This document shows positions 1 through 64,000 of a DNA stretch of 64,000 bases, piece by piece. The translations under genes were made by a program, and so were the position numbers. Source of the stretch: Sideroxyarcus sp. (GTDB taxonomy: Bacteria > Pseudomonadota > Gammaproteobacteria > Burkholderiales > Gallionellaceae); contig JAUSBR010000004.1 in NCBI GenBank assembly GCA_030651895.1, positions 124,001 to 188,000 of the forward strand, written 5' to 3'. The notes beneath the pieces are model-generated. The model saw only the letters and a list, made by a program, of their open reading frames with translations. It had not been told where the DNA came from and did no database searches. Each line of letters begins with the position of its first letter. The first letter of the stretch is position 1.

Positions 1-900
1 CGCATCGGCTTCCCCAAGGAACGGCTGAACATGGACCCGCCCAAGATGCTGGTATTGGCGCTGCTCGCCACGGTCATCCTGACGCTGTTCACCGCACTGA
101 TTCTGGCCCGGCGCATCACCCGGCCGCTGGCGCATTTCTCGCGCGCCGCGCAGCGTATCGGTGAGGGCAACCTGCCCGAATCGTTTCCCGAGACCGGCAT
201 TAGGGAGCTGTCGGGACTGGCCGCCACCTTCAACCAGATGGCGGTACAGGTACGCGAACTGCTGGCCAACCGCACCACCATGCTGGCCGGCATCTCGCAC
301 GACCTGCGTACCCCGCTCGCGCGCATGCGCCTGGCCATCGAGATGCTGCCCGAGGGCACCGACCCGAAACTGGTCGCGCGTCTGCAACATGACGTGGACG
401 AGATGAACCAGCTCATCGGCGAGTTTCTCGCCCTGAGCCGCGACTTGCAGAAAGAGACTCCGCAGCAGACCGACATCGACGAGTTGTTGCAGGAATTGGC
501 GGACAACGCCAGGGAAGCGGGAGCGCGGGTGGAGTTTGAACCGGCCGGGAATGCGCTGTGCAACGTCGGCGCGCTATCCCTGCGCAGGGTATTGACCAAC
601 CTGATCAGCAACGCCGTGCGCTACGGCGACAATGACACGGTGACGATCACACGCGAGATCGGGGAGAAGGAGATCGTGATCCGCATCATGGACTGCGGCC
701 CCGGCATCCCCGCGCATGAACTGGAGAACGTCTTCCACCCTTTCTACCGACTGGAGGCCTCGCGCAGCAACACCACCGGCGGCAGCGGCCTCGGCCTCGC
801 CATCGCCCGGCAACTGGCCGACAGCAACGGCTGGAAGATCGAACTGCTCGCGCGTCCCGGCGGCGGCACCGAAGCCAGGCTGACCCTACCGCAGACGTAA
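1..900 (+). CDS. Sensor histidine kinase, EnvZ-like (5' end outside window)
   Basis: C-terminal part of a membrane two-component sensor kinase. The frame is open from base 1, so the true start lies upstream; residue numbers here count from the ATG at 31. A membrane segment (residues 6-26) leads into a HAMP domain (about 27-80). The HisKA box GISHDLRTPLARM puts the phosphoacceptor at His90. The ATPase domain has its N box around Asn190/Asn194, G1 DCGPGIP at 221-227 and G2 GSGLGLAI at 251-258, so it looks catalytically complete. The overall pattern (HAMP sequence, SHDLRTPLAR) is that of the EnvZ/OmpR class, whose regulator normally lies just upstream, out of view here. The stimulus cannot be read because the periplasmic domain is missing. 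The next gene is convergent and ends 17 bases away. Confidence 0.9.
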   Translation, partial: RIGFPKERLNMDPPKMLVLALLATVILTLFTALILARRITRPLAHFSRAAQRIGEGNLPESFPETGIRELSGLAATFNQMAVQVRELLANRTTMLAGISHDLRTPLARMRLAIEMLPEGTDPKLVARLQHDVDEMNQLIGEFLALSRDLQKETPQQTDIDELLQELADNAREAGARVEFEPAGNALCNVGALSLRRVLTNLISNAVRYGDNDTVTITREIGEKEIVIRIMDCGPGIPAHELENVFHPFYRLEASRSNTTGGSGLGLAIARQLADSNGWKIELLARPGGGTEARLTLPQT

Positions 901-917
901 GCCGCCGGCACGCCGGA

Positions 918-2069
918 CTACGATCTCACATCCTCTTCCACGTAGCGCAATATCGCCTCGAACAGCACCTCGCGCGGGAAGGCGTTGTTATGGCGCAGCA
1001 GTCGGTTCCACAACGAGCGCTTCGAGCGGTTGAACGGCAGTGCCACCGCCCAGTGATCCGACTTCAGGTAACCGAGCAATGCCGCGCCCGGCAGCACCTG
1101 GTCGTGGATGAGCATGTGGCTATCGTTGCGCGGCTCCACTTCGGCGAGTTTGGCATAGAGCATGCGCAGGAACCAGTGCATGCGCTGCGGCTTCACGAAG
1201 GTGACCAGCGAGTAATAACGGATACCCTGCGGCATCGTGTGCCAGTTCTTGCGCAGCCAGTGCAGGCAGCGGTCGCGGCTGATGCTCTTGAGGAAGTTCT
1301 CGTTGACGTGCGAACAGGCGCCCGGCGTGGGCAGCAGTTCCAGCACTTTCTTGTAACGGTTGAGCCAGTCGGCCAGCGGGCTGCCGCTGACCACACCGGC
1401 CACGCTGACCACGGCGCGCAGGTTGTGCGGCGTATCGGCGCCCATGCGCCGCAGCGCTTCCAGCGTGTCGGGCAGCCCTTTGGAATATGCCACCACGATG
1501 ACATTGGTGGCGTCCTTGTGTTTGCGCAGGGCGGCTTCGACTATCCTGGCATTGTGTTCGGAGGTGGCGATCCCGCGCACATGCACCACTTCGATGGTGC
1601 CGTAACGCGGCTTGAGATAGTCGTACTCGGTCGCGGGGTCGACCGACACGCCGCGTCCGAACGGCAACGCGACATCGGAGACGCATTCCCACAGCACGCC
1701 GGAGACGATAACGACGACGAGATTGGACGGAGTCTCCGGAAGGTCGACCGGCACCGGCGGCACTGCATCCTCGCCGAGGTTGTGCAGGATCTCTTCGAGC
1801 GTGCGCCCGTCGGGATAGCGCCCCTCGCGCTGTTCCACCACCGCACCAAGCAGGTTGCGAAACTGCGAGCGCTCGTCATGCGCGGGCGGCATGCCCAGCG
1901 GGAACAGCGTCAGCGGCGGCGGCATCTCCTTCTCGCGCAGCATGTAAGTGCCGAACAGGAAACGCCACAGCCACAGCAGCGTGAGTGCGCCGGTCAGCCA
2001 CCACAGACTGTCGGTCAGCCAGAACAGGGACAGCGCCAGCAACATCAAACCCAAAAGAGACAGCTTCAT
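918..2069 (-). CDS. Membrane-anchored alpha/beta-hydrolase-like protein
   Basis: 383 residues. Two hydrophobic helices form the N-terminus (about residues 2-40), followed by a soluble domain. The stretch VVVAYSKGLPD resembles a nucleophile elbow (G/A-x-S-x-G) after a beta strand, which suggests an alpha/beta hydrolase. A catalytic Asp and His cannot be assigned confidently by eye. The start at 2069 was chosen over an upstream one at 2117 because GGAGG lies a few bases before it and the membrane helix begins directly afterwards. It is the last gene of a run with hslR and the decarboxylase (30-base gap to hslR). The substrate is unknown. The hydrolase reading is an inference from one motif and could be wrong in detail. 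Confidence 0.6.
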   Translation of the reverse strand: MKLSLLGLMLLALSLFWLTDSLWWLTGALTLLWLWRFLFGTYMLREKEMPPPLTLFPLGMPPAHDERSQFRNLLGAVVEQREGRYPDGRTLEEILHNLGEDAVPPVPVDLPETPSNLVVVIVSGVLWECVSDVALPFGRGVSVDPATEYDYLKPRYGTIEVVHVRGIATSEHNARIVEAALRKHKDATNVIVVAYSKGLPDTLEALRRMGADTPHNLRAVVSVAGVVSGSPLADWLNRYKKVLELLPTPGACSHVNENFLKSISRDRCLHWLRKNWHTMPQGIRYYSLVTFVKPQRMHWFLRMLYAKLAEVEPRNDSHMLIHDQVLPGAALLGYLKSDHWAVALPFNRSKRSLWNRLLRHNNAFPREVLFEAILRYVEEDVRS

Positions 2070-2098
2070 GCCAACCTCCGTGTATGAGCCAGAAACTT

Positions 2099-2521
2099 CT
2101 ACTCGAAATCCCCCCAAGCGCTGCTGCGGACCTTTCGTGTCCTTTCCTCGAACTCTTCGATCTCACGGCGGTCGCGCTTGGTGGGACGGCCCTTGAGGGT
2201 GGCTTGCGGCAACATCTTAAGATTGGCGGCGATCTCCGCGCGACGGGCACGACTCGCGTCGCTCTCGCAGTAGAGTTTCTGCGCGATGGGTGCTGCACTG
2301 CGCTTGTTGGAAAGCCCCAGCACTTCGATCTCGAAATGATATTGCCCGAGGCGGATGAGCAGACGGTCGCCGATGCCGACGGCCTTGGCCGGTTTGATGC
2401 GCGCCTCGCCCATGGTCACCTTGCCGCTCTCCACGGCATCGGCGGCAAGACTGCGTGTCTTGAAGAAACGCGCAGCCCACAGCCATTTGTCGATACGCAG
2501 TTTTTCGTCGGGGTCGGTCAA
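2099..2521 (-). CDS. hslR: Heat-shock protein 15-like S4 RNA-binding protein
   Basis: 140 residues with an N-terminal S4 domain (LRIDKWLWAARFFKTRS, about residues 8-60) and a basic C-terminal tail, the arrangement of Hsp15. In E. coli, Hsp15 binds 50S subunits still carrying a nascent chain and helps recycle them; cytoplasmic. The only start that keeps the whole S4 domain is a TTG at 2521, with no clear Shine-Dalgarno sequence, so the exact start is uncertain. It lies 26 bases after the decarboxylase stop and is probably co-transcribed with it. Confidence 0.85.
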   Translation of the reverse strand: MTDPDEKLRIDKWLWAARFFKTRSLAADAVESGKVTMGEARIKPAKAVGIGDRLLIRLGQYHFEIEVLGLSNKRSAAPIAQKLYCESDASRARRAEIAANLKMLPQATLKGRPTKRDRREIEEFEERTRKVRSSAWGDFE

Positions 2522-2547
2522 GGGATGTCGGAGGGAAACGCTCTCGA

Positions 2548-4794
2548 CTACTTTACGCAGTCCACGTAGTAAACGCGATCACCATTGTCCTTCTCTGCCA
2601 CCAGGCCGTGGATGTCGGTCTCGAAGCCGGGGAAGCGTTTGTTGAAGTCGCGTGCGAACTTGAGGTAATCGACAATGGTCTTGTTGAAGACTTCGCCCGG
2701 GATCAGTAGCGGGATGCCCGGCGGATACGGCGTCAACAGCACAGCGGTGATGCGCCCTTCCAGATCGTCGATGGAGACGCGTTCGATCTCACCGTGCGCC
2801 ATTTTGGCGAAGGCATCTGAGGGCTTCATCGCCGGCACCATGTTGGACAGATACATCTCGGTGGTCAGCTTCGCCACATCGTTGGCCTTGTAGATGCCGT
2901 GGATCTGGTCGCACAGGTCGCGCAGGCCGATCTTCTCATAGCGCGGATTCTTGGCGATGAACTCAGGCAGCACGCGCCACAGCGGCTGGTTCTTGTCGTA
3001 GTCGTCCTTGAACTGCTGCAGCTCGGTCACCATGCTGTTCCAGCGGCCCTTGGTGATGCCGATGGTGAACATGATGAAGAAGGAATACAGGCCGCACTTC
3101 TCCACCACCACGCCGTGCTCGGACAGGTATTTGGTGACGATGCTGGCCGGAATGCCGCTGTCGGCGAAGTCGCCGTCCACGTCGAGCCCCGGTGTGACCA
3201 CGGTCGCCTTGATCGGGTCGAGCATATTGAAACCCTCGGCCAGTTTGCCGAAGCCGTGCCAGCGGTCGTCGGCGCGCAGCACCCAGTCTTCGCGGTCGGC
3301 CATGCCTTCTTCGGAAAGATAGTCCGGCCCCCACACCTTGAACCACCAGTCCGCGCCGAACTCCTCATCCACTTTGCGCATGGCGCGGCGGAAATCGAGT
3401 GCTTCGGCGATGGATTCTTCCACCAGAGCGGTGCCGCCGGGCGGCTCCATCATCGCGGCAGCCACGTCACACGAGGCGATGATCGCGTACTGCGGCGAGG
3501 TGGAGGTGTGCATGAGATAGGCTTCGTTGAAGCAGTCACGGTCCAGCTTGCGTGACTCGCTGTCGCGCACCAGGATCTGCGATGCCTGGGAGAGACCGGC
3601 CAGCAATTTGTGGGTGGACTGGGTCGAGAAGATCATCGACTCTTTGGCGCGCGGACGGCCTTTGCCGATGGCGTGCATGCTCTTGTAGAAATCGTGGAAC
3701 GCCGCGTGCGGCAACCAGGCTTCGTCGAAGTGCAGCGCGTCGATCTTGCCGTCCAGCATCTCCTTCAGCATCTCCACGTTGTACATCACGCCGTCGTAGG
3801 TGCTCTGCGTGATGGTGAGGATGCGCGGCTTTTTCTTCTTGTCCTTGATGAACGGGTTGGCATCGATCTTTTTCTGGATGGTCGCCAGCTCGAACTCCGA
3901 TTTCGGGATCGGGCCGATGATGCCGAAGTTGTTGCGCGTCGGCGTCAGGAACACCGGTACCGCGCCGGTCATCATGATCGCGTGCAGGATGGACTTGTGG
4001 CAGTTGCGGTCCACCACCACGATGTCGTCGGGTGCCACCATCGAGTGCCACACGATCTTGTTGGAGGTCGAGGTGCCGTTGGTGACGAAGAACAGATGGT
4101 CGGCATTGAAGATGCGCGCCGCATTGCGCTCGGACGCCGCCACCGGACCGGTGTGGTCGAGCAACTGGCCGAGTTCGTCCACCGCGTTGCACACGTCGGC
4201 ACGCAGCATGTTCTCGCCAAAGAACTGGTGGAACATGCGTCCCACCGGAGATTTCAGGAATGCCACGCCGCCGGAGTGACCGGGACAGTGCCAGGAATAG
4301 GAACCGTCCTGGGCGTAATCCACCAGCGCGCGGAAGAACGGCGGCGCCAGCGTATCGAGGTAGGACTTGGCCTCGCGGATGATGTGGCGCGCCACGAATT
4401 CGGGCGTGTCCTCGTGCATGTGGATGAAGCCGTGCAGCTCGCGCAGGATGTCGTTGGGGATGTGGCGCGAAGTGCGCGTCTCGCCGTAGAGATAGATCGG
4501 GATATCGGCGTTCTTGAAACGGATCTCCTGCACGAAGGCGCGCAGGGTGCGCAGCGCCACTTCCGTTTCCTCCACGCTGCCGGCGCCGAACTCCTCGTCG
4601 TCGATGGACAGCACGAAAGCCGATGCACGACTTTGCTGTTGCGCAAATGAAGTGAGGTCGCCGTAACTGGTCATACCGACGACTTCGATGCCCTCTTTTT
4701 CGAGCGCATCGGCCAAGGCGCGGATGCCGTGACCGCTGGCGTTCTCCGAACGGTAGTCTTCGTCGATGATGATGATGGGAAAATTGAACTTCAT
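2548..4794 (-). CDS. Orn/Lys/Arg decarboxylase, PLP-dependent, acid-stress type
   Basis: 748 residues, the full length of the inducible fold-I basic amino acid decarboxylases (AdiA/CadA/SpeF family, 710-760). An N-terminal wing domain (residues 1-130) is followed by the PLP domain: GTSTSNK at 240-246, HFDEAW at 355-360 and the Schiff-base lysine in STHK (Lys396). A C-terminal domain completes it. These enzymes remove CO2 from lysine, arginine or ornithine in the cytosol, consume a proton and support acid resistance or polyamine synthesis. The substrate cannot be settled by eye, and no antiporter gene lies next to it. The start has a purine-rich GAGGAA about 9 bases upstream. It heads a minus-strand run with hslR and the hydrolase. 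Confidence 0.9.
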   Translation of the reverse strand: MKFNFPIIIIDEDYRSENASGHGIRALADALEKEGIEVVGMTSYGDLTSFAQQQSRASAFVLSIDDEEFGAGSVEETEVALRTLRAFVQEIRFKNADIPIYLYGETRTSRHIPNDILRELHGFIHMHEDTPEFVARHIIREAKSYLDTLAPPFFRALVDYAQDGSYSWHCPGHSGGVAFLKSPVGRMFHQFFGENMLRADVCNAVDELGQLLDHTGPVAASERNAARIFNADHLFFVTNGTSTSNKIVWHSMVAPDDIVVVDRNCHKSILHAIMMTGAVPVFLTPTRNNFGIIGPIPKSEFELATIQKKIDANPFIKDKKKKPRILTITQSTYDGVMYNVEMLKEMLDGKIDALHFDEAWLPHAAFHDFYKSMHAIGKGRPRAKESMIFSTQSTHKLLAGLSQASQILVRDSESRKLDRDCFNEAYLMHTSTSPQYAIIASCDVAAAMMEPPGGTALVEESIAEALDFRRAMRKVDEEFGADWWFKVWGPDYLSEEGMADREDWVLRADDRWHGFGKLAEGFNMLDPIKATVVTPGLDVDGDFADSGIPASIVTKYLSEHGVVVEKCGLYSFFIMFTIGITKGRWNSMVTELQQFKDDYDKNQPLWRVLPEFIAKNPRYEKIGLRDLCDQIHGIYKANDVAKLTTEMYLSNMVPAMKPSDAFAKMAHGEIERVSIDDLEGRITAVLLTPYPPGIPLLIPGEVFNKTIVDYLKFARDFNKRFPGFETDIHGLVAEKDNGDRVYYVDCVK

Positions 4795-4831
4795 CTTACG
4801 TTCCTCATGTGAAATTTCAGTGGAGACTCAT

Positions 4832-4848
4832 ATTGGCCGCAGGCCAAT
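4832..4848 (-). promoter_or_regulatory. Hairpin in the decarboxylase leader
   Basis: A perfect 7-base stem (ATTGGCC/GGCCAAT) with a 3-base loop lies about 38 bases upstream of the decarboxylase start, in a locally AT-rich leader (4800-4910). It has no U-run, so it is not a convincing terminator. It could be an operator palindrome or an mRNA structure. The function is not known. Confidence 0.3.
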
Positions 4849-4961
4849 GTGATGTCGGAACTAAAATTAAATTTCATGTATGGCTCCCTACAGGGGAAAA
4901 CAAATAATAGTGGCGCGGATTGTCGCAGGTTTCTTCGGCAACGGGGGAAATACGAAAGGGG

Positions 4962-5180
4962 CTATTCGCGAGGCGGGTAGGGGCTGGCGAGGGTGTCGAC
5001 CAGCTCGGCCAGCACGCTGCGGAACTGCTGCTCGTCGCAACCCATCAGGATGGCGTCCTCGATGGCGTCGCGGCAGACCTGGCGTATCTCGGCCAGGTTC
5101 TCCTGCAACACCTTGTTCTTCTCGAAGCAGGCGATGATCTCGCCTTCGGGGGACCGCCAGATGATCTTTTCGGGCTGCAT
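4962..5180 (-). CDS. Small protein encoded directly after dcd, function unknown
   Basis: 72 residues, soluble and rich in Glu/Gln, with no signal peptide or membrane helix. It is probably mostly helical. It starts two bases after the dcd stop codon, so it is very likely co-transcribed and translationally linked with dcd. No catalytic motif is visible; two cysteines (CFEK, VCRD) are not arranged as a metal site. I do not recognise the family. It reads as a real gene because of the tight spacing and ordinary codon use. Confidence 0.65.
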   Translation of the reverse strand: MQPEKIIWRSPEGEIIACFEKNKVLQENLAEIRQVCRDAIEDAILMGCDEQQFRSVLAELVDTLASPYPPRE

Positions 5181-5182
5181 GG

Positions 5183-5749
5183 CTAGATCTTCGGCAGGGT
5201 CACGCCGACCTGCCCCTGATACTTGCCTCCACGGTCTTTATAGGAGGTCTCGCATACTTCGTCGCTCTCGAAAAACAGCACCTGCGCCACGCCTTCGTTG
5301 GCATATATCTTGGCGGGCAGCGGGGTGGTGTTGGAGAACTCCAGAGTCACATAGCCTTCCCACTCGGGCTCGAACGGGGTGACATTGACGATGATGCCAC
5401 AGCGCGCGTAGGTGGATTTGCCCAGACACACGGTGAGCACGCTGCGCGGGATGCGGAAGTACTCGACGGTGCGCGCCAGCGCGAAGGAGTTGGGCGGGAT
5501 GATGCAGTAATCGGCTTCGACGTTCACGAAAGAACTGGGGTCGAAGTTCTTGGGATCGACGATGGTGCTGTTGATGTTGGTGAAGAGCTTGAATTCGCGC
5601 GAGCAACGGATGTCGTAACCGTAGCTGGAGGTGCCGTAGGACACGATCTTTTTGCCGTCCACTTCTTTAACCTGGTTGGGCTCGAACGGCTCGATCATGC
5701 CGTGCTGTTCGCACATGCGGCGTATCCATTTGTCTGATTTGATGCTCAT
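5183..5749 (-). CDS. dcd: dCTP deaminase
   Basis: 188 residues, normal length. It deaminates dCTP to dUTP in the cytosol, feeding dTMP synthesis. The trimeric-fold motifs are present: [10 protein letters not shown] near residue 41, [10 protein letters not shown] at 110-119, and TLEFSN with the catalytic glutamate at Glu137. The start at 5749 is preceded by GAGGAAAG. It is divergent from metG across a 110-base intergenic region and is followed at two bases by a small unknown gene. Confidence 0.97.
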
Positions 5750-5823
5750 CGGTCTTTCCTCAAGATGCTAGTGCTTTTCACAGGGGCGCGATTTTACCTA
5801 ATTCCTCGGCTGTGCGTGGGTTT

Positions 5824-5832
5824 TGCTACAAT
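5824..5832 (+). promoter_or_regulatory. Putative extended -10 promoter of metG
   Basis: TGC followed by TACAAT matches an extended -10 element (TGn TATAAT, five of six). It lies 28 bases before the metG start, leaving a short leader with an AGGA ribosome site. No good -35 box is seen, as expected for an extended -10 promoter. By-eye call only. Confidence 0.4.
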
Positions 5833-5859
5833 CGCGGCCTATTACAGGAACCGCCTCAA

Positions 5860-8043
5860 ATGCCAAGAAAAATCCTCGTCACCTCCGCCCTGCCCTACGC
5901 CAACGGCAGCATCCACTTGGGCCATCTGGTCGAGTACATCCAGACCGACATCTGGGTACGTTTCCAGAAGATGAGCGGCAACACCTGCCATTACGTCTGC
6001 GCCGACGACACCCACGGCACCCCCATCATGCTGCGCGCCGAGAAGGAAGGCATCACACCCGAGCAGCTCATCGCCAAGGTCTGGCTGGAACATTACGACG
6101 ATTTCCGTGCTTTCCATGTGGCTTTTGACAACTACGGTTCCACCAACTCCAGCGAGACCAAGGAGTTCGCCGAAGGCATCTACCGCACGCTCAAGGCCGA
6201 GAACCTGATCGACGTGCGCTCCATCGAGCAGTATTACGACCCGCTCAAGAAGATGTTCCTGCCGGACCGCTTCATCAAGGGCGAATGCCCCAAGTGCGGT
6301 GCGAAAGACCAGTACGGCGACAATTGCGAGGTCTGCGGCGCGGCCTACGCCCCGACCGACTTGAAGAACCCCTATTCCGCCGTATCCGGCGCGCCGCCCG
6401 AGTTGCGCCAGTCCAAGCACTATTTCTTCAAGCTGTCCTCGCCGACCTGCCAGCAGTTCCTGCGCGAATGGACGCGCAGCGGCAGTCTGCAGGCCGAAGC
6501 CTCCAACAAGATGCAGGAGTGGCTGGGTGCCGAGGGTGAGAACAAGCTGACCGACTGGGACATCTCGCGCGATGCGCCCTATTTCGGCTTCGAGATCCCC
6601 GATGCGCCGGGCAAGTATTTCTATGTCTGGCTGGATGCGCCGGTCGGCTACATGGGCAGCTTCAAGCAACTGTGCAAGACCAAGGGCATCAGCTTCGACG
6701 AATTCTGGCGCCAGGGTTCGGATGCCGAGCTGTACCACTTCATCGGCAAGGACATCCTTTATTTCCACGCGCTGTTCTGGCCGGCCATGCTGCAGCACGC
6801 CGGTTTCCGCACACCGACCAAACTGTTCGCGCACGGCTTCCTCACCGTCAACGGCGAGAAGATGAGCAAATCGCGCGGCACCTTCATCACCGCGCGCAGC
6901 TATGTCGACCATGTGCAGAACACCGAATACCTGCGCTACTACTACGCGGCCAAGCTCAACGGCAGCATGGAAGACCTCGACCTCAACCTCGACGACTTCG
7001 TGGCGCGCGTGAACAGCGACCTGATCGGCAAGTACATCAACATCGCCAGCCGCAGCGCGGGCTTCATCAGCAAGCGTTTTGAAGGCAAGCTCGCCGATCA
7101 TGCACTGCTGGCCAAGTGCGCCGATACCAGCGGCCTCGCCGGCAAGCTGGTCGCGGATTTCCCCAAAAAGAACCTGCTGGAAGTGTTGCAGGACTCGGCG
7201 GATCAGATCGCCGAGATGTACGAGGCGCGCGATTACTCGCGGGCCACACGCACCATCGGCGCGCTGCTCGACCTGATCAACGCCTACATCGACGCAACCA
7301 AGCCGTGGGAACTGGCCAAGGACCCGAGCAACGTGCAATGGCTGCAGGGCGTGTGCAGCGTGGCCTTGCAAGCCTTCCGCATCATCACCATCTACCTCAA
7401 GCCGGTGCTGCCGCATCTGGCGCAGGACGTGGAGAGCTTCCTCAATGTCGGCGAGTTGAACTGGCAAGATGCGCGTGAACTGTTGCCCTCCGACCACGGC
7501 ATCAACGCCTACCAGCATCTGATGGCCCGCCTCGACCCCAAGTGCATCGAAGCGATGGTGGAAGCGAACAAGCAAAGCCTGCAACCGACACCGCCGCCGA
7601 CATCACAGCAACGCCATGCCGAACACCAGCAGCACGCTGCTGCGCCCGCTGTCGCCGAAACCGGCGACGCCACTTTACCTTTGAAGAAAATGAACATGAT
7701 CGCCCCCATCGCCGAAACCATCAGCATCGAAGACTTCAGCAAGATCGACCTGCGCGTCGCCCACATCATCAACGCCGAACATGTGGAAGGCGCGGAGAAG
7801 CTGCTGAAACTCACGCTGGACATCGGCGAACCGCAACCGCGTACCGTGTTCGCTGGAATCAAGTCGGCCTACGACCCGGAGAAACTCAAGGGCCGCATGA
7901 CCGTGATGGTCGCCAACCTCGCCCCGCGCAAGATGAAGTTCGGTCTGTCGGAAGGCATGGTGCTGGCGGCATCGGGCGAGACGCCTGGGCTGTTCGTGCT
8001 GTCGCCGGATAGCGGCGCACAGCCGGGGATGCGGATCAAGTAA
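5860..8043 (+). CDS. metG: Methionyl-tRNA synthetase with C-terminal tRNA-binding domain
   Basis: 727 residues. It charges tRNA-Met in the cytosol. Class I signatures are intact: [11 protein letters not shown] near the N-terminus, [11 protein letters not shown] (KMSKS loop), and a zinc knuckle CPKCG...CEVCG in the connective insertion. A low-complexity Gln/His/Pro/Ala linker (about residues 570-605) joins the catalytic and anticodon-binding body to a C-terminal EMAP-II/Trbp111-like domain (about 620-727), which gives dimerisation and general tRNA binding in long MetRS forms. The start at 5860 was preferred over an in-frame upstream one because AGGA precedes it and it begins with the conserved [16 protein letters not shown]. 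Followed by a repeat-bearing spacer and the SthA-like gene. Confidence 0.98.
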
Positions 8044-8049
8044 AACTCT

Positions 8050-8161
8050 CCGTTCGTGGTGAGCCCTTCGATATACTCAGGACAGGCCTGTCGAACCATG
8101 AACGTAGACCTCACCGGCAATCACCGAAGAGTCCGCCCTTCGACAGGCTCAGGACGAACGG
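8050..8161. repeat. Interspersed GACAGGCTCAGGAC-type palindromic repeats, two copies
   Basis: Two related elements lie in opposite orientation between metG and the SthA-like gene. Element A (8050-8104) begins CCGTTCGTGGTGAGC and ends with TGTCGAACCATGAACG. Element B (8134-8161) carries CTTCGACAGGCTCAGGAC followed by GAACGG. Each contains the CTTCGA...CAGG core that I know as a very common dispersed intergenic repeat in proteobacterial genomes. A degenerate relative lies in frame within dnaE (37834-37860). They fill almost the whole 151-base spacer; no gene is seen there. Confidence 0.8.
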
Positions 8162-8194
8162 ATAGATATCCCTTCATTCACCGGACATTTCGAA

Positions 8195-9583
8195 ATGGAC
8201 TACGACGTACTCATCATCGGCTCCGGCCCCGCGGGTCAACACGCTGCCTGGCAGGCGGCCCGCATGGGCAAGCGCGCTGCCATCGTCGAACGCAAGCCCA
8301 AGCTCGGCGGCGCGGGTCTGCAAACCGGCACCATCCCCAGCAAGGCGATGCGCGAAGTGGCTTATCTGCTGTCGCGCTCCGGCGGCATGCGCCAGGCGCT
8401 CGCGCCGGACAGCCGCAGCCGCCACGGCCTGTTGGCCGATGCGGTACGACGCAAGGAAGGTGTGATCGCGCAGCAGGAGTCGGTCATTCTGAAACGCCTG
8501 CTGAAGCACGGCGTCGCGCTGATCCCCGGCGAAGCCTCCTTCGTCGATGCGCACACCATGCAGATCGCAGACGCCTCCGGCCACACACGCAACATCTCGG
8601 CAGAGGTCATCATCCTCGCCAGCGGCTCGCGTCCGCGCCGCCCCGCCGATGTCCCCTTCGACAAGAAGACCGTGCTGGATTCGACCTCCATCCTCAACCT
8701 GCGCCATCTGCCCGACAGCCTGCTGGTCGTGGGCGGCGGCGTGATCGCCTGCGAATTCGTCTCCATCTTCGCCGCGCTGGGCGTTGAAGTCTGCGTGGTG
8801 GATAGCCACGCGCAGTTGCTGGAATATCTGAGCGAGGATGTGGTGGGCGTGCTGGCCGACAGCTTCCTTGGTATGGGCGTCAAATTCCACATGCAGGAAA
8901 GCGTCGCCGAGATTCGCTGCGAAGGCAACGGCACCGTCACCCTGCTGAAAAGCGGCAAAGAGATCCGCACCGATGCCGTGCTGTATGCGCAGGGCCGCCA
9001 GCCCAACAGCGACACCTTGCGCGTCGAGAATGCCGGAGTCCACGCCAAGGACGGCTGGATCGAGATCAACGCACACTTCCAGACCAGCGTGCCGCACATC
9101 TTCGCCGTGGGCGACCTGATCGGCCGCCCCGCCCTCGCCTCCACCGGCATGGAACAGGGACGCGCTGCCGTGCTGCATGCCTTCGGCGGTGCCGAACACG
9201 TCACGGCAGACAATCTGCCGATGGCGGTCTACACCATCCCGGAGATCTCCTACGTCGGCAAGACCGAAAAGGAGATCCAGAAGGAGAATATCCCCTACAT
9301 CGCCGGACGCGCCTATTTCAAGGACAGCGCGCGCGGCCAGATCATCGGCGATGCACAGGGCATGCTGAAACTGCTGGTGGATTCACGCAACGAGAAACTG
9401 CTGGGCGTGCACATCGTCGGCGAACAGGCCAGCGAACTGGTGCACATCGGACAACTGGTAATGAACCTGCACGGCACCGTGCGCGACCTGGTCAGCAACG
9501 TCTTCAACTACCCCACGCTGGCCGAGTGCTACAAACTCGCTGCGCTGGATTGCACGCATCAGTTGGAACAGAAGAACAAATAG
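8195..9583 (+). CDS. SthA-like pyridine nucleotide-disulphide oxidoreductase fold protein
   Basis: 462 residues with FAD-binding GSGPAG at 10-15, a second NAD(P)-binding GGG motif near 180, the GD box (FAVGDLIG near 305) and a dimerisation domain ending FNYPTLAECYKLAAL. This is the layout of soluble NAD(P)+ transhydrogenase and dihydrolipoamide dehydrogenase. The redox-disulphide site reads GGAGLQTGTIPSKA, so both active-site cysteines are absent; GTIPSKA is the SthA form. SthA moves hydride between NADPH and NAD+ in the cytosol. Unlike E. coli SthA, even the first cysteine is gone. Most likely an SthA-type transhydrogenase; a dihydrolipoamide dehydrogenase role is excluded by the missing disulphide. 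Stands alone, with the next gene convergent. Confidence 0.8.
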   Translation: MDYDVLIIGSGPAGQHAAWQAARMGKRAAIVERKPKLGGAGLQTGTIPSKAMREVAYLLSRSGGMRQALAPDSRSRHGLLADAVRRKEGVIAQQESVILKRLLKHGVALIPGEASFVDAHTMQIADASGHTRNISAEVIILASGSRPRRPADVPFDKKTVLDSTSILNLRHLPDSLLVVGGGVIACEFVSIFAALGVEVCVVDSHAQLLEYLSEDVVGVLADSFLGMGVKFHMQESVAEIRCEGNGTVTLLKSGKEIRTDAVLYAQGRQPNSDTLRVENAGVHAKDGWIEINAHFQTSVPHIFAVGDLIGRPALASTGMEQGRAAVLHAFGGAEHVTADNLPMAVYTIPEISYVGKTEKEIQKENIPYIAGRAYFKDSARGQIIGDAQGMLKLLVDSRNEKLLGVHIVGEQASELVHIGQLVMNLHGTVRDLVSNVFNYPTLAECYKLAALDCTHQLEQKNK

Positions 9584-9607
9584 AGCGTCACAAGATGCCG
9601 AGAGCAA

Positions 9608-9832
9608 TCAGGGTTGTGATTGTTCTTCCTGCGGTGTTTCAAGCACCGATTCGGCCCAGCCCGCTGCCGCACCCGCGCCCCATGACAACAGTGCGGCGAG
9701 CACGAAGGTCAGCATGCCGCGCGTCATGCCTTTGGGAATACCCTGCTCGTCGAGAAAACGGCGAATATAGAAAATGCCGATGAAGAAGGCGAAAGTGGAG
9801 ACCAGCAGGCTCCACAGCGAGAACGCGGGCAT
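9608..9832 (-). CDS. Small two-helix membrane protein downstream of ubiT
   Basis: 74 residues with two hydrophobic helices (about 4-22 and 34-52) separated by a charged loop, and a polar tail. The start ATG at 9832 overlaps the ubiT stop by one base (TGATG), which implies translational coupling. An upstream in-frame start at 9871 would sit inside ubiT and was rejected. I do not recognise the family. The position suggests a link to the anaerobic ubiquinone genes, but that is only inference from location. Confidence 0.65.
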   Translation of the reverse strand: MPAFSLWSLLVSTFAFFIGIFYIRRFLDEQGIPKGMTRGMLTFVLAALLSWGAGAAAGWAESVLETPQEEQSQP

Positions 9833-10272
9833 CAGTGGCTCAAGCCCGGCACCTTGGGCATCTGCGGCCACTCCACCGCGTCCAGCATGTTCTTCACCAC
9901 CAGACCGAGCTCGGTGTCGCCCTCGATGGATAGCTCACGATTGAAGAACAAAGTGTCCGGATCTTCCTGACGGGCGATCATCTGCATGAAGGCCGAGAGG
10001 TTGGCGCGGAAGGAAAGATCGGGTGTCGCGGGTGCGGTGAACAGCGGGCGGAACAGGCCGTTGCGGTAGGTGAAGTTCGCTTTGCCGCCGGTATCCAGCA
10101 CTTCGACAAAGAAGGTACGGCCTTCGAGCAGGTCCAGGCTGTCCTGCGGCAGCAGCTTCATCTTCACGGCGGCGTTCAGTCCGGCGATCAGCGTCACCGA
10201 GTGCGGCCATTGCGGCAGGCGACCGCCGATGCGCGAGACCAGTGCGGGTAGTTTGAATTTAGGAATGTTCAT
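9832..10272 (-). CDS. ubiT: SCP2-domain ubiquinone biosynthesis accessory protein UbiT
   Basis: 146 residues with a sterol-carrier-protein-2-type lipid-binding domain (LEGRTFFVEVLDTGGKANFTY, then PDLSFRANLSAFMQM). The UbiT (YhbT) family binds polyprenyl lipids and is required for ubiquinone synthesis without oxygen, together with UbiU and UbiV. Those two genes lie just upstream on the same strand, which supports this call over UbiJ, the aerobic paralogue. A 200-base spacer with palindromic repeats separates it from ubiV. Start at 10272, with AAGGAG about 7 bases before the ATG. Confidence 0.87.
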   Translation of the reverse strand: MNIPKFKLPALVSRIGGRLPQWPHSVTLIAGLNAAVKMKLLPQDSLDLLEGRTFFVEVLDTGGKANFTYRNGLFRPLFTAPATPDLSFRANLSAFMQMIARQEDPDTLFFNRELSIEGDTELGLVVKNMLDAVEWPQMPKVPGLSH

Positions 10273-10340
10273 TTTTTACTCCTTGCTATTGATCCAGCAT
10301 ATATCTGATTACCATTCTGCTCACATTAAACTGATACGCT

Positions 10341-10455
10341 CCCTTCCCCCGCAAGCGGGGGAAGGGCCGGGGATGAGGGGCGGTGCTTACATCCAAAACT
10401 GATTTCAATTTACCGTCCCTCACCCCAGCCCCTCTCCCGCCTGCGGGAGAGGGGC
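10341..10455. repeat. Pair of inverted CCCTCTCCCGC-type palindromic repeats
   Basis: Two long hairpin elements in opposite orientation fill the ubiV-ubiT spacer. The first (10341-10366) is CCCTTCCCCCGC/GCGGGGGAAGGG with a 2-base loop. The second (10428-10455) is GCCCCTCTCCCGC/GCGGGAGAGGGGC with a 2-base loop, flanked by CCCTCACCCCA. The flank GGGGATGAGGG after the first is the same family reversed. A third, partial copy lies at 56926-56960. This is a REP-like family frequent between genes in proteobacteria; here the pair may attenuate transcription or stabilise the upstream ubiUV message. Confidence 0.8.
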
Positions 10456-10472
10456 TTCCAGCAAGCCGACTC

Positions 10473-11372
10473 CTACGTTGCGCGTTCCTGTTCAACCAGG
10501 TGATGCTGCGCAATCCCCGCATCGCCGAACCAGTACCCATCCACCAGCCCGTCGGCACACCATGCACCGGTATCCGCATGCGGCGTCCCGCCCTTACGCG
10601 CCGCGTCGAAGGCGGCGATGATCTCGTTCATGTGCTGCGGTTGCGGGCTGATGCGGATTATGTCGATGCCCATCTTGAGCAGGTCCGGCACTTCGTTGAG
10701 CAGATTGTAACTCTGCGCCGACATGGTCTGGATACCGTTGATGGTCAGGAAGGGTTGGCCCTCGCGCGTCTTCAGCGTGATGCCTTCCGGATGTTCCATG
10801 CACTTGAACTGACAGTCGTCCTTGTTGAGGTCGTAATGGCGCGCGGTGAAGCAGCGCGCCGAGAAAGCCAGTGCTAACTTGCCATGCACGAACACTTCGG
10901 TCTCGATGCCTGCGGGACGGCTGTTGTGCAGCGTCTCGACCAGTTTGCGGTCGGCCTCCAGCGGCGGCACCCAGCGCTGCATGCCGTAGCGCGCGTAGGT
11001 GGTCAGCGTGCTTTCGTTGTAGATGTTGAGGTGCGGACCGGCGACGAAGGGACGACCAGCGGCGATGTTCACCGCACCGAGGTCGTTGGCCTCGACCTGG
11101 CAATTGGCCTCATCGATCAGACGACGCAGCGATTTCAGGTCGCTCTCGGATTCGAGCAGTGCCTGTGCCGAGATGACGACTTCCTTGCCGGCGTCGGTGA
11201 GTGTGCGTGCCAGCGCGATCCAGTCGGCCACGCGCAACTGCTGGCGGCGCGAACACACCACTTCGCCGACGTAGATGATGTCGAGCGCGGGGTTCTGCGC
11301 CATCTCGGCGTAGAAATCGAGCACGGCCTGTTTCGGCCAGAAATACAGCAAAGGTCCCAGAGCGAGTTTCAT
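10473..11372 (-). CDS. ubiV: Oxygen-independent ubiquinone hydroxylation protein UbiV
   Basis: 299 residues, U32-peptidase-like TIM-barrel family. UbiV forms a heterodimer with UbiU and carries a 4Fe-4S cluster needed for anaerobic hydroxylation steps of ubiquinone synthesis. The four likely ligands are present in the E. coli arrangement: Cys40 (EVVCSRRQQ), Cys174 (SARCFTARH), Cys187 and Cys191 ([10 protein letters not shown]). The start at 11372 was chosen because GGAG lies 8 bases before it and only four bases separate it from the ubiU stop; an earlier in-frame start at 11402 overlaps ubiU. Probably expressed with ubiU from the FNR-type promoter upstream. Confidence 0.95.
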
Positions 11373-11376
11373 ATGC

Positions 11377-12390
11377 TTATCTCCAGGGGCGGCTGTATGC
11401 ACCCAGCGTCGCCTGGCTGCCTTCCGACACCTTGGCCAGCTCCGCCTGCCAGGCCTGCTTCACCTGGTAGCGCTCGCCGTCTTTGGCCAATGCATCCAGC
11501 GCGGCGCGCATGTTGCGGGTGACCTGCGCGACATAAGTCGGGCTGCGCTGACGGCCTTCGACCTTGATGGCGGCGACGCCGATGCGCGCGATCTCGGGCA
11601 GTATCTCCAGCACGTTGAGGCTGGTCGGTTCTTCCAGTGCGTAATAGGTGGAGCCGTTCACCTCGAAGCGGCCCTTGCACAGCGTGGGGTAACCCGCCGC
11701 CTCGTTGTCGCCGAAGCGGTCGATGAGGATGCCGTTCAATCGCGTGGACATCATGCCCGGCGACTTCTCCCACTTGACGTACTTGGCGGGTGAGCACGCG
11801 CCCACTGTGTTAGGCGATTCGCCGGTGGCATAGGAGGAAAGCCAGCAGCGGCCCTCGTTCATCACGCACAGGCTGCCGAAGCCGAACACCTCGATCTCGA
11901 CCGTGGTGTGCTTGATCACGTTCTCCACCTGCGCCAGCGTCAGCACGCGCGGCAGCACCGCACGGCGAACACCGAATTCGCGCTGCGCAAAATTCACCGC
12001 CTCATAACTGGTGGCCGAGCCCTGCACCGAAAGATGCAGGCGCAGATCGGGATGGCGCTTGGATGCGTAATCGAGCAGACCGACATCGGCGAGGATCACC
12101 GCATCCACGCCGAGCGCGGCGGCACCATCGACGGCGCGATGCCAATCGGCCACGCGCCCCGGTTGCGGAAAAGTATTGATCGCCATCAACACCTCGCGCT
12201 TCTTCGCGTGCGCATAGCTGATGCCCTCGCGCAGCGCCTTGTCGTCGAAGTTGAGCCCGGCGAAATTACGCGCGTTGGTATCGTTCTTGTAACCGAGATA
12301 AACAGCGTCCGCGCCGTTATCGACCGCCACCTTCAGGGCGGGCAGGCTGCCGGCGGGACAGATGAGCTGGGGGATGTTGGGGTGCGACAT
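11377..12390 (-). CDS. ubiU: Oxygen-independent ubiquinone hydroxylation protein UbiU
   Basis: 337 residues, U32 family, partner of UbiV. The signature region [13 protein letters not shown]...[10 protein letters not shown] and TLCKGRF gives four cysteines (175, 182, 199, 238) that match the known 4Fe-4S ligand pattern of E. coli UbiU. First gene of the ubiU-ubiV(-ubiT) unit; ubiV follows after four bases. Upstream lies a perfect FNR-type palindrome and a fitting -10 box, so oxygen control is likely. Length and motifs are those of a full, intact protein. Confidence 0.96.
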
Positions 12391-12417
12391 GAAATGACTC
12401 TTGGTGGAAATGTGGCA

Positions 12418-12458
12418 AGTATAGCCACACCGGGGAAGAGCGCATTGATGATTATCAA
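12418..12458 (-). promoter_or_regulatory. FNR-type box and -10 element upstream of ubiU
   Basis: TTGAT-GATT-ATCAA (12445-12458) is a perfect match to the FNR/ANR consensus TTGATnnnnATCAA. On the minus strand a TATACT -10 element lies at 12423-12418. Its expected start site (about 12411) puts the box centre near -41, the class II activator position. The only gene downstream is ubiU, whose start lies 27 bases beyond the -10. The match and spacing are seen directly; control by an FNR protein is inferred. Confidence 0.8.
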
Positions 12459-12626
12459 CTCACAAGGGGAATAGTTGAGCGGAACGGACAGTTACATTCA
12501 TCTACCCGCCATGTAACCACTCCAGCACACAGATACAGATGGAAGCGGGGTTGGATTCATTTTCATCACTACCATTCATCATTTTGAATAATTCGACTCA
12601 GTCTCCCGACACCGCATTCTGCCTGC

Positions 12627-12980
12627 TCAAACCAGCACTTGCCGGGTGCTCATCATATACAGTTCGATTTGCTGTTCCAGATCGGAATCCGTCATCACTT
12701 CGGGCCGCCTGCCTTGCGGGCAGGCAAGCATCGGGGTGGTTCCGAACAGACGGCAGATCAACGGGCGTTCCGCATAGACTTCGCAGCCATTTTTACCAAG
12801 GTAAGGACAGTTTAGTTCTGCCAGCGCAGCATCATGCTCCGCGATACTTTTAACGGGCAGCCTTGCCATTTCTTCGGGGGAAGTGGTCACGGGTCCGCAG
12901 CAGTCGTGACAGCCGACAAGGCATTCAAAGGCAGGAATATGCTTCCTGAAAAAGCGGATCTTTTTGCTGTTTCCGGTCAT
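12627..12980 (-). CDS. YkgJ-type cysteine-cluster protein
   Basis: 117 residues. It carries ECLVGCHDCCGPV near residues 19-31 and CPYLGKNGCEVYAERPLIC near 58-76, the cysteine pattern of the YkgJ/CxxCxxCC family annotated as a possible zinc- or iron-binding site. The biochemical role of this family is not known. The start overlaps the stop of the spermidine-synthase-like gene by four bases (ATGA), so the two are translationally coupled and trail the hydrogenase-like operon. It could serve metal or cluster handling for that complex, but this is only context. Confidence 0.8.
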   Translation of the reverse strand: MTGNSKKIRFFRKHIPAFECLVGCHDCCGPVTTSPEEMARLPVKSIAEHDAALAELNCPYLGKNGCEVYAERPLICRLFGTTPMLACPQGRRPEVMTDSDLEQQIELYMMSTRQVLV

Positions 12981-13819
12981 TCAGGCGCCGCGCTATGCAT
13001 GGCCCCGGCAGCAAGTGCCGCGATGAGTTTTTTCGATTTCGCCTGGAAATTGAGGGGGTGGGACTGCGCGAGTGCATTGACGTGCTGCTTGATTCTGGCC
13101 GGAGACAAAGTGAGCCCGCTGTTTTTGAACGCCAAAACGATTTTATTGGGACTGTCGTCGGCATTCACCATAACGATGCGCCCGGCAAAACTGGTTTCTA
13201 TGCGCGAGGCCAGGGCACCGTGAAGACCGTCGGTGCTCCACAAATTGACCACCATGATGCCGTCGTCTGCCAGCGACGCAAAACAGTCGTCGTAAAACTG
13301 CTGGCTGCACAATTCATCCGGCAATCCTGTCGTATCGAATCCGTCCACCATCAGCACATCGAACAGTTCGCTGCTTTCTTTCACGAATACCGCCCCGTCG
13401 CCGAGCAGTACTTTGAAGCGTGCATCGTCGGCGGGAATCGCGAATTCATTGCGCAAGGCGATGACATCCGGATTGATCTCGACAACCGCGATTTCCGCGC
13501 CCGGCAAATAGCGGTAGCAATACTTGGCCAGCGAACCGCCGCCCAGGCCAATCATCGCGATACGTTTTGGGGACGGTTCGAACAACAGGAAACTCATCAT
13601 GGCCCGCGTATAGCTGAAGACCAGTTGGTCCGGATCGTCGATGTTCATTTCGCTTTGCAGACACAGCGCATCAAACTGCAAAGACAGCATCCCGTCGTTC
13701 TCCAGCAAATAGGGTTTCCCCGGCTCTGCTTGCGGATCGGACGACAATGCGAGCAGTTGCCCCAACTTCTGGCACAACGTCCCGGTCAAACCTTTGGCGG
13801 ATCTATTCTTGCGCGACAT
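12977..13819 (-). CDS. Spermidine-synthase-like methyltransferase-fold protein
   Basis: 280 residues with a Rossmann core: MIGLGGGSLAKYCYRYLP (motif I), VEINPDVIALRNEF and GDGAVFVKE, followed by FDVLMVDGFD. This is the spermidine/spermine synthase superfamily. Residues for aminopropyl transfer cannot be confirmed by eye, and many such standalone proteins are not proven polyamine enzymes. The start lies 17 bases inside the end of the hydrogenase-like small-subunit gene and the stop overlaps the YkgJ-type gene, so it is part of the same transcription unit. Cytosolic. Substrate unknown. Confidence 0.75.
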   Translation of the reverse strand: MSRKNRSAKGLTGTLCQKLGQLLALSSDPQAEPGKPYLLENDGMLSLQFDALCLQSEMNIDDPDQLVFSYTRAMMSFLLFEPSPKRIAMIGLGGGSLAKYCYRYLPGAEIAVVEINPDVIALRNEFAIPADDARFKVLLGDGAVFVKESSELFDVLMVDGFDTTGLPDELCSQQFYDDCFASLADDGIMVVNLWSTDGLHGALASRIETSFAGRIVMVNADDSPNKIVLAFKNSGLTLSPARIKQHVNALAQSHPLNFQAKSKKLIAALAAGAMHSAAPE

Positions 13820-14354
13820 TGCGACCGGCAGATATTGCCGTGAGAATTCCCTGCAGTATGGCGACAGGCGTTGGGGGGCAGCCGCTCACCGCGACATCCA
13901 CCGGGATGACGTTGGAAACCTTGCCGCAGGTGGCGTAGTTCTCGCCCGCGCCAGTAGCGCCATCCGAACAAAAGATGCCGCCGTCGCAGGCGCAGTCGCC
14001 GATGGCCACCACCAGTTTGGGTTCGGGGGTGGCGTCGTAGGTGCGCTTGAGCGCGATTTCCATGTGGCGCGAGACGGGGCCGGTGACCAGCAACAGGTCG
14101 GCATGACGCGGACCGGCGACGAATTTGATGCCGAGCCCTTCGATGTTGTAATAGGCATTGTTGACGGCGTGTATCTCCAGCTCACAGCCGTTGCAGGAAC
14201 CGGCATCGACCTGGCGGATGCTCAGCGCACCGCCGAACACATCAAGTATCTCCTGTTGCAGACGCTGTTCGGTCAGGCGCATTGATTCGTCCGCCTGCGG
14301 CGGCGTCTCCGTCTTGATTCCTGTCTTGATGATTTGTTTGAGTATCTGGTACAT
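13803..14354 (-). CDS. Hydrogenase-4/NuoB-like 4Fe-4S small subunit
   Basis: 183 residues, HycG/HyfI/NuoB family. The ligands of the proximal 4Fe-4S cluster are kept: Cys54 and Cys57 (SCNGCELE), Cys121 or Cys123 (GDCACDGG) and Cys159 (SGCPPTP). It is much shorter than E. coli HyfI and ends soon after the last ligand. In complex I and group 4 hydrogenases this subunit passes electrons at the junction with the membrane arm. Its partner large subunit (overlap TGATG) has lost the NiFe ligands, so the electron partner here is unclear. Cytoplasmic face of the membrane. Confidence 0.9.
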   Translation of the reverse strand: MYQILKQIIKTGIKTETPPQADESMRLTEQRLQQEILDVFGGALSIRQVDAGSCNGCELEIHAVNNAYYNIEGLGIKFVAGPRHADLLLVTGPVSRHMEIALKRTYDATPEPKLVVAIGDCACDGGIFCSDGATGAGENYATCGKVSNVIPVDVAVSGCPPTPVAILQGILTAISAGRNVAQE

Positions 14355-15904
14355 CAGAGATCCTGCCCTGAGTAGCTAAGGTTGAACGACTTATTGATCA
14401 GCGGAAAATCCGGCACGATGTTGTCGATGACGGCGTGTTCCAGCACGGGCCAGTTCTGCCAGGACGGATCGTGCGGATGCACGCGCGTGAGATTGCCCTG
14501 CGCATCGGTATGGATGGCGACCATCACTTCGCCGCGCCAGCCTTCGACCAGGCCGATGCCGAAGCCGTTTGCAGGCAGTTTCTCCAGCAGGGTGGGCGCT
14601 TCGTTGTCGTGCACCAGATTGACCATGATCTCGCGCTGCAGGCGCAGCGACTCGAACAGCTCGTCGAAGCGCACGATGACGCGTGCCGCGACATCGCCGT
14701 TGCGGTAGGTCGCCATCTTCACGTCCAGTTTGTCGTAGGGGGCGCAGGCGAACTGCACGCGCGCATCCCAGGCTTGCGCACTGGCGCGACCGGCCATGCC
14801 GCACAGGCCGAGTTGCGCGGCCAGTTTGGGCTCGACGCGGCCGGTGCCGATGAAGCGGTCCTGCACGCCGGCATGTTCGTCGTAGATGTTGCGCAGGATG
14901 CGCACCTGCTCGTCGAGCATGTCGCATTCCTGCTCAATGATGTGCTTGCCCTCAACATCGAGACTGGCGGTAACGCCGCCGGGGACGATCTTGTCCATCA
15001 GATAGCGGTGACCGAACAGCGCAGCGTTGTTGCGCAGCACTTGCTCCTTGAGTATCCAGAACTGGGCGAAGCCGAACGACAGCGCGACGTCGTTGCCCAG
15101 ATAACCGAGATCGCCGAGATGGTTGGCGACGCGTTCGCGCTCCAGCAGCAACGCACGCATCCACAAGGCGCGGCTGGATGGCGTCACTTTGGAGATACAT
15201 TCCGCCGCCATCGCATAGGCCCAGGCATAGGCCACGGTGCTGTCGCCGCTCACGCGCCCGGCCAGCTTGGCGCCCTGCTGCAGACCCATGCTCTCGAAGC
15301 GTTTCTCGATGCCCTTGTGGGTGTAGCCGAGATGTTGTTCGAGGCGCAGCACGCGCTCGCCGATGATGGAGAAACGGAAATGGCCCGGCTCGATGATGCC
15401 CGCATGCACCGGACCGACCGGGATCTCGTGCACGCCCTGCCCCTCCACCTGCACGAAAGGATAGTCCTCCGGTTCATGGGTGAGACTGGCTGCGGCATCG
15501 AAATCCTTGCGCAGCGGGAAGCTGCCGCTGTGCCAGGCGCCGTGGCGCAACCATTTGCGGTGGTCGTGACCTTCGTGCGCGTAGAGGCCGAGCAAATCGT
15601 AGGCAGCGCGCTGCATGCGGTTGGCAGCGGGGAAGATGCGGCTGATGTCGGGGTAGTTCGGGCGCTCTGCCGGCAGCGGTATGTTGAGACAGACCAGGCC
15701 GCTCTCGTTCATCAGCGTGATATGCAAAACAAAACCACCGCCTTGTTGCCGGACATCGCTGCCCCACAATGCGACCAGCCTGCCGCCGCCGTCGCGCACC
15801 TGCTGGCATATCTCGAACAGATACTCAGGCGCGACCTCCCCGGCCCATGCAGGCACAGCATCAGTGAGTCTGGTGAGTTTTAGGTTGGGGTGTTTGATCG
15901 GCAT
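14354..15904 (-). CDS. Hydrogenase-4 large-subunit-like protein lacking all NiFe ligands (Ehr type)
   Basis: 516 residues: a NuoC-like N-terminal domain (about 1-120) fused to a NuoD/HyfG-like domain, the HycE/HyfG layout. The two NiFe-binding motifs are destroyed. Where HycE has RVCGIC, this protein reads RVSGDS (217-222). Where HycE has DPCYSC, it reads NLSYSG (508-513), anchored by the matching DxPLI upstream. Thus all four cysteines are Ser, Ser, Ser and Gly, and no NiFe centre can form. The rest of the domain is well conserved, so it is not a decaying gene. This is the hallmark of energy-converting-hydrogenase-related (Ehr) complexes, thought to be intermediates between group 4 hydrogenases and complex I. 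Four bases downstream of the HyfF-like gene. Confidence 0.9.
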   Translation of the reverse strand: MPIKHPNLKLTRLTDAVPAWAGEVAPEYLFEICQQVRDGGGRLVALWGSDVRQQGGGFVLHITLMNESGLVCLNIPLPAERPNYPDISRIFPAANRMQRAAYDLLGLYAHEGHDHRKWLRHGAWHSGSFPLRKDFDAAASLTHEPEDYPFVQVEGQGVHEIPVGPVHAGIIEPGHFRFSIIGERVLRLEQHLGYTHKGIEKRFESMGLQQGAKLAGRVSGDSTVAYAWAYAMAAECISKVTPSSRALWMRALLLERERVANHLGDLGYLGNDVALSFGFAQFWILKEQVLRNNAALFGHRYLMDKIVPGGVTASLDVEGKHIIEQECDMLDEQVRILRNIYDEHAGVQDRFIGTGRVEPKLAAQLGLCGMAGRASAQAWDARVQFACAPYDKLDVKMATYRNGDVAARVIVRFDELFESLRLQREIMVNLVHDNEAPTLLEKLPANGFGIGLVEGWRGEVMVAIHTDAQGNLTRVHPHDPSWQNWPVLEHAVIDNIVPDFPLINKSFNLSYSGQDL

Positions 15905-15908
15905 CGTT

Positions 15909-17366
15909 CTATCCTAACAGCGCAGCGGCCTGGCGGTACCAGTCGGCCAGATAGGGCGGCATGTACAGGCCCAGCATCAGCACCAGCAGCAGGTGTGCGA
16001 ACACCGGAATCAACGCGGGCGAATGCGGCAAGGGTTTGGCGGTGGTCTCGCCGAACACGATGGGCTGTATCTTGCCGAAGATGGCCGCGAAGGCGACACC
16101 GAGCGAGACCAGCAGGATGGGCGTGGCCCACGGGTATTCGTGCATGGCGGTGGTGATGATGAGGAACTCGCTGGCGAACACGCCGAATGGCGGCATGCCG
16201 AGGATGGCGAAGGTGCCGAGTGCCAGACCCCAGCCGACCGTGGGGCTGACTTGCAGCAGACCGCGGATGCTGTCCATCTGTTGCGTGCCGACCTTTTGCA
16301 CGGCGTGGCCGACAGCAAAGAAGATGGCCGACTTGGTCAGCGAATGTACAGTCATGTGCAGCATGCCCGCGAAGGTTGCCACCGGACCTCCCATGCCGAA
16401 GGCGAAGGTGATCAGCCCCATGTGTTCGATGGATGAGTAGGCGAACATGCGCTTGATATCTTTTTGCCGGAACAGCGAGAACGAAGCCACCAGCACCGAG
16501 AGCAAGCCGAAGCCCATCATCAGGTTGCCCGCAAAGTGGGTGCCGAGCGAACCGTCCACCAGCACCTTGCTGCGCACCACCGCGCACAATGCGACATTGA
16601 GCAGCAGGCCGGAGAGCACGGCGGAGACGGGTGTCGGGCCTTCGGCATGCGCATCCGGCAGCCAGCTGTGCAGCGGCACCAGACCGATCTTGGTGCCGTA
16701 ACCCACCAACAGGAAGATGAAAGCGAGCTTGAGGACGGTGGGTTCGAGATCGCCCTTCACCTGGTTGAGGTGCGTCCACAGCAGCGCAGTACCCCCCTGC
16801 CCCAGCACCCGCTCGGCGGCGAAATACAACAGGATGGTGCCGAACAGCGCCAGCGCGATGCCGACGCCACACAGGATGAAATATTTCCATGCCGCTTCCA
16901 GGCTGGCCGGGGTGCGGTACAACGACACCAGCAGCACAGTGGTCAGCGTTGCCGCTTCCATCGCGACCCAGACGATGCCCATGTTGTTGGTGGTGAGCGC
17001 GACCAGCATGGCGAAGGTGAACAGCTGGTACATGCTGTAGTAGAGATGCAGCATGCCGGTGGTGAGTTTGCCGTGATGCTGCTCGATGCGCATGTAAGGG
17101 CGCGAGAACAGCGAGGTGGTGAAGGCGACGAAGGCAGTCAGCGCGACGAGGAAGACGTTGAACTGGTCGATGAAGAACTGCTCGTTGAACGCGACCTGCG
17201 GACCGGAGTCAACCACGCGTACGGTGAGCACCACCGAAGCGGCGAAGGTGAAGAAGCTCATCAGCGAGTTGAGTTCCGCCGCCCACTTGCGCGAACCGAA
17301 CACGGCCAGCAGACCGCCGCCCAGCAGCGGGATGAGCAACAGCGCGAGAAGCTGAAGATCAATCAT
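15909..17366 (-). CDS. HyfF-like antiporter-type membrane subunit
   Basis: 485 residues, polytopic (about 14 hydrophobic helices), Mrp/NuoL-M-N superfamily. The conserved core GYGTKIGLVPLHSWLPDAH...PTPVSAVLSG is present, with buried Lys and His residues of the ion channel path. In the helix after this, LLLNVALCAVVR has Asn where NuoL/M carry Lys, as in other HyfF-type subunits. The start at 17366 overlaps the HyfE-like gene by 8 bases; a longer frame to 17510 lies inside that gene and was rejected. One of two antiporter-like subunits of the complex, presumed to move H+ or Na+ across the inner membrane. Confidence 0.9.
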   Translation of the reverse strand: MIDLQLLALLLIPLLGGGLLAVFGSRKWAAELNSLMSFFTFAASVVLTVRVVDSGPQVAFNEQFFIDQFNVFLVALTAFVAFTTSLFSRPYMRIEQHHGKLTTGMLHLYYSMYQLFTFAMLVALTTNNMGIVWVAMEAATLTTVLLVSLYRTPASLEAAWKYFILCGVGIALALFGTILLYFAAERVLGQGGTALLWTHLNQVKGDLEPTVLKLAFIFLLVGYGTKIGLVPLHSWLPDAHAEGPTPVSAVLSGLLLNVALCAVVRSKVLVDGSLGTHFAGNLMMGFGLLSVLVASFSLFRQKDIKRMFAYSSIEHMGLITFAFGMGGPVATFAGMLHMTVHSLTKSAIFFAVGHAVQKVGTQQMDSIRGLLQVSPTVGWGLALGTFAILGMPPFGVFASEFLIITTAMHEYPWATPILLVSLGVAFAAIFGKIQPIVFGETTAKPLPHSPALIPVFAHLLLVLMLGLYMPPYLADWYRQAAALLG

Positions 17367-18024
17367 CCTTGAGCTTCTCCATATGGGTGATGTCGAGGCT
17401 ATCGAAGGTCTCGCGGATCTGGAAGAAGAACACGCCGAAGATGAAGGTGGCGACCAGCACGTCGAGCGCGATGCCCAGCTCCACCACCAGCGGCATACCC
17501 TGAGTCGCACTGGTGGCGGCGAAGAACAGGCCGTTCTCCAGCGACAGGAAGGCGACCACCTGCGACACCGCCTTGCGCCGCGTCAGCATCATCAGCAGCG
17601 ACAGCAGCACACAGGCCAGCGCGATGCCGATAAGACCGCGCGTGATGCCTTCGGCCAGTTGCGAGATGGGCGCCGCCAGGTTGAAGGAGAAGATCACCAG
17701 CGCGATGCCGACCAGCATGGTGGTGGGGATGTTGATCAGCGTCTCCACGTCCCAGCGCACGTTGAGCCGGTGGATCAGACGGTGCAGCAAGTACGGCAGC
17801 AATATCACCTTGAGCAGCAGCGTCAGCCCGGCCGAGTAATAGAGATGGTGCTGGTTGGTCGAGTACGCAACGATGAAGGTGCTCAGCGCCAGCAGCGCGC
17901 CCTGCCAGGCGAACAGGTTGATCAGCGACAGGATGCGCCGCTGCGCCAGCATGGCGAAAGCGATCAGCAGCAGCAATGCAGCCAGCAGGTTGATGAACTG
18001 GAGGGTGTACGGTATCTGCATCAT
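17359..18024 (-). CDS. HyfE-like membrane subunit
   Basis: 221 residues with about six hydrophobic helices, matching HyfE (216 residues in E. coli), which combines NuoK-like features with extra helices. The core LSLENGLFFAATSATQGMP and a conserved acidic residue in VELGIALDVL resemble NuoK/MrpC. The start at 18024 forms an ATGA overlap with the HyfC-like stop; a second ATG directly follows at 18021. Ends LDITHMEKLKDD. Part of the six-gene membrane complex. Confidence 0.87.
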   Translation of the reverse strand: MMQIPYTLQFINLLAALLLLIAFAMLAQRRILSLINLFAWQGALLALSTFIVAYSTNQHHLYYSAGLTLLLKVILLPYLLHRLIHRLNVRWDVETLINIPTTMLVGIALVIFSFNLAAPISQLAEGITRGLIGIALACVLLSLLMMLTRRKAVSQVVAFLSLENGLFFAATSATQGMPLVVELGIALDVLVATFIFGVFFFQIRETFDSLDITHMEKLKDD

Positions 18025-18983
18025 GCCCCCAGCAGGAAATGGATCAGCAGACCGAGCACGGCCAGCAGAAAGGCGGTGCCGAGGAACTCGGGCGCGCGGA
18101 AGATGCGCAGCTTGGCTGAGACGATCTCGAACACGGCAAGCCCGGCGCCTGCCAGCATCAGTTTCAGCAGCAGCAGGACGATGGCCAGCGGCAGTCCGGC
18201 CCAGTTGCCCACCTCGATGATGCCGTGCGGGACGAAAAGCGCAATGCCGATGGAGATGTAGGCAAACAGCTTCAGGCTGCTGGCCCATTCGATCAGCGCC
18301 AGATGTCGCGCGGAGTATTCCAGGATCATCGCCTCGTGGATCATGGTGAGTTCGAGGTGGGTGGCCGGATTGTCCACCGGGATGCGCGCGTTCTCGGCCA
18401 GCAGCACAATTACGAAAGCCAGTGCGGCGAAGGCAAGACTGGGATACAGCACGAACTGGTGATGCGCCAGTGTGTCAACGATACTTGGCAACTGTGTGGA
18501 ATGGCTGATCATCGAGGCGGTGAACAGCACCATCAGCAGCGCCGGTTCGGCCAGAAAGGACACCAGCATCTCGCGCCGCGCCCCAAGCGAACCGAACGCG
18601 GTGCCGATGTCCATCGCGGCAAGCGAGATGAACACGCGCGCCAGCGCGAACACGCCGACCAACGCGATCACGTCGGCGGCCTGAGAAAAAGGCAAGTCCA
18701 CCGCAATGATCGGGATGATGGCCGCCGCCAGCCACATACAGCCGAACACGATGTAAGGCGTGACGCGGAACAGCCAGGACGCGTTGTGCGCGATCACCGC
18801 ATCCTTGTGGAACAGCTTGCGCAGCACGCGGTAGGGCTGCAGCACGCCCGCGCCGCTACGGTTCTGCAGCCATGCCTGGCACTGGTTGACCCAGCCGGTC
18901 AGCAGCGGCGCCAGCAACACAACCAGCAGCAGTTGCGCGAGCTGGAAGAGGATGGCGAGGAGGAGGTCGTAGTTTTCCATCAT
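18021..18983 (-). CDS. HyfC/NuoH-like membrane subunit
   Basis: 320 residues, about eight helices, similar to HyfC/HycD (about 315). The signature ENARIPVDNPATHLELTM followed by IHEAMILEYS is the NuoH-family loop that in complex I lies at the quinone channel entrance. Its presence means the link between the peripheral and membrane arms is kept even though the NiFe site is lost. Start at 18983 (ATGA overlap with the HyfB-like stop). A quinone site is possible but cannot be proven from sequence. Confidence 0.92.
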   Translation of the reverse strand: MMENYDLLLAILFQLAQLLLVVLLAPLLTGWVNQCQAWLQNRSGAGVLQPYRVLRKLFHKDAVIAHNASWLFRVTPYIVFGCMWLAAAIIPIIAVDLPFSQAADVIALVGVFALARVFISLAAMDIGTAFGSLGARREMLVSFLAEPALLMVLFTASMISHSTQLPSIVDTLAHHQFVLYPSLAFAALAFVIVLLAENARIPVDNPATHLELTMIHEAMILEYSARHLALIEWASSLKLFAYISIGIALFVPHGIIEVGNWAGLPLAIVLLLLKLMLAGAGLAVFEIVSAKLRIFRAPEFLGTAFLLAVLGLLIHFLLGA

Positions 18984-20989
18984 ACGAACACCAGCAGCAC
19001 GATCAGCGTGACAAAGGTATAAGTCAGGTACAGATGGATGCGCCCGTGCTGCAACAGCCCGGCCATGGAAGAAAATTTCTCGGTGAGATGTTTGATCGGC
19101 AGATACAGGATGTACCACAGGCGATCATCGCTCTGCCCGTGATAGCGCGGATGCGTGTCGAACGGACTCGGTACGTCTCGCTCGATCTTGAAGAACGGCT
19201 CGAAGATGCGGCGTATCGGCTGGCCGAAACCTTCGGCGGTATCCTGCATGCGCGCGGTCTGCGCGGGGAAGCCGCAATCCCACGGGTCGCTGCGCCGCAC
19301 GCGGCCGTGATACAGGCGGCGTACCAGCACTGAAGTCAGCAGCATCACGCCCAGCACCGCCAACATGAAATACAGCGGGCTGTAGCTGGCGCGTTCGGTA
19401 TCGACCGGCGCGAGGAATATCCAGTTTCCGGCGGCATTGCCCAGTTGCGCACCCAGCAGCATCTGCGACACGTGATCCAATTGCCCCACCACATACACCG
19501 GCGCCAGCCCCAGCAGCACACAGGCCAGTGCCAACCAACCCATGCCGATGCGCTCCCAGATGCCCGCATCGTGCGCGTGCTCCAGCGCATGTTCGCGCGG
19601 CTGGCCGAGAAAGATCACGCCGTAGAACTTCACCATCACATAGGCTGCCAGCGCCGCGGCGAGCGCGATCACCGCCGCCGCCACCGGCACCAGCATATTG
19701 ATGTAACTGTTGGGCAGACCGGGTGACAGCAGGAAAGCCTGCAGCAGCAGCCATTCCGAGACGAAACCGTTGAGCGGCGGCAATCCGGAAATGGCCAACA
19801 CGCCGACCAGCATCAAGCCCGAGGCCCATGGCATGCGGCGGATGAGGCCACCGAGGCGTCCCATGTTGCGCTCGCCGGTGGCGTGCAGGATGGCACCGGT
19901 GCCGACGAACAGCAGGCTTTTGAACATCGCATGGTTGAGACTGTGATACAGCGTTGCGGTGAGCGCCAGCGCCGCCAGTGCGTCCTTGCCGTAAACGTGG
20001 AAGATGAGGGTGAGGCCGATGCCGACCAGCAGCAGGCCGATGTTCTCGATGGAGGAATACGCCAGCAGGCGTTTCATGTCGCCCTGCACGGCGGCGAACA
20101 TCACGCCGAACACGGCGGTGAGCAGGCCCAGCCCGAGTGCCAGCACGCCCCACCACCACAGTTGCGTGTCGAGCAGGTCGAAGGTGACGCGCAGGATGCC
20201 GTAGATGGCGGTCTTCAGCATCACGCCACTCATCAATGCGGACACCGGCGACGGCGCGGCGGGGTGCGCCTCGGGCAGCCAGACATGCATAGGCAACACG
20301 CCGGCTTTTGCGCCGAAACCGAACAGGGCGAGCAGGAAGGCGGCCGAGGACCAGAACGGATCGAGTTGCGCGGCGCGCATCGCATCGAAGGTGTATGCGG
20401 CGATGCCGTTGCCGCCCTGCATCACGCCGAAACTCAAGAGGATGGCGATGGCGCCGACGTGCGCGATCAGCAGATAGAGGTAGCCTGCCTTGCGGATGTC
20501 GGGGATGGCGTGATCGGTGGTGACGAGGAAGTAGGAAGCCAGCGCCATGGTCTCCCACGCCACCATGAACATATAGGCATCGTCGGCCAGCAACACCAAT
20601 GTCATGCCGATGAGGAACAGGTGATATTCGAGACACAGCAGTCCGAGTGTGCTGCCCGCCATGGTCTTGAAGTAGCCGGCGCTGAACAGCGACACGCCCA
20701 GCGAGGCTGCACCCAACAAGATCAAAAAGAAACCGGAGAGCGAATCGAGACGCAGATGGAATGGCAGATCGGGCAAACCCAGCGGCAACACCATGACGCC
20801 GGTCGGCATAGCCAGTGCCCACAAGCCGGTGGCGGCCAGCAGCAGCGAGGTGAGCGCACTGAGCGGAAAGACGATGTTGTTGATCAGCTGCGGCGCACGT
20901 TGCAGGAACAGCCCGGCCACTCCGAGGGCGATCCAGAACTGCACCAGCCAGCCAGCCACATCCAGCGGTAATATCCCAACAGCGTTCAT
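18980..20989 (-). CDS. HyfB-like antiporter-type membrane subunit, first gene of the operon
   Basis: 669 residues, nearly the same as E. coli HyfB (672), highly hydrophobic with about 16 helices. The core GFGAKAGVLPMHVWLPEAHP...SPVSALMSGVMLKTAIYGILR carries the Lys/His residues of ion-translocating NuoL/M/MrpA-type subunits. A cytoplasmic C-terminal region (about 570-640) contains WDCGF, as in other HyfB proteins. A plausible sigma-70 promoter lies 48 bases upstream. Gene order B-C-E-F-G-I with overlaps throughout; D, A and H equivalents are absent here. Confidence 0.93.
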   Translation of the reverse strand: MNAVGILPLDVAGWLVQFWIALGVAGLFLQRAPQLINNIVFPLSALTSLLLAATGLWALAMPTGVMVLPLGLPDLPFHLRLDSLSGFFLILLGAASLGVSLFSAGYFKTMAGSTLGLLCLEYHLFLIGMTLVLLADDAYMFMVAWETMALASYFLVTTDHAIPDIRKAGYLYLLIAHVGAIAILLSFGVMQGGNGIAAYTFDAMRAAQLDPFWSSAAFLLALFGFGAKAGVLPMHVWLPEAHPAAPSPVSALMSGVMLKTAIYGILRVTFDLLDTQLWWWGVLALGLGLLTAVFGVMFAAVQGDMKRLLAYSSIENIGLLLVGIGLTLIFHVYGKDALAALALTATLYHSLNHAMFKSLLFVGTGAILHATGERNMGRLGGLIRRMPWASGLMLVGVLAISGLPPLNGFVSEWLLLQAFLLSPGLPNSYINMLVPVAAAVIALAAALAAYVMVKFYGVIFLGQPREHALEHAHDAGIWERIGMGWLALACVLLGLAPVYVVGQLDHVSQMLLGAQLGNAAGNWIFLAPVDTERASYSPLYFMLAVLGVMLLTSVLVRRLYHGRVRRSDPWDCGFPAQTARMQDTAEGFGQPIRRIFEPFFKIERDVPSPFDTHPRYHGQSDDRLWYILYLPIKHLTEKFSSMAGLLQHGRIHLYLTYTFVTLIVLLVFV

Positions 20990-21036
20990 CTGGTGTTACC
21001 CGCCCCTCGTTCGAATACGCATGCGACAGGCTTTGG

Positions 21037-21066
21037 ATTCTACTCCTGCGTTCGAACGCTGTTCAA
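21037..21066 (-). promoter_or_regulatory. Putative sigma-70 promoter of the hydrogenase-4-like operon
   Basis: On the minus strand TTGAAC (21066-21061), an 18-base spacer and TAGAAT (21042-21037) match sigma-70 -35/-10 boxes at four and five of six positions. The repeat GTTCGAACGCA/TGCGTATTCGAAC flanks the -10 region and could be an operator. The 120-base gap between the transglutaminase-like gene and the operon holds nothing else I can recognise. Confidence 0.45.
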
Positions 21067-21109
21067 GAAAGGAATCGCTGCCGGCGATCCAATACCCCCA
21101 GCGTCAACC

Positions 21110-22684
21110 TCAGTGAACTATCTCCACCACACGACTGGGTTTGAGCTTCGCATAGGAAGGCATCGCCATGCCGACCGTGGCACCGATATAAGTCGGATCG
21201 GCGATAACGTAGCGCTGCCCTTGGTAGTCCACCATGGAGAAATCTGCCCGCATCTGTTTGAGCGCCACGGCTGTCGTCATGTGCCCCGGGTAGAGCAAGC
21301 CCACGGTCTTGATACCGACCAACTCATGCACCAGCCAGGAGAACAGCACCGAACGGTCCTCGCAGTCGTTGTAAGGAAAATGCAGCGACTCTTCGACGAA
21401 GAAATATTTCTCGCGGCCGAACTGGGCGTCGTCGGTCTTGTAAGCGAAAGCCTTCTGCACGAAAGCAAGCAGGAAGTTCACCGCCTCTTCTTCATTCATC
21501 GTCGCAGTGTGTTTCTTCAACTCGGCGAGCAGACCGCTGCGCACCAGCGCGCTGCCGTCGGTGTCGAAGTAGAGCGGGAATTCCGATTGCGGGAACGTGC
21601 CCATGTATTCCACCAGGCGACGGTCATAAGGAACGTTCAATCGTATCGTCTCGCCCTTGTAATCGAAGCTCAATACGCGCTGCGCCGATACCGTGCGGGT
21701 GAAGCCGGTCGCTGCGGTGCCGATGTCGAGCGCCTTGAGTTTGCCCGGGTAGCTGGCTTCATAGGTGTAGAAACTGCGGATGCTGTCGCCGTTGTCCGCT
21801 GCCAGTACGGCGTAGTAGGTCTGGCTGCCGACCGCGGTGAACTTGGTCGAATACACCTGCTGGCGGACCGCGACGAACAGGTGCACATCCTGCCCCGCAT
21901 AACCGAGCCGCACGTCGTAGCCCGACTTGACCAGGAAATACCACAGCAGCAGATTCTGTTCCGCCTTGCGCTCTGGCTGCAGAGCCTGCGCCACACTGCG
22001 CCACAGCGTCACATAAGCCCAATCGTCCAGCTTCAATCTGGCGCGCGTCTCGTTGATTGACTGCAGGGTCGGCTCGTATTTGCTGCCGCTCATCATGGTC
22101 CAGAACGCGCTCATCGCTTCCGGCTTGGCGCCGCCGGACAGACGATACGATTTCCATAAGGGATCGAAAGCGAAGCTCACCGGATTGCCGTAGAACGCGA
22201 TCTCGACGACGTCTGCAGCGATTGGCACCGGCTTCGGCTGGACTGGCGGCGGAGGCGGCACAATGGGTTGAATGACGGGCGCAACCACCACCGGCGGGGC
22301 AACGGGTGTCACGGCCGGCGGAGCAACGGGTACGGGTTTGACCTGAACATCGGGAAGCGGCGCTGGAGCGACCGGGACGGGCGCAGGTGCGGGAAGGACT
22401 GCAGGTGCAACCGGCACGACCACCGGCACTTGCCTGGGCTTGGGCTCCTTGATGCGCACCTTGCCCTGGAAGGTCTCGAACTCACGCCACTGGCTCTTCA
22501 GGAAATCGGCGAACTCGCCGTCCTGTTTTTCCTTGTAGGCATGGAATTCCGCCCGGGTCTGCTGTGCGGCCTGCTGCTGCTGGCGCTGGAATGCTTCGAA
22601 CTCCTGCTGCGCAGTCGCCGCCGAGACCGGCAGACCGATTGAAAGTAGCACCGTTACAGCAAGCAATCTGTCGCTCTCGCGCAT
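21110..22684 (-). CDS. Secreted transglutaminase-like cysteine protein with Pro-rich linker
   Basis: 524 residues. A signal peptide (1-24) is followed by a Gln-rich helical segment with aromatic pairs (EFEAF, EFHAY, EFADF, EFETF; residues 27-73), a Pro/Val/Ala linker (about 80-155) and a large C-terminal domain. Near the end is a transglutaminase/BTLCP-like triad: Cys441 (YNDCEDRS), His468 (PGHMTTAVA), Asp496 (VIADPTYIGA). The domain type suggests peptide-bond or amide chemistry in the periplasm; the substrate is unknown. The start at 22684 has GGAGGG upstream and begins the signal peptide. Last gene of the envelope cluster. Its N-terminal segment resembles the tail of the FecR-domain protein encoded nearby. 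Confidence 0.8.
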   Translation of the reverse strand: MRESDRLLAVTVLLSIGLPVSAATAQQEFEAFQRQQQQAAQQTRAEFHAYKEKQDGEFADFLKSQWREFETFQGKVRIKEPKPRQVPVVVPVAPAVLPAPAPVPVAPAPLPDVQVKPVPVAPPAVTPVAPPVVVAPVIQPIVPPPPPVQPKPVPIAADVVEIAFYGNPVSFAFDPLWKSYRLSGGAKPEAMSAFWTMMSGSKYEPTLQSINETRARLKLDDWAYVTLWRSVAQALQPERKAEQNLLLWYFLVKSGYDVRLGYAGQDVHLFVAVRQQVYSTKFTAVGSQTYYAVLAADNGDSIRSFYTYEASYPGKLKALDIGTAATGFTRTVSAQRVLSFDYKGETIRLNVPYDRRLVEYMGTFPQSEFPLYFDTDGSALVRSGLLAELKKHTATMNEEEAVNFLLAFVQKAFAYKTDDAQFGREKYFFVEESLHFPYNDCEDRSVLFSWLVHELVGIKTVGLLYPGHMTTAVALKQMRADFSMVDYQGQRYVIADPTYIGATVGMAMPSYAKLKPSRVVEIVH

Positions 22685-22702
22685 ACGCCCTCCGCTACAC
22701 AC

Positions 22703-23101
22703 TCATTGATCGCTAGGAACCAGCCACACCCACAACGCGTCGTTAGCGGGATCGCGCCATTTCGCCTTGACCATCGCTTTGACATCGACCTGTTGACTAT
22801 CCTCGCGCGCCACCTGCGAACCGACCGTGCTGGCGCGACCGTTGTTCACCGTGGTGGCCATCGTCTGCACCGAGCGTATGCTGACGCCGAAACGTTTGGC
22901 GTATTCCTCGCGGGCGCGCATGACGGCCAATTCTTCCTGCGCCACCTTGCCGCGGATATGTATCCCCGCCGAGGCCGATACACCGTTGCCGGGGTTGTCT
23001 ATCCAGGCCGGCCGCTCGCTGCCGTCCGGTTTGACCGGCGCCGCGCAGGCCGACAGCAGCGTCAGCAGCAATACCGTTGCAAGAAGCTTGAACCGACTCA
23101 T
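22703..23101 (-). CDS. LPP20-like lipoprotein
   Basis: 132 residues. The signal peptide ends in lipobox LSAC, so the mature protein would be lipidated at Cys19. The rest (AREEYAKRFGVSIRSVQT, ending ALWVWLVPSDQ) follows the LPP20 pattern: an Ala-rich helix, a strand region with alternating polar residues, and a final hydrophobic strand. It resembles the proteins at 24146-24577 and 26583-27170 in the same cluster. GGGGGCGATC precedes the start. LPP20 proteins are outer-membrane lipoproteins, some linked to flagellar or curli-like assembly elsewhere; the role here is unknown. Confidence 0.75.
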   Translation of the reverse strand: MSRFKLLATVLLLTLLSACAAPVKPDGSERPAWIDNPGNGVSASAGIHIRGKVAQEELAVMRAREEYAKRFGVSIRSVQTMATTVNNGRASTVGSQVAREDSQQVDVKAMVKAKWRDPANDALWVWLVPSDQ

Positions 23102-23111
23102 GATCGCCCCC

Positions 23112-23876
23112 TCAATCCTGCACTTGCTTCAGCCAGTAGCTGGCATAGGACTCGATGTTCTCAATGTCCTTGACCGACTCGGCACTGAGCGGACGGTCCA
23201 GCACGCGCTTGCCGTCGAAGCTGGCCATGCGATTGGCGCCGAGGCTAAACTCGTTCTTGTATTCGATGAAGTCGCGCTCGGTGCTGGCCTTGTATTCCTC
23301 GAACGACTTCTTCTCTTTCTCTATCGCATCGCGAGCTTCCTGCTGGTACGCCGCAAACTCGTCCTGCTCGGATTTTTTATGTATCTCGAACTCGCCTTCC
23401 AGACTGGTCACGCTGACCAGACCTTTGCGCATGCCGATCTCATTGCGCAGCTCCGTGTCCGCGATGAGGAAGCGGGTGCCGCGCACGCCGATGGTGGCGG
23501 TCCTGGTGCGAACCTGAAGCTGCTGGTCGCCTTTGACCTTATTGATCGCGTAATAGATCATTCCCGTGAGCTGGCGCAGAAAACCGGCATGGTCGCTCTT
23601 CTCGCCGATCTCCACCTTGCTGTTCTTCTCCAGCACGATAAATCCCTTGTTTCCCATGCGCACCACCGCACGGCCGTCCGGCCCGGTGGTCAGAACATTC
23701 TTCGGCGGCAGCACGCTTTTGTTGCCGACCGTTTTTTCCTGTTTCCCGGACGGATCGCTCATCGTCACCTTGCCTTCCGACTTGACGATCACGATGTCGT
23801 CGCCAGCGGCGACACAGGCGCCCGACAACAACAAGCCGAACAGACCGGCCAGCATGCCCAACTTTGATCTTTGCAT
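23112..23876 (-). CDS. Secreted FecR-domain protein with aromatic-repeat helical tail
   Basis: 254 residues. A signal peptide (1-24) precedes a FecR-type domain (about 28-140). Its hallmark is TRTATIGVRGTRFLI at 124-138, and VGNKSVLPPKNVLTTGPDGRAVV fits the same fold. This is a secreted FecR domain without the cytosolic anti-sigma part, a form seen in peptidoglycan- or surface-associated proteins. Residues 172-210 form a charged helix with EFAAY, FEEYK, FIEYK at regular spacing, matching the N-terminal part of the transglutaminase-like protein without gaps. ATG at 23876 (GAGG 8 bases upstream) was preferred over GTG at 23888. Confidence 0.75.
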   Translation of the reverse strand: MQRSKLGMLAGLFGLLLSGACVAAGDDIVIVKSEGKVTMSDPSGKQEKTVGNKSVLPPKNVLTTGPDGRAVVRMGNKGFIVLEKNSKVEIGEKSDHAGFLRQLTGMIYYAINKVKGDQQLQVRTRTATIGVRGTRFLIADTELRNEIGMRKGLVSVTSLEGEFEIHKKSEQDEFAAYQQEARDAIEKEKKSFEEYKASTERDFIEYKNEFSLGANRMASFDGKRVLDRPLSAESVKDIENIESYASYWLKQVQD

Positions 23877-23884
23877 ATCCAGCC

Positions 23885-24040
23885 TCACTTGCGCACTCCC
23901 GAAGACAATTCGTCCTGCGCCTCGTGCGCATGGTCGCGCTGCACGTCCGGGCTATTCACCGGCTTGACCGGCGCTTTGGCGCAGGCCGACAGCCCCAGAG
24001 TAAGCAGCAACACGGAAAGAATGAAAATGGATTTGCGCAT
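23885..24040 (-). CDS. Mini-lipoprotein
   Basis: 51 residues. A hydrophobic signal peptide ends in lipobox LSAC (Cys20), leaving a mature peptide of about 32 residues rich in Pro, His, Glu and Asp. The ATG at 24040 has GGAG just upstream; an in-frame earlier start at 24076 would break the signal peptide. It ends 8 bases before the FecR-domain gene. Too small to assign; its place among other lipoproteins suggests an envelope partner. Confidence 0.65.
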   Translation of the reverse strand: MRKSIFILSVLLLTLGLSACAKAPVKPVNSPDVQRDHAHEAQDELSSGVRK

Positions 24041-24083
24041 ATGCTTCTCCTTCATCGTCATATCAAGACACTTCAAATGGAAA

Positions 24084-24102
24084 GGGCAGCGTTAAGCTGC
24101 CC
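24084..24102 (-). terminator. Possible weak terminator after the second LPP20-like gene
   Basis: GGGCAGC/GCTGCCC (7-base stem, 5-base loop) lies 43 bases after the stop of the lipoprotein gene at 24146. The following minus-strand bases CTTTCC are only slightly U-rich, so termination would be partial at best. Confidence 0.4.
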
Positions 24103-24145
24103 ACTCCAAACATCATCCGAACTCGCGGGCGGTTTGTCCTTCCGT

Positions 24146-24577
24146 TCATCGGTCCGGCGTCACCAGCCAGATGTACAACTCGCCGCTCTGCGGATCGGTC
24201 CATTCCTCGATGACGCGCGCCGATTCGAGAATGAGGTCGACGCTGCTTTTCACCCGCGTCTCAACATCCCCACTCCGACTCACCGTACCGGCACGATCTT
24301 CCGTGCTGGAGCGATTGGTCGACTCGACACGAACCCGCACCATCTGCGCCAGCTCCTGCCGTGCCTTCATCTGCGCCACGCGAAACTGCGCGGCATGACC
24401 GCCCCAATCCTGCTTCGGTGCGGAAGCGACCACGCTGGTATAACCCGGCTTGTCCGGATTCATCACCCAAGCAGGCGCACCCGCTATCGCCTTGACATCA
24501 CCCGCCTTCTGCCCAGCCCCGGCACAACCCAGCAAGAGCAGGGTTGCCGCCAGAACGGAAAACAGTTTGCGCGACAT
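24146..24577 (-). CDS. LPP20-like lipoprotein
   Basis: 143 residues. Lipobox LLGC gives a lipidated Cys18. The mature part carries an Ala/Arg/Gln-rich helix (VAQMKARQELAQMVRVRVES), a Ser/Thr/Arg-rich strand region and a C-terminal strand ELYIWLVTPDR. The end is clearly related to ALWVWLVPSDQ in the lipoprotein at 22703-23101, so the two are likely paralogues. Predicted to sit in the outer membrane facing the periplasm. Function unknown. Confidence 0.75.
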   Translation of the reverse strand: MSRKLFSVLAATLLLLGCAGAGQKAGDVKAIAGAPAWVMNPDKPGYTSVVASAPKQDWGGHAAQFRVAQMKARQELAQMVRVRVESTNRSSTEDRAGTVSRSGDVETRVKSSVDLILESARVIEEWTDPQSGELYIWLVTPDR

Positions 24578-24595
24578 GACGGTCTTCAGCAGTTA

Positions 24596-25390
24596 TCAGA
24601 ACTTCGCGTAGAGCGTGGCGCCGAGGGTGCTGATCCTTTCCCTGACCGTGAACGGTGTTGCGGAAGTACCGAAGTTGTAGCTGTACGAGTGATATTTGTA
24701 ATCGGCAGTCACGCCAAAATTGGACGTGAAGGGGAAGGTATAGCTCGCGCCGAGACTGCCGCCGACTGCGGAATCCGCTGTCGCGCTGAAGCCAGCTGTC
24801 GAGTTATCTTTCCATTTCGCCCCCATGATACCCAGACCGACATTCACGCCCACGGAACCGGCACGACCGCCAGCAATCGGGAAACTGGCTCCGCCGCCGA
24901 AGATCACGCCGGATGTCTCAAAGGTCTCTTCAGTCCAAGGCAATGTCGTAGCACTCGATGCGCTCAAGGTCGTTTTACCCGTCTTCAAACCCACATAAAC
25001 ATTACCCGCGACACCGTTGTTCTGATTGAGGAACACGACACCGCCGGTCAGGGCGAAATCGGAACGCTTGAAATCTTCTTTCGCCGAAGCAGCGTTACCG
25101 CAAGAACCACCACAGACGGAGGAAACGACGTTTGCAGTCGCCCAACCATCGTGCTCACCGGAACCGCCGGAATACGACAGATCAAGATATGCGCCATTGG
25201 CTGCCGTGTCAGAAGAGAAGGTTAGGCCCACGTTCTTCGGAGTGTATTTGGACTTGGCATGTGTGTAGTCCCCGCCCAACTCGTAAGTGGAGCTGCCCGC
25301 GCCTGCGCGGATCTTGATCTCCGCCATTGCGGACTGCGACACGAGTGCGGCGGCAACGAACAGACTGGATATCAATATCGATTTCTTCAT
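24596..25390 (-). CDS. Small outer-membrane beta-barrel protein
   Basis: 264 residues. It has a clear signal peptide (MKKSILISSLFVAAALVSQSAMA), alternating-residue strands rich in Gly, Ser, Thr and aromatics, and a C-terminal Phe after LGATLYAKF, the BAM-recognition type of ending. Two Cys in VCGGSCG could form a loop disulphide. Length suggests an 8-12-strand barrel of the OmpA/OmpW-like or opacity-protein kind, but no family is recognised. Lies inside the lipoprotein cluster, 18 bases upstream of an LPP20-like gene, which supports a shared outer-membrane role. Confidence 0.7.
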   Translation of the reverse strand: MKKSILISSLFVAAALVSQSAMAEIKIRAGAGSSTYELGGDYTHAKSKYTPKNVGLTFSSDTAANGAYLDLSYSGGSGEHDGWATANVVSSVCGGSCGNAASAKEDFKRSDFALTGGVVFLNQNNGVAGNVYVGLKTGKTTLSASSATTLPWTEETFETSGVIFGGGASFPIAGGRAGSVGVNVGLGIMGAKWKDNSTAGFSATADSAVGGSLGASYTFPFTSNFGVTADYKYHSYSYNFGTSATPFTVRERISTLGATLYAKF

Positions 25391-25421
25391 TTTGCTTCTC
25401 CCGAATTAAATTTCATGAACA

Positions 25422-26507
25422 TCAGAATGTGAACGTCGGCTTCTCCAGCCTGCGTACCGGAGCTGGCGCCGGGGTCGGTTGACGCGCCACGGGTTGTTCT
25501 TCCACTTCTTCTTCCTGCACGACTCTTTTCTTGGTATTCCTGACCGGCCTGGGCTCATCCTCGGCATAGCCTTCTTCGGACAGGGAAGGGTCCTGCACCT
25601 GCGAAAAATCGATCCTGCCGCCGACCTTGTCATAGACCTGTGAACGGATCGCCGCCGCCATCTGGTCCCGCAAACCGTCGCCGATGACCGGTTCGACGCT
25701 GGCGGTGATGGTGGTCTCATATTCGGTCTCGCCCACCATGTGCTGGTTGGAGAACACCTTGTTGGACAGCGTGGCCTGCACTTCGCTACGCAGTTCTTCC
25801 TTGCTCAGCTTGAAGTTCTTCACTTCGGTCAGCGAGTTGACGAACACCACCGAACCCGTCTCCGATGCTTTCAACTCGGCCGCTTTCTTGGAGCGCTCCT
25901 TGCACACCGGGATGGAATCGTCTCCGCATGCCACTTTTTCGGTGACAGTGACTTCCTTCTTTACCTGCAGCGCGATCAGCCGCTCCTGCAAGTGGGTGTC
26001 CACCACGCGATTGACGTCGCGCTCGAACGATTTTTGCAGCCGCAGGAACTCGGCATACTTGGCGCTGGCATCGACGTTCAGCGAATTGATCCGACTCTCG
26101 GAGCCGGACTTCTTGTCGCGCGCATCGCGCAATGCACCAAAGGCTTTGCGGTTCTGATCCTCGGCCGCGCGCAACTGTTCCTGCGAGATGGTGCCGGGAT
26201 TGTCACGGTCGAACTCCTGCAGTTTCTCCAGCTTGGACCTGGCCTGACTGTTCTCCGCCTCAAGACGGCTGATCGACGAGATCGCCGAACGTTTGTCAGC
26301 CTTGGCAACGACGATCTGCTTGTTGACCTCGTCCAGCTCCTTCACCTTGGCCGAGAGCAGCGAGCGCTGGTCGCGCAGATCGCTGAGCATCATCGGATCG
26401 ATGGCGAGCGATGCCGCATGTGCGGCACCGGCAAACAGCATGGATACGGCCAACGCCCGCAAAGCATAACGTGGCGCAGCGTGGAACTTCTCAAACATCG
26501 AAGACAT
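25422..26507 (-). CDS. Secreted coiled-coil protein
   Basis: 361 residues. An N-terminal signal peptide (cleavage near AAHAA, residue 32) is followed by long charged helices with heptad character (about 40-165, SAKVKELDEVNKQIVVAKAD and onward). A mixed domain with two cysteines (VACGDDSIPVCKE) comes next, then a Glu-rich segment and a Pro/Arg tail ending TFTF. No known domain is recognised. It lies in the same-strand envelope cluster, after a strong terminator that separates it from the first LPP20-like gene. Likely periplasmic. Confidence 0.65.
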   Translation of the reverse strand: MSSMFEKFHAAPRYALRALAVSMLFAGAAHAASLAIDPMMLSDLRDQRSLLSAKVKELDEVNKQIVVAKADKRSAISSISRLEAENSQARSKLEKLQEFDRDNPGTISQEQLRAAEDQNRKAFGALRDARDKKSGSESRINSLNVDASAKYAEFLRLQKSFERDVNRVVDTHLQERLIALQVKKEVTVTEKVACGDDSIPVCKERSKKAAELKASETGSVVFVNSLTEVKNFKLSKEELRSEVQATLSNKVFSNQHMVGETEYETTITASVEPVIGDGLRDQMAAAIRSQVYDKVGGRIDFSQVQDPSLSEEGYAEDEPRPVRNTKKRVVQEEEVEEQPVARQPTPAPAPVRRLEKPTFTF

Positions 26508-26540
26508 GGAACACCCTGGAATAACTGAAACTCGAATCCT

Positions 26541-26574
26541 GAAAATAAAAACGGCTCCGCATCGCTGCGGAGCC
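26541..26574 (-). terminator. Rho-independent terminator after the first LPP20-like gene
   Basis: GGCTCCGC/GCGGAGCC stem (8 bases, 6-base loop, 26553-26574). It is followed on the minus strand by GTTTTTATTTTC. It starts 9 bases after the stop of the lipoprotein gene at 26583, so transcripts of that gene are expected to end or be reduced before the rest of the cluster. Confidence 0.85.
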
Positions 26575-26582
26575 TTTATCGC

Positions 26583-27170
26583 TTACTGGGCGACCTTTTG
26601 CTTGGCGATGTCAGCGGCCAGTTCATCCTGACCTTTTTGCGCCTTGAACTGCTGCCAAGCAGCCTGATCGTTACCCATGCTGGTCTTGACGGCTGTCTCG
26701 GTCAGCTTCTGCGCAGCGGTTTCATCCAGACCGACCAGCACATACATGGTGCCGTCCGGCGCCTGGATGCTGCGGAAGATCTTGGTGCCTTGCAGGGTCT
26801 GATCTGTGATCTGTTTGGTGACCGAGGTGTTCACGCGATCCACAGTCTCTTTGCTGCCCGCACCGGTGGTTTCGGCATACTGTTTGATCATGTTCTGCAC
26901 TTGCACCTTCATGTTCTGCGCCAGTTGCACGCGCGCTTCAGTGGCGGCCATCTGCTTCATGAAAGCGATGCCGGCATCGGAACGCGGCGCTGAACCCACT
27001 GCACCAACCGACATACCTTCGACCGGCGCATCACATACCCACAGCGGCGCAGCCTTGTCGGAATTGGGGAACACGCACTCGGCTACGGGTGCTGCTTTTT
27101 CAGGCGTGGACGAGCAGGCGGCGACGCCCAGCGCAACGACAGCAAACAGCACTTTGGTGATCTTGGACAT
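26583..27170 (-). CDS. LPP20-like lipoprotein, first gene of the envelope cluster
   Basis: 195 residues. Signal peptide with lipobox VAAC (lipidated Cys19). Mature part: ECVFPNSDKAAPLWVCDAPV, then VGAVGSAPRSDAGIAFMKQMA and EARVQLAQNMKVQVQNMI, a Thr/Val-rich strand region, and a final helix (AAWQQFKAQKGQDELA). This is the LPP20 layout with a longer C-terminus than its two neighbours. ATG at 27170 is preceded by AGGAG at 7 bases; longer in-frame starts lie in non-coding sequence. A strong terminator follows, so it may be produced in excess over the downstream genes. The 256-base upstream region holds a GC-rich inverted repeat (CGGGCGG/CCGCCCG, 27359-27403) and no gene. Confidence 0.75.
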   Translation of the reverse strand: MSKITKVLFAVVALGVAACSSTPEKAAPVAECVFPNSDKAAPLWVCDAPVEGMSVGAVGSAPRSDAGIAFMKQMAATEARVQLAQNMKVQVQNMIKQYAETTGAGSKETVDRVNTSVTKQITDQTLQGTKIFRSIQAPDGTMYVLVGLDETAAQKLTETAVKTSMGNDQAAWQQFKAQKGQDELAADIAKQKVAQ

Positions 27171-27426
27171 TTGAAAACTCCTAAGCTGGTTTAACGATAT
27201 GAATACGGGGCTAAAAACGATACGCGGCGTACGAAACCTGAAAATTGCGTTCCGACATCCCTCAATCAACGACTGCCAGTTACGAAATCTACAGCATGCC
27301 GAAAGAAGCCACAAGGCGACCCGGCACAGGTTTGACAGATATCGCCACTTTTCACCCGGGCGGCGGGATAAATCCGATGAAAATCATCAACTTTACCCCG
27401 CCCGCCGTTTTTCCATCAGCGATACG

Positions 27427-30400
27427 CTAACGCTTCTTGTACCAGTCGAAGAATTCTCCCGCAGGCATGGGATAGGCGATGCAGTAGCCCTGCCCGTAAT
27501 GGCAGCCCATTTCGCGCAAGGGCTGTAGCAGGTTCTTGTCTTCCACCCCCTCCGCCACAGTCAACCGGCCGAAAGTGCCGGCCAGTGCAATCACTCCCTT
27601 CACGATGGCATGGTCGCCCTCGTCCGACAGCATGCCACGCACGAAGGACTGGTCGATCTTGAGCGTCTCCGCGCCCAGCTTGCTCAGATAGAGCAGCGAT
27701 GAATAACCCGTGCCAAAATCATCCAGCGCGAAGCTGACACCCAGCTTGCGGCAGGCATCGATGATGGCGGCGGATTGCACCATATCCTCCAGCGCTGCTG
27801 TCTCCAGCACCTCGATCTGCAGTCTGCCCGGCGGCAGGGATGGATACTGATCGAGCCTTCGTTCCAGTTCCTCCACAAAATCAAATGCCTGCAGATGCCG
27901 CGCCGAGATGTTGATGCTGACCTCCAGCGCCACGCCTTCACGCTCCCAAGCATGCAGTTGTGCCAGCGCCGTGTCGATCACCCAGTTGCCCAGCGCTATC
28001 TCAAAATCCGAATTCTCGATGACGGGCAGGAAGTCGGCCGGCGGCAGCAGCCCCTGCTCGGGATGGTTCCAGCGGATCAGGGCCTCGACCCCGGCGATCC
28101 TGCCGGAGGCCAGTTCCATCTTGGGCTGGTAATACAGTTCGAATTCTTCCTGCTGCAGACCGAGCAGGATGCGTCTTCTCGACTCATGCAGCGAGCGCAT
28201 GCGCTGATCGTGCGCCGAGTCGTACTGGTGATAGTGGTTCTTGCCGGTCTGCTTGGCGATATACATGGCCTGATCGGCATGGCGCATCAGCGTGTCGCCA
28301 TCCTCGTCGTCGGCAGGATAAAAAGTCACACCGATGCTGGCCGACACACCGACCTGCTGGCTGCCGGAACGCATGGGAGTGGCGATCGTCTCCATGACGC
28401 GATCCAGGATCTGGAAACACTCGTTAGTCTCTTCGAGATCGTTGAACAACAAGACGAACTCATCGCCCCCCAGACGCGCCAGAGTGTCTCCCGCGCGCAG
28501 CACTTCCTGCAGACGGCGGGTGATATCCACCAGCAACTGGTCGCCCACCTCGTGACCGAACCGGTCGTTGACCTCCTTGAAACCGTCGAGGTCGATATAG
28601 CACACTGCCAGCATCTTGCCACTGCGTTGCGCGTGCAGGATAGCCTGCCCCAGACGGTCGGCCAGCAGGCGGCGGTTGGGCACGCCGGTGAGTGCATCGA
28701 AGTTGGCGACACGGCTGAGTTCGGCCTCGTGATCCTTGAAATCGGTGATATCGGAAAACACGCCGACATGGCGCTGCACCCTGCCTACCGCATCGCAGAT
28801 GGCCGAGATAGACAGCAGTTCCGCGTATATCTCGCCGTTCTTGCGCCGGTTCCATATCTCGCCGCGCCAAACCTTTTCCTCCTGGAGCGCAGCCCACATC
28901 GCGGCGTAGAAGGCCTTGTCCTGGCGGCCCGAGTTCAGCAGGCCGGGATCCTTGCCCAGCACTTCCTCCCGCGCATAGCCGGTGATCCTGCTGAAAGCGT
29001 GATTGACATCGATGATGTTGTTGTTCGCATCGGTAATGACGATCGCTTCCTGGCTGGTATCGAACACACTGGCATTGATGCGCAGGGTCTCTTCCGCCCT
29101 GTGCCGGTCGGTGATGTCGTACTGGATGCCGTCCCAGAGGATGTCGCCGTTCTCCTGCAGGGTGGGTTGCGACTCGATATGCAGCCAGCGCACTTCGCCG
29201 TTCTTGCGCACGATGCGCCCCTCCCACTCGAAACGGCTCAGGATGCGGCGGGACGCTTCGTTCATCTGTACGAACCGCTCCTGCTCGTCCGGATGGATAT
29301 GCGCCAGGGCGGCGCGGTGGTCGCGCATGACTTCCGCCTCGCTCACATCGAGCAATTCGCACCAGCGCGAACTCACGAATTCGAAGATCGTACGACCGTC
29401 CGCACACATGCAATATTTGTACACGCCGACCGGTATCGTTTGCACCAGGCCACTGTACTCGTCCAAGCTGCGGTGCAGCGCCTCATCTGCTCGCTTGCGA
29501 TCGGTGATGTCGCGGCCTATTCCCAACGCCCCGATGACCACCCCCTGTTCGTCGCGCTCGGCGACAAAAACAAGATGGTGTGCATGCAAACCGCCGTCCG
29601 GGTGCAGCATCTCCAATTCCAGCTCCACACTTTCGCCGCTGTCCATGACGCGCTCGACCAGGCGTTGCAGATCGCGTATCTGGGCCGAATCGGGAGTACC
29701 TTCGATGGGCGTCTTGCCGATCGTCGGCAACAATTCCGCCGCGATGCTGCGCAACATCGCCGGATTCATGTAATGCACCCGGCAGTCGCGGTCGTAACGG
29801 ATGATATTGTCGGGCAGATTCTCCGCCAGCGCGCGGAACTCCTGCGCACTGCTGGCCAACCCGCGCCTGATACGCTCGCGCTCGGTGATATCGCGGCCGA
29901 TTGCCAGCGCACCGACGATATCGCCGCCCAAGTCACGCGCAGCGACAAAGACGATGTGGTGAAGGTGCATCTCGCCATCCGGATGCGGAACCGTCATCTC
30001 CAGCTCTGCCGTCTCGCCGTTCGCGATGACTGCCTCGAGCACCTGTTGGTAAGCTACCGCCTGCGGGACGTCCTGAAACGATTCCGCCGGCTTCTCACCC
30101 AGGATCGGTTGCGCAAGCGCGGCGACATTCCTTGCCAATGCCGGATTCACATATCTCGCCCTGCCTTCCCGGTCATAGCGGATTAGACTGTCCGGCATGC
30201 TCTCCGCGAGCATACGGAACTCCCGCTCGCTCTCGGCCAGGGCGCTCTTGACGTGCTCGTGCTCGGTGATGTCGCGCGCCACGCCCAGCACGCCGATGAG
30301 TCTCCCCTGACCATCGCGCATCGGCGTCTTGAGCGTCTCGAACAGGCCGCGATAGCCGTCCGCGGCGAATGTCAGCCATTCCTCGTTCACGCTCGGTTTG

Positions 30401-31410
30401 CCTGCCGCCATCGCTTTGCGGTCATGTTCACGGAAGAAATCGGCCTTATCCCTGTCCACGAAGTCGTAGTCCGTCTTGCCGACGATATCCTTTTCCTCCG
30501 CCCCGAAGAACGACCCGAAGCGACGGTTGCAGGCCAGATAGACCCCGTCGCCGTCTTTCAGCCAGACCAGGTCGGGAATGGTGTCGATGAAGGTGCGCAG
30601 GAATATCTCATCCACCTCGAAACGCTCGTCCTGCATGCCCAGCGCCATGGTCTGGGTGAGATCGTGTTCGCTCACCAGCCCGGCCAGCTTGCCCGCGCCG
30701 TCGACCACGGCCAGATGGCGCACCTTTCTCTCCAGCATGAGATTGGCCGCGTCGTTGATGGTCGCCTCGCCGGTGATGGTCAACACCGGTGCGGTCATCA
30801 CTTCGGCCAGGTGGACGCCGACCCGCAGCGGATCGCGCGAATAGAAGCGCACCACATCGCGTTCGGTAACGATGCCCACCGGCTTTTCATCCACAACCAC
30901 GATCACGCAGGACTCGCGCTGCGCCTGCATCAAGTTGAGCGCCTGCAAGAGGCTGCTATGCGGCGGCAGACTGGTGACGGTGCGTTTGGCGACGGTGATA
31001 ACCTGACGGCGCCCGGCCAGCGCGGTGAGGTTGAGGTGCTGGCGGAAGTCAGTCTCGCTGACCACGCCGGCCACGACGCCCTTGTCGTCCACCAGCACCA
31101 GATGTCGGATACCCTCGTGCAGACAGGTCTGATAGGCGTCCAGGCAATGCGCCGATGCGGGAACGGTGACGACCGGCGCGGACATGCTGCTGCGCACCGA
31201 CGTTTCTGGCGGGGACCCGGAGCGCATCGCGTGCAGGATATTGCGTTCGGTGACGATACCTAACGGATGCCCGGACACGTCGGTCACCACGATGGAGGAA
31301 TAGCGGCGCTGCGCCATGATCTCCGCGGCCGCGCCCAGAGTGGACTCGACGGGAAGGCAGACGACATCGCGTGTGGCAATATCGAGCAGCATGTTTGCCT
31401 GATTGGTCAT
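27427..31410 (-). CDS. CBS-PAS-GGDEF-EAL c-di-GMP signalling protein
   Basis: 1327 residues, cytosolic, with no membrane segments. Order: four CBS motifs (about 1-255, two Bateman pairs), five PAS/PAC-type modules (about 265-890, several ending GRDIT or YDITD), a GGDEF domain with intact GGDEF at about 980, and an EAL domain with intact EAL (about 1107) and DDFGTGYSS. Both catalytic signatures are complete, so it could make and break c-di-GMP under control of adenine nucleotides (CBS) and redox or small ligands (PAS). The two central PAS repeats (HPDGEMHLHHIVFVAARD and HPDGGLHAHHLVFVAERD) are near duplicates. It starts 36 bases after the Crp-family gene, so it is probably the third gene of that operon. 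Confidence 0.93.
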   Translation of the reverse strand: MTNQANMLLDIATRDVVCLPVESTLGAAAEIMAQRRYSSIVVTDVSGHPLGIVTERNILHAMRSGSPPETSVRSSMSAPVVTVPASAHCLDAYQTCLHEGIRHLVLVDDKGVVAGVVSETDFRQHLNLTALAGRRQVITVAKRTVTSLPPHSSLLQALNLMQAQRESCVIVVVDEKPVGIVTERDVVRFYSRDPLRVGVHLAEVMTAPVLTITGEATINDAANLMLERKVRHLAVVDGAGKLAGLVSEHDLTQTMALGMQDERFEVDEIFLRTFIDTIPDLVWLKDGDGVYLACNRRFGSFFGAEEKDIVGKTDYDFVDRDKADFFREHDRKAMAAGKPSVNEEWLTFAADGYRGLFETLKTPMRDGQGRLIGVLGVARDITEHEHVKSALAESEREFRMLAESMPDSLIRYDREGRARYVNPALARNVAALAQPILGEKPAESFQDVPQAVAYQQVLEAVIANGETAELEMTVPHPDGEMHLHHIVFVAARDLGGDIVGALAIGRDITERERIRRGLASSAQEFRALAENLPDNIIRYDRDCRVHYMNPAMLRSIAAELLPTIGKTPIEGTPDSAQIRDLQRLVERVMDSGESVELELEMLHPDGGLHAHHLVFVAERDEQGVVIGALGIGRDITDRKRADEALHRSLDEYSGLVQTIPVGVYKYCMCADGRTIFEFVSSRWCELLDVSEAEVMRDHRAALAHIHPDEQERFVQMNEASRRILSRFEWEGRIVRKNGEVRWLHIESQPTLQENGDILWDGIQYDITDRHRAEETLRINASVFDTSQEAIVITDANNNIIDVNHAFSRITGYAREEVLGKDPGLLNSGRQDKAFYAAMWAALQEEKVWRGEIWNRRKNGEIYAELLSISAICDAVGRVQRHVGVFSDITDFKDHEAELSRVANFDALTGVPNRRLLADRLGQAILHAQRSGKMLAVCYIDLDGFKEVNDRFGHEVGDQLLVDITRRLQEVLRAGDTLARLGGDEFVLLFNDLEETNECFQILDRVMETIATPMRSGSQQVGVSASIGVTFYPADDEDGDTLMRHADQAMYIAKQTGKNHYHQYDSAHDQRMRSLHESRRRILLGLQQEEFELYYQPKMELASGRIAGVEALIRWNHPEQGLLPPADFLPVIENSDFEIALGNWVIDTALAQLHAWEREGVALEVSINISARHLQAFDFVEELERRLDQYPSLPPGRLQIEVLETAALEDMVQSAAIIDACRKLGVSFALDDFGTGYSSLLYLSKLGAETLKIDQSFVRGMLSDEGDHAIVKGVIALAGTFGRLTVAEGVEDKNLLQPLREMGCHYGQGYCIAYPMPAGEFFDWYKKR

Positions 31411-31446
31411 GCGGCGACACCCATATATTCCATCGCTTGACTCGCT

Positions 31447-32163
31447 CTAGCAGGAAGAGTCGCCCAACAGCCGCGCGAACTCCTGCTGCACCACGCCGTA
31501 ACACTCGCAGCACAGTTTCTCCAGCTTCGGTCGGTTGAGTACCTTGATATGTCCGCGGTTGTAGTCGATCAGGCCCTGGTCGCGCAGTTCGCCGGCCGCC
31601 TCGGTGATGCTCTCGCGGCGCACACCCAGCATGTTGGCGATGGCCTCGTGGGTCAGGCGAAAATCATTGGACAACGATTTGTCGTTGATCAGCAACAGAT
31701 GCTGGCACAGTTGCTGGGGCAACGAATGGTGCTTCTCGCACACCACGGTCTGCGAGACCTGGGTCAGCGAGGCCTGGGCGTACAACAACAGAGTGTGGCT
31801 CAGACTGTGCAAGCGCTGCAGCATCTCGCCCAGTCGCTCGACCTCGATCTGGAAGACATGTCCGGATGTCTCGACTGTCGCCCAATACGGTAACGCCGCC
31901 CCGCCCAGCACCTGCGCGACACTGAACATCCCCTCGTTGCCGACCACCGCTACCCCGGCCGATTCGCCGTTCTCCAGCCGGTAGAACAGCGAGATGGCGC
32001 TGTCGATGGGAAAGAACACATGGCTCATGCGCTCACCCGACTCGGCCAGATGCTCGCCCGCCTTGAGGTGAGTCACCTGCAGGTGCGGAAGCAGCTCTTG
32101 AAGCTCATGCGAAAGCAACGCAGCGAGCAGGCGATTCTGTTTCGGATTGTGATGATGCGGCAT
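31447..32163 (-). CDS. Crp/Fnr-family transcription regulator
   Basis: 238 residues. It has a cyclic-nucleotide-binding-like beta-roll (about 25-140) and a C-terminal winged helix with LTHEAIANMLGVRRESITEA as the recognition helix region. It lacks the N-terminal cysteine cluster of oxygen-sensing FNR, so it is not the obvious regulator of the FNR box near ubiU. A cysteine-rich stretch CCEC near the C-terminus is unusual. The start at 32163 has GGTGAG just upstream and leaves a 16-base gap to the CheB-CheR fusion gene. It lies between two c-di-GMP genes and may control them; its ligand is unknown. Confidence 0.88.
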   Translation of the reverse strand: MPHHHNPKQNRLLAALLSHELQELLPHLQVTHLKAGEHLAESGERMSHVFFPIDSAISLFYRLENGESAGVAVVGNEGMFSVAQVLGGAALPYWATVETSGHVFQIEVERLGEMLQRLHSLSHTLLLYAQASLTQVSQTVVCEKHHSLPQQLCQHLLLINDKSLSNDFRLTHEAIANMLGVRRESITEAAGELRDQGLIDYNRGHIKVLNRPKLEKLCCECYGVVQQEFARLLGDSSC

Positions 32164-32179
32164 TTTGCTCACCCCCCGA

Positions 32180-35100
32180 TCACTGCACGCCGTTGCCAAA
32201 GCGGGCAATCAACTCCTCGCTTCGCAGCGGATGCGCGAACAGATAACCTTGCCCGATATCGCACCCCGCGTTGCGCAACACTGCCAGCTGTTCCTCGGTC
32301 TCGATCCCTTCAGCCACCACACTGAAACCCAGTGCCTGCGCCATCAGCAGGATGGTCTTGGCGATGGCTTGGGCATCCGCATCGTGCGCGATATCAGTGA
32401 CGAAGTTCTGCGCGATCTTCAATTCAAAGATCGGCAGGCGGCGCAGATAGGCGAGCGATGAATAGCCCGTGCCGAAATCGTCGATGCTGAGACGGATACC
32501 CAGAGACTTCAGTTCCTGCAACACCTGCTGTGCCTGCTCGGTATCTTCGGCCAGTGCACTTTCGGTCAGCTCCAGCATCACTCGGTGGGCATCGAGACCG
32601 TGCTGACTGAGCAGGCGCAACATCATTGCGGGGATGTTGCTGCGACGGAACTGGTAGGGCGAGACATTGATGGAGACGCGCGGAATAGCGTGCCCCTGCT
32701 TGACCCATGCCGCCATCTGCCTGCACGCCGTCGCGGCGACCCACTCACCGAGACGATCGATGATGCCGGTCTTCTCCGCCAGCGGAATGAACTTGGATGG
32801 CGGGATCAGCCCTTCGACCGGATGCTGCCAACGCACCAGCGCCTCGACCCCGACCAGGCGACCGCTTTCGATATCCAGTTGCGGCTGGTACATCAGGAAC
32901 AACTCGTCACGCTCGATGGCGCCGCGCAATTCGGTCTCCAGTTTGAGGCGCTCGTCGGCAACCCGCTTCAGTTCGTCGGTAAAGAAATGGTGTCCGCGCT
33001 TGCCTCCGTCCTTGGCCTGATACATGGCGCTGTCGGCGTTCTTCAACAGCGTTTCCGGATCGATGCCGTCATTGGGGTAGAGGCAGATGCCGATACTGGC
33101 ACCGGGATAGACGTTCTGTCGCCCGATCGGATGCGGGCGCAACATCGCGTCGGCGATGCGATGGGCGGTCATCTCCGCCTCGGCCACGGTCGCTTCTTCA
33201 ATCAGCAAGGCGAACTCGTCACCCCCGAAGCGGGCCACGGTGTCGCCACCGCGCACGCAGTCGCGCAAGCGGGACGATATCTCCTTGAGCAGATCGTCAC
33301 CGGCGGCATGGCCCATGGAGTCGTTGATGACCTTGAAGTTGTCCAGATCGATGAACAGCACCGCGAAAGTGTTTTCGCTACGCTCAGAGTGCGCGATAGC
33401 CTGGCGCAGCCGATCCAGGAAAAGCGCGCGATTGGGCAGCCCGGTCAATTCGTCGTGTGTGGCCAAAAACTCGACCTTGCGCTGCGATTCCTTGACCACG
33501 GAAATGTCGCTGAAGATGCCGACGTAATTGATGATATTGCCTTCCGGATCGTTCACAGCATTGATGGTGAGCCACTCCGGGTATATCTCACCGGACTTGC
33601 GCTTGTTCCATACTTCGCCCTGCCACCAGCCGTGCGTCTCGAGGTGAGCCCACATGCTCTTGTAAAAAGAGGCATCCTGCTTGCCCGAGGCCAGCAACTT
33701 GGGCGTCTGTCCGATCGCTTCCTCGGCCTCGTAGCCGGTCACCTGGGTGAAGGCGCTGTTGACGGTCAATATGCGCTGGTGCGCGTCGGTGACCACGATA
33801 CCTTCGCCGGAGCGGTCGAACACGCGCGCCGCCAGACGCAGCTGATCCTCGGCACGCTTGTGCTCGGTAACATCGGTGGACTGGGTGCAGATGCTGTACA
33901 CCACGCCGTCCTCGGTCAGCAGCGGGAAGCGGATGGAGTGCAGGAAACGCTCCTGCCCGTTGGAGAACACGAGATGATCTTCGAACTCCAGCGAAGTGCG
34001 CAGGCGCACCACGTCCAGTTCCTTGGCGCGGAAGTCGTCGGCAATCTTGCGCGACAGCACCTGCGCATCGGTCTTACCCAGCAAGTCCTCCGATTTCAGC
34101 CCGAAGAACTTCTCGAACTCGGCATTGACGAACTCGTAGCGTCCGGCCAGATCCTTGAGCGCGATGATGGAGGTGGAGTTGTTCATGATCGCCAGCAATA
34201 TCTCGCGGTTCTTGCGCACGTCGCGCTCCGCCACCAGGCGCTCGGTGTGGTCGAGCAGCACGACAATTGCGCCGCGCGTGCCGCGCAGCTTGGTCTCGTA
34301 AGGCGACGCATGCAGCAGGTAATGACGCTCGTTGGAGAAGATATGCGTCTCGCTGACGCGGTTGTTGACGATGGCCTCGTGCACAATGGTCGAGAACTCC
34401 TTCATCCCCACCGGCAAGCGTATGCCGGTCAACGGCTGCTTGATGGAGACCGTGGACAGGGAGAACAGGGCCGCCGCCGGACTGTTGAAGCGCGTGAGCT
34501 CAAGTTGCGCGTTGCACACCATGACAGGAAAGCCAACGCTGTTCTGGATGTTCTCCAGATCGTTGAACAGATCGCCCAGTTCGCCGGAACGCACCTGCAA
34601 CTCCTCGTTGACTGTGGTCAGCTCCTCGTTGGTGGATTGCAGTTCCTCGTTGGCCGCTTCCAGCTCCTCGTTGGAGGATTGCAGCTCTTCGTTGGCGGCC
34701 ACCACCTCCTCATTGAGTGCCTGCATCTCCTCGTTGGAGGTCTCCAGCTCCTCGATCACCGTCTGCAGGCGCTCGCGCGTGGAGATGAGCTCCTCTTCCA
34801 GCTCGCGAACATTGCGGCCTTCCGCCGTGACTGGCGTTGCATCCCCAGGCTCGGCCGCCGCCACTGCCAGCGGCAAGACCTCGAACGAGACCAGGAAAAA
34901 AGGATTGACCATGCCGCGGTCGAGCGGATGCAGGACCAGGCGCACGTCGCGCTTCTCCTCGCCTATCTTGATGGTGTGCGGGCGTCCGGTCGCCGATTCC
35001 TGCTTGTGCTCGGCATGGTGCTGCAGCAATTGCAGATCGGCGCGCAATTCGCGGTGCAGCAGATTCTGCAGATTGAAATTGGGTTTTCCGGGCACGATGG

Positions 35101-36787
35101 CGAGATAGGGAGACACATCGCCGTGCATGTGCAGAATATCGAAGCTGCCATTGATCAGCACCGAGGCCGGCACATAGCGGCGTACCGCTTCGGCCATCAG
35201 GCGCGCTTCCGAATCGGCGATGATCTTGGGGATACCGCGCTCCGCCGATTCGGGCAGACGGAAGGCGGACACGCTGAGCCGCGATTCCCCGGCGCAACGG
35301 CGGTAGATGCGCGATGCCTTGTCCAGTACGTCAAACAGCGCCTCCTGCTGGAAGATGCCTTCCGATTTACCCAGGAACAGCAGACTGTTGGGATTCAGGC
35401 TGTAATGAAAAGTGGACAACACCTTGGCCTGCAGTTCATTCTGCAGGTAGATCAGCACATTGCGGCAGCTCACCAGATCGAGACGCAGGAAGGGCGGGTC
35501 CTGCACCAGATCCTGCCGCGCCACCACCACCATGTCGCGCAGGGTGCGCGAGACTTCGAGACGGTTGCCGACCTTCTGGAAATAGCGAATCGCCAGCCCC
35601 GGCTCAAGATCGACCAGCGCGCTCTCGGGATAGGAACCCTTGCGCGCGATCGCCAGCGCATTGAGGTCGATATCGGTGGCGAAGATCTGGATGCGGAACT
35701 GATTCACGTTCGGCCCCAGCAACTCCGCGAGCATGATCGCGAGCGTGTAGGCTTCCTCGCCCGTCGCACAGGCGGGTACCCAGATGCGGATTTCGTCGCC
35801 GGGCCGCTTGGCCTGCAAGATACCCTGCAGCAGTGAGCGCAGCGCGGCGAACGAGGCCGGGTCGCGAAAGAAGGCGGTCACCGAGATCAGGATGTCCTTG
35901 CCCAGGTGCTCCAACTCCTCCGGATTACTGTCCACCAGCGTCAGATAATCGTCGAGATCGTTCACATGACAGGCTGCCATGCGCCGTTCGATGCGCCGCC
36001 ACAGCGTGCCTTCCTTGTAGCCGGAGAAATCGATGCGTGTCTGCTGTTTGACTTTGATCAGCAGCTTTTTCAGCGTGGTTGCGCCGACCGGCGGCTTGTT
36101 GGCGACGGTGACCGTACCGTGCGAACGCGCGATGATGGCGATCTCTTTGGCGATCTCTTCCGGCGACAGCACCCAGTCGACGCAGCCGGTATCGATAGCC
36201 GATTGCGGCATCCCCGCATATTTCGCGGTCTGCGGGTCCTGAGCGAAGGTGTAACCACCCGCCGCTTTGATGTCGCGCAATCCAGCAGAGCCGTCGCTGC
36301 CGGTGCCGGAGAGGATGACGCCGATGGCATCCTCGGTCTTCTCTTCCGCCAGCGAGGTTAAGAACATGCTGACCGAGGGACGCGGTGTGGCTTCGCGCGG
36401 CCCCTCGATGAGCTCGAAACAACCGTCCTTGAGTTTGACGTTGCTGCTGGCGGGTGCGACATAGATGGTGTCTGGCTCGGGATGCACGCCGTTCTCGACT
36501 TCCTGCACGGCCATCGCGGTCTCGCGACCAAGCAGTTGCGCCATCATGCTACGGTGGGTGGGGGAAAGGTGTTGCAGAACCACGTAGGAGATGCCGAGAT
36601 CGGTGGGCAGCGCTGCGATCAGCGTGGAAAGTGCTTCCAGGCCGCCCGCCGAAGCCCCGATACCGACCAGATATGGACGCAATGCCCGCACAGGTTCATT
36701 GGCTTTAGTTTCCGGAACGGGCTTTTTCTTCTTTTCCAAAGGTGCCGCAGATTTTTCTGTCTTCTTCTTTGCTACGGGACGCGTCAT
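32180..36787 (-). CDS. CheB-CheR-PAS-GGDEF-EAL fusion protein
   Basis: 1535 residues. After a Lys-rich N-terminus comes a CheB methylesterase domain (about 38-225) with Ser46 (GASAGG), His73 and Asp165, without the usual receiver domain. A CheR methyltransferase follows (about 240-500; VPACATGEEAYTLA at 337-350). Next is a long coiled coil of repeated NEEL heptads (about 675-735), two or three PAS modules, GGDEF (about 1187, intact) and EAL (about 1314, intact, with DDFGTGYSS). Fused CheB/CheR/PAS proteins are known; joining them to a complete GGDEF-EAL module links protein methylation-type chemistry with c-di-GMP turnover. No chemotaxis genes are nearby. First gene of a three-gene unit. Confidence 0.93.
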   Translation of the reverse strand: MTRPVAKKKTEKSAAPLEKKKKPVPETKANEPVRALRPYLVGIGASAGGLEALSTLIAALPTDLGISYVVLQHLSPTHRSMMAQLLGRETAMAVQEVENGVHPEPDTIYVAPASSNVKLKDGCFELIEGPREATPRPSVSMFLTSLAEEKTEDAIGVILSGTGSDGSAGLRDIKAAGGYTFAQDPQTAKYAGMPQSAIDTGCVDWVLSPEEIAKEIAIIARSHGTVTVANKPPVGATTLKKLLIKVKQQTRIDFSGYKEGTLWRRIERRMAACHVNDLDDYLTLVDSNPEELEHLGKDILISVTAFFRDPASFAALRSLLQGILQAKRPGDEIRIWVPACATGEEAYTLAIMLAELLGPNVNQFRIQIFATDIDLNALAIARKGSYPESALVDLEPGLAIRYFQKVGNRLEVSRTLRDMVVVARQDLVQDPPFLRLDLVSCRNVLIYLQNELQAKVLSTFHYSLNPNSLLFLGKSEGIFQQEALFDVLDKASRIYRRCAGESRLSVSAFRLPESAERGIPKIIADSEARLMAEAVRRYVPASVLINGSFDILHMHGDVSPYLAIVPGKPNFNLQNLLHRELRADLQLLQHHAEHKQESATGRPHTIKIGEEKRDVRLVLHPLDRGMVNPFFLVSFEVLPLAVAAAEPGDATPVTAEGRNVRELEEELISTRERLQTVIEELETSNEEMQALNEEVVAANEELQSSNEELEAANEELQSTNEELTTVNEELQVRSGELGDLFNDLENIQNSVGFPVMVCNAQLELTRFNSPAAALFSLSTVSIKQPLTGIRLPVGMKEFSTIVHEAIVNNRVSETHIFSNERHYLLHASPYETKLRGTRGAIVVLLDHTERLVAERDVRKNREILLAIMNNSTSIIALKDLAGRYEFVNAEFEKFFGLKSEDLLGKTDAQVLSRKIADDFRAKELDVVRLRTSLEFEDHLVFSNGQERFLHSIRFPLLTEDGVVYSICTQSTDVTEHKRAEDQLRLAARVFDRSGEGIVVTDAHQRILTVNSAFTQVTGYEAEEAIGQTPKLLASGKQDASFYKSMWAHLETHGWWQGEVWNKRKSGEIYPEWLTINAVNDPEGNIINYVGIFSDISVVKESQRKVEFLATHDELTGLPNRALFLDRLRQAIAHSERSENTFAVLFIDLDNFKVINDSMGHAAGDDLLKEISSRLRDCVRGGDTVARFGGDEFALLIEEATVAEAEMTAHRIADAMLRPHPIGRQNVYPGASIGICLYPNDGIDPETLLKNADSAMYQAKDGGKRGHHFFTDELKRVADERLKLETELRGAIERDELFLMYQPQLDIESGRLVGVEALVRWQHPVEGLIPPSKFIPLAEKTGIIDRLGEWVAATACRQMAAWVKQGHAIPRVSINVSPYQFRRSNIPAMMLRLLSQHGLDAHRVMLELTESALAEDTEQAQQVLQELKSLGIRLSIDDFGTGYSSLAYLRRLPIFELKIAQNFVTDIAHDADAQAIAKTILLMAQALGFSVVAEGIETEEQLAVLRNAGCDIGQGYLFAHPLRSEELIARFGNGVQ

Positions 36788-36996
36788 GGCTCATCACTTA
36801 TAAATTTGGGATAGGCACGAACTCCCTGAAGTTCCCCCCTGTCGGGAGGGTATCAAAACAGTCCGAAAATGGTCTGTACGATAGCACACGCAAGCATGGC
36901 GTAACCTAGCCTTAATCCCGACCACCAGCCCGCAGGGGATACCCATATCATACCAATGGGGATAAGAATCGCAGTCGGTGCTATGGATATCTGAGC

Positions 36997-40536
<3,540 letters not shown>

Positions 40537-40644
40537 GATGCTCGCGGTAAAAATCTCGCCGAGATTTTATCACCGCGGGCCGTTCGGCCCCGAAAGAAAT
40601 TACCGCCGCCCCTGTTCAGAAAGATGGCGCCGGGAGTGGTGTAT

Positions 40645-40905
40645 CTATTGGGTTCCGGCCTTGACGCGCTCGCGGTGGACACGCTCTACAGCGACGCAAA
40701 GGATGGCGATGTCCTGCTGGTGCAGTTTGGGAAAGGCGTCATGCAGCGTGATGCGCAAGAAATGCGTCGCACTCGATAAGTTTGAGTCAAGCAGGGGACT
40801 GGCAACGTGGTAGGCCTGATCGAATAACTCGCGCAAGTGATGATTGGTACGGCGTTCGGCTCCGCCACTTTGGGGAGATGCGCCCTGGTCGTATGCTACG
40901 TTCAT
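40645..40905 (-). CDS. Small protein upstream of dnaE, function unknown
   Basis: 86 residues, soluble, no signal or membrane helix. It is likely helical, with several His residues (HHLRELF, TLHDAFPKLH). The ATG at 40905 is preceded by AAGGTGG at 5 bases; an in-frame GTG lies nine bases further upstream. Codon use looks coding, but I do not recognise the family. It is on the same strand as dnaE with a 108-base gap that includes a GGGCCGAACGGCCC hairpin. It could be a conserved hypothetical of the genus or a chance ORF. Confidence 0.5.
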   Translation of the reverse strand: MNVAYDQGASPQSGGAERRTNHHLRELFDQAYHVASPLLDSNLSSATHFLRITLHDAFPKLHQQDIAILCVAVERVHRERVKAGTQ

Positions 40906-41257
40906 GACAGCCACCTTTTCTAATGCCTCTGACTTTCGGCATTGTATGCGCGTATGGCGCGAAGGGGGTGGGATTGTGCTTCCTCATTTCCGCCGCGCCA
41001 AATTGGAAACCGCCCACATCGGGCGGATTACTATTTGACTTAATGGGAGGGATTGTGAAGCTTTCGCGTTGCATCCGCGAAAGCTTCATCCCTTCGGGAC
41101 CGCCCTGCGGGCGTCCTGCGCAAGCAGCTGGTGGCTACGGCCGCCGCTTCGCGGCTTAACATTCGCTACGCTCATATTAGCCTGCGCCGCAACACGCCAT
41201 ATTGCGGCGTGTTGTCGAACCCATGAGGTTCGTCCACACTTCCACTGCACCAAATGT
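40906..41257. other. Hairpin-rich non-coding stretch next to tRNA-Ser
   Basis: No credible gene is seen in these 352 bases. The stretch contains several perfect stems: CCGCCC/GGGCGG (about 41009-41025), a 13-base stem TGAAGCTTTCGCG/CGCGAAAGCTTCA (41056-41088, 7-base loop) and CAACACGCC/GGCGTGTTG (41190-41214). The first stem and its flanks (GCGCCAAAT..., ...CTATTTG) resemble the tRNA-Ser terminator copy (GCACCAAAT..., ...GCATTTGG). This suggests that part of the tRNA 3' flank was duplicated and has decayed. Confidence 0.6.
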
Positions 41258-41282
41258 AAAACCGCCCACAAGGGGCGGTTTT
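41258..41282 (-). terminator. Rho-independent terminator of tRNA-Ser
   Basis: AAAACCGCCC/GGGCGGTTTT, a 10-base stem with a 5-base loop. On the minus strand it starts 5 bases after the tRNA CCA end and finishes with GGTTTTACATTT. Stem and U-run are as expected for an intrinsic terminator. Confidence 0.85.
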
Positions 41283-41287
41283 GCATT

Positions 41288-41377
<90 letters not shown>

Positions 41378-41474
41378 GAGACTCTGTTCCGGTTGACAGC
41401 TTATTTACAACAGGCCGTCCTCCGAAGGGCGCGCATTTTACCAGCAAGCCGCGAAATTCGGGCAGAATGTTCTC

Positions 41475-42851
41475 ATGCGCAGCTTGCTCCCCCTACAGAT
41501 CGCTGTCGTCATCACCCTCTGTGCCTGGCTCTGGGTCAAGACCACCGCCGTCGACCCCCTGCCGGATTGGCGCCAGGGCGAATTGGTGGTCATCGTGCCG
41601 CCCGCCGAGATGGAAGCGGAGAATGCTTTCGAGACCGATCTGGCCGGTTTGTTCGCCCAGCACCTGCAGGTACGGGTGAAGACCATCCCAATGAACATCG
41701 ACCAGGCCTTGCCCGCCCTGGCCTCGCGCCAGGCGCATCTGGCCACCGCCGCCCGCAACAGCACCGACTACCCCCTGCGCTTCGGCCAGACTTACCAGAC
41801 ACTGGTCGAACTGCTGGTCTGCCATGACTTCGCGCCGGGCAGCATCGACGATCTTGCCGGCCGCGATTTGGTTGTCGCCGCAGGTTCGCCGCAGGAAGCC
41901 GCCCTGCGCCAGGTACAGCGCGAGCATGACCGGCTGGGGTGGAAGTCGCGGCGCAACACCTCACCCGCCGAACTGCTGGAAGAGGTCGCTGACGGCAAAC
42001 TCGACTGCACGCTGGCCAACGAAGAGCAACTGGCCACGGCGCGCAATTTCTATCCCAACCTGGGCGAAGCGCTGGACATCGGTTCTCCGACCGACCTGTC
42101 CTGGGCCTTCTCCGGCAGCGGCGATGCAAAACTCTTTGACGAAGCGCAACAGTTCTTCGGCCGCATCAAACAGGACGGCACCCTGCGCCGCCTGCTCGAT
42201 CGCTACTTCGGCCATAACGACCGCCTCGACGCGATGGATGCGGAAGCCTTCATCACCCTGTCGCGCACGCGGCTGCCACATTACCGGCGCTGGTTCGAAG
42301 AAGCTGCCGACCTCACCGGCATCGAGTGGCAGTTGCTGGCCGCGCTGGCCTACCAGGAATCGCACTGGGACCCGAACGCCACTTCTTATACCAATGTGCG
42401 CGGCATGATGATGCTGACCGAGGAGACCGCCGACCGCATGGGCGTGGAGAACCGTCTCGATGCGCATTCCAGCATCCTCGCCGGTGCGCGTTATCTGCAA
42501 CTGCTCAAGGAGCAATTGCCCTTGCGTATCAGCGAGGAAGATCGCTTATGGCTTGCCCTGGCCGCCTACAACCAGGGCATGGGGCATCTGGAGGATGCGC
42601 GCATCCTGGCGACGCAGGCCGGTCTGAACCCGGACGTGTGGGCGGATGTGAAACGGGTGATGCCCCTGCTGGCGCGCCCGTCCGTATACAAGAACACCAA
42701 ACGCGGCAAGGCGCGCGGTGGCGAAGCGGTGATCCTGGTCGAGACCGTGCGCCTGTATTACGACATGCTGAAACGGCTGGAGACGCAGAGCTCCCTGTCC
42801 CAGCGCCCTCAGGCGCCATGGCGAGGCCTGGTCGGCAAACTCATCAATTAA
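41475..42851 (+). CDS. mltF: Membrane-bound lytic murein transglycosylase F-like protein
   Basis: 458 residues. An N-terminal hydrophobic segment (5-24) is followed by a family 3 solute-binding domain (about 34-245, LVVIVPPAEMEAEN...) and a C-terminal SLT lysozyme-like domain (about 270-430). The catalytic glutamate is Glu295 in AYQESHWDP, and the AAYNQGMGHLEDAR motif follows. This is the MltF layout. It cleaves peptidoglycan glycan strands to 1,6-anhydro ends in the periplasm. No lipobox is evident: the N-terminus (LCAWLW) reads as a membrane anchor. Convergent with the SDR gene, whose stop lies two bases away. Confidence 0.93.
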   Translation: MRSLLPLQIAVVITLCAWLWVKTTAVDPLPDWRQGELVVIVPPAEMEAENAFETDLAGLFAQHLQVRVKTIPMNIDQALPALASRQAHLATAARNSTDYPLRFGQTYQTLVELLVCHDFAPGSIDDLAGRDLVVAAGSPQEAALRQVQREHDRLGWKSRRNTSPAELLEEVADGKLDCTLANEEQLATARNFYPNLGEALDIGSPTDLSWAFSGSGDAKLFDEAQQFFGRIKQDGTLRRLLDRYFGHNDRLDAMDAEAFITLSRTRLPHYRRWFEEAADLTGIEWQLLAALAYQESHWDPNATSYTNVRGMMMLTEETADRMGVENRLDAHSSILAGARYLQLLKEQLPLRISEEDRLWLALAAYNQGMGHLEDARILATQAGLNPDVWADVKRVMPLLARPSVYKNTKRGKARGGEAVILVETVRLYYDMLKRLETQSSLSQRPQAPWRGLVGKLIN

Positions 42852-42853
42852 GC

Positions 42854-43642
42854 TCAGCGCCTTGGTGCCAGCAGGATGCGATTGACCTCCAGCGCGATGG
42901 CCGCCGGCCCCATTCCCGCACTGACTGCCAGCAGTTTGTTCAATAGGCCAGGCACCACCACCGCACGTCCCTGTTGCACCCCCTCAAAACCGGCACGTGC
43001 CACGTCGCGCGCCGTCATCGGCCTGGTCCAGCGGAACAACAGCGTGCGCTGCGCTTTGGCAGCCTCCTCGAACCCGGTGCTGGTCGGCCCCGGACACAAT
43101 GTCGTCACCGTGACCCCGCTGCCGCGCAATTCGCGACGGATGGCGCGCGAGAAGGACAACACGTAGCTCTTGCTCGCGTAATACACCGCCATGCCAGGTC
43201 CACCAGGCTGGAACCCGGCCAGCGAGGCGACATTGAGTATCCTGCCGTGTTTTCTGGCGACCATGCCCTGCAGGGCATGGCGCGTGAGCGATGTCAGAGT
43301 GGAGACGTTGAGATGGAGCATGCGCTCGATGACCTCCGGCGCCTCGTCAGAGAAATCCCCCGAGTCGCCGACACCCGCGTTGTTGACCAGCACATCGATA
43401 TCCGGCGTGATGGCGCTGATCTCCTGCCACACCGCCGCTCCCGCACCCGGCTGCGCAAGATCCATCTGAATGGTTTTCGCGGAGACGGCATACATCTTGT
43501 TGAGATCGTCCGCCAGTTTCTGCAGACGGTCTGCCCGTCGCGCCACCAGGATCAGGTCGTAGCCGCGTGCCGCGAACAGGGGCGCCAGCTCCATGCCGAT
43601 ACCGCCAGATGCGCCGGTGATGACTGCGGTCTTTTTGTTCAT
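42854..43642 (-). CDS. Short-chain dehydrogenase/reductase
   Basis: 262 residues, classical SDR. NAD(P)-binding GASGGIGMEL near the N-terminus, NNAGVGDSG, the serine of the VASLAG strand, and the catalytic YYASK pair. Arg residues after the second strand (VARRADRL) favour NADP(H). The start at 43642 is preceded by AAAGGAG. The sequence is of the DltE/YqjQ-like SDR type often acting on acyl or lipid substrates, but the substrate is unknown. It follows the LytTR regulator gene by 16 bases and may be the last gene of the ABC/two-component operon. Confidence 0.9.
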   Translation of the reverse strand: MNKKTAVITGASGGIGMELAPLFAARGYDLILVARRADRLQKLADDLNKMYAVSAKTIQMDLAQPGAGAAVWQEISAITPDIDVLVNNAGVGDSGDFSDEAPEVIERMLHLNVSTLTSLTRHALQGMVARKHGRILNVASLAGFQPGGPGMAVYYASKSYVLSFSRAIRRELRGSGVTVTTLCPGPTSTGFEEAAKAQRTLLFRWTRPMTARDVARAGFEGVQQGRAVVVPGLLNKLLAVSAGMGPAAIALEVNRILLAPRR

Positions 43643-43658
43643 GACGATCTCCTTTGGA

Positions 43659-44399
43659 TCACATCTGCCGAAACAGATGCGCATAGCTGCGGCTCACCGC
43701 GATCTTCTCCGGCCGGTCGCGCAGATTGAGCGAGACTTTACCAAGCAGATCGTGGTGCGCCGAGACGACCTGCTTCACATTCACCAGTGTCCCGCGGTGC
43801 ACCTGCCAGAACCGATCAGGATCGAGTTGTTGGATCAACTCCTTGAGCGGGGTGCGCAGCAGCAGTTCGGCGTCGCGCGTGAGCACGGTGGTGTACTTGT
43901 CGGCGGACTGGAAATAGCACACCTCGTCCACCGCCACCATGCGCACGTTCTGGCCGACCTGAATGCGCAGCCAGTGCAGCGGTTCCGGCTTGCTCTGCGC
44001 CGCCAGCAGTTGTTGCAGGCGTGCCAGCATGACATCCGGGGCGAACATACTGCGCTGTTGCAGGCGCTCGACACAGCGCTGCAGGCGCTCGTCCGAGACC
44101 GGCTTCAGCAGATAGTCCACCGCCGCCTGCTCGAAGGCCTGCACTGCGTGGTCATCGAAGGCAGTGACGAACACCACGCGGCAATCGGCTGTCGCCGCGT
44201 TCGCCGCATCCAGTCCGCTCTGTCCCGGCATACGGATGTCGAGGAAGGCGATGTCGGGCTTGAGTTCCTGCAGCGCCCGTTCTGCAGCGATACCGTCGTG
44301 CAGCACGGCGACGATCTGCAGTTCCGGCCACAGCTTGCCAAGCTTGCGCTGCAGGTCGTCCGCGAGATGCTGCTCGTCGTCGGCGATGATGGCTCTCAT
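43659..44399 (-). CDS. LytTR-family response regulator
   Basis: 246 residues. An N-terminal receiver domain has acidic residues DDE at 7-9, phosphoacceptor Asp54 (FLDIRMPG) and Lys108 region (LLKPVSDER). A LytTR DNA-binding domain (about 145-246, VCYFQSADKYTTVLT, FWQVHRGTLVNVKQV) follows. AlgR/LytR type. The ATG at 44399 overlaps almost with the kinase stop (one base apart), so kinase and regulator form a pair. The likely target is this operon itself. Confidence 0.95.
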   Translation of the reverse strand: MRAIIADDEQHLADDLQRKLGKLWPELQIVAVLHDGIAAERALQELKPDIAFLDIRMPGQSGLDAANAATADCRVVFVTAFDDHAVQAFEQAAVDYLLKPVSDERLQRCVERLQQRSMFAPDVMLARLQQLLAAQSKPEPLHWLRIQVGQNVRMVAVDEVCYFQSADKYTTVLTRDAELLLRTPLKELIQQLDPDRFWQVHRGTLVNVKQVVSAHHDLLGKVSLNLRDRPEKIAVSRSYAHLFRQM

Positions 44400-44400
44400 G

Positions 44401-45390
44401 CTAAATCTTCGCAGGCAGTTCCAATGTCGCGACCGTACCGCCATGCGCGCCGTTGTGCAAGCCGAGGCGGCCCTGCCCGCCGAACAGCGTGGTTAACCGC
44501 TCGCGCACATTGACCAGCCCCGCTCCGCCGCTGTCGGCAGACTGGATACCAACGCCGTCGTCTCGCACCTCGCAATGCAGCCTGCCGTTCTCGATGCGGG
44601 CACGGATGATGATCTCGCCTCCGCCAATCTTGGGCTCGATGCCGTGACGCACCGCGTTCTCGACCAGCGGTTGCAGCAGCATGGGCGGAAAAGAGACCAA
44701 GCGAACATCCCCGGGCACATCGATGAGCCAGCGCAAACGCTCGCCGAAGCGCACTTTCAGTATCTGCAGATAGTTCTCCAGCATGTCCACTTCGTCGCCC
44801 AGGATGGCGCTGTCGCTGCGCGCGCGCACCAGCGCCACGCGCAGCCAGTCATTGAGACGCTCCAGCAGTTGCTTCGCCAGCGCCGGATCGATATCGATCA
44901 GACTGCCGACATTGGCCAGTGTGTTGAACAGGAAATGCGGCTCGATCTGTGCCTGCAACAGTTTCAGATTGGCCTCGATCTCGCGCCGCGCGCTCTCGCT
45001 CTTGATGAGCTTGTGCCGCTCGACTTCCATCTCGATACGTTCGGAGAGCAGCAGAGTGATACCACCGATCAGACTGAAGAACAATCCTATGGTCATCGTG
45101 AGCCAGGTGTATTGGTCGTCCCAACTGCCCACGCCGCTAAGGGTGAATGCCAGCGTCATGCCGACCGCCACGCTGAGCGGCAGAGTGAGGATGCGAACCA
45201 GCCAGCGAACCAGATAGTTCTTCAAGTACGCGGTCGCGCCGACATTAAGAGCCAGCACCGACAAGCCGATGCACTGCGAATAGATGAAGTTGTGCCAGAA
45301 CAGGGGGCCGGGCATCAGCAGGGTCAGAATGCCCGCGATGGCGGTGTTGAAGATCAGCGTGGAGACTAGATAGGAGAGAATCTTCTTCAT
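44401..45390 (-). CDS. LytS/AlgZ-type sensor histidine kinase
   Basis: 329 residues. Four hydrophobic helices (about 8-115) precede a His_kinase domain with the phosphoacceptor His152 in LLQAQIEPHFLFNTLAN and an ATPase domain (PLVENAVRHGIEPK, DDGVGI, GAGLVNVRERL). This is the 'histidine kinase internal region' class that pairs with LytTR regulators. The start at 45390 lies four bases after the outer-membrane protein stop. The signal is unknown; no periplasmic sensor domain of size is present, so it probably senses the membrane. Confidence 0.94.
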   Translation of the reverse strand: MKKILSYLVSTLIFNTAIAGILTLLMPGPLFWHNFIYSQCIGLSVLALNVGATAYLKNYLVRWLVRILTLPLSVAVGMTLAFTLSGVGSWDDQYTWLTMTIGLFFSLIGGITLLLSERIEMEVERHKLIKSESARREIEANLKLLQAQIEPHFLFNTLANVGSLIDIDPALAKQLLERLNDWLRVALVRARSDSAILGDEVDMLENYLQILKVRFGERLRWLIDVPGDVRLVSFPPMLLQPLVENAVRHGIEPKIGGGEIIIRARIENGRLHCEVRDDGVGIQSADSGGAGLVNVRERLTTLFGGQGRLGLHNGAHGGTVATLELPAKI

Positions 45391-45394
45391 CGTG

Positions 45395-46621
45395 TCAGAT
45401 CGATGACTTGAGCCCCAGCATGACACTGCGCGTGAACAGCGCGCCCGCTTCCTGGCGTGTGCCGCCCTGCGGCAGCACGGCCAGCGCATAGATGCTCAGG
45501 CGCGGATGCAGCGTGGTCTCGCCGTAGGCGGCGAACTCGCTGCCGTTGTCGGTAAGGTTGCGCGTGTACATCAATCGCCAGTAACCGGTCTCGCTCATCA
45601 TGTTGGCCTGCCACACAGCGTGGAAGTAGTCGCGCCCGAGCAGGCGCGGCATCAGCCCCAGCGGCAAACCGAACTGCGTGGTGGCGCGCTCGAAGTATGC
45701 CGCCTCTTGCGCCTTGCTGTAGCCGTGGCCGTCGTGCAGATATTCGAGCATCAGCGACTGGCCGCTCTCGAAGGTGTATGAAGACCCGGCCAGCAACGCG
45801 TTGCCGCGCGCCGAGGGCGACTGGATGAGATAAGGCTGTGCGGGATCTTCCGGCGAACCCAGTGCCACCGGCAACACCGATGAACCGAACTCGCCGTACA
45901 ACATCAGTTCGTCGCTCAGGGTGTACTGGCCGTGCGCGCCGTAGAACGCGCCGAGATGCGGTGCCTTGGCGGCGACAGCGCCCCAGGCGATCTCTTCGCC
46001 GCGCGTATCGAACTTCGCCAGCCAGCTGTTGCGCCAGGCATCCGGTTGCGCCGCGCCGTAGCCGGAACGCACGACACGTGCCAGTGTGGTGCTGCTCTGC
46101 ATGTCCGGCGTCCACGATACCTTCGCCACATCCATGCCAACCAGTTCGCGCATCGGGTCGGTACGGCCGTTGTCGAAGTAGAACGGACTCGACGGCGAAC
46201 GGAACTGCCCTGCTCCCCAGTTCAGTACGTCGCGTCCGGCGGCGACGTTCCAGCCCTCGGCTGCGCGCACGCGCACCTGCCATAGGCTGAGATAGCCTTC
46301 GGTATGCGAGCGCTGCCCGAAGGCGTTGCGCATCTCGCGTGTGGAGGCGATGCCGCGCGCGGTGAAACGCACGGTCTCGTTCTCGACCTTGAGGCCGAAA
46401 CGCAACTCGGCCACATCGCTGCGCTGCGGCAGACGCGCGATCTGGTTGTACGGGTTCAACACGCTGTCGTCGCGCAACTTCATGCTGTTGGCATAAGCGT
46501 AGAGTGTGGCATCGTGGGAGATGCGCCAGTCAAGATCGTCCGCAGCTGCTTTTACACCACCAAAGGCAAGCAACGCAATCAACCAAACCCAAGTAGTTGC
46601 CCTTTGCTTCATCTGATCCAT
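45395..46621 (-). CDS. Outer-membrane beta-barrel protein of the ABC operon
   Basis: 408 residues. Signal peptide (cleavage near VKAAA, about 26), then strands with alternating hydrophobic residues, many aromatic girdle residues and Asn/Gly turns (MLEYLHDGHGYSK, WRLMYTRNLTDNGS). The C-terminal strand ends LGLKSSI. Size and style fit a porin-like or DUF1302-type barrel of 14-18 strands. Together with the periplasmic LolA-like protein and MacB-like permease it may form an export or lipid-transfer route across the envelope. Its start overlaps the end of the beta-lactamase-fold gene by 13 bases. No family is firmly identified. Confidence 0.7.
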   Translation of the reverse strand: MDQMKQRATTWVWLIALLAFGGVKAAADDLDWRISHDATLYAYANSMKLRDDSVLNPYNQIARLPQRSDVAELRFGLKVENETVRFTARGIASTREMRNAFGQRSHTEGYLSLWQVRVRAAEGWNVAAGRDVLNWGAGQFRSPSSPFYFDNGRTDPMRELVGMDVAKVSWTPDMQSSTTLARVVRSGYGAAQPDAWRNSWLAKFDTRGEEIAWGAVAAKAPHLGAFYGAHGQYTLSDELMLYGEFGSSVLPVALGSPEDPAQPYLIQSPSARGNALLAGSSYTFESGQSLMLEYLHDGHGYSKAQEAAYFERATTQFGLPLGLMPRLLGRDYFHAVWQANMMSETGYWRLMYTRNLTDNGSEFAAYGETTLHPRLSIYALAVLPQGGTRQEAGALFTRSVMLGLKSSI

Positions 46622-47769
46622 TCCGCATCGAGTTGATTCAGGAATTTTGTCGAATTAAAGTTTGTTTGATTGACCATCACCACCGAACCGATTCCTTTAC
46701 CAGGATAAATCCTCATTTCCGCATGAAAACCCGTCCCACCACCTTCTTTGTAAAAGTACCTGATCCCAGACACCTCTTTCACATGCCAACCCAGCGTCAT
46801 CTCGATCTGCTCATGTACACTATTTTCGGATTGCTCAAAAAGAAGCTTTAGCGATGCATCCGACAGCAGCGCAGAATGCTCACCCAGCAAATCCTGCAAT
46901 ATCCTGCCAAATGCGGAAGCCGATCCAATCGCGCCGCCAAAAGCAGGGCCGTTTAGATAAACATCGCTGATGCGCAGCCATCCATCCTCGTATTCTTGCC
47001 ATATCCAATCATCCAGCAGAAACCCTTTCACTGCATTCATCAGCGAATACTTTTCCAGGTATCCGTGCGCATGATTCACTATGTTGGCTATGTTAAAACC
47101 CAATTCCTCAGGTTTGAGTTTCAATGGCTGAAAAATGTGTCGCGTCATGTATTGTTCATATTTCTCACCGGTAACTTTTTCAACCATACCGCCCAGGAGC
47201 CAATATCCGATGTTGCTGTAATAGTACCGTTCACCCGGCGCATACTTTTGATCACCATTCTCTGAAAGCACTTTGCTCAAAGCCGCGTTCTCATTGAAAT
47301 CCACATGTTCATCCGTCGAGTGAATCCATCTCAATGGCAATGGATTTGGAATGCCGGCGGTATGATTTAGCAATTGCCTAATCGTAATGTTTTGATCATA
47401 GGGGTGAGTCACATAGCGGCTTATGTGATCATCCAGCCGGATTTTCTGCGCATCAACCAACTGTAAAACAGCAATGGCAGTCAACGTCTTGGTCATGGAA
47501 AAGGCAGCCATCGTAGTCTGCGGATTGACTGCAATACGATGCTTGATATCTGAAAATCCTGCCGCATGGTTAACCAGCATATCAGCATGAGTCACCACAA
47601 CGTACTGCAGCCCAGCGCCTTCCCGCAATAGATATTGTTCAATTTTCACAGCTCGCCTCCTTTCCTGCTCGCCGGGTAGTTCGACAGCAAACACCGACGA
47701 TATATAGAGTGCCGCTGCAAGCTGAAAGCACATTGCTGCACACAAGCGTTCAAAACAAGCACATTTCAC
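46609..47769 (-). CDS. Serine beta-lactamase/penicillin-binding-like hydrolase, AT-rich
   Basis: 386 residues. A signal peptide (ending near VFAVE) is followed by a class C beta-lactamase/DD-peptidase fold: SMTK (Ser91-Lys94) and YSN (184-186). A final GGTGFH motif takes the place of KTG. Likely a periplasmic esterase or peptidase; true beta-lactamase activity is not implied. The DNA is visibly AT-richer: two sampled 60-base lines hold 26 and 27 G/C, against 41 in a line of the neighbouring gene. It begins with GTG overlapping the upstream stop (GTGA), so it is embedded neatly in the operon. Probable acquired gene. Confidence 0.82.
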   Translation of the reverse strand: MKCACFERLCAAMCFQLAAALYISSVFAVELPGEQERRRAVKIEQYLLREGAGLQYVVVTHADMLVNHAAGFSDIKHRIAVNPQTTMAAFSMTKTLTAIAVLQLVDAQKIRLDDHISRYVTHPYDQNITIRQLLNHTAGIPNPLPLRWIHSTDEHVDFNENAALSKVLSENGDQKYAPGERYYYSNIGYWLLGGMVEKVTGEKYEQYMTRHIFQPLKLKPEELGFNIANIVNHAHGYLEKYSLMNAVKGFLLDDWIWQEYEDGWLRISDVYLNGPAFGGAIGSASAFGRILQDLLGEHSALLSDASLKLLFEQSENSVHEQIEMTLGWHVKEVSGIRYFYKEGGGTGFHAEMRIYPGKGIGSVVMVNQTNFNSTKFLNQLDAEWIR

Positions 47770-48494
47770 TGCATCTGCCCCAGGTCGAATTCGGACGCCG
47801 CGATCTTCTTCACCTTCACCGTGCCGAACTCCATCACCGTCTCCGCATCGATCAACGCATCGCGGATGGTCATCTTGCTGATGAAGGGGATGCGCTTGCC
47901 GTCATGCTCGATGGTATTGCCGTATTCGAAGCGCGCGGCCTTGAGCAGTTTTCCGCTGACCGAGTAGAACTCGGCCTTGATGCCGACCACACGTTTGACC
48001 GACACCCAGTAGCGAATCTTGTCGTAGGTGGCGCGCTTGTGTTTTGCGCTGAGGTCGAGCACATAGCAGGGATCGCCGTCGACATTCTCGGTCGCCCCCA
48101 GTTGCGCGTCGTAATCGCCCGCATAGTTGGTCGCGGCGATGTCGCCGTTGGATGCCTGCCCGCTCATGCGCTGACGCGGCGAGATGGGGATGGGCTTGGA
48201 CAGGCCGGGCCGCGTCATCCACATGTTGCGTTCCACCTGCAATATCTTCGAGCCCTTGAAGCGCACCGGCTCCTGCGTCTCGGCAATGCTGGAATCGTCC
48301 ACCGCCTTCACCAGGATGCGCTGCGGCTCATCGTTGCGCTCGCCGTCGCGCGACTGCAACCTGATCTCCCACACGATGCCGGGCAAACCGCCGCCGCGCG
48401 CCTGGTCGGAATCCTTGAGGATGCTGTGCGCATCGGGGGCGGCCATCACCGCCCCAGATACCGCGAATATAAACAAGCTGGCGATTGCTCTCAT
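47766..48494 (-). CDS. Periplasmic outer-membrane-lipoprotein-sorting (LolA-like) protein
   Basis: 242 residues. Signal peptide (MRAIASLFIFAVSGAVMAAP) followed by a fold typical of the 'outer membrane lipoprotein-sorting protein' family: DSDQARGGGLPGIVWEI, VKAVDDSSIAETQEPVRFKG, MWMTRPGLSKPIPISPRQRM. These proteins resemble LolA and occur next to MacB-like permeases, where they probably carry lipid or lipoprotein between membranes. Start 48494 has AAGGAG upstream. 10 bases downstream of the permease stop. Cargo unknown. Confidence 0.85.
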   Translation of the reverse strand: MRAIASLFIFAVSGAVMAAPDAHSILKDSDQARGGGLPGIVWEIRLQSRDGERNDEPQRILVKAVDDSSIAETQEPVRFKGSKILQVERNMWMTRPGLSKPIPISPRQRMSGQASNGDIAATNYAGDYDAQLGATENVDGDPCYVLDLSAKHKRATYDKIRYWVSVKRVVGIKAEFYSVSGKLLKAARFEYGNTIEHDGKRIPFISKMTIRDALIDAETVMEFGTVKVKKIAASEFDLGQMQ

Positions 48495-48504
48495 GACCTG
48501 CTCC

Positions 48505-49767
48505 TTAAACATGACCCAAGGCATCGATGATGTCCTTCTTCGCCGCGCGCCGTGCCGGCATGTACGCAGCCAGCGTGCCCACCAGCCCCATCAGGATGAA
48601 GGTGAAGACAGTGCGCCCGACATCCAGATCGACCAGCAGCGGCACGGGGCTCGCACTGTTGGGCGGCACATAGGAGATGTTGGCCAGATTGATGCCCCAG
48701 CGCACCAGCAGCGCGATCAGCAGCCCGGTGACGCAGCCGAGCAGCGTGAGCAGCATCGATTCCATGGTGAACAGACGTATCACGCCGCTGCGCTTGAGGC
48801 CGATGGCACGCAGGGTGCCGATCTCGCGGGTGCGCTCGATCACCGTCATGCCCATGGAATTGGCCACGCTCATGATGACCACGGTCAACACAATATTGAA
48901 GATGAAGCCGAAGATCATGTCGAACATGCCGTGGACCTGATTGTAGAAATCGGACAGTTCCTGCCAGGTCAGTATCTCCACCTCGAACCCCGCCGCGGTG
49001 AGTTTCGCCTGCAGGCTGTCGCGCATGGTCGCGGTCAGGGATTCATCGTCCAGCAGGATGGTCAGCCGTTGAGCGCGGCCTTCCGCATCGAGCAGGGTGC
49101 GCGCCAGCGCCAGTGAGACAAAGGCGAACTTGTCGTTGCTGCCCGCATTGCCGGTGTTGAAGGACTTGGCCAGGGTGATGTCGGCGGCATTGGCTTGACC
49201 GCTCAGCGTGTTCACCAGCACCTGTGCCTGCTCGCCTTCCTTCAGGTGCAGCATCTCGACCAGTCCATCGCTCAGGCTGACCACCTCCGGGCGATCCTTG
49301 TCCAGTCGCAACCACATGTTGTCGAACATGCCGCTCTTGCGTTCGGTCTCGGTCAGCGAGCCTTCACGCAACTTCGTCACCGCTTCCGGCTCGATACCCT
49401 CGGCGATGAAGATGGTGCTGGCGCGGCCGTTGCTCACCAGCCCGCTCATCCCCAGACGCGGCGCAACCAATTTGACGTGTTCCTCGGCACCGACCAGTTT
49501 GCTGATGGCGGCGACTTCCTGCGCGGTGAGCAGATAGCGTTCCGGGTCGAGCTTGCCTTCCGTGCGCATGCCTTTCTTGTACAGCGTCAGGTGCCCCAGC
49601 ATCTCGCCGTGGATGGATTGGCGACCGAGACCATCGTAGACATTGTGGGTGTAGCCCGCGAACAACACGATAGCCGCGAAGCCGAAGGCGATGGCGAGCA
49701 TCGTCACCATCGAGCGGCGGCGGTTGCGCATCAGACCGCGCAGAGCGAGTTTGAACAGGTTCTTCAT
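48505..49767 (-). CDS. MacB/LolC-type ABC transporter permease
   Basis: 420 residues. One N-terminal helix (about 20-40), a large periplasmic domain (about 42-270), then three C-terminal helices (about 275-405) with the FtsX-like core IERTREIGTLRAIGLKR. This is the type VII (mechanotransmission) layout of MacB/LolC/LolE, which drive periplasmic work rather than classic transport. The stop is followed at 10 bases by the LolA-like gene. Overlaps the ATPase stop by four bases (ATGA). Confidence 0.93.
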   Translation of the reverse strand: MKNLFKLALRGLMRNRRRSMVTMLAIAFGFAAIVLFAGYTHNVYDGLGRQSIHGEMLGHLTLYKKGMRTEGKLDPERYLLTAQEVAAISKLVGAEEHVKLVAPRLGMSGLVSNGRASTIFIAEGIEPEAVTKLREGSLTETERKSGMFDNMWLRLDKDRPEVVSLSDGLVEMLHLKEGEQAQVLVNTLSGQANAADITLAKSFNTGNAGSNDKFAFVSLALARTLLDAEGRAQRLTILLDDESLTATMRDSLQAKLTAAGFEVEILTWQELSDFYNQVHGMFDMIFGFIFNIVLTVVIMSVANSMGMTVIERTREIGTLRAIGLKRSGVIRLFTMESMLLTLLGCVTGLLIALLVRWGINLANISYVPPNSASPVPLLVDLDVGRTVFTFILMGLVGTLAAYMPARRAAKKDIIDALGHV

Positions 49768-50471
49768 GCCATCACCTCATCGCTCACAATGTTGCCGTCA
49801 CGCAACAGTATCTTGCGGTCGACATGATCGAGCAGACGCTGGTCGTGCGTGGTGAACACGAAGGTCACTTTGCGCGCGCGGTTCATCTCGCGCATCAGCT
49901 CCACCACCATGCGGCTGTTCTCCGAATCCAGATTGGCGGTCGGCTCGTCGGCGATGACCAGCATTGGATCAACCACCAGCGCGCGGGCGATAGCCACGCG
50001 CTGGCGCTGACCACCGGAGAGCTTGTCCGGCAACGAAGCCTTGAACCGCTCCAGCCCCACATCCACCAGCGCGGCGGCAGCGCGTTCGCGCGCCTCGTGT
50101 TCGGCCACGCCCTGTATCTGCAATGGCAGCATCACGTTCTCCAGCGCGGACAGCACAGGCACAAGATTGAAGTTCTGAAACACGAAGCCAAGCTTCTTGC
50201 TGCGGAACTCGGTGAGCGCATCGTCGTCCAGCACGCGCGTGTCCTGCTCGTCGAAATGCACCTCGCCTTCGGTGGGGGCGTCAATGAGACCGATGATGTT
50301 CATCAGGGTGGATTTGCCGCTGCCGGACGGACCCCACACGGCGAGGAACTCGCCCGCATGGATGTCCAGCGAGATGCTGTTCAGCGCGTCGATGGTGGTC
50401 TCGCCCAGCAGGAAGCGGCGCTTGATGTTGCGCAACTTGAGGATGGGCGGATGGCTGGTGTTGTCGCTCAT
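49764..50471 (-). CDS. ABC transporter ATPase, LolD/MacB type
   Basis: 235 residues. Walker A GPSGSGKST at 47-55, Q-loop FQNFN, signature LSGGQRQRVAIARAL, Walker B LVIADEPTANLDS and the switch His in FTTHDQRL. Closest in style to LolD and the MacB ATPase part. The start at 50471 has GAGGTCGATT upstream. First gene of the operon that continues through permease, LolA-like protein, beta-lactamase-like protein, outer-membrane protein, kinase, regulator and perhaps SDR. Confidence 0.95.
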   Translation of the reverse strand: MSDNTSHPPILKLRNIKRRFLLGETTIDALNSISLDIHAGEFLAVWGPSGSGKSTLMNIIGLIDAPTEGEVHFDEQDTRVLDDDALTEFRSKKLGFVFQNFNLVPVLSALENVMLPLQIQGVAEHEARERAAAALVDVGLERFKASLPDKLSGGQRQRVAIARALVVDPMLVIADEPTANLDSENSRMVVELMREMNRARKVTFVFTTHDQRLLDHVDRKILLRDGNIVSDEVMA

Positions 50472-50503
50472 AATCGACCTCGATATGGTTTGATTGATGT
50501 TGC

Positions 50504-50521
50504 TACGATAGTTACATCGTA
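50504..50521 (-). promoter_or_regulatory. Inverted repeat, possible operator of the ABC operon
   Basis: TACGAT-N6-ATCGTA is a perfect inverted repeat 33-50 bases upstream of the ATPase start, in a locally AT-rich 100-base gap. It could be an operator for this operon's own LytTR regulator or another dimeric factor. Sequence symmetry is seen; binding is inference. Confidence 0.35.
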
Positions 50522-50568
50522 CTGTAATCTGGCGACACCAAAGGCGGGAACGAAATGCGACGAAACGC

Positions 50569-50595
50569 AAAAAAAGGGGAGCGAACCGCTCCCCT
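50569..50595 (-). terminator. Rho-independent terminator of serS
   Basis: AGGGGAGCG/CGCTCCCCT (9-base stem, 3-base loop), followed on the minus strand by seven T residues. It begins 6 bases after the serS stop and isolates the ftsK-lolA-rarA-serS unit from the ABC operon. Confidence 0.93.
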
Positions 50596-50600
50596 TCCGT

Positions 50601-53313
<2,713 letters not shown>

Positions 53314-53314
<1 letters not shown>

Positions 53315-53931
53315 CACTCGCCTAATACATCTGCGCCTTTAGGCGGTGTGAAGCTGAAGCGCTGCGGTGACAGCGACGGATTGCTCTTCAACTCGGTGAA
53401 GCGTAGCACGGTGTGATGACCGAAGGCGTCGTACAACTCCATCCGCACCAGCTCGGACTTGCCGTTGAAGGCCATGAGTATCTTCTCAAAAGTGGACTCG
53501 GCCGACTTAGGCGTGGCTTGCAGCCATTCCAATCCGTCGCGCTCCTCGATGTCCTTCAGGTCAAAACCTCGTTCGATCTCATTGCTGCCGGAAAGCAGCG
53601 CCGCCGGGCTGCTGCCCAGTGCGGCATCCAGTTTCTTCACCGTGACCTGCTCGAGATCGGCGTCATACATCCAGAATCTCTTGCCGTCGCCGACGATGAG
53701 CTGCTCGTAGGGTTTGCGGTATTCCCAGCGGAACTTGCCGGGGCGCACGAACTGCATGGTGCCGGACGAGCTCTGGATGCGCTTGCCGTTCTTGTCCTGC
53801 ACTTCCTGGGTGAAGTTCGCCTGCGCGGAGCGCGTGGCGGCGATGAAGGATTTGAGTTTGTCGGTCGCTGCGGCGTGGGCTTCGGCTGCAACAAGACACA
53901 GTGCAGCGACACATAGTTTTTTCAACATCAT
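53314..53931 (-). CDS. lolA: Outer-membrane lipoprotein carrier protein
   Basis: 205 residues. Signal peptide (1-20, AEAHA), then the LolA domain: ARSAQANFTQEV-type strand, GTMQFVRPGKFRWEYRKPYEQLIVGDGKRFWMYD and RFTELKSNPSLSPQRFSF. It shuttles lipoproteins through the periplasm from LolCDE to LolB. It overlaps the ftsK stop by one base (TAATG). Two Met codons are adjacent; the first at 53931 was used. Confidence 0.95.
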
Positions 53932-56204
53932 TATTCCGATCTGGCCGGTGCCAGCACCTCGCGGTTGCCGTTGCCCTGCATGGGCGACACCAGCCCGGCC
54001 TTCTCCATCGCTTCGATCAGACGTGCGGCGCGGTTGTAACCGATGCGCAGGTGGCGCTGCACCAGCGAGATAGAGGGACGGCGCGTCTTCAGCACGATCT
54101 CGACCGCCTGGTCGTACAGCGCGTCGGCTTCGGCATCTCCGCCGCCACCGTCGTATTCGCCCTCGGCCGGTTCATCCAGCGAGGTGAGTACACCCTCGAT
54201 ATAGTTGGGTTGTCCCTGCGCCTTGAGGTGTTCGGCAACGCGGTGCACTTCCTGGTCCGAGACGAAGGCGCCATGCACACGCTGCGGATGGCCGCTGCCC
54301 GGCGGCAGATAGAGCATGTCGCCCTGTCCCAGCAGCGATTCCGCCCCCATCTGGTCGAGGATGGTGCGCGAGTCGATCTTGCTCGACACCTGGAAAGCCA
54401 CGCGTGTCGGCACGTTGGCCTTGATCAGACCGGTGATGACATCCACCGAGGGACGCTGCGTCGCCAGCACCAGATGGATACCGGCGGCGCGTGCCTTCTG
54501 CGCCAGGCGCGCGATGAGCTCTTCCACTTTCTTGCCCACCACCATCATCAGGTCGGCGAGTTCGTCGATGAAGATGACGATGTAGGGCAGCTCTTCCAGC
54601 GCCTCGGGATCTTCCGGCGTGATGGTGAACGGATTGGTCAGCGGTTCTCCCGCCTTGATCGCGTCGCGCACCTGCTGGTTGTAGCCGGCGATGTTGCGCA
54701 CGCCGAGTGCCGACATCAGCTTGTAGCGCTTGTCCATCTCCTGCACGCCCCAGTTGAGCGCGGAAGCGGCCTGGCGCATGTCGGTGACCACCGGCGCCAG
54801 CAGGTGCGGGATACCTTCATACACCGACAGTTCGAGCATCTTGGGGTCGACCAGCAGCAGGCGTACCTGCTGCGGCGTGGATTTGTACAGCAGACTCAGG
54901 ATCATGGCGTTGATCGCCACCGATTTGCCCGAGCCGGTGGTGCCAGCCACCAGCACATGCGGCATCTTGCCGAGATCGGCGACCACGGGCTTGCCGGAGA
55001 TGTCTTTGCCCATCGCGATGGTGAGCGGCGATGCCATCTCGGCATACACCTGCGAACCCAGTATCTCGGAGAGATGGACAATCTGGCGTTTCGGGTTGGG
55101 CAGCTCCAGCGCCATATAAGCCTTGCCGGGGATGGTCTCGACCACGCGAATGCTCACCACCGACAGCGCGCGCGCGAGGTCGCGCGCGAGGTTGACGATC
55201 TGGCTGCCTTTCACGCCGACCGAAGGGTCGATCTCGTAACGGGTGATGACCGGGCCGGGATAGGCGCCGACCACTTTGACCTCGACGCCGAAGTCCTTGA
55301 GCTTTCGCTCGATCAGACGCGAAGTGAATTCCAGCGTCTCGGCGGAGACTACTTCGACCTGTTGTTTGGCTTCATCCAACAGGCGCAGCGGCGGCAGATC
55401 GGAATCCGGCATCTCGGAGAACAGTGAGACCTGTTTCTCTTTCTGCACGCGTGTCGAACGCTGCACTTCCATGACCGGCATCTCGATGTGGATGGGCTGG
55501 TGTTCTTCGACACGCTTCTTTTCTTCTTCCACCACAATGCTGCGTTCCTGCGTCGCCTGTGCACCGATGCGTTTGTCCTGCCAGGTCTGCCAGGTGTTGC
55601 GCGCCCACAGGTATGACTCTTCCAGCGCACCACCCAGCCAGTCGACGAAGCGCAGCCAAGACAGACCGGTATACAGGCTGAAGCTCACCACCATCAGCGC
55701 CAACAGGAACAGGGTCGCACCGGTGAAGCCCAGCACATGCGACAAAGCACCACCCACCACCGCTCCCAACATACCGCCGGGGGCGAGCGGCAACGAGACT
55801 TGCCAGGTGTAGAGACGCAAGGCCTCGAGTGCGCTGCTGGCGAACAGCAACACCAGGAAACCGAGCAGCGCAACCCATAGCGCACGCGGATCGAACAGGC
55901 TGTCGGCGCGCATGCGGTGATAGCCCGCCCACACCCGCTGCAACATCAGCGTGACCAGCCACCAGGCAGAAAAGCCGAAGAGATAGAGGAGCACGTCGGA
56001 CAGCCAAGCGCCGAAGGCGCCGCCGGGATTGCGGATGGCCGCATCGCTGGCGCTGTGCGACCAGGACGGATCGGCGCGGTCGAATCCGAACAGGATAATG
56101 ATCAGATAGATGGCCACCGCCACCAGCAGCAGCCAGCGCGATTCGCGCAGCAGGCCGAGCAGTCTTTCGGGCAAGGGGGGACGGGGGCTTGCGGGTAACG
56201 CCAT
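53931..56204 (-). CDS. ftsK: DNA translocase FtsK
   Basis: 757 residues. Four or five N-terminal membrane helices (about 20-190) anchor it at the septum. A Glu-rich linker of modest length follows, then the RecA-like motor with Walker [10 protein letters not shown] (about 410) and Walker [12 protein letters not shown], and a C-terminal gamma winged helix ([24 protein letters not shown]) that reads KOPS. This is the short-linker FtsK/SpoIIIE form. ATG at 56204 was chosen over TTG at 56207 because it shares one base with the stop of the upstream response regulator (TGATG). Confidence 0.96.
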
Positions 56205-56890
56205 CAATGCGCCTCGGCGTCGTTGGGCGCGGGTGGCAGGAAGCCGAGACGGCGGGCCGCACTGACCGCTTCAAGGCGCGAGTTCACATGCAGCGCCTGG
56301 TACACGGCGGCGGTGTGTATCTTCACCGTCCCCTCGGCCAGATTCATCTTCTTGGAGATCTCTTTGTTGGCCAGGCCGGAGGCGAGATAGGTGAGCACTT
56401 CGAGCTGGCGCGTGGTCAGCCCGAACTTGGCCGCGCGCTGCGAACGTTTGCTCGCCACCGCCTCACCCTGGTCGACGTTGCTCACCGCCTGCTGCAACAG
56501 TTGCGGCGGCAGGTAGACACCGCCTTCCAACACCATGCGCAGGGCCGACAGCATGATCTTGCTCGACGACATCTTGGAGATGAAGCCCATCGCGCCGGAT
56601 TCCATCACGCTTTCAATATCGTCGCGATGGTCAGAACCGGAGACCACCACCAGCGGAATATCGGGATGGCGCAGGTGGAAGAACTGGATGGAAGGCACGC
56701 CTTCGCTGCCCGGCATGTTCAGATCGAGCAGCGCCAGATCCACATCGGGATTGTCATGTACCAGTTGCAGCGCATCTTGGAAATTGCCGGAATCCAGTAT
56801 CTCGACCTCATCGGCCAGTTGCTGCAGCACATAGCGCATACCATCGCGAAACAGCGCATGGTCGTCCGCCATCAGCACCTTGATCTTCAT
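56204..56890 (-). CDS. LuxR/NarL-family response regulator
   Basis: 228 residues. Receiver domain with Asp9/Asp10 and phosphoacceptor Asp56 ([10 protein letters not shown]), Lys106 region (GFISKMSS), then a LuxR helix-turn-helix ([25 protein letters not shown], followed by [14 protein letters not shown]). It is translationally coupled to ftsK and lies 134 bases downstream of a hybrid kinase, its likely partner. In between is a palindromic repeat. Target genes unknown. Confidence 0.93.
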
Positions 56891-56925
56891 ACCACCCCCT
56901 AAACTCGCATCAACCCTTGCAGAAA

Positions 56926-56960
56926 GCCCCTCTCTCTAACTCTCTCCCGCTTGCGGGAGA
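56926..56960. repeat. CCCTCTCCCGC-type palindromic repeat, partial copy
   Basis: The core TCTCCCGC/GCGGGAGA with a 2-base loop and the flank GCCCCTCTCTCTAAC belong to the same family as the pair at 10341-10455. It lies between the hybrid kinase and its presumed response regulator, followed by AAAGAATAAAC. No gene is seen in the 134-base gap. Confidence 0.7.
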
Positions 56961-57024
56961 AAGAATAAACGTGAAAGACACTCCTCAATCCTCGCCCGCA
57001 ATCATACCACTCCCGATATGAGCT

Positions 57025-58842
57025 CTAGCTCTCGCCGTGCATCGCGTAATACATCATCGAACGCAGCCGCACCGGCGCGATCGGCTTGTGCAGCAGGATC
57101 GCCCCGCTGGCATGTATCTCGTTCAGGGTCTCGCTGGCGGTATCGCCGGTCACCACCACCACGGGCAGATCGGCACCCCACTGCTCGCGCATCTGCTTGA
57201 TGACATGGATCGCCGTCTTGCCGTGCGGCAGGCGGTAATCGCAGACCAGAACGTCCGGGCGCAGCTCGGCGATATCCAGTTTGCGCATCACGTCCTCGGC
57301 ATATTCCCCTGCAACCACCCTGCAACCCCACTGCTCCATGAGTTCGTTCGACAGTTCGCGGATATCCTGATCGTCTTCCACCAGCGCCACCACGCTGCCG
57401 TTCAGGTCGTAACTCGAATGGGTGATAACGAAAGGCTGCGCCAGGTGCGAGATATCGCCGACCGGCACGCTGAAACTGAAGGTCGAACCGATACCGGGTT
57501 CGGACTTGACCCGCACCTTGGTGCCCAGCAGCCCCTCGATGCGGCGCACGATGGCCAGACCCAGCCCCAACCCCTTGCGCCGGTCACGGTGAGGATTGTC
57601 GGCCTGATAATATTCCTCGAAGATATGCGGCAGCGTCTCCGGCCGGATACCGATGCCGGTATCGGCGACTTCCAGTTCGATATGGTCATGCATGCAGATG
57701 CAGCGTACCGCCACACCGCCGCTGTCGGTGTAGCGAATGGCGTTGGAGATCAGATTGCGCAGCATACGCTCAAGCAGGAAGGGGTCGCTGTAGATCACCG
57801 TGCTGCATTCGCCCTGCTCGTAGCTGTCGCCATTGCAGATGGGCAACTGGAAACTCAGGCCCTTGGCCTGGGCCAGCGGGGCGAAATCGCCGTAGATACG
57901 GTCGAACAGCGAGCCCAGCAGGAAATGCTGCAAGCGCGGCTCGACGATGCCCGCATCCAGGCGTGAAACATCGAGCAGGTCGTCGAACATGTCGACCAGC
58001 GCATTAACCGATTTGCCGATCTGACCGCCGAGACGTACGGTCTCCTTGTCTTTCGCCGTGTCCTGCAGTGCATCGGAGAACAGACGCAAGGCCTGCAAAG
58101 GCTGGCGCAGGTCGTGGCTGGCGGTGGCGAGGAATTTGGATTTTGCCTGATTGGCCTGCTCGGCCGCCTGGCGCGAAGCTTCCGCATCGCGCTTGCGCTC
58201 AAGTAACGCACCGACCAGCCGCTCGTTCTCGAAGCGGCGCCGTTGCGATTGCTCGAAAGTGAGTATCAGTTCCAGTGCCGACTTGAGCACGAAGATGCAG
58301 AACATGCTGAGCATGCCGGCCAGTATCCAGTGTGTCGTGTCGTTCTCCCAGGCCAGCCGTCCCATCAGCGGCACGGTCATGCTGATCAGGTAGATGAACA
58401 TCGAGGGAGGATGGAAAGGGTTGCTGGTCGCGGCACCCGCCGACAACCCCATCATGACGCAGATCATCAGTGCCTGATAAGCCAGATCGCCGGGAACGAA
58501 CATGATTATCCCGGCGCTGCCCCAGGTGACCGACGCCAGCATAGTCAACCTGCGAAAGCGCCGATCCCATCCCAGATTCTGCGCAAGCGTCTTCGACAGT
58601 TGCCGATGTCCGCGCCAGATATAGAACTCGAAGGCATGCACGACATACACCGTCAGCAACCATCCCTGTAGCACCCCGTGCGCGACCTTGTCCCACATCA
58701 GCATCACCAGGAACGGGGCAAGTACCAGTTGCGATATCAGCATCAGCGGGTAACTGTTGATGCGCGCGCGAATCTGCTCCGCGCGGATCGGCAGATTGTT
58801 CTCGTCTATCTCAAACCGCAGCAGATCGGTCAACGAACTCAT
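57025..58842 (-). CDS. Hybrid sensor histidine kinase with receiver domain
   Basis: 605 residues. Six hydrophobic helices form the N-terminal sensor (about 32-195). A coiled linker leads to HisKA with His243 (ASHDLRQPLQALRLFSDAL), an ATPase domain (NLISNAIRYTDSGG; ADTGIGI; KGLGLGLAI) and a C-terminal receiver with Asp535 (VLVCDYRLPHG). The SHDLRQPLQAL form is that of the RpfC/BarA-distant 'quorum-sensing-like' hybrid kinases. Its ATG overlaps the SCO1-like stop by four bases, so it is coupled to the biotin-copper gene run. Likely partner: the LuxR regulator downstream. Confidence 0.93.
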   Translation of the reverse strand: MSSLTDLLRFEIDENNLPIRAEQIRARINSYPLMLISQLVLAPFLVMLMWDKVAHGVLQGWLLTVYVVHAFEFYIWRGHRQLSKTLAQNLGWDRRFRRLTMLASVTWGSAGIIMFVPGDLAYQALMICVMMGLSAGAATSNPFHPPSMFIYLISMTVPLMGRLAWENDTTHWILAGMLSMFCIFVLKSALELILTFEQSQRRRFENERLVGALLERKRDAEASRQAAEQANQAKSKFLATASHDLRQPLQALRLFSDALQDTAKDKETVRLGGQIGKSVNALVDMFDDLLDVSRLDAGIVEPRLQHFLLGSLFDRIYGDFAPLAQAKGLSFQLPICNGDSYEQGECSTVIYSDPFLLERMLRNLISNAIRYTDSGGVAVRCICMHDHIELEVADTGIGIRPETLPHIFEEYYQADNPHRDRRKGLGLGLAIVRRIEGLLGTKVRVKSEPGIGSTFSFSVPVGDISHLAQPFVITHSSYDLNGSVVALVEDDQDIRELSNELMEQWGCRVVAGEYAEDVMRKLDIAELRPDVLVCDYRLPHGKTAIHVIKQMREQWGADLPVVVVTGDTASETLNEIHASGAILLHKPIAPVRLRSMMYYAMHGES

Positions 58843-59426
58843 TTAATCGCCAGTAATAGTCTGATGTCCTGTACCAATAATTCCGCGCGCTGTGCATAGG
58901 GCGCCAGCAGAACCGGCTTGCCGCCCGGCGCGATGAGATAGGTCCCGGCGGAATGATCGAGGTCGTATCCGCCATTCTTGTTCTGATGCACTTCCCATTT
59001 CACATCGAACGCCTGTGCCGCCTGCGCGGTCGCCATGGTATCACCGGACAAACCTTTGAAAGTAGGAAAGAATGCCGGTGGATACTGGGCCAGCAGTTCG
59101 CGTGTGTCGCGCGCTGGATCGAGCGTCACGAACAGCACCTGAACCCTGTCTGCATCCTTGCCCAGCATGCGCATCACCTGCGCCAGATCGGCGAGCGTGG
59201 TCGGGCATATCTGCGGACAATGGGTGTAGCCGAAGAACAGCACCACCACCTTGCCGCGATAGTCCGCCAGGCTGACCGGCTTGCCATCCGCCTCGTTGAG
59301 ATGGAAATCGGCTTGCGCGTAGCGGGCGCTGACGTCGCTGGCCTTGAAAGGGGATGGGAGTTTTTGTTCGCCGCAGGCTGAAAGAAGAAAGAAGGAAACC
59401 AGCAGAACCAGATTACGCCGCCACAT
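58839..59426 (-). CDS. SCO1/SenC-like copper-binding lipoprotein
   Basis: 195 residues. Signal peptide with lipobox LSAC (Cys18). Thioredoxin-like fold with copper ligands Cys70 and Cys74 (THCPQICPT) and His158 (LDHSAGTYLI), all kept. SCO proteins deliver copper to the CuA site of cytochrome oxidase or act in redox signalling; here membrane-anchored facing the periplasm. A start at 59426 places the signal peptide correctly; an upstream ATG at 59447 is possible. It overlaps the TauE/SafE-like gene by 14 bases. Confidence 0.93.
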   Translation of the reverse strand: MWRRNLVLLVSFFLLSACGEQKLPSPFKASDVSARYAQADFHLNEADGKPVSLADYRGKVVVLFFGYTHCPQICPTTLADLAQVMRMLGKDADRVQVLFVTLDPARDTRELLAQYPPAFFPTFKGLSGDTMATAQAAQAFDVKWEVHQNKNGGYDLDHSAGTYLIAPGGKPVLLAPYAQRAELLVQDIRLLLAIK

Positions 59427-60123
59427 GACATGCCCCCGTCCACCCATGGACCGTGAATGTATAAGTCACCCTGATCAGACCGTACACACCGAAGGAGGCG
59501 ACCAGCGCGCCCGCCACCATGCGCACACGCGGCGACTGCGCCCAGCCTTTGATGCTTTCCCAGAACAGGCCGATCGCCAGCAGGTTGGGCAAGGTGCCCA
59601 GCCCGAAAGCCAGCATGACGAGTGCGCCCTGCACCGCACTGCCGCTGGCCAGCGCCGTGAGCAGCACGCTATACACCAGACCGCAGGGCAACCAACCCCA
59701 CAACGCGCCCAAGCCGAGCGCGCGCGGCACGGTGTTCACAGGCAGCAGACGGGTCGTGATGGGTTGCAGCCGCTTCCACAGACCACTGCCCAGTTGTTCC
59801 ATGTGCCGCACCATACCCCACACCCCGGCCAGATACAGACCGAGTGCGACGAGCATGAAGGAGGACAGCGCAAACAGCAGATGCTGCACCGGCACCGCAT
59901 CGCGCATCAGCAATCCGGCCTGCCCCACCACGCCGACCAGCGCGCCCGCCACGGTGTAGCTCAAGATACGGCCGCCGCTGTAAGCCAGATGGAACGGCCA
60001 GCGGGGCCTCTCTTTCGGCACCTGGGTAGTGAAGATGCCGACGATGCTGCCGCACATGCCGAGGCAATGCACGCCGCCGAGCAGGCCCACCAGAAACACG
60101 GCAAAGATACTGAATTCAGTCAT
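59413..60123 (-). CDS. Sulfite exporter TauE/SafE-like membrane protein (DsbD_2 type)
   Basis: 236 residues, six or seven membrane helices. Motifs GGVHCLGMCGSIVG at the N-terminus and LWGWLPCGLVYSVLL near the middle are those of the COG2836/DsbD_2 proteins, which have Cys pairs within helices like CcdA/DsbD. Many members are encoded near cytochrome oxidase or copper genes and seem to act in copper transfer or oxidase assembly. The next gene is a SCO1-like copper protein, which fits. The start at 60123 overlaps bioD by 8 bases. Confidence 0.88.
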   Translation of the reverse strand: MTEFSIFAVFLVGLLGGVHCLGMCGSIVGIFTTQVPKERPRWPFHLAYSGGRILSYTVAGALVGVVGQAGLLMRDAVPVQHLLFALSSFMLVALGLYLAGVWGMVRHMEQLGSGLWKRLQPITTRLLPVNTVPRALGLGALWGWLPCGLVYSVLLTALASGSAVQGALVMLAFGLGTLPNLLAIGLFWESIKGWAQSPRVRMVAGALVASFGVYGLIRVTYTFTVHGWTGACHVAA

Positions 60124-60796
60124 TTATCTCTTGTTTGTCGAGCAGTTCCAATTGCAGATGCGTGGCAGCCGCATGTGCGTCAGGCTGTGCCTGATATGGC
60201 ACGATTGCCAGCAGCGGTGCAGCGATACGCTCGCGCAAAGCCTCGATGTTCTCCTGCAAGGCAGGCATGTCGGCATCGAGCACGTTGGCGATCCAACCCG
60301 CGCATTCTAGCTGATGATCGTCCATTGCCCCCACCGTCAGCAGGGCATGGTTGAGGCAACCCAGCCGCATGCCGACCACGAGGATGACCGGCAGGTCGAG
60401 TTCCTTCACCAGATCGGCAGTGGTCTGCTTGTCGTTGAGCGGCACCAGAAAACCGCCCGCCCCCTCCACGATGACCTCGTCCGCCTGGCCGGCCAGCTCG
60501 TGATACGAGGTCAGGATGCGCTTGAACTCGATGCGCACCCCGGCATGCCTTGCCGCCAGATGCGGCGCGATGGCATGCGCGAAACAGTAGGGATTGACCT
60601 GGCCGTAGGTGAGCTGCATCGAACTCGCCGCGCGCAGAGCCAGCGCATCGTCGTTGTGGTCTCGCTCGTCGCAACCCGCGGCCACCGGCTTGAACCCGGC
60701 CACGCGATCGCCCCTTGCCGCGAAAGCATGCAGCAGCGCGCAGCTCAGCAGCGTCTTGCCGACGCCGGTGTCGGTACCGGTGATGAAGTAGCTCAT
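60116..60796 (-). CDS. bioD: Dethiobiotin synthetase
   Basis: 226 residues. P-loop GTDTGVGKT at 7-15, then KPVAAG and an EGAGGFLVPLN motif, all typical of BioD. It carboxylates 7,8-diaminopelargonate to dethiobiotin with ATP. ATG at 60796 forms a four-base overlap with the bioC stop; a longer frame to 60859 lies inside bioC and was rejected. Confidence 0.96.
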   Translation of the reverse strand: MSYFITGTDTGVGKTLLSCALLHAFAARGDRVAGFKPVAAGCDERDHNDDALALRAASSMQLTYGQVNPYCFAHAIAPHLAARHAGVRIEFKRILTSYHELAGQADEVIVEGAGGFLVPLNDKQTTADLVKELDLPVILVVGMRLGCLNHALLTVGAMDDHQLECAGWIANVLDADMPALQENIEALRERIAAPLLAIVPYQAQPDAHAAATHLQLELLDKQEIND

Positions 60797-61662
60797 AGTT
60801 TGAAGTCCGTCCTGATGATGGCACGACCGTCCACTGTCGCCCTTGGTGCGGGGTTCCATGCATGCCCGTAGATGATCTCGAAGGTGGCTGGCAGTTTACC
60901 GTCCCGGCGCAGCTTCTCGTAATTCTCTGTCACACGTTGCCAGGCGGCCTTGCCCATCATGCCTTGGGCACGCCCGCTTGTAGCATTGTGCGCGCCTATG
61001 CTCTTCAGGTCCTGCATCACCGCGCGCACATCGTCGTAGGTCAACGTGAGCCGTTCCATCTCCATCACCGGATCGGCAAAACCGGCGGCGACCAGCATGT
61101 CGCCGATGTCATGCATGTCGGCGAAGCGATTGACGTGGTTGTGACCGTCCACGCCGTCGAAAGCGATGCGCAGTTCCTGCAGGGTATCGACCCCGAAGCT
61201 GGAGAACATCAGCAGACCGTCTACCTTGAGCACGCGCCGCAACTCGACGAAGGTGGCAGGCAGATCGTTGCACCATTGCAGCGCGAGATTGGACCACACC
61301 ATGTCGACACTGCCCGAGGCGAGTGGCAGCGCCTCGACGTCGGCGCACAGGTAGCTCTCGCGCTGGGCGGCGAACAGTTTCTGCCACCAGCTCGACGTGC
61401 CACGCGCATGTTGCAGCATGCCGATAGCGATATCGAGCGCGGTGACGTCGGCTTTCGGGTAGCGCTCACCCAACTGGCGCGTGCCCCAGCCGGTGCCGCT
61501 GCCGACATCCAGCACGCGCGCCGGCTGCAGCTTGATGATGTCCAACTTCTCCAACATGCGCACGCACACTTCGCGCTGCAGCACCGCCGCCGCGTCGTAG
61601 TCCCGCGCGGCGCGGCTGAAGGCGCGGCGAACCTGGCGCTTGTCTATCTCGAATTCATTCAT
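60793..61662 (-). CDS. bioC: Malonyl-ACP O-methyltransferase
   Basis: 289 residues. SAM-dependent methyltransferase: RVLDVGSGTGWGTRQL (motif I), ALDIAIGMLQHAR, SVDMVWSNLALQWCNDLP. BioC methylates malonyl-ACP so that the fatty acid pathway can build the pimeloyl chain. Within bioB-F-H-C-D the identity is clear. It overlaps bioH by 8 bases. Confidence 0.95.
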   Translation of the reverse strand: MNEFEIDKRQVRRAFSRAARDYDAAAVLQREVCVRMLEKLDIIKLQPARVLDVGSGTGWGTRQLGERYPKADVTALDIAIGMLQHARGTSSWWQKLFAAQRESYLCADVEALPLASGSVDMVWSNLALQWCNDLPATFVELRRVLKVDGLLMFSSFGVDTLQELRIAFDGVDGHNHVNRFADMHDIGDMLVAAGFADPVMEMERLTLTYDDVRAVMQDLKSIGAHNATSGRAQGMMGKAAWQRVTENYEKLRRDGKLPATFEIIYGHAWNPAPRATVDGRAIIRTDFKL

Positions 61663-62419
61663 GCAGAAAACTCTTCACTTGTTCAACAAAGATATCGGGA
61701 TGCGACAGGAACGGCGCATGCGCCGCACCCGCCACTTCGACCACGCGCGCATTCGGCATGGTCTGTGCCAGATAGTACGACGCTTCGGGCGGGGTCAGCT
61801 TGTCGCGCTCGCCCGCGATGAGCAGCGTGGACTGTTTTATTTCCGTCAGCGTTGCGCGCAGGTCGGCATCGCGCAGTATCTCCAGCCCGCCGCGCAAGGC
61901 GCCCATATCCGGCTCACCGCGGCTGAACAGACGCTCGCGCAGCAGCCCCAGCAGCTCGCGCTCGTTCTCGCTGCCGCGCAATTGCAGTGCGATGAAGCGG
62001 CGCAGGGTGGCCGCATGGTTCTGTTCCAGCTCGGCGGCGAACTTGGCCAGCACTTCGCCCGCCATGCCGAACAGCCAGTCTTCGCGCTCGGCGAAACAGG
62101 GGGTGCTGGTGACCAGCACCAGCCGCTGCACTTTCGCCGGTTCGCGTTGTGCCCAGTGCAGCGCCACCTGCCCGCCCAGCGACCAGCCCAGTACATCGAG
62201 CGGTCCGCTGAATTGCTGAGACAATGCTTCCACCAGGGCATCCAGATTCGTCTGCGGCAGCGGCGCACTGGCGCCGAAGCCGGGCAGATCTACGCTCAGC
62301 ACGCGAAAGTCCGATGCCAACTTCTGCGCGACATCCGTCCACACGCCGCCGTGCATGCCCCAGCCGTGGATCAGCAGCAGCGGTTCGCCGCTGCCGATAC
62401 TTTCAAGATGCAAGCTCAT
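61655..62419 (-). CDS. bioH: Pimeloyl-ACP methyl ester esterase
   Basis: 254 residues, alpha/beta hydrolase. Oxyanion segment LLIHGWGMHGGVW, nucleophile Ser80 in GWSLGG, Asp in AGERDKLTP and His in GAAHAPFLSHP. It ends chain growth by removing the methyl ester from pimeloyl-ACP. GGAGCATTGC precedes the start at 62419, which lies inside the bioF end (17-base overlap). Confidence 0.95.
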   Translation of the reverse strand: MSLHLESIGSGEPLLLIHGWGMHGGVWTDVAQKLASDFRVLSVDLPGFGASAPLPQTNLDALVEALSQQFSGPLDVLGWSLGGQVALHWAQREPAKVQRLVLVTSTPCFAEREDWLFGMAGEVLAKFAAELEQNHAATLRRFIALQLRGSENERELLGLLRERLFSRGEPDMGALRGGLEILRDADLRATLTEIKQSTLLIAGERDKLTPPEASYYLAQTMPNARVVEVAGAAHAPFLSHPDIFVEQVKSFLHE

Positions 62420-63557
62420 GCAATGCTCCGATGAGTTGTTCCACATCTGCTTCGCTATGCGCCGCAGACAACGTGATTCGCAACCTTGCCGTGCCCTGCG
62501 GCACGGTGGGCGGGCGGATCGCCGCGACCCAGATGCCGCGTTCGCGCAGGGCTTCGCTCAAACGCAAAGCCTGCGCGTTATCCCCGATCAGCAGCGGCTG
62601 TATCGCGGTGTCCGACGGCATCAGTTGCCAGGGCAGGTCGGCCAGACCGTTACGCAGTTGTTCTACCAGTTGCTTCAGATGGGCGCGCAGCGCATCGCCT
62701 TGCACGATCAATTGCAGACTCTGCGACAGAGCGACAGACAGCGCGGGCGGAGTCGCCGTGGTGTAGACATAGCTGTGCGCGTGATTGACCAGCGTGTCGA
62801 TGACGGCCTTTTCCGCCGCGACGATGGCACCGGAGACGCCGGCAGCCTTGCCCAGCGTCGCCATATAGATGATGCGCGGCGATGCGATGCCGAAATGCGC
62901 CAGCGAACCGCGCCCCTGGCCGCCGAGCACACCGAAGCCGTGCGCGTCGTCCACATACAGCCAGGCACCATGCTGCTCACACAGCGCCAGCATCTCGCTT
63001 AGCGGCGCGATATCACCGTCCATGCTGAACACCGCATCGGTGATGACCAGCTTTCTGCCGCTTGGGGTCTGTGCCAACAATTGTTCGAGCTGAGCCATGT
63101 CGCCATGGCGGTAGCGTTTGGTATCGGCACGCGACAGCAGCATGGCGTCGTTGAGCGAGGCATGGTTGAACTTGTCGGCAAACACCGTGTCGCCCTTGCC
63201 GACGAGCGCCTGCACCACGCCTAGGTTGGCCATGTAGCCGGTGGAGAACAGCAGCCCGGCGGGTTTGCCAACAAAAGCGGCAAGCTGCTGTTCGAGCAGA
63301 TGATGCGCCGCGAAATGCCCGCTCACCAGATGCGCCGCACCCGCGCCGACGCCCCACTGCTGCGCCCCCTGTTGCAGCGCAGTAACGAGTTGCGGGTGAC
63401 TGGCGAGGCCGAGGTAGTCGTTGCTGCAAAAGGCGAGATAGGGCTTGCCGTCGACCACGATGTGCGGCGACTGCGGCGTATCCAGCGTGCGCCGTTTGCG
63501 CAGCAGGCTTTGCGCGGCACGCTCGTCCAGCTCGTTCTGCAGAACGGAAAACGGCAT
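62403..63557 (-). CDS. bioF: 8-amino-7-oxononanoate synthase
   Basis: 384 residues, PLP-dependent alpha-oxoamine synthase. It condenses pimeloyl-ACP and alanine. SNDYLGLASHP near residue 45, GSGHFAAHH-type substrate loop, DDAHGFGVLGGQGRG and the Schiff-base Lys237 (ATLGKAAGVSGA). One-base overlap with the bioB stop. Length as in E. coli (384). Confidence 0.97.
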   Translation of the reverse strand: MPFSVLQNELDERAAQSLLRKRRTLDTPQSPHIVVDGKPYLAFCSNDYLGLASHPQLVTALQQGAQQWGVGAGAAHLVSGHFAAHHLLEQQLAAFVGKPAGLLFSTGYMANLGVVQALVGKGDTVFADKFNHASLNDAMLLSRADTKRYRHGDMAQLEQLLAQTPSGRKLVITDAVFSMDGDIAPLSEMLALCEQHGAWLYVDDAHGFGVLGGQGRGSLAHFGIASPRIIYMATLGKAAGVSGAIVAAEKAVIDTLVNHAHSYVYTTATPPALSVALSQSLQLIVQGDALRAHLKQLVEQLRNGLADLPWQLMPSDTAIQPLLIGDNAQALRLSEALRERGIWVAAIRPPTVPQGTARLRITLSAAHSEADVEQLIGALHELAS

Positions 63558-64000
63558 CAGTGCTTTTCGGTCAACGGGTACAAGCCCAGCTTGTTCATCA
63601 ACGCGCGGTCACGCTCCACTTCCGGGTTGCCGGTGGTCAGCAACTGTTCGCCGTAGAAGATGGAGTTGGCGCCGCCCAGAAAGCACAGTGCCTGCACCGC
63701 ATCGCTCATCTCGCCGCGACCGGCGGAGAGGCGCACGAAGGCTTTCGGCATGGTGATGCGCGCCACGGCGATCATGCGCACAAAATCGAGCGGGTCGATG
63801 TCCTCGGTCTCGGCCAGCGGCGTGCCTTCGACCTTGACCAGGTTGTTGATCGGCACGCTCTCGGGATACGGGTCCATGTTGGCCAGTTGCGCAATGAGCC
63901 CGGCGCGCTGGGTCAGATTCTCGCCCAGCCCGATGATGCCGCCGCTGCAGACGTTCATTCCCGCCTTGCGCACCCGCTCCAGCGTGTCGATGCGATCCTG
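63557..64000 (-). CDS. bioB: Biotin synthase, C-terminal part (5' end outside window)
   Basis: 147 residues visible; the frame is open to the window edge, beginning in [14 protein letters not shown]. The 2Fe-2S ligands of the C-terminal half are seen: Cys in [12 protein letters not shown] and Arg in VRLSAGR. The radical-SAM CxxxCxxC motif lies beyond the edge. BioB inserts sulphur into dethiobiotin. First visible gene of the bioB-F-H-C-D unit; its start and promoter are not in view. Confidence 0.96.

Follow-up and report, generated by a model that had tools for sequence, protein, structure and literature searches.

The window that we studied is a stretch of 64,000 nucleotides from Sideroxyarcus sp. 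(Gallionellaceae, Burkholderiales; assembly GCA_030651895.1, contig JAUSBR010000004.1, positions 124,001-188,000 of the forward strand). On its minus strand lie six hydrogenase-4-like genes in the order hyfB-C-E-F-G-I, followed by two further genes:

18980..20989, minus strand: hyfB, antiporter-like channel subunit (NCBIfam NF005086, 926 bits against a cut-off of 667)
18021..18980, minus strand: hyfC, NuoH-like subunit (PF00146, E 1.3e-34; 1-base overlap with hyfB)
17359..18024, minus strand: hyfE, small membrane subunit (NF008556, 81 bits, below the cut-off of 136; 4-base overlap with hyfC)
15909..17366, minus strand: hyfF, antiporter-like channel subunit (NF005045, 883 bits against a cut-off of 543)
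14354..15904, minus strand: hyfG, NuoC-NuoD-like large subunit without NiFe ligands (PF00346 and PF00329; HycE alignment; alignments A1 and A2)
13803..14354, minus strand: hyfI, NuoB-like subunit with four cluster cysteines (PF01058, E 1.4e-30)
12977..13819, minus strand: spermidine-synthase-like gene (PF01564, E 9e-15, below the NCBIfam cut-off; 17-base overlap with hyfI)
12627..12980, minus strand: gene for a CxxCxxCC (zinc/iron-chelating) protein (PF03692, E 1.7e-10; 4-base overlap with the spermidine-synthase-like gene)

A preliminary description had reported six overlapping genes at 13803-20989; their order and place hold, but only four of the five junctions overlap and hyfF is separated from hyfG by a gap of 4 bases. 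HyfB and HyfF, membrane subunits expected of a group 4 [NiFe]-hydrogenase, exceed the NCBIfam cut-offs for hydrogenase 4 subunits while HyfE falls short. The spermidine-synthase-like and CxxCxxCC genes are probably co-transcribed with the hyf set, extending the unit past hyfI. The former was found again in 18 of 161 stretches around the complex, a set that includes the window together with L216, L217, L224 and L225 (second copies or distant relatives) and counts some genomes twice (e.g. L076/L178, L073/L215, L038/L095 and L044/L059).

HyfG reads RVSGDS at residues 217-222 and NLSYSG at 508-513, opposite RVCGIC and DPCYSC of E. coli HycE (7z0s) in the alignment, which puts no cysteine at any of the four ligand positions. 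The loss of all four nickel ligands, claimed previously, is thus upheld, and HyfG lacks the two NiFe-binding CxxC motifs of a group 4 [NiFe]-hydrogenase large subunit. Among 11 diverse orthologues the four positions are occupied by S; S, T or N; S; and G, and the patterns are near-fixed over 195 aligned rows, the first cysteine being retained in at least four. HyfG is therefore a group 4-like large subunit without NiFe ligands, as in Ehr complexes, and both the HycE alignment and the 195-row patterns support the earlier assignment to this kind of complex I relative. Because its ligands have all been replaced, the complex should not be a hydrogenase, and we are almost certain that it is not one; HyfG itself is rejected as an active hydrogenase on the same ground. 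It is very improbable that a separate NiFe large subunit joins the membrane parts to form a working hydrogenase: the organism's own genome does contain, besides two NiFeSe_Hases matches of full length, a third that is split, but HyfG, intact and with a mean column identity of 56% in an alignment of 64 sequences, is well conserved and so looks neither replaced nor decaying. Its strong conservation also leads us to reject the idea that the complex is a relic. The best structural match to the HyfG model is 7z0s_E, and the AlphaFold model has an unsure segment at residues 147-197, close to where the active site used to be.

Inspection of the operon revealed no gene for a ferredoxin, for maturation or for a formate dehydrogenase, in agreement with the preliminary description. 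The ferredoxin-type HyfA/HyfH of group 4 [NiFe]-hydrogenase loci is lacking from the operon, as are NuoI and an NADH-oxidising module; the window locus has no counterparts of hyfA, hyfD, hyfH or hyfJ, and no CupA- or DabA-type partner is found among the eight operon genes. Across 20 flank loci and the window the six hyf genes form a conserved unit and are the only genes to recur throughout, which excludes a constant extra partner gene in these loci; as far as they extend, the missing ferredoxin subunit is a trait common to the family. The ORF of the organism's own genome (73% complete) that best matches E. coli HyfH is on contig 10, and we take it to be NuoI because it directly adjoins a nuoH-like gene; the nuo genes lie on this contig.

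A formate dehydrogenase encoded elsewhere might feed electrons to the complex. In the published extracts consulted, such a link is proposed for the Hyf of A. ferrooxidans (PMC7735108), for the Ehr of Geobacter, which is more abundant on formate (PMC7894505), and for Ehr of candidate phyla (PMC6349859), while a formate dehydrogenase lies a few genes upstream of one of the copies in A. caldus (PMC3826726). We consider formate linkage improbable here; besides its absence from the window operon, formate dehydrogenase did not appear among the recurrent neighbour clusters that could be named by eye, most clusters being unannotated.

The NuoB-like subunit does keep its four 4Fe-4S cysteines: Cys54, Cys57 and Cys121 of HyfI are present in 186 of 186 aligned rows and Cys159 in 184. 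The channel subunits conserve their Lys/Glu chain too, with E146, K228, K306, K357 and E412 of HyfB kept in 171-172 of 172 rows and E136, K225, K304, K344 and E399 of HyfF in 186-188 of 188; antiporter-like membrane subunits with ion-path residues are a further feature of Ehr complexes. It is likely that the complex works as a redox-linked ion translocator. Of the ion-pumping module with a single cluster and perhaps a quinone pocket that had been envisaged at the outset, the cluster subunit and the channel stand, but the hint of quinone, drawn from a kept NuoH-like loop, is weak. The loop residues of the window HyfC are largely common to E. coli HyfC, a hydrogenase subunit that is not known to use quinone, and Gly220 of HyfG occupies the position of the quinone-site tyrosine of complex I NuoD, which in T. 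thermophilus holds the head of the quinone. We accordingly reject a canonical quinone site of the complex I kind; the complex may use quinone in another mode.

We found the ligand-less complex in 80 of 300 genomes sampled in the order (leaving out six, G223, G040, G173, G210, G241 and G303, with A1 matches of 1e-67 to 1e-87) and in 33 of 273 others in a class-wide sample (leaving out G479, G384, G533, G588 and the organism's own genome). Within the order, RuBisCO is present in 56 of the 80 complex-bearing genomes and 54 of the 220 others, an odds ratio of 7.2 when kinship is ignored; this count left out 17 RuBisCO matches of about 1e-60 to 1e-70, presumably form IV. The association was not seen outside the order in the class-wide sample (18 of 33 against 109 of 240, p 0.36). 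Each genome enters the 80-genome tests once, with no doubles.

A survey of related genomes for the complex and its neighbours showed that SulP permeases, carbonic anhydrases and CbbQ/CbbO often recur nearby in the clade of the window copy. At least 19 of the 80 genomes, from seven families, have SulP no more than 10 kb from the complex, where 1.03 would be expected by chance; 19 is a lower bound, taken from a hand-copied list of SulP matches on the same contig as the complex, plus some further ones, and the chance expectation is inflated by split SulP matches. Among the matches listed, the other 61 genomes have no SulP within this distance, and the 19 divide into 18 of 56 RuBisCO-positive and 1 of 24 RuBisCO-negative complex-bearing genomes. 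In 17 of the 161 stretches (two of them from one genome) SulP has the same orientation as hyfB and ends about 0.4 kb or less upstream of it. A CsoSCA-like carbonic anhydrase occurs in seven of the 80 genomes, in six of them within 8 kb of the complex, and at locus L238, from another order and with a sister-clade complex, it starts 4 bases after hyfI. Cam-type gamma carbonic anhydrases are found in 13 of the 161 stretches, 12 with the metal His pattern and one incomplete, CbbO/CbbQ in five and rbcL in three. In Sulfuriferula multivorans (L076) both SulP and a gamma carbonic anhydrase adjoin the complex. No beta carbonic anhydrase turned up when the flanks of 80 named loci and the window were scanned by motif; the gamma pattern of that scan was overly strict and overlooked the gamma enzymes that came to light afterwards. 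Published passages on A. caldus put hyf copies next to genes of carbon fixation and next to a beta carbonic anhydrase (PMC3826726). The window locus itself has no SulP, carbonic anhydrase, CbbQ/CbbO or RuBisCO neighbour, and in a large-subunit tree its copy sits in the clade richest in carbon-linked loci, in rows hand-chosen, enriched in such loci and consisting of relatives other than the reference EhrL proteins. That the ligand-less complex keeps company with SulP, CbbQ/O and carbonic anhydrase genes is new here and was missed by the preliminary description.

These neighbours bear on two other interpretations. The complex could be a general auxiliary energy-conserving pump in which a soluble low-potential donor (ferredoxin or flavoprotein) reduces HyfI and electrons pass to quinone or another carrier, its carbon-related neighbours reflecting how autotroph genomes are ordered. 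Its conserved channel residues and cluster cysteines would suit that role, and it occurs in genomes without RuBisCO (24 of 80 in the order, 15 of 33 outside) and at Paraburkholderia, Caballeronia and Rhodoferax loci without carbon neighbours. We nevertheless think this less likely than a role in carbon supply: SulP and carbonic anhydrase are closer than chance allows, the same CsoSCA-like enzyme adjoins two clades of the complex, and the canonical quinone tyrosine is replaced. The second interpretation is linked to sulfur, the neighbouring SulP proteins carrying sulfate or sulfite and the complex aiding their handling in sulfur oxidisers. Genes named by eye as sat- and soeABC-like precede three SulP genes of the organism's own genome (L271) and adjoin the complex at L060, L227 and L228, but a role in sulfur leaves the gamma and CsoSCA-like carbonic anhydrases, CbbQ/O and nearby RuBisCO unexplained, and we judge it improbable. 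A PF13247 search of the same genome gave three places, one adjoining the SulP genes of L271. Some SulP proteins are possibly sulfate carriers, which counts against a role in carbon supply, as do the bare surroundings of the window copy, the 24 complex-bearing genomes of the order without RuBisCO, the 61 genomes with no listed SulP nearby and the want of a RuBisCO association outside the order.

The reading that we favour, tentatively, is of an Ehr-type redox-linked ion pump serving inorganic-carbon supply, and in the clade holding the window copy a carbon-supply role is plausible without being assured. Electrons would pass via the single HyfI cluster to an acceptor in a rebuilt pocket at the former NiFe site, near R217, S219, D221, N508 and S510, and their flow would drive, or be driven by, the movement of H+ or Na+ through HyfC, HyfE, HyfF and HyfB. 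In that clade the ion gradient could power HCO3- import by SulP permeases, with carbonic anhydrases interconverting CO2 and HCO3- for RuBisCO. If this is true, an orphan relative of complex I gains a role in chemolithoautotrophic CO2 fixation that can be put to the test. It may likewise be relevant to the recurrence of carbonic anhydrase genes beside 'formate hydrogenlyase' genes in some autotrophs, described as hard to understand in the excerpted text of a review (PMC10880623), provided that those clusters also lack the ligands. Published genomes label ligand-less hyf genes as hydrogenase (PMC8759370, in extract), but such genes should not be taken as evidence of H2 metabolism.

The complex belongs to a known kind without an assigned function, already described in Acidithiobacillus. 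The same six-gene, non-hydrogenase hyfBCEFGI cluster is in print for A. ferrooxidans (PMC7735108), and judged by the motifs printed in the available parts of PMC7735108 and PMC6002666 the Acidithiobacillus clusters share the six subunits, SGD[TS][TS][AV][GA]Y and NLSYSGHDL; they differ in the printed reading, which is formate oxidation or an unclear role. The extracts seen of PMC3770913, PMC10696704, PMC4725956 and PMC9032823 contain nothing on the ligand-less family. Ehr complexes (Marreiros et al. 2013, as cited in the excerpt of PMC10284858), found in Geobacter and comammox Nitrospira, combine a group 4-like large subunit without CxxC with antiporter-like subunits, as the window complex does. 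E. coli hydrogenase-4/FHL (L226, 7z0s) agrees with it in architecture and in the fold of these six Hyf subunits, whereas the window complex lacks the NiFe ligands and its locus the four additional hyf genes. Complex I shares the NuoB/CD/H and antiporter-like modules, one cluster-binding subunit being like that of N2, but differs in its NADH module, its NuoI and the tyrosine replaced by Gly220. In the NDH-1MS/DAB CO2-uptake systems, according to the accessible part of PMC13144422, complex-I-type membrane subunits are tied to carbonic anhydrase and DabB2 resembles NuoL; the carbonic anhydrases linked to the hyf complex are instead encoded by genes of their own, belong to several types and do not occur at the window locus. 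DAB2 has been expressed in a laboratory E. coli deficient in carbonic anhydrase, according to the same source. In the role that we favour, the complex would act like the cyanobacterial NDH-1 CO2-uptake complexes and DAB, built from hydrogenase-4 parts. It is possibly a further complex-I-like inorganic-carbon machine of autotrophs that oxidise iron and sulfur, one that is hydrogenase-4-derived, redox-driven and devoid of a NiFe site. Such a pump would provide the energy for accumulating HCO3-/CO2, with SulP permeases and carbonic anhydrases as its partners, the latter of exchangeable type (CsoSCA-like, gamma or, in A. caldus, beta).

The hydrogenase-4-like set proposed in the preliminary description is present in the window: the minus strand between 20989 and 13803 encodes HyfB, C, E, F, G and I, in that order. 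HyfB and HyfF exceed the NCBIfam cut-offs for hydrogenase-4 subunits and HyfE matches the hydrogenase-4 membrane subunit with a score under the cut-off; profile searches make HyfC NuoH-like, HyfG a fusion resembling NuoC and NuoD, and HyfI NuoB-like. Four junctions within hyfB-I overlap and a gap of 4 bases separates hyfF from hyfG. The unit extends past hyfI to a spermidine-synthase-like gene (12977-13819; 17-base overlap with hyfI) and then to a CxxCxxCC gene (4-base overlap with its predecessor). Other genes nearby are:

Within 9832-12390, minus strand: UbiU and UbiV, above NCBIfam cut-offs
Within 9832-12390, minus strand: SCP2-domain gene after UbiU/UbiV (domain match)
27427-31410, minus strand: large signalling protein with CBS, PAS, GGDEF and EAL domains (domain matches)

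The UbiU, UbiV and SCP2-domain genes sit just downstream of the operon. UbiU and UbiV are proteins for O2-independent ubiquinone synthesis, and we take the SCP2-domain gene to be probably UbiT. In other genomes of the genus a gene with a start much like that of the signalling gene lies upstream of the complex.

The loss of all four nickel ligands from the large subunit was borne out by alignment with E. coli HycE (structure 7z0s), in which RVSGDS faces RVCGIC and NLSYSG faces DPCYSC. In 11 diverse orthologues the former ligand positions hold S; S, T or N; S; and G. GRVSGDST and NKSFNLSYSG are the most frequent patterns among 195 aligned HyfG rows, and at least four rows retain the first Cys; this set takes in a handful of remote relatives (25-31% identity), including L225, a locus with intact hydrogenase motifs (RICGIC/DPCFSC). 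The predicted structure of HyfG, which has a mean pLDDT of 83.5 but low confidence at 147-197, best matches 7z0s_E, with complex I next. The complex is, nearly certainly, not a hydrogenase. Large-subunit relatives about 30% identical at L260, L261 and L224 also lack NiFe motifs, with different replacements, and L261 has two such ligand-less clusters facing each other.

The NuoB-like subunit does keep its four 4Fe-4S cysteines: HyfI Cys54, 57 and 121 occur in 186/186 rows and Cys159 in 184/186. HyfF E136, K225, K304, K344 and E399 are kept in 186-188 of 188 rows, and HyfB E146, K228, K306, K357 and E412 in 171-172 of 172. HyfG D221, D349, D479, N504 and K505 are among the near-invariant residues of the family (190-191 of 195 rows) and differ from those of E. 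coli HyfG and the genome's own NuoD. Retention of these cluster, channel and HyfG-specific residues suggests selection for a single cluster and an ion path, and an old active site that has been rebuilt, not emptied. A quinone pocket had also been suggested. In our alignment HyfG Gly220 occupies what we take to be the position of the complex I quinone tyrosine, and E. coli HyfC shares much of the NuoH-like loop, so a complex-I-type quinone site finds no support. The complex is likely to be a redox-linked ion translocator.

The complex occurs in 22 of 34 genomes of the genus, this one (2.1 Mb assembly, 73% complete) included, and is accessory, since several near-complete genomes lack it. It was found in 80 of 300 genomes sampled from the order and in 33 of 273 others of the class sample, 27 of the 33 falling in a sister set that is more distant. 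Scanning named genomes gave at least 576 relatives among 583 candidates, and the 80 retained include Thiobacillus, Sulfuriferula, Accumulibacter, Rhodoferax, Ramlibacter, Paraburkholderia, Caballeronia and Rhodanobacter; the closest among the relatives listed is a Gallionellaceae metagenome bin (97% identical). In a tree of hand-chosen rows, with SH-aLRT as sole support measure, an unsure root and long outer branches, the family forms a single group separate from E. coli HyfG, the genome's own NuoD, L225 and the ligand-less L224, L260 and L261. The clade that includes the window copy has the highest share of carbon-linked loci (18 of its 22 rows); the remaining carbon-linked rows fall at two further places. 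Two loci, L081 and L176 (G166 contig 46), carry the six-gene complex twice, the copies close together.

Only the six hyf genes recur throughout 20 flank loci and the window. Among 161 stretches, SulP permeases (PF00916) occur in 28, and in 17 a SulP gene of the same strand ends upstream of hyfB at a distance of about 0.4 kb or less. At least 19 of the order's 80 complex-bearing genomes, from seven families, have SulP within 10 kb of the complex, against 1.03 expected from whole-genome background; these comprise 18 of 56 RuBisCO-positive and 1 of 24 RuBisCO-negative genomes. Some SulP proteins may carry sulfate: at L271, on contig 5 of the same assembly, three SulP genes follow sat-like and soeABC-like genes, and L060, L227 and L228 have such genes near the complex (all named by eye). 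The gene order at L271 is a sulfur-oxidation setting.

The stretches also hold Cam-type gamma carbonic anhydrase (13/161; metal-binding His pattern in 12, the remaining copy being cut), CbbO with CbbQ (5/161), rbcL (3/161) and a CsoSCA-like carbonic anhydrase (7/161; PF20686, 24.9 bits against a cut-off of 21.5; CxDxR in six, the seventh being cut). The last occurs in 7 of the 80 genomes, in six within 8 kb of the complex. At L238, from another order, it begins 4 bases after hyfI; HyfG there is 43% identical to that of the window, the CsoSCA-like enzyme 73% identical to own-order copies. That this enzyme has been recruited alongside the complex in two clades hints at a shared function more strongly than any other single observation. 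At L238 (12124-14957) the gene precedes others resembling purE and purK (named by eye), whose products use CO2 or bicarbonate.

The spermidine-synthase-like gene lies near the complex in 18 of 161 stretches, the window counted, and in 4 of the 80 genomes (G000, G284, G297, G318). Its near kin in G215, G276 and G187 adjoin SulP and a gene for a small protein, the latter found repeatedly around the complex as well; this gives the window operon an indirect link to SulP. The loci L264, L265 and L266, in three genomes other than that of the window, show this arrangement, with a small protein that is possibly DNA-binding. At L269 (G284 contig 23) ORF calling gave no hyfI in the interval from hyfG to the spermidine-synthase-like match, which has one in-frame TGA.

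A carbon-supply role in the clade of the window copy is our best current reading, at a shade below an even chance. Within the order RuBisCO accompanies the complex (56/80 with it, 54/220 without; odds ratio 7.2, uncorrected for kinship). On the other side, besides the possible sulfate transport by some SulP proteins, RuBisCO is absent from 24 of the 80 genomes and 22 yielded no SulP match at the threshold applied; outside the order RuBisCO is not associated with the complex (18/33 against 109/240; odds ratio 1.4, p 0.36), and in the window no SulP, carbonic anhydrase, CbbQ/O or rbcL gene neighbours it.

Presumably the hyf cluster of A. ferrooxidans is AFE_2149-2154, next door to cbbM. The excerpts available give cbbM as AFE_2155 and argue that SulP there carries bicarbonate (PMC6458275); they class hyfBCEFGI as non-hydrogenase, suggest formate oxidation and report none of its subunits identified in H2-grown cells (PMC7735108). 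Excerpts elsewhere give the same motifs for Acidithiobacillus, leaving function open (PMC6002666), term Ehr function unknown (PMC10284858), tie Ehr to formate (PMC7894505, PMC6349859) and find the pairing of carbonic anhydrase with formate hydrogenlyase genes difficult to explain (PMC10880623); the available part of PMC10734462 has no match to hyf. Among the papers listed by literature searches, judged for the most part by title and abstract opening, no proposal of a carbon-supply role for this ligand-less complex appeared. In the sections available on A. caldus, one copy has carbon-fixation genes and formate dehydrogenase alongside, another adjoins a beta carbonic anhydrase, and the complex is interpreted as an H2-evolving hydrogenase aiding pH and CO2 homeostasis (PMC3826726).
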